This document shows positions 1 to 64,000 of a stretch of 64,000 bases of DNA, piece after piece. The DNA is taken from positions 7,518,075 to 7,582,074 of the forward strand of contig OZ004587.1 of assembly GCA_963924555.1 (NCBI GenBank), given 5' to 3'. The notes beneath the pieces were generated by a model, which saw nothing but the letters and a program-made list of their open reading frames with translations, searched no databases and had not been told where the DNA came from. Numbering within the stretch: the first letter of the stretch is position 1; each line of letters begins with the position of its first letter. Both the position numbers and the translations under genes were made by a program. The stretch comes from Crambe crambe. Its lineage: Eukaryota > Porifera > Demospongiae > Poecilosclerida > Crambeidae.

Positions 1-2774
1 GCCAAACAAGAAATGATTTGGATGCTGCAGTGAACCAACTAATTGAAAAACATGGTAAGCTATGATTATAGGTTTAGTAATGGGATCCTTGGTATGCATA
101 TCGATAGCTAACTATAATAAGATCTACCATACTGGAAATCAAACTTAGTAATTGTATCTTATAGGGGCATGTGTTGAAGTTTTGGTTAATGATGATAAAG
201 TCTTGCAAGGAATCTATTTTCAGGATGAACATATGAAGCAGATTTTTAAAGCATATCCTGAAGTATTATGCATTGATGCCACTTATAAACTCCTTGAGCT
301 TCGCTTTCCCTTATATGTGATGCTTATCGAGGATGGAAATGGGCAGAGTGAGATTGTTGCAGCTTTTCTATTGCTTGAAGAGACAGAAAGTTCTCTGTCA
401 AAAGTTATTGATATCTTCAAAAGCTATAATCCCTCATGGGAGTATGTTCGTGTGATCATGACAGATAAAGACATCACAGAACGGGATGTCTTGAAAACCA
501 GTTTGCCTAAAGCGGAGCTCCTAATTTGCCTTTTTCACACAATGAGGACACTCAGGCGAGAAATAGCGGTAGAAAAAATGGGGATAACTACTGGTCAGAG
601 AAGTATGTGTCTAGAAATGTTGCAACAAATGGCGTACTCTACAAGTGAAGATAAATATTTTGAGTTATATACTCGTTTTAAAGAGTGTGTTCCACACACT
701 GTGCTCTCTTACTTTGATCAACAGTGGCATCCAATTTGGAAACAGTGGACCCTTGGTATGAAGCACTGTACTGGGAATTTCTTAAATGGGACAAATAACA
801 GAGTTGAATCGTTGAATGCCAAGCTGAAGTCAGTGATATCTCACCATTCTTCACTAGAAGAATTTGTGGATTGATTTTAAGAGTGTTGCGGTCGGAACGG
901 GACCACAAAGCTGGCCTAGCTGTTCAAAAAGTTCCAGTTGTCTTTCATAGTTCCACAGATCCTGCCTCTGCTAGTTATATTCGATTTCTCACTCCATATG
1001 CCTACAAGTATGTTGCACAACAAATGCAGCTGAAAGAAAGAGTGAAACTTCCTGCAGATAATTTGTGTGATCAGTTTTATCTTACCATAAGTGAAGGTTT
1101 GATGACAGTAACAAGTTCAGCCTGCCAATGTGGATTTTGGCAATCTATGAGGCTACCTTGTCGACATATTTTAGCTGTGCGGGAAAGCCTTGGTGTAAAT
1201 TTGTTTGATGAGGCATTGTGTGATGGAAGATGGTCAATGGAGTACTACAAGGCAAACCAACGTATTTTTTTGTCACCTCAAGAAGGAACTTCATCTCAAG
1301 TGTCTGTTATAAGTGTTCCAGCTCCTAAGAAGAGAATATTATCACAGGTAACTTTCTGCATTTTCTCCCTATAATTATAAATATAACACCTTCATTGTTC
1401 AGTTTGAAAAGTTTCACAAAGTGTCCAAGGTTACCACTAAATTAGCATCACTAGCTTCTGAGGAATCTGGATCTGGGTTTCACAAAAGGTTCAATCTCCT
1501 AGAACAGCTGGTATCGGAATGGGGAAATGAGAAATGTGTGTCTCTGTGTGATGGTGAGTAATATAAGCTGTATCTTTGCTATAATATGGATTTCTAGAAA
1601 TAACTGGCTCTGACGATTCTGATGATGAATCAGAAATTGACCAGACAGATACCACAATTCAGAGTAAGTGATGCAACTGATGACATTAGCTATAATAACT
1701 GAGCCACAAACTGTTTCTTATTGATTATTTAAATTTTTGATTTGCAGTACCACCCCCTCCAGCTTCATCATATCCACTCCAATCTACTCTATCCCACTTG
1801 CCTTTAGTTTCATCAAATGCTCCATCCCAGTCTTCAACCTTTGCTTCAGTTTCATCGAATGCTCCATCCCAGTCTTCAACCTTGCCTTCCCACCCACCCC
1901 TGTCTTCTATATCAAACACTCTATCAGGTATAGTTGTTTTGCAGGAGAGTGTGCATTATATGGAATTATTTACTGTTTTTGTTCTCTCTCCTGGAAAGAA
2001 TTATGTTAACTTCTAAGTGCATTGATCTCGGTACATTAATTTGACATTATAATTATAGGGATACATATACCTCCAATTATTCGCAAATGAGGCCGGCCCA
2101 AAGGCCATGATCTTACAGTTATTGGTTTGCCTGCTAAGAAAAAAGTGAACTCTTGTAAGGGGAAGGGGAAAAGTAGGCTACAACCATTTTTGATGTTTCC
2201 AACCTCAACGAAAGAAAAGGGTGAGTGAAATTATGATAATACCTTGGCTAATAATTACAATTTCAAGGGTGAGTTTAGATTAGTGTGTAGTTTGAAATGG
2301 ATATGTCTTATAGCAGGCCTTCTACTTCTCGTAGAGTACCAGACCTATATTTTTACTTTCATACCCAGGTTAGTATATAATTTTTCTTTTTATACAGTTA
2401 TGTTGAAGTGGTTTGTCGATGAAAAAACTGCAGAAACCTCTATAAAGAATCCTAATCAATTGATTGAAGAAGAAGATGTTGAAGTGCGTCTTGAGAAACT
2501 TCCAGACGCAATTCTTGATGAAAATGTCGATGTACATTTGATTCGGAAATTCTTTTCCCAGGATGCATGGCTCTTAGTCACAGAAGTTGTCAAGCAAAAA
2601 CAGGATAAACCTCTCTATGTTTGTCTGTACTGTTTGCATGACTTGGGAGAGGCTCCATCAATAGTGTGTGACCATTGTTTGTCCTGGTGTCACTTGAAAT
2701 GTGTGGGGTTAAAACACGAACCAAAAATGAAACACTGGTACTGTCGTAGCTGTCATGACTCTCCTCTAGCATAA
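1..2774 (+). mobile_element. MULE-type DNA transposon gene with SWIM, AT-hook and PHD finger (partial, decayed)
   Basis: The left part lies outside the window. Exons readable by splice sites are about 1-54, 165-1347, 1402-1552, 1598-1664, 1748-1925, 2059-2220 and one ending at 2774. The first large exon has a MULE transposase core, with a DATYK-type motif near position 270 and a following acidic motif in MTDKD near 460. Positions 1100-1190 encode a SWIM zinc finger (CQCGFW, then CRHI). An acidic/Ser-rich linker follows, then an AT-hook (GRPKG, near 2090), and a C4HC3 PHD finger at about 2610-2755 (CLYC, CDHC, WCHLKC, CRSC). Two breaks are visible: a one-base frameshift near 870 between the transposase core and the SWIM region, and a TGA in place of an expected Arg codon just before the AT-hook (2088). 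It could instead be a domesticated ZSWIM-like host gene, but the two breaks argue for a decaying transposon. Confidence 0.75.
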
Positions 2775-3447
2775 TTTGTTGATTATAATTCATAACTATT
2801 CTTTATATGTACTTATTTGGGTGGAAAGTGTTAGTACAACTGACAAGCTTCCTGCAGTAGTCTCGCGCGCGCAGCCCTGGTCCTCCAAGTTCTAATTGTC
2901 AACTGTGACCGGTTCTTCTCTATAGGACCTTATGAAACCGGCAACCGGTCCTCGGCTCTACAACATTCGGGACCGTAACCGGGTCTTCTCTATAGGACCT
3001 TACGAAACCGGTAGCCGGTCCTCCAGAGCTACAACGTTCGGGACCGTGACCGGCGCTCTAGCCACTTCGTAAGTCTTAACCTTTATCTGGAACTGCCAGA
3101 GAAGTAACCCTCAAGGTTCTGGGCAAGGAGGAGAGGAATTGACCATGCTATTACAGTATCCAGACATTATTATTGAATTCATCATCTTTTTCAATCTAAA
3201 TCACTGCAAATGGTTGATAGAACTTAGTTACAACTGTCTCCAGGTCCATGTTGCATCTAAACAGGTGCAAATAATTATAATACAACTTTATAAATCTTTT
3301 ATACAGCTTTAACTGCAAAATAGATGAGCCGACTGGAATTACCCCATGAATTTGATTTTATCAATTTATTAGCTGCACACCTTAAATTATTTTTAATTCT
3401 ACATTATTTCAACCTGCACTCTATCTTTTTGGAGCATAAACTGTACT
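2775..3447. other. Intergenic stretch with a 70-bp tandem duplication
   Basis: No coding potential is seen. Positions about 2908-2977 and 2978-3047 are two copies of a 70-bp GC-rich unit (shared core CTTCTCTATAGGACCTTA). A TAGTCTCGCG motif at about 2861 matches the end of the inverted-repeat element at 3448-4060 but has no partner nearby. Confidence 0.6.
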
Positions 3448-4060
3448 TAGTCTCGCGGGCCAGACCCTTTACCAACCGCGAGGGAAGGAAAGAGTCTGGT
3501 CAAATCCAATACACGATCTTGTTGTGCACAGTCAGCAATCTTCGGAAGGAGGGGCACGACTATGACGTTATTATACATCACGAATTTAGGAAAAATCTGC
3601 GTTCTGGATTTCTTAGCGCTACATGGCTGAGCAGGAATATGATTACAGACTGGAGGCGGCTATTCAAGAGAGAGGGAGGAGGCTTGGAAACAGCTTTCTG
3701 GTCAGAAAGTGTCGGAAATTTTTCCAGTGCAACTCCTGCAAGTACCTGGAGCAGTTCTTTGGCTGATGCACACCCTGGACCATGCAGCCTTTTCTTTTTC
3801 CTATGATCACCAATGAGATCTCTGCATACAAGCAAGCAGCTCATTAACATGACCATAGATATATCTATGACATGACTAAACTCTAGGACTACTCTGTAAG
3901 TGCACGCGCGAAAAAATCTGTTTGAGAACCGTGACGTATCGTGACGTTTTGCGCATGCCCCCCACCAAATCTTTGGGCAATTGAAACAAGATCATGTATT
4001 GGATTTGACCAGACTCTTTCCTTCCCTCGCGGTTGGTAAAGGGTCGGGCCCGCGAGACTA
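3448..4060. mobile_element. 613-bp non-autonomous MULE-like MITE
   Basis: The ends are inverted repeats of about 75 bp (3448-3522 and the complement of about 3986-4060), starting TAGTCTCGCGGGCC and differing at about two positions. The element is flanked by a perfect 9-bp target duplication AACTGTACT at 3439-3447 and 4061-4069. A 9-bp duplication with long TIRs is the usual MULE signature. The internal sequence has no convincing gene. Confidence 0.88.
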
Positions 4061-4069
4061 AACTGTACT

Positions 4070-5409
4070 AATGTGGTGCTGTCTGGGAAAAAAATTTCGA
4101 AGCTCATCCTTGCTTAACCTCTGCGTTTCGAGGGACTGAACATAGCAGTCATAAAGAGTGACCGGAATTACCCCGTTTTACCCTACTGGTAGTGATACCG
4201 GGCTATTTTTAAAAATACTATGAAACTATAAATCCATTTCTTAAAAATATTAAGCTCTTTTTCCTCAGCCAGATAAACTTTATCCGATAAAAATCCATCC
4301 AGTAGAAGCAGAGATACGTAACATTTTACAATTGAAATTGTACAGGAAAATTTTACTTTCTTTTAATTAAGAAAACGGCACCTTTCCAAAGTAGGTTAAA
4401 GGTCATTATGGCTAATAGTACTGCAATCTTTTGCTCGTATCTTAGGATCTACTGGATGGATTTTCTTTAAACAAAGTTCATATGGAAGAGTAAGAAAATG
4501 ACTATAGAACTAAGGGTAAATTTAAAAAAATAGGCCATGTAGTCTGGATAACACCAGACTAGTAGGAACTGTTGTACAATTGTTGTCCTAGAGTCTGTCT
4601 CTATTTTGAATGTACACAACATTAACAAAGTTAGGAACTTCAGTAGACCTACCCTCCCCATGTAAAACGTGTTTTTGATTGCTCATTTCAAATTTACTGT
4701 ATTACGGCTTTGCTATATTTTAGAATTTGTGGCATTAAGTCTGCAATTTATGCTGCCAAGCTTTGCAGTGGACAGTGATTGATGTTCAAAGTCATGTACA
4801 GGATCTGGGAGCTTTGCTGTTATTAAGGAACAGACTGCAGCATTACTCCACAGCCAGAACTGATTTATGTTGTTCAGAGATTGATTCAGAATTCAAGCAT
4901 TTTTCATCACTTTTATTTTACATTAAAATATGTACTATGGGGGTGAGGGGGGTTAGGCTATTCACCTGAGGCAGCACAGATTCAAATTTAGTGGGAAAGG
5001 TCATGAACTTTGACCCATCAGTTATATAAGTTGAATGCCTTATCCTTCTTGCGTGCCTTCTTTTCCGCTTGATACAAGAAGTTATCCAAGGTACCAGGAT
5101 CAGTTTTTGATGCAGTTTCCAAAAAATATGGTTTCATGACCTGTTCAAGTGTTATATCATAAGAAAATCGAAATTTAAATATGTTTTTGAACATCAAATC
5201 TAAATTTAGCACTCTATCTAAAAGAAACTGTCACAGTTAGATTCTCTAGAATATTATGATTCTGTTGATATGTTTTTTTCCTGGATTTCTTTGGATCTGG
5301 ACCTTCGCAGCCAGGTTATATCTTGGTCACTTTTGGTGCCGTCCTGCAGTATTATTTTTACGTATAAAAAATTGACCCCGCCCACCATAGCATCCGGTAT
5401 CACTACTAC
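4070..5409. other. Gene-free stretch, possibly one degenerate inverted-repeat element
   Basis: Related sequences in opposite orientation lie near 4181-4203 and 5394-5416 (core TAGTGATACCGG), so an old element of about 1.2 kb may fill the space. No target duplication could be confirmed. No gene seen. Confidence 0.35.
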
Positions 5410-5560
5410 TGGTGACTGCAATCAGAGATCGAGTTGAACTCCATCCTCGCAATTACCATGTAGTGGTCAACTACATGTGACTTGAGAGCAATCTCCAGCT
5501 TCCTGCTACACTTGATGATAGTGGAATACTCCTTGGACTCTGCCATTTCCACCACCAACA
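5410..5560 (-). pseudogene. Rearranged fragment of a CARD exon
   Basis: On the minus strand about 5558-5480 encodes the start of the CARD (MAESKEYS, then KLEIAL), as in the copies at 8026 and 19543. Directly beside it, 5416-5476 encodes a later part of the same CARD (RVELHPRNY) on the opposite, plus strand. The exon has therefore been broken and partly inverted. The middle of the domain is missing. It cannot encode a CARD. Confidence 0.8.
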
Positions 5561-5829
5561 GCTAGCAATGGATCTAACTGTAGAAGAGATGTACTTACAG
5601 TTCCAGAATGGTAACTGACTTCCTAGAGGGACTACTGGCTCCAAAGTCGGTGGAAGTTTGAGGGTCGATTTATGTAGTAAAAGTACAGTCAATCGAGCAA
5701 GATAAAGAATGATAGGTACTTTAGACTCAGTAGGAAAGAGATTTATCAGGAATAAATATCAGTTGCTGAAGATGTTGACCAATCAGTTAAGAGTGAGGAG
5801 ATCTGAGAAAAGGAATGCAGTGGTCGTGG

Positions 5830-5930
5830 TCCTCACAACTATAGCTAGGCTCTAGCTAACTCACCTTCGTAGACATATTCGATCTGCAACGAAATCTAGA
5901 GAAAAACTGAGGTCAAAGTACAGAGACGTT
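5830..5930 (-). promoter_or_regulatory. Copy of the shared CARD/DD promoter block
   Basis: AGGTCAAAGTACAGAGACG at 5910-5928 also occurs at 15487-15505, in shortened form at 8394-8406, and on the other strand at 19386-19402. Each copy lies about 140-440 bp upstream of a CARD or Death-domain first exon. The core AGGTCAAAGTACA resembles an imperfect DR1 nuclear-receptor site; function is inference. Confidence 0.45.
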
Positions 5931-5933
5931 AGC

Positions 5934-5996
5934 CGACCCTTTACCCTTTCCTTCCCTCGCGATTGGTAAAGGGTCGGCTGCGCCAGACTACGCTGC
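5934..5996. repeat. Small foldback related to the 3448-4060 MITE ends
   Basis: GCCGACCCTTTACC and its complement enclose CCTTCCCTCGCG, the same core as in the TIRs of the 613-bp MITE. It looks like a MITE reduced to its ends, inserted at the edge of the EF-hand remnant. Confidence 0.6.
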
Positions 5997-6039
5997 GCTG
6001 TACTGTATACATTGAAAACTCATATACATTAATGACAAT

Positions 6040-6290
6040 GAATTTCATTATGACATTGTAGACGTCTAGTTTATGGTCATCTCCGTCGATCTCTCGAATA
6101 ATCTCTCTACTGCAAAATAAAACAAAGTTTAGCTGTGTAAGTTGGTTTATGGAAGTAATTTGCATGTCTAATCTCAGGAACACCCCCCATAATAGGAATT
6201 GTAATACACTCTCATCCACGTTCAAGTGTGCCTGCACTAGAAATTTATTCAGCATTGTCACCAATTGGATAGAAATTTTGTAACACTGAA
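6040..6290 (-). pseudogene. EF-hand (DRC8/EFCAB2-like) 3' exon remnants
   Basis: Two pieces match the last two exons of the intact EF-hand gene at 15930-16828: one with LVQAHLNVDESV (about 6280-6210) and one with EIDGDDHKLDVYN (about 6105-6055). Both are diverged and unconnected to 5' exons. The remnant abuts the end of the helical-module exon at 6297, so it marks a duplication breakpoint. Confidence 0.7.
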
Positions 6291-6296
6291 TCAAAT

Positions 6297-8026
6297 TCAC
6301 ACATTGGTTTTAGTTCTAAATCTTTTAAGACCTTTCACATATTCCTCCATGTTGGCTTTGAGGGTGTGATCACAAAATTTGTGAACCAAATTCTCCAAGA
6401 GTGTGTAATTTAGGAAGTCCCAGTATTTACTCAATTTCATCCATATCCTTTCAATGGTTGTATCTTTTTCTACAAACTCCATTAACTGCGTGAAAAATTC
6501 TTTGTGCAGTTCACGATACTTTATGGGTAGAGAAACAAGCCTTGCTATGAATCTAACCACATCTGGATTCTTCGTTTTAATTTGATCGAAAGTCATGTCT
6601 GCTATTTCATTAAATTTTTTTTCTAAGATTTCGATTTCTTGTTCAATCATTGTGGAAGCTGAGAAAGAGCCACTGCTGGGAGGTGGTGTGGCAATTCTAG
6701 AGGTTGATCCTTCATAGAGAGGAAGAGGAGAGGGTGTGGCCATCACTGATAGGAAAACAGTAAAATCATAGCATCTTATAAAAATTTAAAGGGGGGTTTT
6801 CCCCACAATAGCTATGGGGTTTTCCCCATGATAGCAAAATCAGAATGAAAATACAGTTTGGGTATCTAATGTGTGTAGTCACAGATGCACATTTCCTGGT
6901 CAATTTTTTATTTGTCTGGTCCTTCGTCCAACCAATCATAGATGTACATTTAAAACTGCTATTAGATAATCATGTCCGGACAATAATAGAATGTTACTAT
7001 GAACCCTGCAGACGTGATTGTTAAAGGAAGTAACAGTTAGCATGCACTCTCATTACCCATAGCAGATTTACCTACGAGTTGTAACAATATGATAGTCATA
7101 CATGGACTATTATAAATCACCCATGGATACAACACTATAATCCTACTGTACTATAAAGATATGGTAAAGGGTTCTCACAAGTAAATACTATATATTCCAT
7201 ATAGAGCTCACCTGAGTTGTCATTGGATACTGTGGCACCATCAGGATTGTTGGGAGGTGGTGTGGCAATTTATAGGTTGATCCTTTGTAGGGAGATCTTG
7301 GTGAAGGAGAGGCGTTGGGTACGGCAGGAGGAAGGGAGGGTGTGACCAGCATAGAGGTGCCTCCCTCAGAAGACTCATTAGGAGACCTCATTTTCGAAAA
7401 AGCAGCATTGGGTACAGGATGAAGGGTTAGTGTGGCCATCATGGAGGTCATTCCCTCAGAGGGAATTGTCAAGGGAGAGGCATTGGGTATAGGAGGAGGA
7501 GAGTGTGTGGCCATCACTGATTGGGTAGTGGCTATGGGAAAATAGTAATTTATAACATCCTATAACCATACAAAATACCTCAATTAACTTAAAGCTTAAT
7601 CAGAAAGCTAAAAGAGGGAAGTTTCTGGGGTTTTTCCCATGGTATACACATGCTATAGATCCAGTCGTCCCTTCTGATTCTCATACCTGGTTGAAGAGGG
7701 TTGCCTACAGCTGTGGTCTGATGATACTGTTGGTCAAGAATTTCAACAATGTCTCCATATCTTATAATGTTCTGACGCAAATGATCGACCACTTTGTGGT
7801 AATTGCGAGGGTTGAGTTCAACTCGATTCCTTATAGCAGTCACTAACATGCTAGCTTTATCAGCATCTGTCAGATTCGATTTTGGGTTGATGACTTCATC
7901 GTAACGTTCTTGTGTGATGAATCCTTGCTGGAGGAGAAACTGTGCTATATCTCTATCAGACTCCAGAGCAATCTCCAACTTCCTCCTGCACTTGACAATT
8001 GTGGAATACTCCTTGGACTCTTCCAT
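6297..8026 (-). CDS. CARD protein with Pro/Ser/Thr linker and helical module (probably broken)
   Basis: Exons 8026-7687, 7531-7212 and 6745-6297. Exon 1 encodes a CARD of about 95 residues, more than 90% identical by eye to that of the plus-strand gene at 19543; this is a death-fold domain used for homotypic adaptor contacts. Exon 2 is a Pro/Ser/Thr-rich linker made of repeated PNASP / EGxTS units. Exon 3 encodes a helical module (key residues FVEKDTT, IWMKLS, YWDFLNYTLLE) ending at a stop at 6297 where EF-hand remnant sequence begins. Exon 1 ends in phase 1 and exon 3 starts in phase 1, but exon 2 (320 bp) does not preserve phase, unlike the 210-bp linker exon of its paralogue. A frameshift in exon 2 is therefore likely. 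No NACHT or caspase domain is seen. Confidence 0.7.
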
Positions 8027-8289
8027 TTTTAACTGTACAAATAATAAAGATGTGATGGTTCATTTATCATACATAGTGTGAACATACAAACTTACAAGTC
8101 AATCTGATCTTTTGTAGTCAGTTGAACGAAATATCAATTAAGTTAGATGGTCACAGATGTCTCTCAGGGAGCAGATGTCGGGAGCAGATGTCGAGACGGA
8201 GTTAAATAATTAGCTATGTCAATGAACAGGAGTGGGCGGGGTTCCCCTCAAATGCAAATATTATTAGCCAGCAAGGTAACTCTCAGTCG

Positions 8290-8410
8290 ACTAACCTCTG
8301 CAAGAAAATGAAGAGAACAATCACACACTAGTCTACTCAAAATAATAGATCTTGAAGAGGGGCGGGGCTCCTCGAGAACAATAATGTTCAGTGAGGTCAA
8401 AGTACAATGA
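8290..8410 (-). promoter_or_regulatory. Copy of the shared CARD/DD promoter block
   Basis: AGGTCAAAGTACA at 8394-8406 with a nearby CTCGAG and a GC-box-like GGGGCGGGGC (8358-8367), about 370 bp upstream of the CARD ATG at 8026. Ordered as in the outer unit: EF-hand exon, promoter block, death-fold gene. Confidence 0.45.
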
Positions 8411-8439
8411 TAGAAACGATGAATCTTATGTTTGCTTAT

Positions 8440-8515
8440 GGCCTACGAAATCTGCAGGTCATCTCCATCCATCAGACAGTTGTCTCGAATCAATCTCTCC
8501 ACTGTAGAGTCTAAC
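8440..8515 (-). pseudogene. Fragment of the last exon of the DRC8/EFCAB2-like gene
   Basis: On the minus strand it encodes VERLIRDNCLMDGDDL and then hits a stop, matching the last exon of the gene at 15930-16045 (VERLIRDNCQIDGDDL). Only this exon is present. Confidence 0.8.
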
Positions 8516-8532
8516 TCTTCTATTTAATCCAA

Positions 8533-9411
8533 GTGACCAAGCGGAGCAAAGTGGACACACAATCAATCTGGATGGGACTGAGAACTTGGAGCTAATGCTT
8601 CCTGGGTTGTGTGCAAGGCTGGTGAGTGGAAGTCATGTTTAATGTGTATGCCATAGCAGTCAACCTTAACACACACATGTGTATGAACAGTGGGAAAGTT
8701 TCATACATTTTGAAGTGTGTACCATAGAGTCTATTCATCTCCAATCCATGGAAGTTTCCCTACAAAGATTTTTACACTAAGCAGTAATTCTTAACCTTAA
8801 ACCAGACCCTTATCACCTCAACCTCGATGATCTTAACCTCGATGATCTTAACCTTGATGATCTTAACTCATATGCACTAAACTTTAACTACAGGAGCAAT
8901 CCAGAAGGGGGTTCCCCTTGTACTGCCATATCGCTTACCTAGTGGGAAACACTGAAGTTATCCTACCATGCCCACACATGTTCAGTAATGCCATGTACAG
9001 TGCAAACATAGCTTAGGACAGACACAGTAACACTGACAGTCCCTTGTCTCTCCACCTGAAGTCTACCAAAACCTCAAGGCAGTGGTGAAGAAGCAGTACG
9101 GGCAAGATGCTGTCAATGTCGGAGATGGGGGGCGGCTTTGCTCAAGGCGGTCTTGAACTCTTGAAAGTAGCAATTGAAAAAGCCGGCTACATGGGACGCA
9201 TTCAGATCGGAATGGATTCAGCAACCTCTGAGTTTTACAAAGACAGGAAACGATCAGGTCCATCAAAATGGATGGCTTGTACCCAACTGGTTGAGCTTTA
9301 TCACAATTTCTATCCCATAGTCTCCATTGAGGATGGTTTCGATCAGGATGACTTAGACAACAAAGAACAGATTGTAGGGGACGATTTATTGGTTACAATG
9401 CACTTTTGCTA
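8533..9411 (+). pseudogene. Unprocessed enolase pseudogene
   Basis: Three pieces align with enolase in order: about 8533-8621 (DGTEN, then GANAS..VVCKAG) ending at a GTGAGT donor; 8894-8992 (GVPL, YCHIAYLVGNTEVILP) starting after a CAG acceptor; and about 9050-9411 ([52 protein letters not shown]). Retained intron borders show a DNA duplication, not a retrocopy. Frameshifts are visible in the first two pieces and at the VGDxGGF motif, and the N- and C-terminal parts of the enzyme are absent. It is not a working enolase. Confidence 0.9.
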
Positions 9412-9469
9412 AAAGTGAATCAAATTGAAACTTGAAGTAAATCCAACTGAAGGAACTTGTACTACAGAT

Positions 9470-9977
9470 AGTTTGTTGTCGTTGTTGTTGTCGTTGTTGC
9501 TGTTGTAGATTCAGTTTCACTGTACATAGTATGTATAGCAATCCATAAAGAATGATTAATCATCTATCATATACTATTATCTCACTTGCATTCATAACTG
9601 CACATATATAAACCTGTCATCTCCATCTAAAAGGAATTGAGGACTCCAAAGAATGTTAGGAAAGGAGAATTAACAGGGTCCTCCCCTTATTTATATATCC
9701 AGTGCATTGTCTATGCACCCATACAACAAATGATACAGCATAGTGATCAGCACACACTACTTCCATAGTATTGATATCCAATGTCTGAAGTCAAAGGTCT
9801 AGCCATCAAGTTATGAATCTCATTATGTGGTTATGTGTCATGTGTCATGATTATTATAAACAACAACAAAAGGAAACAAAAACAATAACAACAACAACAA
9901 TAGGTGGAGAGTTACAACAACAACAACAATAGGTGAAGAGTTACAATAACAACAATAGGTGAAGAGAAAGTTTCACA
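9470..9977. other. Gene-free stretch with (CAA)n and (GTT)n simple repeats
   Basis: Short GTT/GTC runs lie at 9474-9506 and CAA runs at about 9860-9960, with a duplicated ATAGGTGAAGAG unit. No gene seen. Confidence 0.6.
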
Positions 9978-10534
9978 CTAAATCAGGCGTATGGGCATCT
10001 CCAATATTCCTGAAATTTCAGATTGTACAATCTTAACTTTTTCCAATGGAACATTGAAAATTTTATCGGTCATAACGTAGAGTTCAGCTCGTTTCTCCTC
10101 TCCTGATCCACCAGGGTTCAGTGCTTCAGTAGGTACTTCACAAAGTCTGTGCTTGCAATAATCTTTGAAACTTGCTTCGTATTTGGCTAGTCTCTCCTTA
10201 TCATCGTTAGTGCCAAGGTGATCGATGATATCTCTTATAATTTTAAAACTGAACAGTGAACAGTAGTGAAACGCCTTCAGTAATATCTTGCTGACGTCAT
10301 CATCAGATTCATTTAGCTCAGATATTTTGTAAGGTTGGAGAATAATCTTTAAGTATTGTGGTGATATGTTTTCACTAGTGAACGACTTTGCAGTTTGGAA
10401 AAGTAGAGATGAAAATTTACTTCGAATATCTTTACTCTCCATTACGAGTCTTCCCATCAGCATACTCTTTTCTTTTTCTGATAAATGCTCACTTCTCAGA
10501 TAAGGAAATCTCTCTTCTGTTGTAGCAGATTTAT
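9978..10534 (-). pseudogene. Helical module 2, copy 1
   Basis: Acceptor at 10535. Begins DKSATTEERFPYL and runs through LSEKEKSMLMGRL, DIIDHLGTNDDKERL and YCKHRLCEVPTE to SEISGIL, then stops at 9978. The C-terminal third seen in copy 2 (ELIFYLLHELDEIFPLN) is missing. I do not recognise a named family. I call it a helical module from its length and leucine spacing. Confidence 0.6.
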
Positions 10535-13500
10535 CTATGATAGTAAGTGTAACACATGGTTTCATCATCACTGGTTAAGACGTACAGGGTTTTCACAAAG
10601 TCATATTACATTATATAGAACTCACCTGAGTTGTCATTGGATACTGTGGTACCAGCATTAGAGGACAGGGAGAAGTATTCCTTACATTCATCATACACTC
10701 TCAACACTCCAATTCCTTTCAGCAGATTCATTTGTTTCTCATTCAAAGGAAAGATTTCATCCAGCTCGTGAAGGAGATAGAAGATGAGTTCGACACATTC
10801 CTCCTTCATACCTTTCAGGTGTATGGGCTTCTCCAATATTCTTGATATTTCTGTTTGTATAACAAACTTCTTCCAACTGAACATCGAAAATTTTATCTGT
10901 CTTGACAAAAAATTGTTTCTCCTCTCCTGATCCACTAGGGTTCAGCACTTCAGTAGGTACTTCACAAAGTCTGCGTTTGCAATAATCTTTGAAACTTGCT
11001 TCGTATTTGGCTAATCTCTCCTTGTCATCGCTGGTGCCAAGGTGATCGATGATATCTCTTACAATTTGAAAACTGAACAGTGAACAGTGCTGAAACGCCT
11101 TCAGTAATATCTTGCTGACATCATCATCAGATTCATGATAAGATATTTTATAAGGTAAGAGAAGCACCTTCAAGGATCGTATCGACACTTTCTCACTAGT
11201 TAAGGACCTCTCTGTGTGGAAAAGTAGAGACGAGAATTTACTTTGAATATCTTTACTGTCCACTATGAGTCTTCCCATCAGCATACTCCTTTCTTCTTCT
11301 GATAAATATACACTTTTCAGATAAGGAAATTTCTCTTCTACTGCAGAATATTCACCTAATATGATAAAATGTGCAGGCAAAAAAAAGATCACACAATACA
11401 CAGGTGGACATTACCCTTATCATTGTCCTACAATACATATTCCATGAGTGTAATGTCAGTGAGGATTATAATTTGACAAAATATGAGGAGTTGATCGGTC
11501 ATATTAGATACATTCCTAAGTGCAATGGGATGTATTATGCCTATAATGATGTCAACTAAAGCAAATCTTGAACAGATATATGACCTTTTGACCTGGTAAT
11601 TGGCCCATGGCAGATTGTTATAATCCTCACTGAATGTTATCCAAGAATTAACAATCAGTAACACAGCATGCACCACTACATTAATGCTGCACAGACATCA
11701 CATACCGTATTTGTATAAATTTTCGATGGGGTTTTATTTTCGTTTTTTTCGTAGTCGATCAGAATCCTCGAAAAGTCTTAGTACTATGACGTCATATATG
11801 ACGACGATGCGCATGCGTATGCAATGCGATATCGATAGCAGCTGGGGAAAAACCTGGAGCAGATAGTCCGTGAGACGAAAGTATCATGCTTCATTACCGG
11901 GATCATGGCCATTGCCTGTCTCTCTTCTACAACAAAGCATCTCGCCTTCCGTAGCAGTCTAGATTTTAGTCTGACATCGCCAGCCCAGCTCTTCTTTTTG
12001 GGGGACTATCTAGATTTCTCTGTAGTAGCCATGAATCACGAGAAGGTAGCCATCATGCATGTCACTCGGCCCCAGCAGCAGATAATGATATAGCTATTAT
12101 GCGCATGCATTATTTTCCATGTGCTTGCTACGAAAATTAGACCTGCGGAAATTTTTTATTATAGGAACAGCTCCGGAAATCACAAAATTTTAAACCTCCG
12201 AAAATTTATACGATTACGGTATTCACATACCCAACCCCCCAGTTCAGCTTATGAAGAAGATATATATATATAAAATTAAAAAAAATCCCTCCTTCATTCA
12301 TACCTTTCAGGTGTATGGGCTTCCCCAATATTCTTGATATTTCTGATTGTATAACACAAACTTCTTCCAATGGAACCTCAGTAGGTACTCCATCCTTGCA
12401 ATAATCTTTGAAACTTTCTTCGTACTTGGCTAGTCTCTCCTTGTCATCGTTAGTGCCAAGGTGATCGATGATATCTCTTACAATTTTAAAACTAAAAAAT
12501 GAACAGTTATGAAACGCCTTCAGTAATATCTTGCGGACATCATCATCAGATTCATTTAGCTCGGATGTTTTATAAGGTAAGAGAAGTACCTTTAAGTCTT
12601 GTATCAATACTTTCTCAGTAATTAAGGACCTCATTGTGTGGAAAAGTAGAAATGAAAATTTACTTCGGATATCTTTACTGTCCACTATTTCTGCTGTAGC
12701 ACATTTACCTAATATGATAAAATGTATCGGCTGAAGATCACACAATACACAGGTGGATATTACCCTTATCATTATCCCATAACCACCAACTGGTTAAGAT
12801 GGTAAAAAGGTAGTAGTACATGTTACATTTTCCATGAACTGAGTGACTCTGGCTAAACAATTACATATGGACTCCATTAACTATTTCTTATACCAGTTAA
12901 ACATGGTTAATCAACAGCTAAGGGCGACCCTTTAGTATGCATCCACAGGTGTCACGTTGTTTATGTTTAATCTCCATGGAGACAAGAAAGTGTGGCTGCT
13001 TATGTTGCCTATATTGTAGCTAGTCTAGTCTATACTCACCTTTGCTAGCTACATATAAAATCGGGATTTATGAATGACCCTCGCCCTTGGGACTCGAGTT
13101 GTTTATAATCCATAAAATCAATATTGATCGATACTGACTCCATTGATACATATTAAAAGCTCACCTGATCTATCATTGACATCTGTGCCTATTATTCCAA
13201 ATGGATCAGTAGAAAATCGTTTTGAAGGTACATGGGAGGAGTTACTGGGAGGTTGAGTGGTGGGTGTGGTTAGTATAGATGCAGTTCCTTCAGAGAATTC
13301 CTTGCCATCAATAACGATATATACAATTCCATTTTCCTTATAGAATTCAGCTATATTTTTGATTTTCTGATTTGATGCTTCGTATTCTCATCGCAAATGA
13401 GGGGGAAAAAAATTCATGAGTAATGTTCTCCTCCAATTTTTCCAAGTCTTCAAGTGTATATTTATCCCAACGTTGCTCCAACTTAATGACAAAGTCTTGT

Positions 13501-15053
13501 AAATCGTGTTCTTGTAAATCGTGTTCTTGTAACTGTATACTGAAGTGTCTGGCAAATTCGCACAAACGAGTTTCATTTCTAAATTTTCTAAGATCTTTCA
13601 CATATTTCTTCATGTCTGCTTTGAGAGTGTGGTCACCAAATTTGTGAACCAGATTCTCCAGGAGTGTATAGTTGAGGAAGTTCCAGTAACCACTCAGTTT
13701 CATCCATATCTTTCCAATGGTCGTATCTTTTTCTACAAAGTCCGTTAGCTGTTGGAAAAAAATTTTGTGCTGTTTTTGATACTTTACCTTTGGAGAAAGA
13801 AGCTTTGCTACAAGTGTATCCACATCTGGATTCTTCTTTTTAATTTGATCGAAAGTCGTGTCTGCTATTTCACAAAATTTTCCTTCTAAGTCTTTGATAT
13901 TCTTTTCAATGATCTCATTACATGAATCTGCATCATAAAATTAAAGCAGTGTTATTAGGGTCTCTGGACAACATGGTAAAGGGTTATTTAAATTGTTGGT
14001 ATCTTGTATTAATGCATGTTTGGTAAAGGGTCATCAAAACTGTTGGTGGTATAATACAGAGTTAGGGCTTAAAAGCATCTGTATCATGAATAATGGTAGC
14101 TGATAGGCTAGTAGATGTTGACTTGTAAGCTGCATACAAAGAAAGCTACCACAAAGCACTTAGATGGGTGGAGGGGGTTCGCTTTGCTCACCAAATTTTA
14201 AAGTTTAATCACATCTAATTTTCTCCATACCTTGTAGGGGTTGGGGGGTGGATACAGCAGCTTGAGGACAAAGTTCGGGAGCCACTACTGAGGCGGTCCT
14301 TTCAGATAGTTCATTTGGAGCAGCTCTCATTGAAGAAACAGAGTCCTTGGATATGACTATCTCACATTCTGTGGGAAGTTGTATATGTTCAATATGTATA
14401 GCTATGCTTCACCATGCAAAATGGGTTGTGCAGGAAAGAATAGTGGGGTTATTCTGAAATTATCAAGGCTTTTTGTTGGGTTAGATTGGGGGGAGGGCGT
14501 TCGCTTTGGAAGGCAAAGTTCAGGAGCCACTACTGAGGTAGTCCTTTCAGATAGTTTATTTGGAGCAGCTCTTGTTGAAGAAACAGAGTCCTTGGATATG
14601 ACTATCTCGTGTTCTGTGGGAAGTGAGTCATACTGTAACTCACACATGTTCAACTAGTTATGTTTCACCATGCAAAATGAAGTTTTAATGATACAGGAAA
14701 AATACTAGGGTAATCGGGTTATTCTAAAATTACTAAGAAGTTGGAGGGCATAATCTGTTACCTTTCATAATGGTGGAAGCAACCCCTTCCTGATTGATCT
14801 TCTTCAGGGCCTTGATCAAAGATGTCCAAGATGGAGGGCCACTCTTTTTCAACACATTGTCCATCCCTTTGATCCATGCATCCACCATATCTTCTGGCAG
14901 AGTACTCATTCTCTTAAGGTTGGCATAATCCAGACCGAGAGCAGTGCCCAGTTCTCTCAACTGTTCATTGTTTAAGACCTTTATACTCTTACAAATTTCA
15001 AAGTGATCAAAATCCTCAGATGAACAATCTCCCAGAGGGATGGACTCGGCCAT
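9978..15053 (-). CDS. Death-domain protein with helical modules (multi-exon, probably decayed)
   Basis: Start ATG at 15053. Exons that fit by phase are 15053-14762 (Death domain), 14368-14231 (Ser/Thr-rich linker), 13927-13165 (helical module 1), about 12708-12210, 11355-10626 and 10534-9978 (three copies of helical module 2). Exon 1 shows the death-fold pattern (LRELGTALGLDY, then WTSLIKALKKI). Nearly all boundaries are phase 1, the class that lets exons be shuffled in frame. Exon 13927-13165 has a net frameshift, with a stop at 13347. Module-2 copy 11355-10626 lacks two bases near 10862 compared with its neighbour. Copy 12708 has a large internal deletion. The product may end after module 1 at 13347, leaving the module-2 exons as remains. 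No NACHT, TIR or kinase domain seen. Adaptor role is inferred from the Death domain only. Confidence 0.6.
10626..11355 (-). pseudogene. Helical module 2, copy 2 (longest)
   Basis: Acceptor at 11356, donor at 10625. It contains all parts seen in the family here: LSEEERSMLMGRL, DIIDHLGTSDDKERL, YCKRRLCEVPTE, then, after a frame change near 10862, ECVELIFYLLHELDEIFPLN and a tail TVSNDNS. The exon is 730 bp; restoring the phase-1 to phase-1 pattern of its relatives would need 732. That matches a two-base loss relative to copy 3. Confidence 0.6.
11704..12222. mobile_element. Small inverted-repeat element in an intron
   Basis: The left end ACCGTATTTGTATAAATTTT is matched in inverse orientation at about 12196-12221. 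Inner similarity is patchy (TTTTCG, TCGTAG). It lies between module-2 copies 2 and 3. A clear target duplication was not found. The ORF inside it (11905-12093) has no recognisable domain. Confidence 0.55.
12210..12708 (-). pseudogene. Helical module 2, copy 3 (truncated)
   Basis: Acceptor at 12709, start GKCATAE. It keeps DSKDIRSKFS, DIIDHLGTNDDKERL and VIQSEISRILGKPIHLKGM. The N-terminal FPYL segment and the stretch between YCK and VPLEE are deleted, and the C-terminal part is replaced by low-complexity AT sequence. Confidence 0.6.
14440..14616 (-). pseudogene. Duplicated Ser/Thr linker exon that has lost its splice donor
   Basis: Near-copy of the functional-looking linker exon 14368-14231 (both start E-x-EIVISKDSVSS after a CCCACAG acceptor). 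At the position where the other copy has AAG|GTATGG this copy has AAG|CC, so no donor is visible. The duplicated segment is about 250 bp. Confidence 0.65.
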
Positions 15054-15399
15054 TTCACTTGAGATGCTCAAAATACTGCACCAACCACAAGGTGAGCCCC
15101 ACCCACAAAAAATGCAGGCAAAGTATACCAGCCAGAACTGACGTGATGGTTCATATCATACCATAATCTTATGCCAACTTACAAGTCAATCTGATCTTTA
15201 AATATGTCTATGCAACAGTCAGTTTAATGACAGTTGATGAATGAAAAGTCAGCTTTGATGATCACAGATGAAGTGAAAGTTCTCTCAGCAGGAGAGGGAG
15301 TTATTGAAACAGAATATCAACTGCTGAAGATGCCAATCATAGAGTAGGAAACCTGAGAAATGAATGCAAGAATAGAGCGGGCGGGGTCCACACGAATAC

Positions 15400-15520
15400 A
15401 GACTAGACTTACTCCAGCTAGGTAACTAACTCACCTTCGTAAATACAATCGATAGATCAAAATCTCGAGCAAACAATTTTTTAATCAGGTCAAAGTACAG
15501 AGACGTTTAATAAGAAAGCA
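15400..15520 (-). promoter_or_regulatory. Promoter block of the Death-domain gene
   Basis: AGGTCAAAGTACAGAGACG at 15487-15505 and an adjacent CTCGAG, about 440 bp upstream of the Death-domain ATG at 15053. It matches the blocks near 5910, 8394 and 19386. Common descent by duplication explains the similarity; selection on it is untested. Confidence 0.45.
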
Positions 15521-15929
15521 ATGAATCTCATCATAGATATTAGACACGGATCGCGGAACAGGATTGGAAACTTAATACTACCATGCGCGTGCTATCCGTG
15601 TTTGCCGGGAAATTTTGGCGCGAGATATGAATGCATAGTTACCACATAGTTAAGGGTGGTGTAACATAGCAACCTGTGGTTTGCAAAAATGTTGCTAACA
15701 GACCACAAAACCAGTAGCTTCCTGTAGTGTAAGATGAGCCCGCTAAAATTACTACTAATGCAAGATTTGGCACGCTAAATGATAATACAGTCCATACAAA
15801 ACACCCGCACAATTTCTGTTTTTCGACTACAATTTATGACGTCATCGCTAATACGTGGTAATTAATTACGTCCACTGGCGATTAGACTGTTGAATTATGC
15901 ATGTGCTTATGAAAGATGACGAGTTTCAG

Positions 15930-16828
15930 CTAGTAGTGTTCAGAGTCCATTTCATCATAACGTTGACTGATACTCTGCACAAAATCTGCATAGTTTATGA
16001 GGTCATCTCCATCAATCTGACAGTTGTCTCGAATCAATCTCTCCACTGCAAATAGCAAAACAGACAAGTAAATTTGTGGAAGCAAAAGAATAATTATTTT
16101 ATTACTAGATGGCAACTGTATATTAAAAAAATTTGCATGCAGACACACCCCATAGTAGATATAATGAACTCACACACACTCTCATCCACATCCAGCTGTG
16201 CCTGTACCAGAAACCTCTTCAGCATGGTCACCTTGATAAACCCCACCCCCTCTGTATCAAACACCTTGAACGCCCTGAGAACATCTGAGTGGGCAGGCCA
16301 GGACTCTTTGATGTACTTTGAGAGTAGGTCACTCAGTTGTGCTTCTTCGATCATGTTGTGGTGTGAGTTGTCCTTGATCTGAGAGATAAGGGGACCATTC
16401 GGTTCACTTCTGATTCCCAGTGACCTGGGGATGGGAAGAATTAACAGGGTCTTCCCCTTGAACAAAAATAGAGTCATTATCCTACAATATTAGGAAAGTA
16501 ATTACCAGGGTCTCCCCTTAAATAGAAGCAGTACTGCAGCTATTGCTGGCCATTGGATCACACACTCACTTTAAGAATGGGACCAGGACAGAATTGGCAG
16601 TTGATATTCGTTCACCATCGTCAGAGAACACCTCAAAGGCATGGTGGAACTCTATTAAGTAACAAATAATCCGACTATTACTTCTAGCTGGCTACCTACC
16701 TTCTTCATCCAGTAATCCTGTGACTTCAGGTTCAGGCTGTGAATAATCTGTTTCCTCTTGCTCAGCCTACAGAGAAGAAAGAACAGTGACTAACTAAGCA
16801 TACTTCGGAAGTAGCAGAGATCTACCAT
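15930..16828 (-). CDS. DRC8/EFCAB2-like EF-hand protein
   Basis: Exons 16828-16826 (ATG only, tentative), 16766-16700, 16651-16570, 16424-16174 and 16045-15930 join in frame to 172 aa. Helix-loop-helix units include FHHAFEVFSDDGERIS, VLRAFKVFDTEGVGFI and a last one near LIRDNCQIDGDDLINYADF. The match to subunit 8 of the dynein regulatory complex is by pattern: AFEVFD-type opening, PFLxSLGIR after it, DVLRAFKVFD in the centre. In ciliates and animals DRC8 is part of the nexin-DRC on axonemal doublets. Several loops lack the full set of calcium ligands, as is usual for DRC8. An alternative is a centrin or calmodulin-like paralogue. The first exon is uncertain because its donor (ATG|GTAGAT) is weak. 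Confidence 0.72.
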
Positions 16829-17465
16829 CTTTCCGTCTTTGTTATTACTTGGTAAAGGTCGTTAATGGTGACCTTTACCCTTTACCTAATAATTAAGATC
16901 AACTGTCTTCCTTTTCTGTGGATCACGTTTTTGAAGCTTAATGTCAGCCTGTAGTCTTGAGTAGGTAGCTGGAGCTTGGTGTTCCTACCCCTTTAATATA
17001 ATAAGGACTTAATGACCAGGGGTTCAAGGTGCCCACTCCCATTCAGAGAGAAGCCATTCCTGTGGCTGACGAAAAGAAACGCAGAAAAGAGAACCTCCAA
17101 AATTTAGCCACTTATCTCATTCCTGTCTCTCTCACTCTGCTCTTTTACAAAGTTGATAAGAGAAAGAAAATTTCGTAATTGTCAAGTCTCTGAGACCAAA
17201 ATCATATGCACCAAAGACTTAGTAGAGCATCATCCCTTTCCCCTACCCCCATAATATCTTTAAATTTCTCTTTATCTTCATTACACACTACTTCTCTCTT
17301 CTTTGTCATCCCTCTCTCCAAGATGTATATCTCTCCTGCACCATCATTTTGATACAATATCATACTACTAACTTGCAATAATTAAGAACTAGCTTGCTGG
17401 CTAGTTATGAAGTGCCTCAACTTATGACAAAAAATGGAGATTTGCTAGAGTTTCAGGTTCAAAGT
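16829..17465. other. Intergenic region between two minus-strand genes
   Basis: Contains the presumed EF-hand gene promoter and the COX7C 3' flank. A short inverted repeat around GGTAAAGGTC/GACCTTTACC sits near 16851-16886. No other gene seen. Confidence 0.5.
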
Positions 17466-17756
17466 TTATGTCGACTTCTTTTTCAATTGATACAAAGTAC
17501 CTGCAAAAGGTATAGCAAACGCAAAGGACGCTCCACCGACAAGCACAAAGAACAGACGCACTTTATTCTTAGTTTGGAATGGCATATTCTGCAAAGAAGC
17601 AGTTTCCATATAAAGCACACCAATGAGAGCAATAAGACGATCATAACGATCACAATTACTTACATTCCCTGGTCCTTCAGCGAAGTCGCCTCTTTTGGGG
17701 AGGACTCTCGTGCGAGAGAGGAGAGAAAATCGCCTAACAATAATGCCAGAAACCAT
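17466..17756 (-). CDS. COX7C: Cytochrome c oxidase subunit 7C, mitochondrial
   Basis: Two exons, 17756-17664 and 17588-17466, join in frame to 71 aa (human precursor 63). The N-terminal part is Arg-rich without acidic residues (RRFSLLSRTRV), as in a mitochondrial presequence. It is followed by the family hallmark EGPGNNMPF (mammals EGPGKNLPF), then KNKVRLF and one hydrophobic membrane segment ending near YQLKKK. The intron falls inside the hallmark. COX7C is a small nuclear-encoded subunit of complex IV in the inner mitochondrial membrane. It is arranged head to head with the AKAP7-like gene at 18005, so 17757-18004 probably holds both promoters. Confidence 0.92.
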   Translation of the reverse strand: MVSGIIVRRFSLLSRTRVLPKRGDFAEGPGNVSNCDRYDRLIALIGVLYMETASLQNMPFQTKNKVRLFFVLVGGASFAFAIPFAGTLYQLKKKST

Positions 17757-18004
17757 CTTAGTATTTATGAATGACCTTTACCCTTAAAAACAAGGATCAC
17801 GTGGTTTCAAATTGGGTGGATCGCTCGCGCGAGACATGCTGCTGGTCCCAGATGAGGTGTTCACGATCTGTTATTAGTTGTCTATATCATGCTGTAAGGG
17901 GGATAGGTGTAGGGCTACCTCGCCTTATTATCAGAAGATGTCAGGGAAAAGTAGGCCTACTGAGGCCATTTGCACTTTTAAGCATTCTGGCTTTCACCAA
18001 AGGA
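17757..18004. promoter_or_regulatory. Divergent promoter between COX7C and the AKAP7-like gene
   Basis: A 248-bp stretch with a CACGTG E-box (about 17798), CpG-rich GCTCGCGCGAG, and a short upstream ORF (MSGKSRPTE..., from 17938) that overlaps the ATG at 18005 in another frame. A role of this uORF in translation is inference. Confidence 0.4.
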
Positions 18005-19289
18005 ATGAATACTACTGAAACTGTTAACACAAACTCACCTTCAATTGTTGCCACTCCAATTGATGCTACCGCTAAAGAACAAGTCATGAAAGCTGATGAT
18101 GATAAAGAATGCACTTCTTCACTACTTACTACTAACCATCAATCCACCAGTACATGTGATGTGGCACCACCTGAAGAAATTCCTCTTCAAGAAGAAGTGG
18201 ATAATTCTAAATGCACTATTCCAACAGGTAAAGTAGAGTGGAGTTATTTCGAATTCGTTGTGTTGACTCATGTAAGACTCTTACATAACAAATTGTTCAG
18301 ATAAACCTGCATCCTGTGTTTCTGAATACATAATTGATGGACCTCCAGACTCCAAAAGAAAGAAAGTTGAAAGATCAGGTAGGTAACAACCTATATATAC
18401 TAGCTGTTAATATTATAATCTCTCTCTCTCTCTCTCTCTCGACAGTAAGACCAAATGCATTCATTTCGATGCGCATACCATCATCCACCGTAAGAGAGAA
18501 ATTTGAAGAGATCCAACAGAAGCTGAGGGATGCAGATCCTTCACTAAAGTCTGCAATGGTTTCCCTGAAGACACTCCACATCACCTTGATGGTGTTGAGG
18601 CTGGATAGCACTGAGCAGGAAGAGAAGTGAGTTGAGTTGTGATGACCCTTTACCAGCTATAGTTGAGGGGAAATGAAACTAACCTCCAAAAGAGAACAAT
18701 CTCTCTACTATAAAGGATGTAATCCATTATTCAGAAGTTCTACTGAACTGCACTATAGATATGTTACTTCTTTATTTGTCTCTTCTTTAGAGCAAAGGAA
18801 GTTCTAGCAGAGGTCACCAAAACAGTGATAAGTGATATCTCCATTGACGATGAACCCTTGACCCTAGAAATAAGTGGAATTGGCAGATTCTCGAATAAAG
18901 TCATCTTTGCTAAAATTAAGGAGGGACCTGCCAGAGACAAGTTGTATAGAATTGCTGGTATGTAAATTGTCAGTCTAATCTTCATGAATTCACCATTCTC
19001 TATGTATATAGCTCTCCTACGAAAACATTTCTCTGAAAATGGTCTTCCACAGATCGATGATAAGCCATTTGAGTCACATTTGACGATAGCCAAGGCCTCC
19101 AAAATGAAACGGGGCCCCAAGAAGTTAAAAATCTCAGAGTCATTGTACAAGGAGATTTCAACATTTGAATTTGGAGAACAAACAGTTGAAGGACTGGAAC
19201 TTCTGTCCATGAACAAACCGAAAGATGATGATGGTTATTATCACTGTTTTCTGAGATGTTCCTTTATAAGAAATGAAGAATGTTCATGA
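18005..19289 (+). CDS. AKAP7-like 2H phosphoesterase (2',5'-phosphodiesterase-like), both motifs intact
   Basis: Exons 18005-18227, 18301-18378, 18446-18626, 18791-18957 and 19012-19289 join in frame to 308 aa. Residues 1-75 are an acidic/Thr-rich tail. Exon 2 carries a basic cluster SKRKKVER, a possible nuclear signal. From exon 3 on the protein matches the AKAP7 central domain (2H superfamily): NAFISMRI start, first catalytic motif HIT (18577-18585), a GIGRF turn, second motif HLT (19077-19085), and an ending FEFGEQTVEGLELLSM. Paired H-x-T/S motifs are the catalytic residues of 2H enzymes, and mammalian AKAP7 uses them to cleave 2',5'-oligoadenylate. No PKA-binding helix could be identified. 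A (TC)n tract directly precedes the exon 3 acceptor. The start at 18005 is the first in-frame ATG. Confidence 0.88.
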
Positions 19290-19542
19290 ATAATTACTAC
19301 CTTTAACAGTGTAGGCCTAGGGCCGGGTGGATAGGTATTGAGTGGGCCACAAGCTGAATTGAGTATTGTCGCACCAATGAGTGGATCTCTGTACTTTGAC
19401 CTCCGTAAAAATTGTTCTCCGGTCTTAGTAGCTAGTTTACGGAGATGAGTTAGTTATACTTGCTAGTTAATAGTTTTACTGTTGTGGGGACCCTGTCACT
19501 CTTCCCTTTAATATCTGATAAGCTTATATAGCTGTTGTGGAA
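19290..19542 (+). promoter_or_regulatory. Promoter region of the CARD-2H gene
   Basis: TCTCTGTACTTTGACCT at 19386-19402 is the complement of the block found upstream of the minus-strand CARD and Death-domain genes. It lies about 140 bp before the ATG at 19543. Confidence 0.45.
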
Positions 19543-20441
19543 ATGGCAGAGTCCAAGGAGTATTCCATAATTGTCAAGTGCAGGAGGAAGTTGGAGATTG
19601 CTCTGGAGTCTGACAGAGATATAGCACAGTTTCTCCTCCAGCAAGGATTCATCGCACAAGAACGTTACGATGAAGTTATCAACCCAAAATCGAATCTGAC
19701 AGATGCTGATAAAGCTAGCATGCTAGTGACTGCTATAAGCAATCGAGTTGAACTCAACCCTCGCAATTACTACAAAGTGGTCGATCATTTGCGTCAGAAC
19801 ACTATAAGATATGGAGACATAGTTGAGATTCTTGATCGAGAGTATCATCAGAGCACAGCTGTAGAGAACCCAGGTATGAGGATCAGAAGGGTATTCCCCC
19901 TTAATGATCATTGGTCAATAGTATTATTATACTGTCCTATAGTTACTACCCAATCAGTGATGGCCACACCAATCCCTCCTGATACTGCTCCTTCACCGAT
20001 GAGATCTCTGAATGAGTCTTCCAAGGGAGCCACCTCTATGCTGGCCACACCCTCCCCTCCTCCTGTACCCAATGCCTCTCCTTCATTAAGATCTCCCTGT
20101 GAGGGAACGACTTCTACCAGCAGTGGCTCTTTTTCAACTTCCACAACCCTATGTAAAGCTAGCTAGTTATTGCTTGTGACACAATTATCACTTAATATTG
20201 TTGACTCTCAGCTGCCAGGTCCAAGGTTAAGCCAAATGCTTTTATCAGTTTTCGGATATCTTCACCTGAAATCAAAAGCAATATCGAGCAAGTGCAACAA
20301 GAAATGGTTAAAAGTGTACCCCAGCTGAAGTCATCCATGACTTCCCAAAGGAAGCTTGTTATGTCTTTCATGATTCTGAAATTGGCTACAAAGGAAGAGG
20401 AGGAGAGGTAACCAGTTGCAGAATTAGCTATTATTATATTA

Positions 20442-20536
<95 letters not shown>

Positions 20537-20578
20537 CATTATTATTATTATTATTATTTATTATTATTATTATTATTA

Positions 20579-20652
<74 letters not shown>

Positions 20653-20691
20653 CATTATTATTATTATTATTATTTATTATTATTATTATTA

Positions 20692-20766
<75 letters not shown>

Positions 20767-21269
20767 GAGCAAAGCAATGTCTTTCAGAGGTAACTCAGAT
20801 GATACATAAAAAGTACTCTCTTGGGGGAAAACCCCTTAGGTTGGAGATAGGTGGCATTGGCAATTTCAGAGATCAAGTTGTATTTGCCCAAGTCAAAGAT
20901 GGCCCTGCCAAAGATAATCTTTGTAGAACTGCTAGTAAGAATGATTGGTTATAGCTACTGGGGTGTGCAGCCTCTTTGATCAACATGATTATTTCCTTTG
21001 CAGATGATGTAAAGAAATATTTCTCTCTGAAAGGCCTTCCCACTACAGATAAAAGAAAATTTCACCCTCATGTGACCATTGCTAATGTTAAAAATGCACT
21101 GAACAGGGACAAGGCTTATCTTGAAAACAAGATTCCTTCCTCTTCATATGATAAGTTTATGGAGACTAAATTTGGCATGGAGACTGCTCAAGGACTAGAT
21201 TTACTGTCAATGACGACTGGAGGGGAAGATGGTTATATCTGTCTTGCAAGCTATCCTTTTGAACATTAG
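19543..21269 (+). CDS. CARD fused to an AKAP7-like 2H phosphoesterase domain (first catalytic motif lost)
   Basis: Exons 19543-19873, 19943-20152, 20212-20407, 20768-20934 and 21004-21269 join in frame to 389 aa. Residues 1-95 are a CARD (IAQFLLQQGFI, then LTDADKASMLV, then NYYKVVDHLRQ). Residues 111-180 are a Pro/Ser/Thr-rich linker. Residues about 180-389 are a 2H domain, with NAFISFRI, GIGNF, FHPHVTIAN and FGMETAQGLDLLSM aligning to the paralogue at 18005. The second H-x-T motif is kept (HVT, 21069-21077). At the first, the paralogue's HIT is V-M-S (20358-20366), so the catalytic His is gone. The domain may bind its nucleotide without cutting it, or be decaying; every exon is open and in phase, which favours a working gene. 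Intron 3 holds about 335 bp of (ATT)n. CARD linked to 2H is not a pairing I know from described families. Confidence 0.85.
20431..20766. repeat. (ATT)n microsatellite filling intron 3 of the CARD-2H gene
   Basis: About 335 bp of ATT units with scattered ATC and ATTT interruptions, reaching up to the acceptor at 20767. Confidence 0.97.
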
Positions 21270-21281
21270 TTATTATTTTAC

Positions 21282-21282
<1 letters not shown>

Positions 21283-21356
<74 letters not shown>
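21283..21356. repeat. (ATT)n microsatellite
   Basis: Almost pure ATT run just after the stop codon of the CARD-2H gene, likely in its 3' UTR. Confidence 0.95.
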
Positions 21357-21357
<1 letters not shown>

Positions 21358-21955
21358 ATTCAATAACACACCAAAAACAGGTGCATGAAAAATAGACATA
21401 GCTAATGAGAGGTGAGTCAGTGGTACAGGTAGATAAAGTGATTTGATCAAGCAATTTTGGATGATTAAAAGTTTGTGCAATTCTGAAATCTCTAATGATA
21501 GCTATTGGAACAAAAGATCTGATTGGAGTACAGTCCTTACAGAATTGTTTACTCTCAAACTGAAACCCAAGAAGGTGAAACAAGCCTATAGCTAACTAAC
21601 TCAACACAAGTAGCTAACTTAGTGAAAGCAATTTCCAGAGCAGACAACACTTTGAGAAGATAAAGTCTCCCACAAAGAGATAAACAAAGAGATAATTGAT
21701 AGGTGAAAGATTAATTTTGGGAAGGAGGAGAAGAGGGAGTTGGCCTTACAGATCATATCTCTGCTGTATTGATGGATTATAAGTATGAAAATGATTAACA
21801 ATGTTCTAACATTAAATCTTAGAGCAGAGAAAGTGGACAATATCATCTTGTTTGTCTTATCTTCATCAAATTAGCTAAAGACAGACGAATTTTCTAAAAT
21901 TGAATCAGTTTTTCTATATGTTAATTATAGACTCAACATTGTTGTCCTTTGCAGC

Positions 21956-22145
21956 TGATATAAAGGATTATTTCACTGATGAGAGGGAGTTTTGCCCACG
22001 TGTGACTAAAATGCACGGAACAGGGAGAAGCAGGAACAAGGATTATCTTGAAAACCACATTCCTCCTTCATAATGAGAAGACGCATGGAGAGATTATTAC
22101 AAGAGGAGAAAAAGGTGATGATTATGGTCACCTTGCATCTTAACC
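21956..22145 (+). pseudogene. Decayed extra copy of the last 2H exon
   Basis: After a TTTGCAG acceptor it begins ADIKDYFTDE, then PRVTKMHGTGR and KDYLENHIPPS, aligning with exon 5 of the CARD-2H gene (NDVKKYFSLKG, PHVTIAN, AYLENKIPSS). The catalytic His is Arg, several segments are deleted and the frame is lost after PPS. This shows that the 2H exons have duplicated in tandem. Confidence 0.8.
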
Positions 22146-23880
22146 TTTTGGACTAATAACCTTTTGGACCTTAACCATACTTATTTTACCATTGTGAATA
22201 TATTTCCGGAACCTAGTGTCCAGAGTTACCTGGGAATAAGGTTTATGAACTATACTATAATTAATGTGCAGTTCATAAAAGTTTTTCCCAGTTTTCTATA
22301 TACTGGTCATTCCATTTCGCTCTTGTTGGAGCCTGTCAATATGACATAGCTACTCGATCCTTTCAAATCAAGCAAGCAGGCATTTGAAAGAAATCTTGCA
22401 GCATCCAGATCTCCTCCTGTAGAACAGAATAAGCTGGCATTAAGAAAGTAGCTATAGCTAATATGATGCAGCAAGCATTAAAAAATACGCTATATAGCTA
22501 CCTTGATCTCAACACGTTTGCTTCTGGCTTAATGTATTCCAACTCCCAACCCTGCATGATAAAAATAACAATATTAAAGCTTCTGTATTCCAGCTGGACC
22601 CTGCATAATAAAAAAAATCAGTAAATTAATAGTCACTTGCATAATCCTTCTTCCCATACTACGTACTATCAGTCCATTGTGCAGATCTAGTCTGGCGTCA
22701 TGGTGACCCTGTCAGTACCAACCCAAGGGTTGCCATGATGCCAGACTAGCCCTATTAAACACTTATCTTCCACCATTCAGTTCATACAGTCAATGCATAT
22801 AGCTACTCACATAACCAGTGCCAGTTCCCAATCCAAACTATGTATAACCGATGCTCGATCTCTAGCTAATAGCTATGACCAATGCTCATAGCATCTAGCT
22901 ATACGTAGCTATTGGAACCAGTGCCAGTTCCCAATCCTAAAATGCAAACTATAACTGGTGCTTATATAGCACCGACAATACTGAAGAAGTAGCTGACTAA
23001 TATGCTCAATTCTATGCTCAATGCTACCATAGGCTCATGCTATCTAGCTAAAACATAGCTACTGGCTATATGCTCATGGCTAGCTATAACATATGTAGCT
23101 ATGTAATATTATATGCTCCATCTAACTATCATACTCAAATACTATTTTATTCTCCATGGCTAGCTAACATAAATATACTGTCATACTCAATCTATAGCTA
23201 GCTATCAGAGCCTCCAACCATACTGATTTATCAGTATTTTTACTGAAATTTTACCAAAAATACTGAAAATTTTTCAAAAATACTGAAATTTAAGCAAATT
23301 CACTATACACATTTTATATTGGTATTACTTAAAAATGGCTGAAAATACTGAAATTCATGGTAAAAATACTGAAAATGAGACAATTTATACTGAAATCAAA
23401 GTTCACAGGTTGGAGGCACTGAGCTATCATAAGTACTAACTATTATGCTCCATGGCTAGCTAACACAACTGTGTTCCATGCAAACTTAAGCTGGCTTGCT
23501 AACATAATAATTATTTACTTCTTATTTAGCTCTTTACTTAATTATCTAATTACTTGGTTATTAATTTAGGTACTTCATGAGAAGAAGAAGAAGAAGAGAT
23601 GGAGAAGGTATTAGCTACTCATTCACTTACTTACTCACATTGTAGCTACTTTTAGCTTAGCTTAGCTAGCTACTTAACTTTAGGTATCTTATGAGAAGAA
23701 GAAGAGAAGGTGAAGGATATTAGCTACTTACTTAGCCACTTACTTACTTATATAGCTACTTAATTAGGTACCTCATGAGAAGAAGAGAAGAGATGGAGAA
23801 GTATATTACTCTTACTCACTTACTTAATTAGCTACCTAGCTTAGTTTAGCTTAGTTTATCTACTTAAGGTACTTCATGAG
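22146..23880. other. Gene-free repeat-rich region
   Basis: Contains many TAGCTAGCTA-type runs, a 60-bp foldback at 22687-22746 (TAGTCTGGC... with its complement), the hAT-like MITE at 23206-23421, and about four diverged tandem units starting GGTACTTCATGAGAAGAAG at roughly 23570, 23683, 23769 and 23869. No gene seen. Confidence 0.6.
23206..23421. mobile_element. hAT-like MITE
   Basis: The ends CAGAGCCTCCAACC and GGTTGGAGGCACTG are inverted repeats with hAT-style CAG...CTG termini. Flanking AGCTATC(A) repeats suggest a 6-8-bp target duplication that overlaps the element border. The interior is AT-rich with repeated AAAATACTGAAA. Confidence 0.65.
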
Positions 23881-23986
23881 AAGGATGTACGAGAAGCTAT
23901 GGTTTTATGCGCGCGCATAGCATGCAAGCGGGAACTGCGCGCGCGTAGGAATGAGTAGGCGTGGCTTTCCAGCTCGCGTACGCGTA
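23881..23986 (+). promoter_or_regulatory. CpG-rich segment, likely the original promoter/5' UTR side of pyruvate kinase
   Basis: GCGCGC, CGCGCGCG and CGTACGCGTATACG runs stand out from the AT-rich surroundings. Removing the transposon at 23996-29685 and one target copy would place this segment directly before the pyruvate kinase ATG. Promoter status is inferred from that arrangement. Confidence 0.5.
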
Positions 23987-24127
23987 TACGTACTGCAGAG
24001 GAGGTCGGACACCATTGACCTTTGGGTGACCCCTGATGCCTAATGACTTTCCAGCGCGCAATTTAATTGCATTCCAAAGAGATCACCTGAGCTCACACGT
24101 GGCCAAAATTAGCAAGGAGTGCAAGAG

Positions 24128-25048
24128 ATGGAAAGAGACACTGTAGACTTGCTGCATGTCCAAGGGATCACACCTTACACCATCCCTAACTTCAAAGTTA
24201 TAACTGTCCAGCTTAGGCATGTGGTGGTTGGATTCTGGGATGAGGAGCTAGGAAAACTTAAACATTATGATGCCTTTCTACATCAATCTGAGGTTATTCC
24301 AGAGGCACCAGCCACAATTGAAATTGTTGAGAGTTGCAATATTAAAGTAAGTTCATAGCAAGCTACCTATGGTCCACCTAAGCTATCTATTACCATCAAC
24401 ACTCAGGTTTCTGAGTTTTCTGCTGTTGTTGACATTAAAGACCTAACATTCCCTTCAACTGGTGTTTGTGTTATTTGGAAATGGAATGTTGTGACACATG
24501 AAGTTGGCCTATCTCAAGGTGCACGTGATAGTACACCACCTCTTTTTGAAGATTCTCAGTTGGACATGTTGGAGTACTCTCAGTTGCAGGACTCTTTCGA
24601 AGATTCTCAGTTAGAAGACTATGACTCCAATCCAGAAGATGAAATTGAAGCCACAAGTGTCCCACATTCACTAGTGTTTAAGTGCATTGGTTGTAACAAG
24701 AGCCCAGACTATCAAAGTGCTTTAAGAGTTGCCAGAGACAAACTTTCTAATGATATTAACGTTCCAGTCAAGTTAATTCATGAACCAACTAATCCCCGTG
24801 ATGCTAGAGCACTCACTTTTGTTTGTGAAATTGATGGCAAGTATCATACAATAGGGTATGTTGTCAGTGAATTATTAGAAGAAGTTCATGCTGCTATAAA
24901 GGAAAAGAAAATTATTTCCGTCAAATTTTCATGGGTACGCTATATTACTGAATGGAGTCATTCAGGCCCTGGCTTCTTTGCTGGCATTGAAATTAGGAAG
25001 AAAGGTCCATGGTCTCTTACTGCTATTGGCTCTGCTAGTACAAAGTAA
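24128..25048 (+). CDS. Transposon-borne HIRAN-like protein
   Basis: Exons 24128-24346 and 24407-25048 join in frame to 286 aa; ATG at 24128. The first 130 residues are unassigned. An acidic stretch with repeated EDSQL units follows. The C-terminal half resembles a HIRAN domain: VPVKLIHEPTNPRDARAL (ligand followed by EP-N-P-D-A), then YHTIGYVVSELL. HIRAN domains of HLTF/Rad5 bind DNA 3' ends, so a role in handling transposon ends is possible. Tail-to-tail with the transposase-like gene, 83 bp apart. Confidence 0.7.
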
Positions 25049-25131
25049 CAACCTATTTATACTGTACACCTTACACCAAAACGTACCACCTCATCATTCA
25101 ACCTCATCTTTTTCTTTCAGTTCAGCAACAA

Positions 25132-28100
25132 TTACTTTTTTGTATAATAAGAGTGTTCATCTAAGTGTTGAGTTTTGACATTATAAATGGGTGGGAGTTC
25201 AAGGGGGAGGTTGTGGAACTTCATCCGAATTGATCGGGTACTGGATACAGGAAGAGTTGCTCTGCCAAACATTAGGTTTGCAGGTTGCTCCCGTCTCCGC
25301 ACTCTCTGTGATCTGATTTTGCGTGTTTGTTCGTCAAAATGGGGTCGTTCACCTTCATAAAAACGGTCATGAGATGAAGTAAAATAATAATAGCCGATAT
25401 CAGGATCTAGACGTTTAGTAAATTCTATACAGACTTTCCGCCATGTATACTTCACTTCTCGCAAAGTGAAATGTTTCCCTGTCAAATCACGCATCACTGA
25501 AAACATACACTCAACGTCATCAGTTGTACTTGCCCTTGGGTTTTCTGGGGGCAATCCAGACTCTACGTTCTCTGTCCTCTTCCACTCCATACTTTCAATA
25601 TTAGTTGTCAGAGCAATCACCGTTTCACGTGTGAATCCCAGCACATTTACACTCCTGTATGATCACACATGAACAATAACATTATAATAATTAGTGTACA
25701 GTGGTGGGTATATAATTAGGACCTCTATTAAGCACTCCTTATCAGGATACAAGTACCTCATTTACCAGAATCTCTACACTTCTATTAAAGCACACCCTCT
25801 GGTCAACATGCCAATAGCCCCCTCTCAACAGATAATTATTATGTAGCTACTTAATTAACTGGACTACACCACAGGATAACATAGATAAGGATTTTTTTTT
25901 TTTTTTTTAGGTTCAGATGTGCAGGCTTCAAGGCACTAATCTAAACAGGACACTAATAAATTGGCCAATTTAAAGGAGTATACCGGTTCACTTCCAGGGT
26001 GCTAAAATCATAACACTCTGAATGCCACGGCATAAGCTCATCAAGAATCAGCTGCAGCAATTGATAGTTGAACCTGCAACGTTGTAGTGAGGATAGACCC
26101 CGCTCATCACAAGCACGTCTCCAGTTCCTGACTGCAGATATAAACTTTCCTTCATACTGGTAGCCACTTCTTTCCATAAATTTTTGTACTCCTTCCGAAA
26201 ATAAAATCTCTGCGTCACGTACAGATTGTTTCCGTTGTCCGGTAAGAGCAGGAAATGTCAAGCCTGATACTTCATCATACATGGCTTCTGTAAATCTTTC
26301 CAATTGCAACTTTTTTGGACCTCCAAGTCTTGTACTCTGGGCCATTCTCTAAAGGTTACGATATAATGCCAATCCTCACCAAAACAACTAAACTAGCAGT
26401 CATACATAGGAAAAACATGTACCTTGAGCACATGACCAAAATCTTCCCTTTCATGAAAAACTTTGTTTGTTATAGGATGTACTTCTGGGACATACATAAA
26501 CGTTCGGAATGGCACTCCTTTTTCATCCCATGAGCACACTTGATGTCGATATTCAAGCTGTGCTAGTATGGATCTAAGAATATCCACATCATCCTCTTCT
26601 TCACCTGCAATGTAAAATTTGTGCATAATACACCAGTACATTATGCATACAAACCTGGTGTCCAAGATTGCACTGTATAACCAGGAGGGACCATCTTCAA
26701 CCTAAGTCTTTTATACACATCAGAGTCATTGGCACCAGATTGCTTCCACGAGAAAATCTCTTCCAATAGTGCAGTTGACACGGCAGGATTCCTATGAACA
26801 GCAATCACCTGACCATCATGTGTTCCTAAAAGAATGGCGGCATTGGGATCATCTACATACGTTTTATACAAAATAATAATTATTACTTACGTAGTGGAGT
26901 CAACATATCTATCATAGACTTCTTTCTCATTCTCCTGTATTTCTTCCTGGCATTCGCTTTGATTTGCAGAACAGAGAGGGGACGAGTATATCCTTTTGCT
27001 CGCATGCTATTGTATTCACCATTGGAGATAAATCCTATACTAGTAATTACATCAATGAATAGTTTGCCACAAAAAATCATGCATTCACCATTGACTTGCA
27101 TGTTTCTGTCAGCCATGGCTGTAACAATTCGATTAAGTATCTCTCTCATCTTCTCAATTCCAATTCCAGCATATGAAAAACACTGTATTGGCAATGCATA
27201 CGGCTTTTTAACTCTCTTCTCTGCACTGATTAAAACCACAAAAATGTGAGTAGCAGCAATCCTCTTGTGCTTGTATAGTCCTAAAAAAAGATTGAATCTC
27301 AGATGAAAAGGCAGTGTTAAAAATTAAAAAGTACCTCTAATATATGCAAATAAGCTTTGATGGAGCTGCACCAAACGTCGGACAATATTCTTTGCAGCAA
27401 TGTTGGTTGTCCTGTCTGCAAGCAAATCCTTCAGTGATACCATCTCCACCAACATTTTGCGTCCATCAGTACTTAGCCGCGACAAATCATCTAATTTCCA
27501 TGCCAGCTCTAGAAGGGTTTTTTCTTTGCTTGAACCATCTTTCACTTTGGATGCATAGGAATCACTAGTCTTTTGGAGTTCTACATCCAAGTAAGAGTAA
27601 CATAAAGACAACTGCATTAGGTACATACATTATACATACCTTCTGTAACAAAAAGATTGTCAGCCTTCATTTGTTCTTGCTCTGTAGAAAGAAGACCCAC
27701 AATTTTTGCTCTATTTTCTCCCAAACACACATTAGATTTGAATATGTCCATGTCTGTTAGTCGTTTCAGATATGTTGAATACATGGACTCTAGTTCTCCA
27801 ATTCCAAAGTCAACATCTCCATGCCACTCCAGGCACACTGATTCCTCCAAGCCACTCACTACATCACATCCATCGCCTTTAATCCACCATCTGGCATCAG
27901 GATGCAGTTTGTGTGCTTCAGTCAATGCAGCAACCTAAATTAATAATGCAGCTCAAATCTAATTGTACTTTAATACAGCCACATACCTGTATCTCAGAGC
28001 CAGTTGTAAATTCTTTGCTTGCTATGATTCTTCGCATGGTACGCTCACCTAGTCCAGGGACATTGACATGGGCCTGGCAGAAATTCAAACATTGAATCCT

Positions 28101-29557
28101 ATTACAAACTGAATTTGATTATACCTCTAATGGATCCATTCTCTTCGATGAATTAGCATCAGTGCTCCACATTGGTCCACAGAACAGCTTTGAAAATTTA
28201 GTGCCAAATAATGAGTACATAGTCAGAAGCCAATCACGGTAATCATCTGAGCAAAAGATCTGCAGCAAGCTTTGACAATATGATTGCAGATAACAACTTA
28301 CAGCTTTGCCAGGTTCAGTATTAAAGAATTGGACAATATACTGCAGCAACCCCATAGGCATTCGTGATGTCGGAAAACACGAGTCACTCCCATCTGGACG
28401 CATGGTGCCTAATCCCTTTGCAAGCTCATGTATCACATTTATCCTTCCACTTTTCTCTAGCTGCTTCATTCCCAGGATAGACATTGATACAAAGTCTGAA
28501 GGTACAACGACTCCATAGAATGTCTTAGCATGGCAACAGAACATTTCACATAAAGCACTCAATTGTTGATCAGCTGATGATTTCTGGAAACCAGAAATAA
28601 CACTGGCCATCATATCTATAGTTTCCACAGACTTTGGGGAATAGCTGTCTAAAACATCACCACACGAAGGGCCAGCAGAGTCACATGTGTCACTGTTCAG
28701 GACATCACTTTGTGGACGTGGAGGGCTAGCAGAGTCACAGGAGTACCTGTTCAGGACACCACCTTGCAGAGAGCCAGCTGAGTCACATGAGTCACTGTTC
28801 AGGACATCACCTCGTGGAGGGCCAGCAGAGTCACAGGAGTACCTGTTCAGGACATCATCACCATGTGGAGGGCCAGCAGAGTCACACGAGTCACTGTTCA
28901 GGACATCACCTCGTCGAGCTGAGTCACTGGAATCACTCAATTGAATGCATTCACTGGGCTGCAATAGACCCTATAATAATTATATTTAAGGGACAATCAG
29001 GCCTGAATTATATGTATGAGGGTCAAACTAACCATTTTCTCTTCTGCCTCCAATGGAGAAAGATACTTGTGCTGGAACTTCATAGTGACCCTACTTCGAC
29101 AACCTCCGCCTAGGGATTTAGAAATTAGTTCTTGTATAGCCACACCTCAAAGATAATATTAACAGTAGCATAGATAGACTGGACAGTAGTTAAGTCCCAA
29201 TTAGTTTGTGCTTTAAGAATTGGTCCTCAATCACCTCCATCATGTGGTTGTGCCAGAATTCAACCTGTTAATGTACTTACTGGTTCGTAGTTGAGAAGTT
29301 CCACATCTGGCATGGATAAACTCAGATGCACTTGTCCAGTACACTTCTTTCATAGCCAATGGCCAAGCATCTGGACTGGTTAGCATCACAAACTCCACAA
29401 GAGCCTTTTCCTCTTTGATACTCCATGGTGAAGGGCTGGAGGAAAAATTCAACCCCCTCCTGGCTTTTGACCTTTCCAATTCCAAGCGCTTAGCTGGCTG
29501 TTTAGGTGTCCTACCAGTGGGTGTACTACGAACTCTCTTCTTCTTCCTATCATCCAT
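25132..29557 (-). CDS. Transposase-like multi-exon gene with N-terminal Myb/SANT-like domain
   Basis: Readable exons: 29557-29281, 29109-29033, 28970-28125, one ending at 27987, 27934-27640, 27580-27335, 27280-26891, 26852-26655, 26604-26423, 26348-25984 and 25654-25132. Exon 1 has a basic N-terminus and a Myb/SANT-like helix set (WSIKEEKALVEFVM, WPLAMKEVYW). Exon 3 starts with about six repeats of a VLNSDSCDSAG unit. Candidate catalytic acids are in WWIKGDGCDVVSGL (exon 5) and TTDDVECMFSVMRD (last exon), a D...E spacing typical of RNase H-fold transposases. Between exon 3 and the following exon the frame is uncertain: direct reading meets a TAA at 28119 and the visible 26-bp intron does not keep phase. 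The copy may therefore carry one break there. I cannot name the superfamily. Confidence 0.7.
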
Positions 29558-29708
29558 AATTAATTAAGCTGGTGAAGGCCACGTGTGAGCTCAGGTGACC
29601 TCTTTGGAATGCAATTAAATCGCGCGCTGGAAAGTCATTAGGCATCAGGGGTCGCCCAAAGGTCAATGGTGTCCGACCTCCTCTGTACGTACTGCATGCT
29701 TGATCAAG

Positions 29709-33545
<3,837 letters not shown>

Positions 33546-34444
33546 GTGGAACTTAGTGACCACTAAAATTAAGTATGTAGATTGTTGAGAAACAGCTTAT
33601 AGTTCATACTATAATGTTATGATGTTGTAGATGCAGGTCTGTGTTTATCTTGATAGTTGTTGTATAGATTTTGTTGTTTGTCGATTGTTGTTTATAGATT
33701 TTGTTGTTTGTTATCTATAGATTTTGTAGATTGTTTATTGTTGTTTGTTGGTTGTTGATTGATTATCAGTCCTTTACACTATATAGTATAGTGGGTGGGA
33801 ATTTAAACCATGAAACAGGGATTTGGGAATTAAACTTGTGACTGTTTAATGCGCACAATAGTGGAACCTCTGACAAAGGACTCCAAGAATTAAGAGGACA
33901 ACCTCTCAACACAGGATGTTCTTTTGGGCACCTTTCCCATAGCATTTTTAACCTCTGAGAAAAGGGACAACCTCTATATCTCCTTTCTTGGAGGTTTTAC
34001 TCAGAGGTTCCACTGTATTGCCAGAAGGTATATATATATATATTTATTAATCACCAAGGCAACAATGAATGAACAATGAACTCTTGTATAAAAATAAAAA
34101 AATAATATAAGACAGCTTTGATATGATATATCTTCTTTTAAAAGCTCTACAATAACATCGTAAATCTTGCATGCATAATTATTACACGTACAGAGAGAGA
34201 TGGAGGAGCATATAATTATTATAAAAATTGTGCTTTATAAAAAAATTTTATACTGAGCCATAAACAGCTATAAAATTTATTACATGATATGCTCAGATTG
34301 TGAGATAAAAAAAATCTTGAAAGCGAATAAAATATAAAATAAGAACTATCATCACAATTATTATTACAGTCATGAAAGAGGTAAAATGGTCTGGAATATA
34401 TATATTTTTTAATTGAAGATTGTTATTTTATTGAGTTGATAGCA
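33546..34444. other. Intergenic region between convergent PK and APC genes
   Basis: Holds both 3' flanks: TTG/TTGTT-rich sequence at 33640-33760 and AT-rich sequence at 34080-34430. At about 33858-34016 there is a MITE-like unit with inverted ends (AGTGGAACCTCTGA and its complement, roughly 45 bp with mismatches). No gene seen. Confidence 0.6.
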
Positions 34445-37400
34445 CTAAACCTCAGAGCGTTTCCCTCCCTTGATCTTCTTCATTCCTTCATCATTAGTCC
34501 CATCAAGGGCTAGGTTTCCTGTTCCCAGTGGCTTGCTTGGACTCTCGTTACTGAGACGACCGTTACTGGGATGTTTTGCAGAGTGTGAATAGCTTTGTGA
34601 GGCTGAAGACGAAGATGATGATGATGATGATGAATGTTTTTGGCTACCCACTTGGTTGTGATCTCCTCCAATGGGATTATCAATATCGTCCTCATCTTCG
34701 ATATCAGGTTCCAGCTCAACATAGCTCACTTCTTGAGACTGTGATGGTTGATTCAGGTCGAACTTCTCCAACTTGCTTTCCAGTACAGATAAACTAGTAG
34801 TGGCATCGCTGTGTTCATTTGAGAGCGGGACCGCTGAAAGTCCATGGGCCTCTTGCGAGTATGAGTAACCATATGGTGATAAACCGGTACAGCTATCCTG
34901 TTTGGCCGGGCGTTTCATGCGAACTCTGCGCTCAGAAGGATCAGGGTAGCTATGGTCCTCGGGGTAGCTGCAGTCATCCGGGTAAGAGCTTTCCATTGGT
35001 GCCGTGTGCTTGCTTCCAGCTGGTGTGTAAGGCATGTAGCTGAATCTTTCATCATCCAACTCCATCTCTTCCTTATTCATTGAAGATGCTTGAGGAGCGG
35101 ATGCAATTCGAGTGAACTTCAAGCGATTCTTAGTCTTCTGTTTTGATGATGCTCCTCCGAAATCATTTTCTTCGACCATAGGATACTGGTAATTATACCT
35201 GCGATCGAAAGAGGGCTTGGGTTGAGAGAGAGAGGAAGTTGATCCCTTTGCTCCATTGCTGCTTTTGCTTCTTCCTGGTATAGCTTTAGCGTTGAGGGAC
35301 TCACTGCTGTGCTTCTGTGACTGTGGTTGGGATAAGTGATTGAAAGTATAACTGGCTGTGTTGCAGAGTGATTTTGAGAGGCTCTTCTGTGTCTTCAAGT
35401 TGTAGCCCATCACGTCTGACTTGCTACACCAGCCGTTGTTCTGCCCAAAGGCGAGCAAGTTTCTCAGCGCTCCCCGAGCGTTTTCACGGATACTTTTGTG
35501 ATCTGAAGTCCTGTGTATATCAAGAAGGGGGATGCAGCCGAGATCCCACAGAATCTTCTGATCTTCGTGGTGATGAGCCGAAATATTCCAGAGAATACCA
35601 GTAGCATTTGCAAGAACTGTCTTGTTTTTCGACTTCAAATGGTTTGCCAGCTTTGCGAGCCCACCAGCTTCTCTGAATTTCTTCCGGTACTTCTCGTCTT
35701 TGATCACCACAGAGAGATTCTTTAGGATGCCCCCAACGTTTTCAACCACTGCCGTGGTCCCAGAAGGGCTGTTGTAGGAGAGGAGATTGACCAGTTGCTT
35801 GATGCCTCTCTGTGTCGAGGTTATTATTATTCTGCTCTCAAGCGAGTGAGCCGAGAGATTCCAGAGGGCGCTGGTAATGTATTGAATAGTCGACTCCTCC
35901 CTACAGAAATCGACGGCTGCCATTAATGCAACGGCAACTTCATGATTGAGAAGAGCATCTTTGATATCTGGTGTTGCCCTCCACGATAGATTGCGAAGAA
36001 CTTGTGCTCCACTCGCGATGATGCTTTCATTCTGGAGGTAGATGTGATAAACGAGAGCCTTCAGGAAATCTCGAAAGGCACACAGGGTGGATTTGTTGTC
36101 GACATCACCATATGTGAGATTGATGAGAATGGAGATAACTACAGTGATGATTTTTGAAGAGTGGCATACTTTCTCTTCACCATGTCGACCACTTGATTTC
36201 TTTTGGACTGCCAGCAATCGAAAGTTAGCTATGAGGACTTCAGCAGCTGATTGTATTCCTCCGAGGGTGAGAATGGACGGTCTGTATTTCTCCTTATCAT
36301 TGGAGTATTTATAAAGCTTTCTAATCGGTGCCAAAAGTCCATCACAAGCTTCTTGAAGAGATTCATGAGCCTCGGAGTTGATTCTCTGTCCTTTGTCATG
36401 AGAGGCAATGAAATCGAAAAGCATATCGCAGTGAGCTCGGATGCTCTCAAGGACATTCAAGACGACGAGGTCATGTTTTCCCTGCCGGGTATCTGATTTC
36501 GATTTGATGATGTTTCGTAGGGTTTCTGCAGCTCTTAGTCGGATATCTTGATGGTTTCGGTCGTCCTTGTGTTCAATGTTGTGGATGATTTGAATGAGCA
36601 TTGTAAGGCAGGCTGGTTGGTACATAACCTCGACCGTCTCAGTTGTACGAGAGAGTGCCAGAAGGAGATTGGCCGCGTCCCCATCATTCTCTTTCCCTGT
36701 CTTAGTACTGAACATCTTGATCACATGAATCAGCATATCCAGTTTCATTTTGAGGGACTCACGGTTCCTTCCGTCCTCCTGGGGCTTGTCTGTCTGTTTC
36801 TTCTGGCGGTAGAACTCGGGTCTAAGTGACACTGCCTCGCGTTCCCGCTCCCCCCGGTGTGAAGGAGGGGGAGGGGCTGGTCTTGCCGGATTGGGCCCTT
36901 TTTTCACGCTTGGAAGAGTGGGCATTGAGACAGATTCGTCTTCGGGACTCTCGGATTCGTACCTTGTACCTTGCTTGTAATGTTGAGGGAAACTTGTGGG
37001 AACTTCACTTCTCGTCTTCCTCATAAATTGTGGAATGATTGAGGACGGGTGGTGGTGGTGGTGGTGGTGTCCCTGCCTCATCCCACTCGTGGGAGGCATC
37101 CCTGTTACGGATGGACGAGGGAGCACTCCCTTTGATCCCGAGCGGGAGGAGGAACTGAATGAGGACGTCGTTGAGGATGATATAGTGCTCCCTGGGACTG
37201 ATATAACGCTACCAGGCGCCGATCGAAGCCGCTCATTGGCCGAACTGTAACAGCTGCTCCCCTCACTGGAGGCTGGTGAACCAGTTTGTTTCCGGTACAG
37301 GGGGAACCCTTCCAGGTATTTCTGCCTTAGGGGAGGGTGTGAGGTCTGTGAGAGGGACGCAGGGGACCCCACTCCATGCATGTTGTGTCGCCACTCGTGG

Positions 37401-39163
37401 GGTTCCTGCTGACTCAGCGTGTGACTAGGGAGGTACCCCCGTCTGTAAGTTGGCCGGTGGCTATACTGAATGTTCTCGGGAAGATTCTCGATGAGATCTT
37501 CAGGTCCGTGTACATCCTCAACCGAAACCGAAAGGGGTAGCTTCGGATGGAGAAGACTAGGAGGGAACTCGGGATAAGGAGGGTATCTCGCATGGAATCC
37601 AGGCCGCCCTCCAAAATGTTGCCCCTTCTGTGACATGGTGGAGTGGTTAGCATCACTTCCTTCAGTTCCGAAAATCCCGCTGTCATGCTGACTTGGCTCA
37701 GGATACTGTTCATTCTCAAGCATGTCGCTGGGAGGTGTTCCCCACTGCGAATTCTCGTGGCCAGAGACCTGCAAGGGATTAGAAAGAGGTCATGAAAGTG
37801 GATTGATCACACATATAAGAAACTACAACTTATATAGAGAAGAGACAATGACTATTATTTTTGTTACAGATATAAGTACTGAAAATCTTTCACAACAACA
37901 ATGGAGGTCTATCTATCCAGTAAGTAATGTGTTTAGGCAACTCCTTCAATGCCTTCATGTTGTGAATGGTTATGGCACTGAAATAACATGTGGTTCTGGC
38001 TTAGAACAACTGGGAATATGACAAAATCCCTGGGCTGGGTTTTCGCTTCCCCCTAGACAATATGGCGAAATCGTAAATTAGATTATGGTTTCTGAGTAGC
38101 AATAGTCAAATTAGCTCGATCTCTCTTAATTCTCCCCCCTCCTTATTTGGTGGGTTTAACTTGAAGAAAAGAAATATGATACCTGCCATCGGAGGATCTA
38201 TGTCTACAGACACATCACTATACTGAAGAGGATAATCTCTCTACAAAGGACATAAGGCCCAAGTATGTCCGAAGTGTTACTTAGACAATATCTGTATGAC
38301 TACTGTGGTAACCTTAAATAGCCACGTTGCAGCCAAGTAAATCAAATCAATTCTGTTCTTACCACACAAAGTAATTATTATTATTATATCCCACAAAGCG
38401 TGTCCAAAACTTTATTATGTAGCCTATAAGCTAACATTGGACTGATTAGTTTTCTAGACAACCTGTTCGACTGAACAGCTCATTACATTTGGGGGTCAGC
38501 CATCTCCATAGCCCCAGACATTGTGGCTTTGTCTCTCCCAATGGTGTGTGTCAGGCTTGGTGCTAGATTGCCTAGTAATAATGTGCTATAGTCTGCTAGC
38601 AGCTAGTGTTTACTGGGACATTAGTATAGTGTATTGAGTTATAACAAGGCAATGTATAATCCAGTGTATAAAAATCTTCACTCTGCAACTTATTAAAGAT
38701 GCATGCAAAAAAGGGGTGGAAAATCTGCTTATTTTAGCTCTGAGATAGTTATCTATACTATGGCAGTGCAATAACTATTGCTTTAGTCAAGCTTCCCAAG
38801 TTGAGAAGCTGCTGGTGTCACACAGATAGAGTGCATTTCCAAGCTTCTAGCTACACTGCATAAGGTAACTGCACTTAGAACAAGTTGGCATACCCACTCA
38901 CTAAAGAACTTAGCTAGCTATTTGAAACAGCATATATAAATTATTGTTGCTAAAGTGCAAAAAATTAGATGATTGAACACCTTTTGCAACTGACTCAAAT
39001 TAGCTATAGTATGCAGACTATTAGCAGACTATTACTATTATAGTTTGCTGTAGCTGCCTCTGTGAAATACCTTCATCGATCCATTCCTTTGCATCCCCAA
39101 GGAGTAAGGCCTCTGCTCTAAGCTCCAGAAAAGATCGGCCCAATCGCGATCATAATGATCCAT
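34445..39163 (-). CDS. APC: Adenomatous polyposis coli (APC) homologue, short form
   Basis: Exon 1 39163-39071 (31 codons, ATG at 39163) joins in phase to one large exon 37768-34445, giving about 1138 aa; human APC is 2843. The N-terminal third is Pro/Ser/His-rich with an eight-His run. The armadillo block spans roughly residues 370-850 and carries the APC signatures VLRNLSWRA, ALWNLSAHS, GGILKNLS and GILWNISAHH. The C-terminal third is low-complexity and acidic (DIEDEDDIDN) with a nine-Ser run. I see none of the 15- or 20-residue beta-catenin repeats, SAMP (axin) repeats or the basic/EB1 region, in keeping with reports on sponge APC. The last residues RSEV fit a class I PDZ ligand (S-x-V), as does the end of human APC (TSV). 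In bilaterians APC scaffolds the beta-catenin destruction complex and organises microtubules and polarity; which of these applies here is open. Confidence 0.93.
37769..39070 (-). other. APC intron 1
   Basis: Includes a possible cassette exon at about 38183-38240 (reads RDYPLQYSDVSVDID, AG and GT at its borders). It is 58 bp and does not keep the phase between the flanking exons, so it is not included in the model. Confidence 0.5.
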
Positions 39164-40514
39164 GACTTCAGCTAGCTACCAATCAAAACAGCTAGCTAGC
39201 TAGCTAAATAATTTTTTGCAACACTTTCTGTGGACTTATATAGTTCTAGCTCTAAGCAGATATTTTCACAAGATTTTGCTAACTTCTCAAAGATTTCTTT
39301 CTCCCTTTCTCAGATAACTGCATGTACTTATAACTGCTTCAATTTGCAGCACTGGATTGGCTTATATTATAGGCAGTTCCGTGGTAGGTCTTATGGTTGG
39401 GTGATATTCTATTTTTAACTGATTCATGCCAGCTATTTATACACTTTGTGGTCAGCCTGTTAATATTATACAGGATTCCAATGCAATACACTACACTACA
39501 CAGATATGGGGACCCTCCCACATCATATCCTTACACCCACATGGATATTTACAACTATCCACAGAGCTATCTCACTCACTCCTCCTACTCAGATTTCTCC
39601 CTGCATGTTGTTGCAGTGCTGTATGTGTAGAGGTCATAGCTAGCACTATAGCTAGTGTAGTGGTAATTCTGAATGGACCACAATAATTGTCATACGTTTA
39701 CACTGCACTACAGTATAGTACAGCCTTTTATGATAATGATGAACCTGATACACATTAAATTATCACCATGTTCAAAATAGGTAGAAGCCAATTATAAGTA
39801 CAAGTTGCAACTATTAAAAATAATTAGACATGAAAATTACTCTGAATTATCTTTATCATTACATATGCAGGAGTCAGATAGGACTATTAAAAAAACCCCA
39901 TTTTCAAGACTATAAACATGCTTTTGGGTAAACCACTTGCAAAGCCACATTGTTAACTGCAAATTGCACTCTACTGCTCTCTGTATGTTCAGGACTGAAC
40001 TGCAAAAATTAATTTCGCATTGATAGACTCAGTATACAGAAGAATGGATTACTGTGGCTTCAATGGAATGCAAAATTAGGTATTCTAGAATCTATGATTC
40101 AGTGCTACACTTTATACCAATAAGATATTTTTCCTAGCCAGTTCTTAAAATTGTCTGGTCATTTCAAATACTGATTCAGCCGATGCATACGTAGAGCCCA
40201 CCCTTCATTGACTGGTTTCCAAGGAACTCAGATGTTCCAGGGAATCTATCTATGGCAGCTAGCTGCTACCTATCCAACCATCAGGAGAGTAGTGGCATGT
40301 GCAATATAATCACCACGCATTATGCTATTCAATACCTGTAATAAGATATGTACAGTGATCAAATAACAATTTCCTGTCCAAGATTTAAGTGTTATACATA
40401 ATTACTCCTTAGATCATCTTCAGCAATACAGTCCCCTTGACTTATCACAGTTCTGATTTACCATTTATGGACAAAAAAATGAAAATCCAGCTTTGTTTCG
40501 TTAGTTAGAATCTT

Positions 40515-40515
<1 letters not shown>
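39164..40515. other. Gene-free stretch upstream of APC
   Basis: Presumed APC promoter at the left edge, with TAGC repeats near 39170-39205. No coding region or clear repeat family seen. Confidence 0.5.

Positions 40516-40580
<65 letters not shown>
40516..40580. repeat. (GA)n microsatellite
   Basis: Pure GA run of about 65 bp. Confidence 0.97.
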
Positions 40581-40584
<4 letters not shown>

Positions 40585-40869
40585 CACATCGCTTCATGTG
40601 ACTGCACACACTGAACTACACACAAAACTAATTGGATTCAAGTCAGTAGAGGTCATGAGAGGACACGTATCTGTTATGATCATGTGTGTAGCTATAGACT
40701 ATAGTATCGTCAAGGTGACTGCAAAGGGGAGACACCATCATTAAAGAATAATGGAATAATGTAATAACTGAAGTTCCATTTGGCTACAACTCTCCTGATG
40801 TTGCATTACAAATTATTGTGCTAGGAGATTGTGTGACTGACAAGTTAGTATAAAACATACCATGTTTAA

Positions 40870-41100
40870 TACAACAGAACCTTTGATAGAAGAACACTCC
40901 AAAAGAAGACTAACCTTTTAACAAAGGATTATTTGTACTAATGCTACAGTAGAACTTTTGATAGAAGAACACTCCATGAGAGGGCAAACCTTTTAACAAA
41001 GGACAATCTAAAATGGACAAAAGGATGGGTCCCATTTTTTGTAGAACCTTTGATGAAGAACATTCCAAAAGAGGGACAAACCTTGTTAACAAGGTCCCAA
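40870..41100. repeat. Three diverged tandem units, 80-90 bp
   Basis: The phrase AGAACCTTTGATAGAAGAAC recurs with changes at about 40876, 40950 and 41042, each followed by a copy of AACCTTTTAACAAAGGA. The wording resembles the AACCTCT repeat families elsewhere in the window. Confidence 0.75.
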
Positions 41101-41584
41101 ATGTATATTATATCCCACCAGTGAACTTATTCGTAGTAGCTAATGCAATTAACAGGTCGAACTCAATTAACAAGTATGATGACTCAGCCCACTCATCAGG
41201 GCTTAAAAACTGATCTCATTCGATTTAGGACTGTAATTCTGCCCGAGGAAGTGATGCAAGCATGCCATTACATTGCTACAGTGTAAAATCATGAACTCTC
41301 ATCAAGTGGTATAATTGAATTCCCAAGAGGGTATATCCCCAGTCTTGGAGATGCTAATATAATTGCATTCTATCATTCTATGGCTTGGGCTGTGCATATA
41401 TAACTGTATTCTAAGTTTGGATTGTGTGTTACACTTTTTGGGCCCAACAAAGATTTTGTCCATTGTTTACAAAGCCCCTTTCAAGTGTTGAATATGGCGC
41501 TGAGAGGCTGCTAACTTTCTGTTAATCACAGCAGTTCAGTTTATGTCAGTCATAGCCAATTCTAATAGCTAAGTCTACTAACTT

Positions 41585-41708
41585 TTAGAACAAGAAGCTT
41601 AAGACTTTTGAAGCAGGAAAGCTGCAAGTCAATCCTCAGCTCTTTAAGAACATGAAGCTTAAGACTTTTGAAGCAGGAAAGCTTCAAGTCAATCCTCAGC
41701 TCTTTAAA
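41585..41708. repeat. 62-bp tandem duplication
   Basis: Two copies of a unit containing GAAGCTTAAGACTTTTGAAG and ending CAATCCTCAGCTCTTTAA, differing at a few positions. Confidence 0.9.
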
Positions 41709-42884
41709 ATGATCTGAGTGGAAGGTAATGCGGTGGTCTTTGATGTTTTAGGGATTCTGTTTTAACCGATCGTCCATAATAATTGCTTGTTTAGGGTCCC
41801 ACTAGTCTGGAAGCATAATAAGTCTATTATATTTGATGGACTATATAAAGCTATTGCTACATAAAAGGTAATTGAAATACTAATACTTGAAGCTGTACTG
41901 TTTACTCGGGGGTTATTTCATGAGGGGGGAGGGAGGGATCGAGGGCGGGAGGAGAAGTGGGGGTAGGGGAAAGGGTGTCGATCTTTAAGGTAAAACATTC
42001 CTACAGTTGCCATGGAGTGAAGCCCGGCTCTATTTTGCAACAGGTAGTGACCAAACTTAATTGTGAAGTGCGTAACCAAAGCTGATCTAATCACATCATG
42101 TACCCATGGAACTACGTAGGAAGAGAGCACTTTTAAGGAAAACGTACTCTTACAGTCTAAAAGTAGGTAGCCCCATGCCATGTACCTCCCACCACTCAAG
42201 AGGTGAAACAATGCAGCTGCCAATGATGGGATGTCATAGCAACTATAGAGTGCACTGCACTGAGGTCCAAATAAAGTTATTACAATTAGAGAACTCTGGA
42301 CCATTGCAGGCTACTTAACTGACCCGTTTGGGTGGGTGTCTGCGGGTAGGAGAGTAGGTAGCCCCCCACTAAGGAACCAAACATGCACTGCTAATATAAA
42401 TTGAACCTCTGAAGAGTGAAAACCTCTCTATTAAGGGACAGTCCCAAACTGTATATATATACAGAACTTCACTAATACAGTCTCTCTTGGATATTATACA
42501 ATGATTGTGTACAAGTTAGCTAGAATGCTTGCTACATATGTGTAAATAAATAACAACTCTAGGGGATATCCCCATGGATGGCTGGTTATGAGTAAAAAAC
42601 GCTTTCCTCAAAACACACATCAGCTTTAGGATAGAGGCGAGTGTCCACAAAAGCCACAGGCATTCCAATCATGACACGCATAACTGATGTACATGGCCTT
42701 AGAAGAACACATCCTGGCATTGTGTTTAGTCTGAGACTGACTACATTAACTAATTACCCACAACTCTGATTTTAAGAAAGGGATTGAGGTATTTCTTAAT
42801 CACCCAATCCTACACTCCCTTGTGCGAGAGTGAATAAGGTAAAGATTTCAGCCTTTGATTTTGAGGACTTACAAGTTCCACTCA
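41709..42884. other. Gene-free stretch with a G-rich island
   Basis: 41924-41972 is strongly G-rich (runs of three to six G) and could form a G-quadruplex. Near 42400-42455 there is a fragment of the AACCTCT repeat type. No gene seen. Confidence 0.5.
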
Positions 42885-42894
42885 AACCGGCTAT

Positions 42895-43115
42895 CAGGTG
42901 CTTGTGCCTTTTTGCTTTTAGCTATGGCAGGTGAAAACTCTAGACAAGAATATAGGCTACGTAGGATACATATCAAGTGCTATGTGTGCCTTTTTTGCTT
43001 TTAGCTATGGCAATCGAAAACTCTATACAAGAATATAGGCTACGTAGGATACATGTCAAGTGCTATGTGCCTTTTTTGCTTTTAGCTATGGCAACACGAA
43101 AACTCTAGACTAGAA
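42895..43115. repeat. Three tandem units of about 85-90 bp
   Basis: GCTTTTAGCTATGGCA followed by GAAAACTCTA recurs at about 42915, 43000 and 43078. The first two units also share GGCTACGTAGGATACAT. Confidence 0.9.
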
Positions 43116-44964
43116 TATCGGCCCCTGGGTGGGATACAAGTCAAAAACATTGGCCCTGGGTGGGACGTATGAACATATTGCTTATGTATGCATAGCTCTT
43201 AATATATGGTGAGGGCAGAGGTGCCTGAATTGAATTATCAGGCACCTCAGGGCAAATCAAACGAGTGATCAATTGCAGTGGTTATGTTCGTAATAGTGAT
43301 CATTAACCAGCAATGATGCACGTTTAGACTAAACACTTAAAGAGGACTAATAATTATGCTGCTAAAAGCACCAGATGGCCAATCTCATGATTATGGAACT
43401 TGGACAAGAAAGAGCATGGTTTTCTCAAAAAAGGATAGAGCTCTCAGCCACCTTTATCCTGTACATGTGTATAAGTAGCTATATGATGATGATCAGATGT
43501 TAGTTAAGTATTCGCTCGTCCGATAAAGATGGGATGTTATTTAAGTACTTGCTCTTCCTTAGCTGGTGCCATTAAGCAAATTAAGCTTCCATATTGAATA
43601 ATGGATAGATCCTCCATAAGGCGAATTTAATTTACGATTGTGTTAACTTCATAATTTCTTAATGCACCATTTGATTCATTGGATTGGACACCTCGACGCT
43701 GTGGGACGATTTCCAACATCCAAAAATAGCCCCCACTAAGAGGAGGCTCTACTCAAGATAGTGGAGTTTAAGTGAGTGTTTTCCTTATAAATGGGGAGGC
43801 GTGATTTGTCTTCTTGCACTGATTATTATCCACCACAGGTGGTGGCAGTGGTAGCTAATGAGCCCTAAATGGAACACGTCACGTGCTGTATGCATTTCAC
43901 TATGGCCTGACCAATCAAAAAAAAATGCTTTCTCTGGGCCTCCATTTGATCGATCAATACTTTTCACCAGCCATGCATTCAAGGAGACAGCTAAATACGT
44001 AAATATAACTTGAAGCAGATTGCTTCCAATGGATGATTAACACTAACTTTATAAAGATACGTAAAGTGCACATCTGTTCGTGTGAAAGGGTTCATCCTGT
44101 CTAGTGACAACTATTAAATTTTTATTGATGAAGTGTCTTCTCTGTCAGTCGCGACTGACACCATCAAATCAATCTGTTGCTACAAATCTAGGATTCAGGG
44201 CTTAAGGAGGAGCTACAGGACGGGAACACAAAGTTACTGCTGTGGGCATTGCCTTCTAAAGCAAAACGAACGATTCCGAACATGGAATTGGACAAATTCC
44301 ATGTGTGTGTCGCGAGACATCATAGGGTTAGTCTGTGATGGGAACATCGTGACTACATCGCCTCCTATCAGATATAGCATGGTGAGTTAGTGGCAGTTCT
44401 CCAAGCACTACACATATTATTTGTAACCATTTTTAAGAGACATGTTGCCAATTGTATGTAACATAATGTATGCATACCTCTTATCGGACACTTAAATAAT
44501 ATTATTTTGATCCAGTCAGTTTATCACTAAATGGGCCCATTGACACTTCTAAATGTAGAGCTGCATTGTAAACAGCTGCATAGTTGCTTTGCTATGAGAT
44601 ACATAATAGCTTTGTTGCGTTGCCATGGGTTTTCTTATATGAAGCTGCATGGAGTAACATGTGAAATTTCAAAATCTTAATGAAAAATTAATGAACGGTT
44701 TGAGTCAATGGATTTCACTCTCCTTATAGCAACGGCCCATTGAGAAATTAATTGAAGCTTCATTTAAAAAGAAGCTATGATCATTCATCCCTACGCACGG
44801 TGAGTCCTTTGATGCCTTGGAAAACGCTTCTCTGAAGGCCAGTTTTGGATAAAACATTACATTGAGATCACAGTAAAGGATGGAGTGTGCATTGAGATAA
44901 AAAGGTCCTAGAAGAGGCATTCTAGTACAGTTATTATTACTAAGTATACCCTTGATCGTTCATT
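43116..44964. other. Gene-free stretch
   Basis: Only short ORFs without recognisable domains and no clear repeat structure. Confidence 0.45.
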
Positions 44965-45130
44965 TTAACTACCATACCTTTCTCAACTCTTCAAATTTCA
45001 AAAACCAGCTGATAGAGTGGTTGATCAGCTCTCTGCTGGTATTTTAAACGTGAAATTTGGTCAAGAATTGAGAAAGTTAGAGAGTAGATAATTATAGCAA
45101 ATCAAGTGAATGGAAATAGACTTTATTAGC
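44949..45130. repeat. Foldback MITE, copy 1
   Basis: CTTTCTCAACTCTTC...GAATTGAGAAAG are inverted arms around AACCAGCTGATAGAGTGG and a GATCAGCTCTCTGCTGGT loop side. The same structure and flanks recur at 56850-57035. Confidence 0.8.
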
Positions 45131-48100
45131 TCTCACAATGTTGGGATCGAGGAGAGATCAAGTATGTAGTCTGCTACATATCAATGGAGGATACACACAG
45201 TCACATGCAAACCACACACACACTTCGAAGGCTCTGTGTAGTGCACACGTTATTGTCAGCTGATGAATGAAATTCGTTTATTGATCCTTTTTTTCACACT
45301 GAAACTGATCCCCTATTATCAGTAGTAGTTATTTCTAAAAGACCTCTTTAAAGCGGGAGGAGGAAAAGAAAAACAAAATCGAACAGAGCGTGTTTGTTTG
45401 TGATTTGGTCAAGTGCTCCTTGAAGGACTGAAAGACACACACTTCCATTCAAACAAAAAATAAACACGAATTTTTTGGTTTTTGTAAAGAGATTCACTCA
45501 TTGCATAAACATCAACCAGATATTTGATTCTGAGGATTTCTAAAGATCTTTTCTTTCCAATACATTGCGTTTTTTTGAAGAGGTAACCGAACACCCCTGT
45601 TTTGCATTTCTGGTCAAACGGGATAAGCATCAATAATGATCAAGACGACTCCAGTCCACATACCAGGAGTGAATGGGATAGCCAGAGGCTATGGTTATGG
45701 TTATTTGGGGTCTTTCCTGGTCACTTGCTGTGGTTTGTGGCTAAAATGCATATTTTTGGACAAGTTCTTGGGGAAATGGCACGACAAATTCTCAATGTTT
45801 TGGGACAATTTAATCAAATTTACGTAGGTCTCTCATTTCTTGCCTTTTCCATTTTGACAGAACTTATTTCTTGTTGTGGTCGAGTTGACTATATCGATCA
45901 TATGCATCAACTTCGCACAACTGAAAAGATTTCAGCTGTGATGATAACACAAGTACATTTTAAAAAAACCTGCAAGCATGATGTCAGTGGTTGGCCGTTC
46001 TGGTTCACTAGATGGAGGCAATGTAGAGGAAAGGGTAAGTGGGGGGGATAACACAACACATGTCGATGATCGCACAGATGTGCTGGGAGGGAGCTTTTCT
46101 GAGTGGTGGTTAGCCAGCATCCGTGTCCAAAAATTGATGTTGCAACATTTATCAACATTTCTCGACCATAACAAAACACTTGGTGATACCGTTTCACAGT
46201 TTGTTGTTTTGCAAGGAGCGTAAGTGTCTTGAATGTGGGCTGGTTTATGTCATCATAGCAATGTATTGGAAGGTGAAGCATTCTATACATCATAGAATGA
46301 TAGCTTGTCAGAATTCGCTATAATATTTCTCATTCACTTTTCCCAAAGGTCCTATTGGTAGTCACAAGTACGTACGCACGTCGTGAACTATTCACAAGGA
46401 TGTCCATTAAACCAATGTCACAAGAATGTCACATGACCATTACTCAAACAGATACAATTATACTACATTGTATCCCTCTATTACTAATTATGCAAGCATG
46501 TGTATGATAATACTGACGAGCAATAGCCTGGGGACATCTGATACTCTTTGCAGAGATTATCTCTGAGGACAAATGTGATTAGTTTTGACTATTCATAATA
46601 AATTTTTTATAGCCAATAATTTGAGAAGAATTAAATCACTTACATGCGCACATTTCAATAGTAAACCAATTCTCACGTTTCCAACAAAAAGGGAAAGAGA
46701 TATCGTTGAGAAAGAAAAACAAAAAACTCTTTGTTTGCACACCTTGGAAACTATTGCCTTTCATCCTGAAACTCTACCCTCTGTAGCTACAATGGACGCT
46801 TGTCTACAAGCTATCCTTTCTTTTCCATCCAAGCCAAGGCTAACAGATATCAAATTCAAGTTTGTAATCGGAGAAAGGTACACCATTTTCATGTATCATA
46901 AAAAGGGTATCGATCTTTTGAGCACGTTCGACGTTATGTAGATTGCCATCAGGCAAGACAGGCTGTCTCCAGCGCTGAAGGGAAGTAATTTAATCCCACA
47001 ACACAGAAACAGTATGAAGGGACCACATCTTTACCAAATTAGTCATCTCACCCACCAATCCCAGTAGTTGTATTCTAACACCATTATGGTGCGTAGCTGG
47101 CCTTATTCAAGGGTCGACTATCCTATAACTTTATCAAGAGAATGATTATAGAAATCTCATCTTTAATACCAGCAAGTTGATGCCGATGCTTACAAAGCAA
47201 GCTAGAAATGAGACACTCATTTTTGATTGGTCATCATAAAGATTTGATCAGACATTTCAGTACCCTGAAATACTGAAATTTGGTTCCAAGAATGGCTGGA
47301 AAAGGACCAGCAGCTGTTATTTTTATCTTTGTACAAGTTTTTTTCAAGAAATAGCTATTACACAATCCTTTAAACATGCAATAACTTCACGAAACCTTAG
47401 CTATATCATGTGCATATTGATCTTGTCACCAGTAACCAGAAATTTGATACACACATACATACATACATAAGATATTAGGACTGTCTTATTCAAGGATCAG
47501 TAACTAACTGAAACCAATGGTTATGTGATAATCTTTTAGAGCACTCACCCACAAACCAGGACTTGAAAACAGCCTATCTCCGTAAATATAAGTGCAGTCG
47601 CACACGTCCATTGTTCCACTCAACTAGTCGAACTCTCTCTCAACAAAAAAAAAATCAAAGTCAGCTGATGGTATCAATGATTCAAAAAAAATGTCTTTCT
47701 GAATTCCACTATAATAGGCCGTACTTGTGACTTAATGGAGTAGATTTATTGATCACTCAGAGAGCCTCTTTTCATCGAACATTGAACATTTGCCAACTTA
47801 GAAAATTTGTCGTGTCTTTTCGAGTAACTGGAGAGCAAGTGAAGTCCAATCACTTGCTTTTATACCCACAAACGAATGACGATGTCATTTGCACGGTTTC
47901 CAAAAGCTTGTAACATGATATCCATAAGGAGGCAGTCTACTTAAGAGTTGAATGCTCAACATTCCTGTGGTATTTATATGGCTATGAATCGCATAATCAT
48001 TGGCTAATCAGTATATACTGCATGCTGTTTTTGTCAATGTTATTTTCGCAGATATTCATAATCTGCAGTAACACTAATGCAATAGGGGGTTTAGCTATAA

Positions 48101-48798
48101 ATCTTATTCCATAAGATTGTCTAGGGATTTTTTAGCAAACAAAACAAGAAGACTTTGGACCGTTGTCTGTGAAATTACAATTCCTTACATTCTTCATGTG
48201 TTGTATGTAGTGAATATTATGATATCAGTGGAAAGATATACAGGAATATTCCCCCATGGGATTACTACTCCTTGCCTACGTGGGTAGTGAATTTCTGTTC
48301 AGTGCAGGTGATTTGATTACAATCAATAAAGCAACAACTTAAAGAGTTGCTACAGTCATACGAAAGTTTGAGATGAGTGTATATGCAGGTGATGACATAG
48401 CTCACTGTTTTGCAAAACTTCATCATGAAATGTTATTTTAAGGCCCGAATTCTCGCCGAAACTTGGGACCCTGTTACGTAAATCGATGATCACTTTTGCT
48501 GCACGAATGCAAACTGCAGTTTTTTTTAAATTAGATCATACAAATTTATCATTATGAAATGTTTGTTTTAAGCTTGAGACGTTATCAAAAGAGACTTGGA
48601 TGACATGTAATTCAATAATCACTCTTTGACATTGCACCAAGTGAGTCCCGTCAGCTTGTCTCAAGAGTTTTCACTATGAAATGTTGCTTTAATTAAGCTT
48701 GTAAAGTCATTGAGAGTCTCAGGCAATTCGCAAGGCAGTAGCGACATGTATAATTCAATCAGTCACTGACTTATTCAAGTATTGGCAACAGCTCGTAG
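45131..48798. other. Gene-free stretch with one unassigned ORF
   Basis: The ORF 46585-46941 (118 codons) reads without repeats or low complexity, but I recognise no domain, splice context or codon signal. Its upstream part may be intronic. Nothing else is supported here. Confidence 0.35.
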
Positions 48799-50757
48799 AG
48801 AGAGAGAGAGAGAGAAAAGATCACGAAAGAGAGAGTGATTACTTGAACTGCTTGTATTATGTGAGTAAGCAATTAGCAATGTGGTATATAATTCATAATA
48901 AAGTAAGTTTTCTCCACATTGTCATCGAATTCAAGTCCACATTATAAACTGCAAGATAACATTCTAAGCTGCAGTTCATCCCGAACAGACACTATCCATG
49001 TTCGCTGGCTGTGCCAACCGGTGCCAAACAACTATGCCAATTCAGAGATAACCTTGCTCTTTATTTGGATGTTTGACGTTGCACTTACATGTAATTGGTG
49101 ACTAAATAGGCCACGATAATTCCTGTCAGGTTCGTATGTATGAATGCTAACGATCTATCAAAAAATGTCAATAATTAAGTCTTTCAGTGTGTATATTCCA
49201 AAGGAGCGTGTTTAAGATATTATTTGCACACTTACAAAAAGCTCATGAAATTAACTTTTAATTTTTTTTTCCTGGGCTAAGATAACTGAAGGGTGAAAAA
49301 AAAAAAACTTTTAGTGATAACTATGGTTTGTTTGTTTTTTCTAACTCTTAGAGAGTTGGGTCCAAGGGGTTGAGTAACCAAGGGGACTAACTCCTCCCAC
49401 CTGGCCCACCCCCTTCATTTTTCCTCTAATTAACCATCCGAAAACATCCAGCTTTAATCACAAAGCAAAAAAAAATTAGACAAGAAGACTCAGCACCAAG
49501 TTTATTTAATCAAACAAGCGAGGTGGAGTAATTCGGGAATCACTTCTTCCTAGCTAGCTCTCCCACCCAAACCAACTTCATCTTCTTTCTTTTCTCACTC
49601 CCTAAAACCACCCTGTGATGGCCATGATCAGACCCAGCAACAACAAATCAGACTAGGAGGTGGAGTAATTCAGGGAATCCTTTCTTCCTCTCTCCCTCCA
49701 CACACACACTTTAAAAGCACCGACAATCGGACTCAGCAAATATTAATTGAATCTAATTAGACTAGGAGATGCTTATGGCTTCGCTGGGATAGGAAGGGGT
49801 AATTCCTGCTTTCCCATGCCTCCTACCTCGTGTTCACATGGAAAAGCGCATCAACCAGTCTAGACTAGATATATGTCGTCACCCTACCAGTCATATGACC
49901 ATTCCATGTGTGAGAAGAGAGATGGAAGAGAGAGAGATCATAGTTTGAATACCACAAAGAGTATAAGGGATCATAAAATGTTGCAAGATCAATACAATAC
50001 ATCAGTACATCTGCTTATTTTCCTATAAATCTTTTACAAATAAGACAGGTATTCCTTACTGGAGACTACAAATGATCTCAAAAGGCTCCGAAAAGACAAA
50101 GAAATTTGTCTCCTCATGGCACAAAAACGGTGATATGGCAATATGGGAAAATACATTTTATTCACAAGCTCTTTTAATAACTCTAAAACCTCGAACTCAA
50201 CCAAAACATTTCACAATTTTTCTTTGACCAACGTCTCTCCAATAGCGGCTGTTTTATTTACATTCCAATGCCATCAAGAAATACACAGATCATGACTGAT
50301 TCTTTGATGAAATGGCTAGAGGGCCTTATAAAGGTACGTATGAAAGAACAGGTTACAGATCTATTGAAGTCACAGAAATGATCATTTTAATGGCCTTGGT
50401 AGTGAAACCAGCTAATAAAGAACAAGCTCTTAAAGAAATAGCCCTTAGAAACTGATCTATTCTGGTCTTTTTTGGCAGATCTATCAATTCTGCATTGATG
50501 GTGGAGAATACCTACTCTCCTTCGATGCATAAAACATGAAATAATAAACCGATTCAGAAGCCAAATGCGATAATTATCATTCATGGATCGATTAAGATTG
50601 TGGACTGCAATGGAGATGAAGTCATGCTTTGATTCATTGTCCATCTTTGTAGGTATCCATGATTGAGAGAGAATAGGTTTAATTAAAGAGCTTTTTATTA
50701 GGAGATGGTGTGAATTAGTGATTAGGCACTCGTGTGTTATGTGTGTGTGTGTGTGTA
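48799..50757. other. Gene-free stretch with diverged duplications
   Basis: A short GA run lies at 48798-48833. The phrase GAGGTGGAGTAATTC recurs at about 49520 and 49658 inside a roughly 140-bp duplicated unit, with a weaker third copy following. No gene seen. Confidence 0.5.
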
Positions 50758-50785
50758 TGAGAGAGAGAGAGAGAGAGAGAGAGAG
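50758..50785. repeat. (GA)n microsatellite
   Basis: GA run directly after a (GT)n run at about 50738-50755. Confidence 0.95.
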
Positions 50786-51487
50786 GTTTTATTAGGAGAT
50801 GGTGTGAATTAAGAACGTTACAAACTCTTGATGACATGGGGTTAGTAAGTACGTAGCGTATGATTGATCGATCATTGGAAAGGGAAATGACATCATATGC
50901 TTAGATGATCATATAACACTACGACACCTTTTGGGGAGAGAGCAAAATAAATCCTGGAAATTGACTTCCTGTTGGAAGACAAATTTAAAACGTTTATTTT
51001 GATTTGGTAGGAAGTGAGTGATTATTGAGAACGCTACAAATACCTTATACTGTATGTCTCTAAAAGAAACAGTTGGACAATCTGAGTGTTTTCATTCTCC
51101 CTTTCAACCCCATTCTTACTCCCCAGGACCAAATAGAGCTCTCTTTATCCTAAGAAGGCATCAAACATCCTGTAAACGTGGGGGCTGCCTTAAGAGAACA
51201 CATCACATGACCATCACTGAAGAGAGAGAGAGATTGAAACTAGAATCTCTGCCAGGACAACATATGCCCGCGTATTTGTCTGTCTTGTCTTGTGAGTGAG
51301 GGGAAGTTTTTTCTATTTCTGACTTTGCTATCATAAACTGCAAGACACGCCACACAATATGGCAATAATATTATTATAATTTCAGAGTGCACTTCCGGTC
51401 ATGTTCGTTTGCTAGAACTTCTGTATTGACGAAAAGTCAATTCGATTCTGAAAGTAATTCCAAAAGATGTCTGATAATTTCCAAGAC

Positions 51488-51615
51488 TTCAAAGTGTCCA
51501 CAATAGAGAGGTTCCACTGTACTTTAGTGCATCATTCAACCTCTGTATTGAGGACACCTCTATACTAAGGACAATTTCCAAGGTCCCAAAGTGTCCACAA
51601 TAGAGAGATTTCATT
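51488..51615 (-). repeat. 97-bp palindromic repeat, copy on the minus strand
   Basis: Contains AAGTGTCCACAATAGAGAGG twice and the paired GTATTGAGGACACCTC. It is the reverse complement of the units at 58800-59090 and 63100-64000. Confidence 0.9.
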
Positions 51616-52137
51616 AAGGACAACAATATACTGAATTTAAAAAGCAGAAAAAATTGTGAATCATTTGCCCTTTGTTGAAAAACACTAGATATGTTGAAGT
51701 CCCAATGTGCCGATGAATGGCAACATACTATCGATATTAATATGTACAGCTCTGGAAAATCCCATCTCTCTGGCAGGTATCCAAGTGGAGTGTTCCCTAG
51801 CTTCTCAGGATCATAAAATCCTCTTGTTTTGTAACTTAATACCAATAATGTCATTTCCAACAGAGACCACACACACGCCTCAGGGGCTGCTACAACCCTG
51901 TCAATTAGCGTGATAATTAAGGTCAATAGTCTGAAATCATCTCATGCATCAGCTGCACGCCTCGAAAGCTGATCGATGACACACACCCACTGGCATTGTA
52001 TGGTTGTGGTGGGCGTGGTGAGCATTTAAGGAAGTAAAATGATAACTATGGATTAATATAGTGATCTGAAATTAAATTAGATGGACTATTGCTCCTCATA
52101 AATATGTTGCTATGTAGTGTGTACTTTGCACTCCATG

Positions 52138-52314
<177 letters not shown>

Positions 52315-53319
52315 TAAATGAGGTGTCTGTTGTGTTGCCCACTAACTGTAATTATGACAAAGAAATGGATTGAAAAACATCATTAAAGACCAGTAGAAAC
52401 ATCCTTGCTGTACATGATATTAAGGTTCTATGCCAAAGATAGCTCAGACTTCTTCCAAGCCAGACAAAAACATCAAGAACAAGAGGGATACAGTCTTTAA
52501 GACTTCCGCACTCAACATAATTATACCAAATCTTGGCTGGTGTCACACTTTGTCTCTCAATAGTCATGAGAAGTGAAAAGTGTTCCAAGATCCAATCACA
52601 CAAAAGCATGCACGCCTTCTCCAAATAGGCAGCTCTTCATTGATTACATTATGACCTTTACTGTCCAGCAGCAATTAGAGTGTTGGTCCTGGAAGTGGCG
52701 AGTTTGAAATTGGATATCGAAAACAAGACAGCGACATGGTTTTTTAATTTCTTTTTCTTTCGCTTCCTCCTCCGGATCCTATACGTATGCAAGTCTCAAT
52801 GAAGTCATCAACAGTGTGTAATTGTGCAAGATGAAGCTTATAAGGACATATCGGGTTACATTAAATCCAATAGAGTGTCACATATTAAGCAAAGGTGCAA
52901 CAAGAACAAAAAAAACAATTGCTCAAGTTCATTTGTTTCTCTGACCCTGTATATAAGTCAGAGCCTTATGGAGTTCAGCAAACGCAACAGACCAATCAGA
53001 ACCCACACAAGTTTATTTGTGACTTAATTGCATACGTATTATTGTAACAGTTTTAAAGTCCATCCCTAGAAGATTACTGTACGGCTTTCCTATTGCATCA
53101 AGATACAACCTTTATGTAGCACAATAATTCAATATGAGAGTCTCACGGGTAGTAACCAACTTAAATTAAGCAACTTCTCGCAGTCCCAAACTTCTATCAA
53201 CAATGGTTGGACTATCTCCACACCAAATTTCAGTCCCAAGCTACTAGTAATCGTGAGTTATGGAGAGCTGAAGTGTGAAGAAGAGGCAAAAATAATGAGA
53301 GTATTCTGATCCCTCTGTC

Positions 53320-53445
53320 AGGACCTAATTAGGACCTCTATAATCAGGACCCTATAATTAAGACTGCCTCTATTTTCAGGACTAAGGACCTTTATAATCA
53401 GGACCTCTATAAACAGGACCTCTATAAACAGGACCCTTATACGTA
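53320..53445. repeat. Minisatellite of short AGGACC units
   Basis: Repeated AATCAGGACCTCTATAA-like phrases, about 17-19 bp each, around seven copies with changes. Confidence 0.8.
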
Positions 53446-53582
53446 CTTTACCTTTCTAACTACTCGTCCCCTGTTATATGTAATAGTTTTTTTCTCCTCC
53501 TTGCTAATCAATAAATACAAACATTTGATCTCGTAACCTGGTAACTCCAAACAGAGCCATCTCAAGTTGAGAAGAAGGCATT

Positions 53583-53768
53583 ATGAGCCATTGTTTACTC
53601 TCTGTTGACATGGATACAGGGATCACATGAGTTCAAGTTGAGGAGGCTGAAGGTATATAGATTTGATGAGCCTATTTAAGCTGAGGACACATCTTGTTGA
53701 TCCTCCATGGCAAGGAGAGCTCATGTGATCCCTGTATCCATGTCAACAGAGAGTAAACAATGCCTCAT
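53583..53768. mobile_element. 186-bp foldback MITE
   Basis: Arms of 49 bp (53583-53631 and 53720-53768) are inverted copies with a single mismatch. They start ATGAG and contain TTGTTTACTCTCTGTTGACA. Such near identity suggests recent insertion or a cruciform-type element. No target duplication could be fixed. Confidence 0.85.
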
Positions 53769-54728
53769 ATAGACATGGATGGATTTCCAAGAAAACATAG
53801 CAACTTAATCACCAATGAGGCTCCAGGCTGTCTATATTAAGAAGGATCAGATGAAAAGAAAAAGGCTATCCATGTGACACACCTTACAAGATGGAAAAAA
53901 AAAAAAAAAAAAAAAATCAAAATTCAATTTTGTGCTTTGTATTAGCCATAACTCATAATTAAATACAAGGCCTTGGGGCTAAAATTCAGATAGTTATTTA
54001 TGACTCCATCACAAAACAAAGATTAATTTGGTGATAGAGAAAATTATTAGCTAGCATGTCTGGAAGAGCTGGTTTCACTTTCGATCGAGGGAGGAGGAAA
54101 GGATGAGGGGTTGACAATTAATGGACATGTGTAGCATTCCATATTGTAACTGATAACAATGAAAAAATCAAACGTGACACCTGAGTTTGCAGTCTTTGCA
54201 GTCTTTGCTTTTGCACTGTTGTTGTAACTGTGAGGTGAGTTTTTTTGCTATTGCAATGATGATATAGGGATCAAAAAACACTGTATTAATCATCTACAGT
54301 TTCACAGTCTCACCGAACAAGAGTACGTGCCATTGATGTGAAAGTAAAAATAAGTTAAACTGTCCCTACTTGTTGGTCGTGAGTCCCCCCCTGCTCCTAT
54401 AAGGAAAGGATTCCGGAACCAACAGCAGAGGTTTTGGAATGCTAATGCATCATTTAGTCTACACATACCCTGATGGGATCTTACATTCTTATCTCCCAAA
54501 AACAAAATAAAAAAGTCCAAGGGTTCTTTTTTAATTTAAATTATGTCTATGAAGCCTTTTATGTCATGACTATGGGAGTCCCGGGGAGAAATCGAACACG
54601 CCCATTTTCATTCCCCAAAACATATCGCATGCAGATATCTGTCTGGTGCTCCATAATGACCAGGACTAACCCTTACACTAAATTTTAGAAATAAATGATT
54701 CTGTCTAGTGCACAATCAGACACTTTGG

Positions 54729-55140
54729 GACCAAAAGAAAGTGTCCTGATTGGAGAAAGTGTCCTGATTAGAGAAATGTGTCCTGATTGGAGAAAGTGTC
54801 CTGATTAGAGAAATGTGTCCTGATTGGAGAAAGTGTCCTGATTAGAGAAAGTGTCCTGATTAGAGAAAAGTGTCCTGATTGGAGAAAGTGTCCTGATTAG
54901 AGAGGAAAGTTTCCTAATTAGAGAGAAGAGTGTCCTGATTAGAGAAAAGAGTGTCCTGATCAGAGAAAAGAGTGTCCTGATCAGAGAAAAGAGTGTCCTG
55001 ATTAGTGTCCTGATTAGAGAAAAAAGTGTCCTGATTAGAGAAAAGAGTGTCCTGATTAGAGAAAAGAGTGTCCTGATTAGAGAAAAGAGTGTCCTGATTA
55101 GAGGAAAGAGTGTCCTGATTAGAGAAAAGTGTCATTTCAG
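54729..55140. repeat. Minisatellite of 19-21-bp GTGTCCTGATTAGAGAAA units
   Basis: About twenty head-to-tail copies. Unit length grows from about 19 to 21 bp along the array, through added A residues. A single related unit occurs near 58245-58275. Confidence 0.95.
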
Positions 55141-56849
55141 GAGTTAATTAATAGTGTGACAGATTGTTTTTTACATGTCAAGGAGTTGGTGTGTATCAAT
55201 GCTACAGGATCTTTCTGCCTGTCTTCGTAATTGCTGTGATTGGTCCAATTATCAGGTTCACTTATCATGAAAAAGAAGTTTCATATCAAATTTCGTCTGC
55301 TCCACATTTGATGTGAAAAAATATAAGACTGAATCATACATAATAATAGGGTGGTTGCCACGGCAATGCGATCCAGATGCAAACCAATGTGTTGCTAAGG
55401 AACAGGTATGGAGGCAGATTCCATGAAAATGTTATTGGAAAATGGTTCTAGATATTTTCACAAGAAAACTGTCTCTCCTGTTACCTGATACTACTAAACC
55501 ATTTATAGTAGTGGAGCGTACCTCCATCTATAAATAGCGGACATTTTGGGACGTACTGTGGACTATAGGTAACCCCTGGGGTGTTCATACACACTTCCAA
55601 CATGTGGTACGTGTTCCCTATGCATTGATCCACTAAAACATCTATAAGATTTTTTTAGCTGAAGCAAAATACAAAATCACAAATTATTATATCTTTTGCA
55701 TGTTTACCCATCCATTTACTCATTATGTTCATACCATCACATCTGAATTCATCACCATTAATTAAGCACGATCGAATGTTAATCAGTCCTTATGGGGGTT
55801 GCCGGTCATTTGATCAATGTTAAGAAACCAAATCTTGCACAAAGATATATGTATATCTATGTAATTCAGACCAAACAAATCTGATCTCTTATCTCTAGAT
55901 CTTTCAGTGAGCTAAAAGGGGAAAGCCCATATTTGGAAATGCCCTTGATGAAGGTAGTGAAATGTACGTACTATGCCAGACGAGCGTCCTTATCACAAGG
56001 TCTTATTTTCATATCCTCAAGGGAAAATTTAAAAAGTATTGTCTGAAATGAATCTGGATTAGGATTTCAGAATGTAAATCCCATCTTTTTCTCTCCCACA
56101 TTAGGACAAAGAACAGGTGATTTACTACCAACTCAATACCTTATGATCGTTGCTATGACTGCCAGCGGCTACTAATAAGCATTTCCTTCCCCCCGAGATG
56201 CACTTCCAAAATTTCGTATTAAGGTAGTAAAAGACTTTTGTTTGGACTAGCAACCTGGTTGCTATGGAAAAAAGGGCTCAATATTATGTAACACTGAAGT
56301 ATATTGTCATAATGTGCACTAATGGATGTGAAAAGAGCCTTGCCTATAGCAACCGTTACTATGCAGTGTTGTCATTTACATAACATGTTTTGTAGTTTAT
56401 GCTCAATACATGACAGCAGCGGGTTTTTCGAGTCGTTGCCTGTCAATGATTTCATAAGTGGTTTGCTATCAAAAATAGTCCGTTTCTTATTAATTAGAAC
56501 GAAATTTGAGAAGTATAGGGTGTCAAATCAGAGCCACAACAAGAAGGGAAACAGATATCCTATATTATGCATGTACATATAAATGTCTGTATACTTATCA
56601 ATTGTCATTGGATGACCTTTTGTTTTCAGGTTCAAATGATGGAATGAAGATTTGTGGATTATGGTTTTTGATATTAGCTATCTACAACACCGACAGTTTC
56701 TCTACACCATCGACAGTTTCTCTACACCATCGACAGTTTCTGGCATGGGAGGTGATACCTCACACTCATTATTACTTACCATAAAAGTTAATTAAGAAGT
56801 GGTTATAGATACAGCTTATTTTACATCATAGTCTATTTTGATATCTACC

Positions 56850-57035
56850 CTTCCTTGATCGTTTAATTTAGCTGCTCTATCTTTCTCAATTCTTAACCAA
56901 ATTTCGAAATGCAAAAACCAGCTGATAGAGTGGGTGATCAGCTCTCTGCTGGTGTTTTAAATGTGAGATTTGGCCAAGAATTGAGAAAGTTAGAGCAGAT
57001 ATAGTCAAGGAATCAAGTGAATGGAAAGACTTTAT
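56850..57035. repeat. Foldback MITE, copy 2
   Basis: Shares with 44949-45130 the CCTTGATCGTT start, the CTTTCTCAATTCTT / AAGAATTGAGAAAG arms, the AACCAGCTGATAGAGTGG centre and the end AATCAAGTGAATGGAAA. Confidence 0.8.
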
Positions 57036-57127
57036 TATGGTAGTATACTACATGCAGTACTAGTTCGAAATTAATTGCCCACAAAAATATATCTCACACA
57101 CTATTAGAAATTATTTTCGTGCCTCTA

Positions 57128-58158
<1,031 letters not shown>

Positions 58159-58799
58159 CTGAGAGGTCAAAGGTCATAAGCATAATCATCGCCATGTATA
58201 CCTTCACATTATTAATGCACATCTATATTGCAACGGGACAGAAAAGTGTCCTGATTAGAGAGGTGTCCTCATTTCAGGGGGTGAATTTCTATATCATAAT
58301 GGGACACACCTCTAAGGTATGCAAATTAATCACACTAGGCAACAGACTCCTTGTATTAAAAATTATCAGAAGTTTTTGACTTTTAGATGTGTAAACTTTC
58401 CCAGACTATAAAATTTCTCACCCTCTGAATCCCACACTATAGACTTGATGCTTAGCGACAATTGCCAAGTGACCTAACAGCTGAACGATAATGGATGCAC
58501 ATACAGATATTCGATTTTTTGAATTTGAAATTCTCTTTCTAATGGTTACGAAATAGCTCTCCACTTTCACCTCGTTTACTATCACAACACTATTTTGTTA
58601 GAAATTATCGATCAAAGGAACAGGATGACCATGAGGTCTTTTGAAGCAGAAAGAATGAGTGTGAAAGAATTCACTTGGCTAAGCTTGAAAAGCTTCTGGA
58701 GATGTTTCGTTCATGGCTCGATTGAAAGACGCTATGGCCAATCAAAACCAATCGATGGATTTGAATTTTATAGTGATTGTGGTTAAAAGAGATTAAGTA

Positions 58800-59092
58800 C
58801 AGTGGAATGTCTCTACACTTTCTTGGAAACTGTCCTTAGTATAGAGGTGTCCTCGATACAGAGGTTGAATGATACACTAAAGTACAGTGGAACCTCTCTA
58901 TTGTGGACACTTTGGGACCTTGGAAATTGTCCTTAGTATAGAGGTGTCCTCAATACAGAGGTTGAATGATATACTAAAGTACAGTGGAACCTCTCTATTG
59001 TGGACACCTTGGGACCTTGGAAACTGTCCTTAGTATAGAGCCTCAATACAGAGGTTGAATGACACACTAAAGTATTGTGGACACTTTGGGAC
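58800..59092 (+). repeat. 97-bp palindromic repeat, array of about three units
   Basis: Units start GTACAGTGGAACCTCTCTAT and contain GGTGTCCTCAATACAGAGGT. The last unit is internally shortened. Confidence 0.93.
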
Positions 59093-61559
59093 CTTGAAGA
59101 GCTTTTATAATGCTCTCATCCTCCATTATGAATTAAGCTAATGTTTCCTAGCTAGATAAACACAGGATTGGTCATTCCTGGCGAGTGAGGACAAATGTCG
59201 TATGCTGCTCTCCCCATGAGACCAATTACCTCATTTGAGACCTCGTGAATCCAATTTGCACCCAATCAAATGAGAGCCAGTAATGATAGTCATGAATCAC
59301 CTGAGAGGTGGTCCAAGCGTTATTCAAAAGCTCAGGTCTGGTAGTGTTTCCTTGTTAGAGTCTAAGAATGACAGGAATTGGTATCAATTGGGATGCCCTC
59401 GGGCAAGGCTGCTCCAAAGGAGGAGAGGTTCGGTTCACCTATACATGCACATCAATGCTATTAAACAAGAGAGGAATTTGTTGAAATGTACACCTCGCTC
59501 CTCTTCATTAACATAGATTCTTATCTATATGCTGCTAATGTAGATTCTCTGATGTGAATTCAGTAGATAATTTGTTTCTTATAAGAATTCACTAGATTAG
59601 GTGAATTCTGTGGGTTTAGGCTCTTTAAGGCTTATTTGCATGTTACTAAGACGTAAGGAAATATAAAATCTCGTCATAGTAATGCCATTTGATAGCTGTT
59701 AATGATCCAGAAAGAAGATTAATTTCAGACACATGGTATAATGCTCCAGATTTAGACAAAGTAGAGTTAACATCCACTTTTTGATGCTGCATTAATTGAT
59801 TGCCGTATGTACAGGCGGTGTGCTTAACAAGCATCATGGAAATCGACTCGAACTAATAAGCGACCATCTTGAGAGATGACGACTTCTAGACAGATGACTT
59901 TGCAGGAAGTACGAGCAGATGATTGCTAAGGATTAACCCACTTCTCAATCACAACACGAGGAAACATTAGACAGCGAATGAGACACACAGACAGGACTAG
60001 CGTATACACTTACAATATGTCTATACGTCTGCTTAACAGATTTAACAAGTGTACCAGCAATGTCTAGCACATTGGGAAAACAATTAGAGTTATCTTCAAC
60101 AAACAGACACATTCCTTTGTGTAGTGGGCACGATGTCAGCTTACATGCACATGATGAAAGCTCGTTAATTAGGTAAGTCCAGAAGACGCAATACCACTTG
60201 CGCAGCCATGACTCCGTTAATGCATGCTTAGTGGCATGCTCTTTCGTGCGTGCATACGTACATTCCACTACCTGAAAACTACCAACTCCTTTGTAGGAGT
60301 ACAAGCTAATGCACACCTTAATTCCACAGCCTACATGCCGCATACCCTCCCCCCTTTCTCCCCGTCCCCTCCCCACCCCCTCCCCACCCCCTCCCCTGAA
60401 TTGTTTACTTTGAAGCTTCCTGAAGTGCTGAATGTAGCCACTGCATGGGATAGGGAAAAAGAAAGGTCATGAAAGAGGTCATGACATAAACAGCACACAG
60501 AGTTTCAAACATTCTTTTGGTAGTGGGGGCCGGTGTTTGTATACAAATAGCTGGTCAGTTACTGCATTCTATTGATATTTTGATTGTGCCTTTAATGACC
60601 TTTTGGTATATATGTTAAAGAGCTGAATGTATAAGGATCTTGAAGGTCACATGTATGAATGCATGTACGTGCTCATGTCTCAGTCTGGAATCTTGGGGTG
60701 TGATTGAGGGATGCCTCAGAAGGCTGGGGGAGGTGAGTGATTATGTTTCTAAGAAACTCTTCGGCTGCTGCCGACACAACATTCAAGTCCTACGCAAGGA
60801 TCCCAGCAAGATAAAAATGTCAGTCCTACGAATTCAATTTTCATCAGCCTTTTGATGCTCAATGTGTTGAGGAAAACCAGTGGTTTTTGGTCCAGACGTT
60901 CGGTGTAGTCTTCTTTTGGACTGATTCCATTAAAGTAATTGCTATCTAATTGGATTTAATTAATTAAAAAAGGCTTGATCTTTGATTGATGTAAATTCCT
61001 ATCTTCCACGTTAGCTATGAATTAAGAATGGCCAACCAGCGAGCTACAACATACGTGGGTCCCATATATTTTACCACCCTGTAAAGAGACCCACACGTAC
61101 CTCTCTATAAGACTCCATGCACCATGTCCCAACAGTACCTATTCCATCTACAGGAGATTGCAGAATGTTTGCACAACAAAATGTAAGAATCGAAGCCATT
61201 TAGAAATCCAATACTTGTTACAGCGTACACAGTTGTATTGTTTACTGACCTCCTGACCTCAAGCTATCTACTCCATGTACGTGGCAAACATTCTACAATC
61301 TCCATCCCCTACAGGTACTGAAACCTGTCTAATCAGACCACAGGCCACCTCTCTATTAATAAAAACCACTCCACTATCACCTATTCCCAGCTACAGTGAA
61401 ACCTGTCTAATCAATCTGTTACTAAGGCGACATGTGATCGCAGTAAGCGTGCAGGTTTCAAAACACTTTGACACACAATTCACAGAAGAGATATTTCCCT
61501 GCTGCTGGAGGAGTAACATCTATAGAATCGGTCGACTACTTAAGTTGATATAGAGCATC
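59093..61559. other. Gene-free stretch
   Basis: No supported gene. 60356-60403 is a C-rich run of CCCC(A/T) blocks, a possible G-quadruplex on the minus strand. A CAG / GTGAGT-bounded open segment at about 60684-60735 is too short to call. Confidence 0.45.
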
Positions 61560-62100
61560 TTTGAAGTCTCCACAGCATCAAATCCCACGCTTGTACGATG
61601 TAGCCATGAACACTGAAAATGTTTATCGATTGCTTTGGGGAACTTCATGCAACCACAACAAGGTTTTGGGACTCTTCATCTACATACATAGAAGCAATGT
61701 CTCCCAGGAGTTCCGACTATGGGGGGTATCAAAAAGACCTCACATGCAAACAGATGACGCTCAAAAAATAAGACAAACACAGAGACGACAAAGCTATTAA
61801 AGTGAGGATATATTAAGAGATTCAATAATCTAAATTTAAAGGAGACAATGATCGATCTCTGACGTCTAAGTGAGTTTAGACTTGTCCCCTGACATCCACG
61901 TGTGCACTATGGGGGGGATGTTTGAACCACAAGATCTCATCATCATGCAAACAGATGACGGAAGGAGTCAAGAAAATAAGACAAACATGAACTCAAGACG
62001 AGGAAGCTATTAAAGTGAGGAAATAAAGAGATTCAATAATCATTAAGGGAGACATGATATCTCTTAAGTGGGTTTAGACTCTCTCCCAGACATTCACACG
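61560..62100. repeat. Diverged tandem duplication of about 240 bp
   Basis: Phrases such as CAAACAGATGACG, AATAAGACAAACA and AAGCTATTAAAGTGAGGA occur in the same order at about 61749-61830 and 61948-62035. Confidence 0.75.
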
Positions 62101-62339
62101 GTTTGGGTGATTCGCCACGAACTGCTTAATGGAAACCCAATCAGGACTGCCTTCCGATTAGTTGATCACTTGCCATTGTCATTAGTTTTGACCTTAAATT
62201 CTTCACACACGTCACATGCTTGACTGCAGGTGGTTTAGAATGTCACACATTGCGTAACAGCTGAGCATGCACCAGTGCAAAGGGCTGCACTAAAACTTCC
62301 ACACTTGGAAATCCTCAAACAGAAACAGTAAAAATTTCA

Positions 62340-63060
62340 CAGATTGACAAATGATTATCCAGAATGTATGCAAGTATTTACAAAATAACAGATGTGATTA
62401 GACTCGATTCTCTCTCCTTCCTTCCTGTTGGTGTTTTAGCAACCACAACTCAAATGTCTCCCCTTTCTTCCTGTTGGTGTTTCAGTGACCATAACAACAT
62501 CGACTGCTCAGGTCGACCTCTAAGTCATGATAATCACATACAACAGCTGAGTAGAGCAAGAACGCTGTTCTCTGTTGTGGTCTGGTTTAAGAATGTTCTA
62601 GTCGCATCAGCAGTGCACTACATCAAAGAGCTGCTTAATATGACCCCACGAAGCCTTAATTAGTGCATGCAGCCTTAATTAGTGCATGCAGCTACGTGGG
62701 TAGAGTGAAGGATTCAAAGAAATATCTACACTAGCTTAATTTTTTAATTACAATAGAAACATCACAGACTGATGAATGACCATGATTATCACAGAATGTA
62801 TGCAAGTAACATCTGTGATTATACTCAAACGTCTCCCCTTTCTTCCTGTTGGTGTTTCAGTGACCATAACAACATCGAGTGCTCGAGACCTCTTAGTCAT
62901 GATAGTCATGACAGCGACAATGTTCGCTGCATGTGCTCGTTGTTATGGTTTTGTTTATGGATGTTCTAGTCTCATCTGCAGCGCACATCGTGTGCCCAAA
63001 TCAAAAAGAACTGCTTAATCTCATCATGCAAAGCCTTAATTGGGTTGTACGAAGTAGAGC
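62340..63060. repeat. Diverged tandem duplication of about 420 bp
   Basis: CTTTCTTCCTGTTGGTGTTTCAG and CATAACAACATCGA recur at about 62463-62507 and 62838-62878, with matching flanks (ATCACAGA...AATGTATGCAAGTA). A partial third copy lies at 62416. Confidence 0.8.
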
Positions 63061-63099
63061 TAGGGCTGTCCTCGATACTTATGTATGCAGGCAGTACGT

Positions 63100-63512
63100 A
63101 GAGCCTCTCTATTGTGAACATTTTGGGGCCTTGGAAATTATAGAGGTGTCCTCAATACAGAGGTTGAATGATACACTAAAGTACAGTGGGACCTCTCTAT
63201 TGTGGACACTTTGGGAACCTTGGAAACTGTCCTTAGTATAGAGGTGTCCTCAATACAGAGGTTGAATGATACACTAAAGTACAGTGGAACCTCTCTATTG
63301 TGGACACTTTGGGAACCTTGGAAACTGTCCTTAGTATAGAGGTGTCCTCAATACAGAAGTTGAATGATACACTAAAGTACAGTGGAACCTCTCTATTGTG
63401 GACACTTTGGGAACCTTGGAAACTGTCCTTAGTATAGAGGTGTCCTCAATACAGAAGTTGAATGATACACTAAAGTACAGTGGAACCTCTCTATTGTGGA
63501 CACCTTTATAGG
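63100..63512 (+). repeat. 97-98-bp palindromic repeat, array of about four to five units
   Basis: Head-to-tail units of about 98 bp, nearly identical (GGGAACC instead of GGGACC in most). Each unit has an arm ACCTCTCTATTGTGGACAC and an opposing arm GTGTCCTCAATACAGAGGT. Confidence 0.95.
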
Positions 63513-63865
63513 ACATCCTTAGAACTCGATATCATATAACTCTAGGGAAATATGTCTTTAGTGCTTCGATCAAGATTGATCTAGAATTGTCATGATATTT
63601 CTACAGGGATAGAATGGCTACATACATATACAACTCGCACCAGATAATGTGGCAGTGTTGGGACCACCCGAGTACTAAGAGAAAAATGTGACTCATACTT
63701 AAAAAGACGTGCTTGTTTGTATACTTGATCCCCTCATGGGGAGAAATAGGACTCTATAGCTATAGGCCTGTTACCATGGTAACCGAGATCACAGGCAAAG
63801 GTATTCCTAATATCTCTTTTATTGATTATGAAGCTATTCATTTAAATCATTGACATGTACATTAT

Positions 63866-64000
63866 GGAGACCTCTCTATTGTGGACACTTTAGGACCGTT
63901 GAAATTGTCCTTAGTATAGAGGTGTCCTCAATACAGAGGTTGAATGATACACTAAAGTACAGTGGAACCTCTCTATTGTGGACACTTTGGGACCTTGGAA
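63866..64000 (+). repeat. 97-bp palindromic repeat, array running off the window
   Basis: One full unit and the start of the next, continuing beyond 64000. Confidence 0.93.

Follow-up and report, generated by a model that had tools for sequence, protein, structure and literature searches.

In this sponge genome (143 Mb, 119 contigs), a CARD-plus-linker cassette of an NLR-type gene family lies ahead of an AKAP7-type 2H domain that has lost its first catalytic histidine, and the two parts form one reading frame at the DNA level. We tentatively favor the view, to which we give somewhat less than an even chance, that an NLR-type CARD cassette was captured by a tandem AKAP7-like copy, yielding a non-enzymatic CARD-pseudo-2H partner of NLR-type proteins. 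The case consists of one gene in one genome. Judged from sequence, what would be new here is the unusual partner, a catalytically broken 2H domain, of a CARD gene that belongs to an NLR-type family. No CARD-2H pairing was described in the titles and abstract starts of the literature surveyed, mostly outside subscription journals, which agrees with an earlier note on this DNA, whose author knew of no such family.

Gene model and splice routes

The gene (gene 2, here CARD-2H) occupies 19543-21269 on the forward strand of the window, the 64,000-nt stretch of DNA that was analysed (C10:7518075-7582074). Its five exons, all with GT-AG borders, join to 1170 nt encoding 389 aa with no internal stop, as the earlier note had proposed for a CARD-linker-2H protein, and exons 1-4 exit in phases 1, 1, 2 and 1. 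Pfam found neither NACHT nor LRR in the 389-aa protein. The features of the gene and its 2H neighbors are as follows (a slash marks the exon-intron border).

18446-19289 (+): 2H exons of gene 1, the tandem neighbor; both H-x-T motifs, 146 bits
19543-19873 (+): exon 1, divergent CARD, 110 codons; strong donor CAG/GTATGA
19874-19942 (+): intron 1, 69 bases, open in frame
19943-20152 (+): exon 2, Pro/Ser/Thr linker, homology to the NLR-type family to ~20147; weak donor TAT/GTAAAG
20098-20099 (+): alternative phase-1 donor within exon 2, CCT/GTGAGG; last exon base 20098
20148-20211 (+): junction, comprising the end of cassette homology, a new donor and the 59-base intron 2, followed by the 2H exons
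20212-20407 (+): exon 3, where the 2H domain begins; V-M-S in place of the first H-x-T (sequence alignments)
20768-20934 (+): exon 4, middle part of the 2H domain (Pfam, gene model)
21004-21269 (+): exon 5, last part of the 2H domain with an intact second motif H-V-T; stop codon
21955-22150 (+): stretch resembling a decayed last 2H exon (translation, by eye)

The gene model predicts that the five exons make up one mRNA. By a simple consensus score, only 0.9% of GT dinucleotides on the plus strand of the window score at least as high as the exon-1 donor, versus 15.6% for the exon-2 donor. The donor at 20098 scores 1.07, compared with -0.83 for that at 20152, and lies below the gene's other donors. 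Splicing from 20098 keeps the frame (371 aa), as does skipping of exon 2 (319 aa), giving three in-frame routes in total (20152, 20098, and exon 1 to exon 3). Retention of intron 1 leaves a 207-aa CARD-linker frame with its stop at 20166, and read-through of the exon-2 donor reaches a stop four codons on. Long ATT repeats occupy 20408-20767 (intron 3) and ~21278-21357, just past the stop codon; their lengths may vary between haplotypes. Elsewhere in the window, 34445-37789 (-) holds a 1114-aa open frame that by eye is APC/armadillo-repeat-like.

The 2H domain and its catalytic motifs

By sequence, the C-terminal part is a clear AKAP7-type domain, in agreement with the earlier note. PF10469 (AKAP7_NLS) scores 120.1 bits over residues 188-386, the Pfam cut-off being 24.4, and a PDB sequence search returned AKAP7/AKAP18 chains at E values from 2.9e-18 to 9.1e-18; the best were AKAP7 gamma at 2.9e-18 (5jj2) and AKAP18 delta at 7.9e-18 (2vfk). 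In three printed PDB alignments, the first catalytic F-H-I-T of AKAP7 aligns to L-V-M-S in CARD-2H, and the second motif, P-H-L-T, aligns to P-H-V-T and is kept. Alignment to gene 1, whose motifs are L-H-I-T and S-H-L-T, likewise showed loss of the first histidine and retention of the second motif. Examined for two H-x-S/T catalytic motifs, CARD-2H thus has V-M-S and H-V-T, one motif rather than two, and the histidine nearest to the lost one is 29 residues off. Since all three residues of the motif have changed (H-I-T to V-M-S), a single-base error does not explain the loss.

We read five 2H copies, namely CARD-2H, gene 1 and those on contigs C3, C5 and C19, leaving out a weak match on C14 (26.4 bits). 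The catalytic histidine is lost in one of the five, the copy behind the CARD; the copies on C3, C5 and C19 keep both histidines. No CARD was found in the hand-joined frame of gene 1. The gene 1-like copy on C3 (C3:7075491-7079306) carries a frame change and an internal stop, as read by eye in three frames, and is probably non-working, and the C5 exons are apparently intact. The C19 domain (C19:771676-775257) lies within a 1588-aa frame that by eye has a zinc-finger-like stretch ahead of it and a P-loop-like stretch behind. A homologue search with the 2H region found no relative in a protein collection that is possibly poor in spliced animal proteins.

In the 2H part, protein identity between genes 2 and 1 is 41% (82 of 200 residues) and DNA identity 54.8%. 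When sequences were randomly mutated to the same DNA identity, 0 of 2000 stayed free of stops. This run assigned all of the divergence to a single branch, an overly strict setting; reruns with half and a quarter of it left 8 and 68 of 2000, respectively. So few stop-free frames in simulation argue that the 2H frame was under selection for much of its history, a result that bears on the long past and not on selection today.

The earlier note had suggested that the protein could couple sensing or turnover of 2-5A to CARD signaling, and the AKAP7-type fold with its intact second motif would suit a CARD-tethered 2',5'-phosphodiesterase that clears 2-5A at CARD platforms. However, valine replaces the first catalytic histidine, the nearest other histidine being 29 residues away, and in the available text of one study, histidine mutants of AKAP7 and related 2',5'-phosphoesterases show no 2-5A cleavage; the AKAP7 mutant there lacks both histidines and the mutants of the other enzymes lack one (PMC8406329). 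Cleavage of 2-5A by CARD-2H is therefore unlikely, and as far as its motifs allow prediction, its 2H domain has most likely lost the ability to cut 2',5'-linked nucleotides. The turnover proposal is not supported, and we regard an active enzyme as highly improbable; sensing of 2-5A stays compatible with the sequence.

The CARD-linker cassette and its joint with the 2H exons

Exon 1 is predicted to form a death-fold helical bundle nearest to CARDs. PF00619 left this copy unmatched at a threshold as loose as E<1, and no CARD was found when a sequence profile built from 20 copies of the family was searched against the PDB, so that structure matching is the sole route to CARD identity in this copy. 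The best AlphaFold model of exon 1 reached pLDDT 88.2, with only two of five models above 80. CARDs ranked first when this model was searched with Foldseek, where none reached E<=0.001 (best E 0.11, probability 1.00), and again with VIA-align. Elsewhere in the family PF00619 performs better, matching 14 of the 20 members scanned at E<=1 (best 3.1e-5). The CARD named in the earlier note is thus upheld by the modeled fold and not by Pfam; of the two profiles proposed there, AKAP7_NLS recognizes its domain and PF00619 rejects the CARD copy, with the structure search pointing the opposite way.

What the earlier note did not contain is the family behind this exon. Sequence comparison identifies the CARD plus linker as the N-terminal cassette of an NLR-type family of ~100 copies in this genome. 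The CARD exon has 103 genome matches at E<=1e-3, ranging from 100% to ~30% identity, a few of them with internal stops; many are clustered, and some lie on the contig of the window. We counted NACHT and HEL1, an NLR-associated helical domain, within 12 kb and before the next CARD copy. Downstream on the same strand, one or the other was present at at least 52 of the 103 matches (a NACHT at at least 27, HEL1 at 26), the NACHT figures being lower bounds with 103 scored of 232 candidates. On the opposite strand the count was 0 of 103 among the matches listed, and 51 of 103 had no partner among the NACHT/HEL1 matches listed. HEL1 itself has 109 genome matches, many in open frames above 1000 aa, and obtained no Pfam name in the frames tried; an AlphaFold model of it was set aside at pLDDT 51.

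Besides the locus of the window gene there were 19 sister loci, and selected frames from 9 of them were scanned with Pfam. L031 carries CARD, linker and HEL1 ahead of a NACHT-LRR frame of 1047 aa, the long HEL1 frame read in this locus. A NACHT frame is present in L032 and a NACHT-LRR frame, together with a Death domain, in L048; the L033 frame gave no named domain. Other neighbors within 10 kb of CARD exons of this family are a URGCP-type GTPase (L042, 146 bits), Roc with COR-A above cut-off (L041) or below it (L045), a Death domain (L037) and an ankyrin match below cut-off (L044). These domains are neighbors at the DNA level, and their fusion to the CARD exons is putative. One CARD exon family ahead of NACHT, URGCP-type GTPase, Roc-COR and 2H suggests a widely re-used N-terminal signaling exon and hints that this genome may re-use a signaling head freely. 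A homologue search with the whole CARD-2H protein returned two proteins, both matching the CARD-linker part, and one of them, P0001, is by eye the same sequence as the 247-aa open frame of L041.

The window also contains CARD/NLR-type gene fragments on its reverse strand (5941-16489), as listed here.

6297-6785 and 13347-13940 (-): HEL1 domains
7188-7559 (-): linker fragment behind the sister CARD
7697-8026 (-): sister CARD exon, 91% protein identity, then linker and HEL1, no 2H
between 9978 and 12793 (-): similar-looking B1 helical frames
14733-15155 (-): Death match below cut-off, 16.4 bits
16094-16489 (-): EF-hand-like frame (by eye)

DNA homology between CARD-2H and its sister cassettes extends over exon 1 into the beginning of intron 1 and takes in much of exon 2. 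The longest homology stops at ~20147, five bases short of the exon-2 donor; homology to 2H genes sets in at exon 3. In several sisters the linker is ~45 bases longer and extends to a CTCAG/GTGAGC stretch usable as a donor, and in L030 and L033 it continues straight into HEL1; at the same place CARD-2H switches to CCTAT/GTAAAG. The 2H exons start 59 bases on with a phase-1 acceptor, and the matching intron of gene 1 is also phase 1. A phase-1 cassette thus lies ahead of a phase-1 domain.

Compared with the sister at 7697-8026 (-), the CARD exon has a dS of 0.10 and a dN of 0.042; across 13 sisters, dS ranges from 0.10 to 0.47 and dN/dS from 0.18 to 0.50. It carries five private changes at columns that are otherwise >=90% conserved, against 0 to 19 in each of the remaining 19 rows. 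Relative to the divergence of the 2H part, these values point to a recent origin, or a recent last gene conversion, of the CARD copy, and with a copy this young the fusion may be too recent for a settled function. When the 250 bases upstream were compared with those of 14 sisters, with the best of 100 shuffles as the yardstick, L031 exceeded it, L039 tied and 12 fell below, and several sisters resemble one another in this stretch. The control region of CARD-2H, by this comparison, looks different from theirs.

The recent CARD copy also suits an explanation without any fusion, in which a truncated NLR-type CARD-linker remnant would happen to end just ahead of a 2H gene that is separate or dying, with no mRNA joining them. 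The abundance and clustering of CARD exons, also on this contig, speak for it, as do the weak exon-2 donor, the unspliced CARD-linker frame left by the open intron 1 and the early stop past exon 2, and the decayed-looking 2H copy downstream together with the broken-looking one on C3. Set against this are the strong phase-1 donor of exon 1 and the phase-1 entry of exon 3, the three splice routes that keep the frame, and 19200-19542, where nothing resembles the first exons of gene 1. We judge this explanation unlikely, yet the strongest competitor of the capture reading. The same 207-aa frame could encode a CARD-only decoy, a short CARD-linker protein that would block assembly of CARD-bearing NLRs in the manner of CARD-only proteins, with the 2H exons being incidental. 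In its favor, the CARD shares up to 91% identity with copies that lie ahead of NLR-type genes, but the open 2H frame would be left unexplained, and we consider this a poor prospect.

Proposed function and comparison with known systems

At the DNA level, a copy of the CARD plus linker lies before one of the tandem copies of an AKAP7-like 2H gene, with phase-1 intron borders that fit each other. If the cassette was captured as we propose and its exons are spliced to those of the 2H domain, this domain, with its first catalytic histidine gone, would most likely bind without cutting, and the CARD would dock on the closely similar CARDs of CARD-bearing NLR-type proteins. The pseudo-2H domain would add an arm that binds either a nucleotide or a protein and promotes or blocks assembly. 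Ligand binding, CARD pairing and a role as adaptor, sensor or brake are predictions of this model, in which CARD-2H looks like a sensor or brake rather than an enzyme.

A more specific version would make the protein a receptor with a CARD attached that recognizes oligonucleotides of the 2',5'-linked or a related kind, whose dead 2H groove binds the messenger undestroyed and seeds a CARD platform shared with NLRs. In their available parts, published reports describe 2',5'-linked oligonucleotides in marine sponges (PMC2852836), four sponges with OAS genes for which a search for RNase L came up empty (PMC6307210), and invertebrate 2-5A-cleaving enzymes whose role is called unknown (PMC8406329). 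In the present genome, PF10421 (OAS1_C) had no match at 1e-3 (best E 0.908), and the control genomes were silent too. We see this receptor as a long shot. If true, it would provide a 2-5A receptor in animals with OAS for which, in the available text, no RNase L is reported (PMC6307210), and the combination of a CARD with a non-cutting 2H domain would make CARD-2H a concrete candidate reader of 2',5'-linked oligonucleotides in sponges.

Among known systems, CARD-2H resembles the CARD family (PF00619) in the predicted helical fold of exon 1 and departs from its usual members in that the Pfam model fails to recognize this copy. ICEBERG (1dgn), which is among the structure matches, acts as a CARD-only inhibitor. 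Like CARD-2H, it has a CARD without NACHT, and CARD-2H could similarly compete with CARD receptors, but unlike ICEBERG it has a second folded domain. With the central domain of AKAP7/AKAP18 (PF10469; 5jj2, 2vfk), CARD-2H shares a match over the whole domain and the second H-x-T; it differs from these proteins in having V-M-S for the first H-x-T and in its N-terminal CARD and linker. CARD-bearing NLRs are known from sponges, with 20 NLRC genes reported for Dysidea avara in the available text of PMC12909245. The CARD and linker of CARD-2H closely resemble those before NACHT genes in the present genome, whereas NACHT and LRR are absent and a 2H domain stands in their place.
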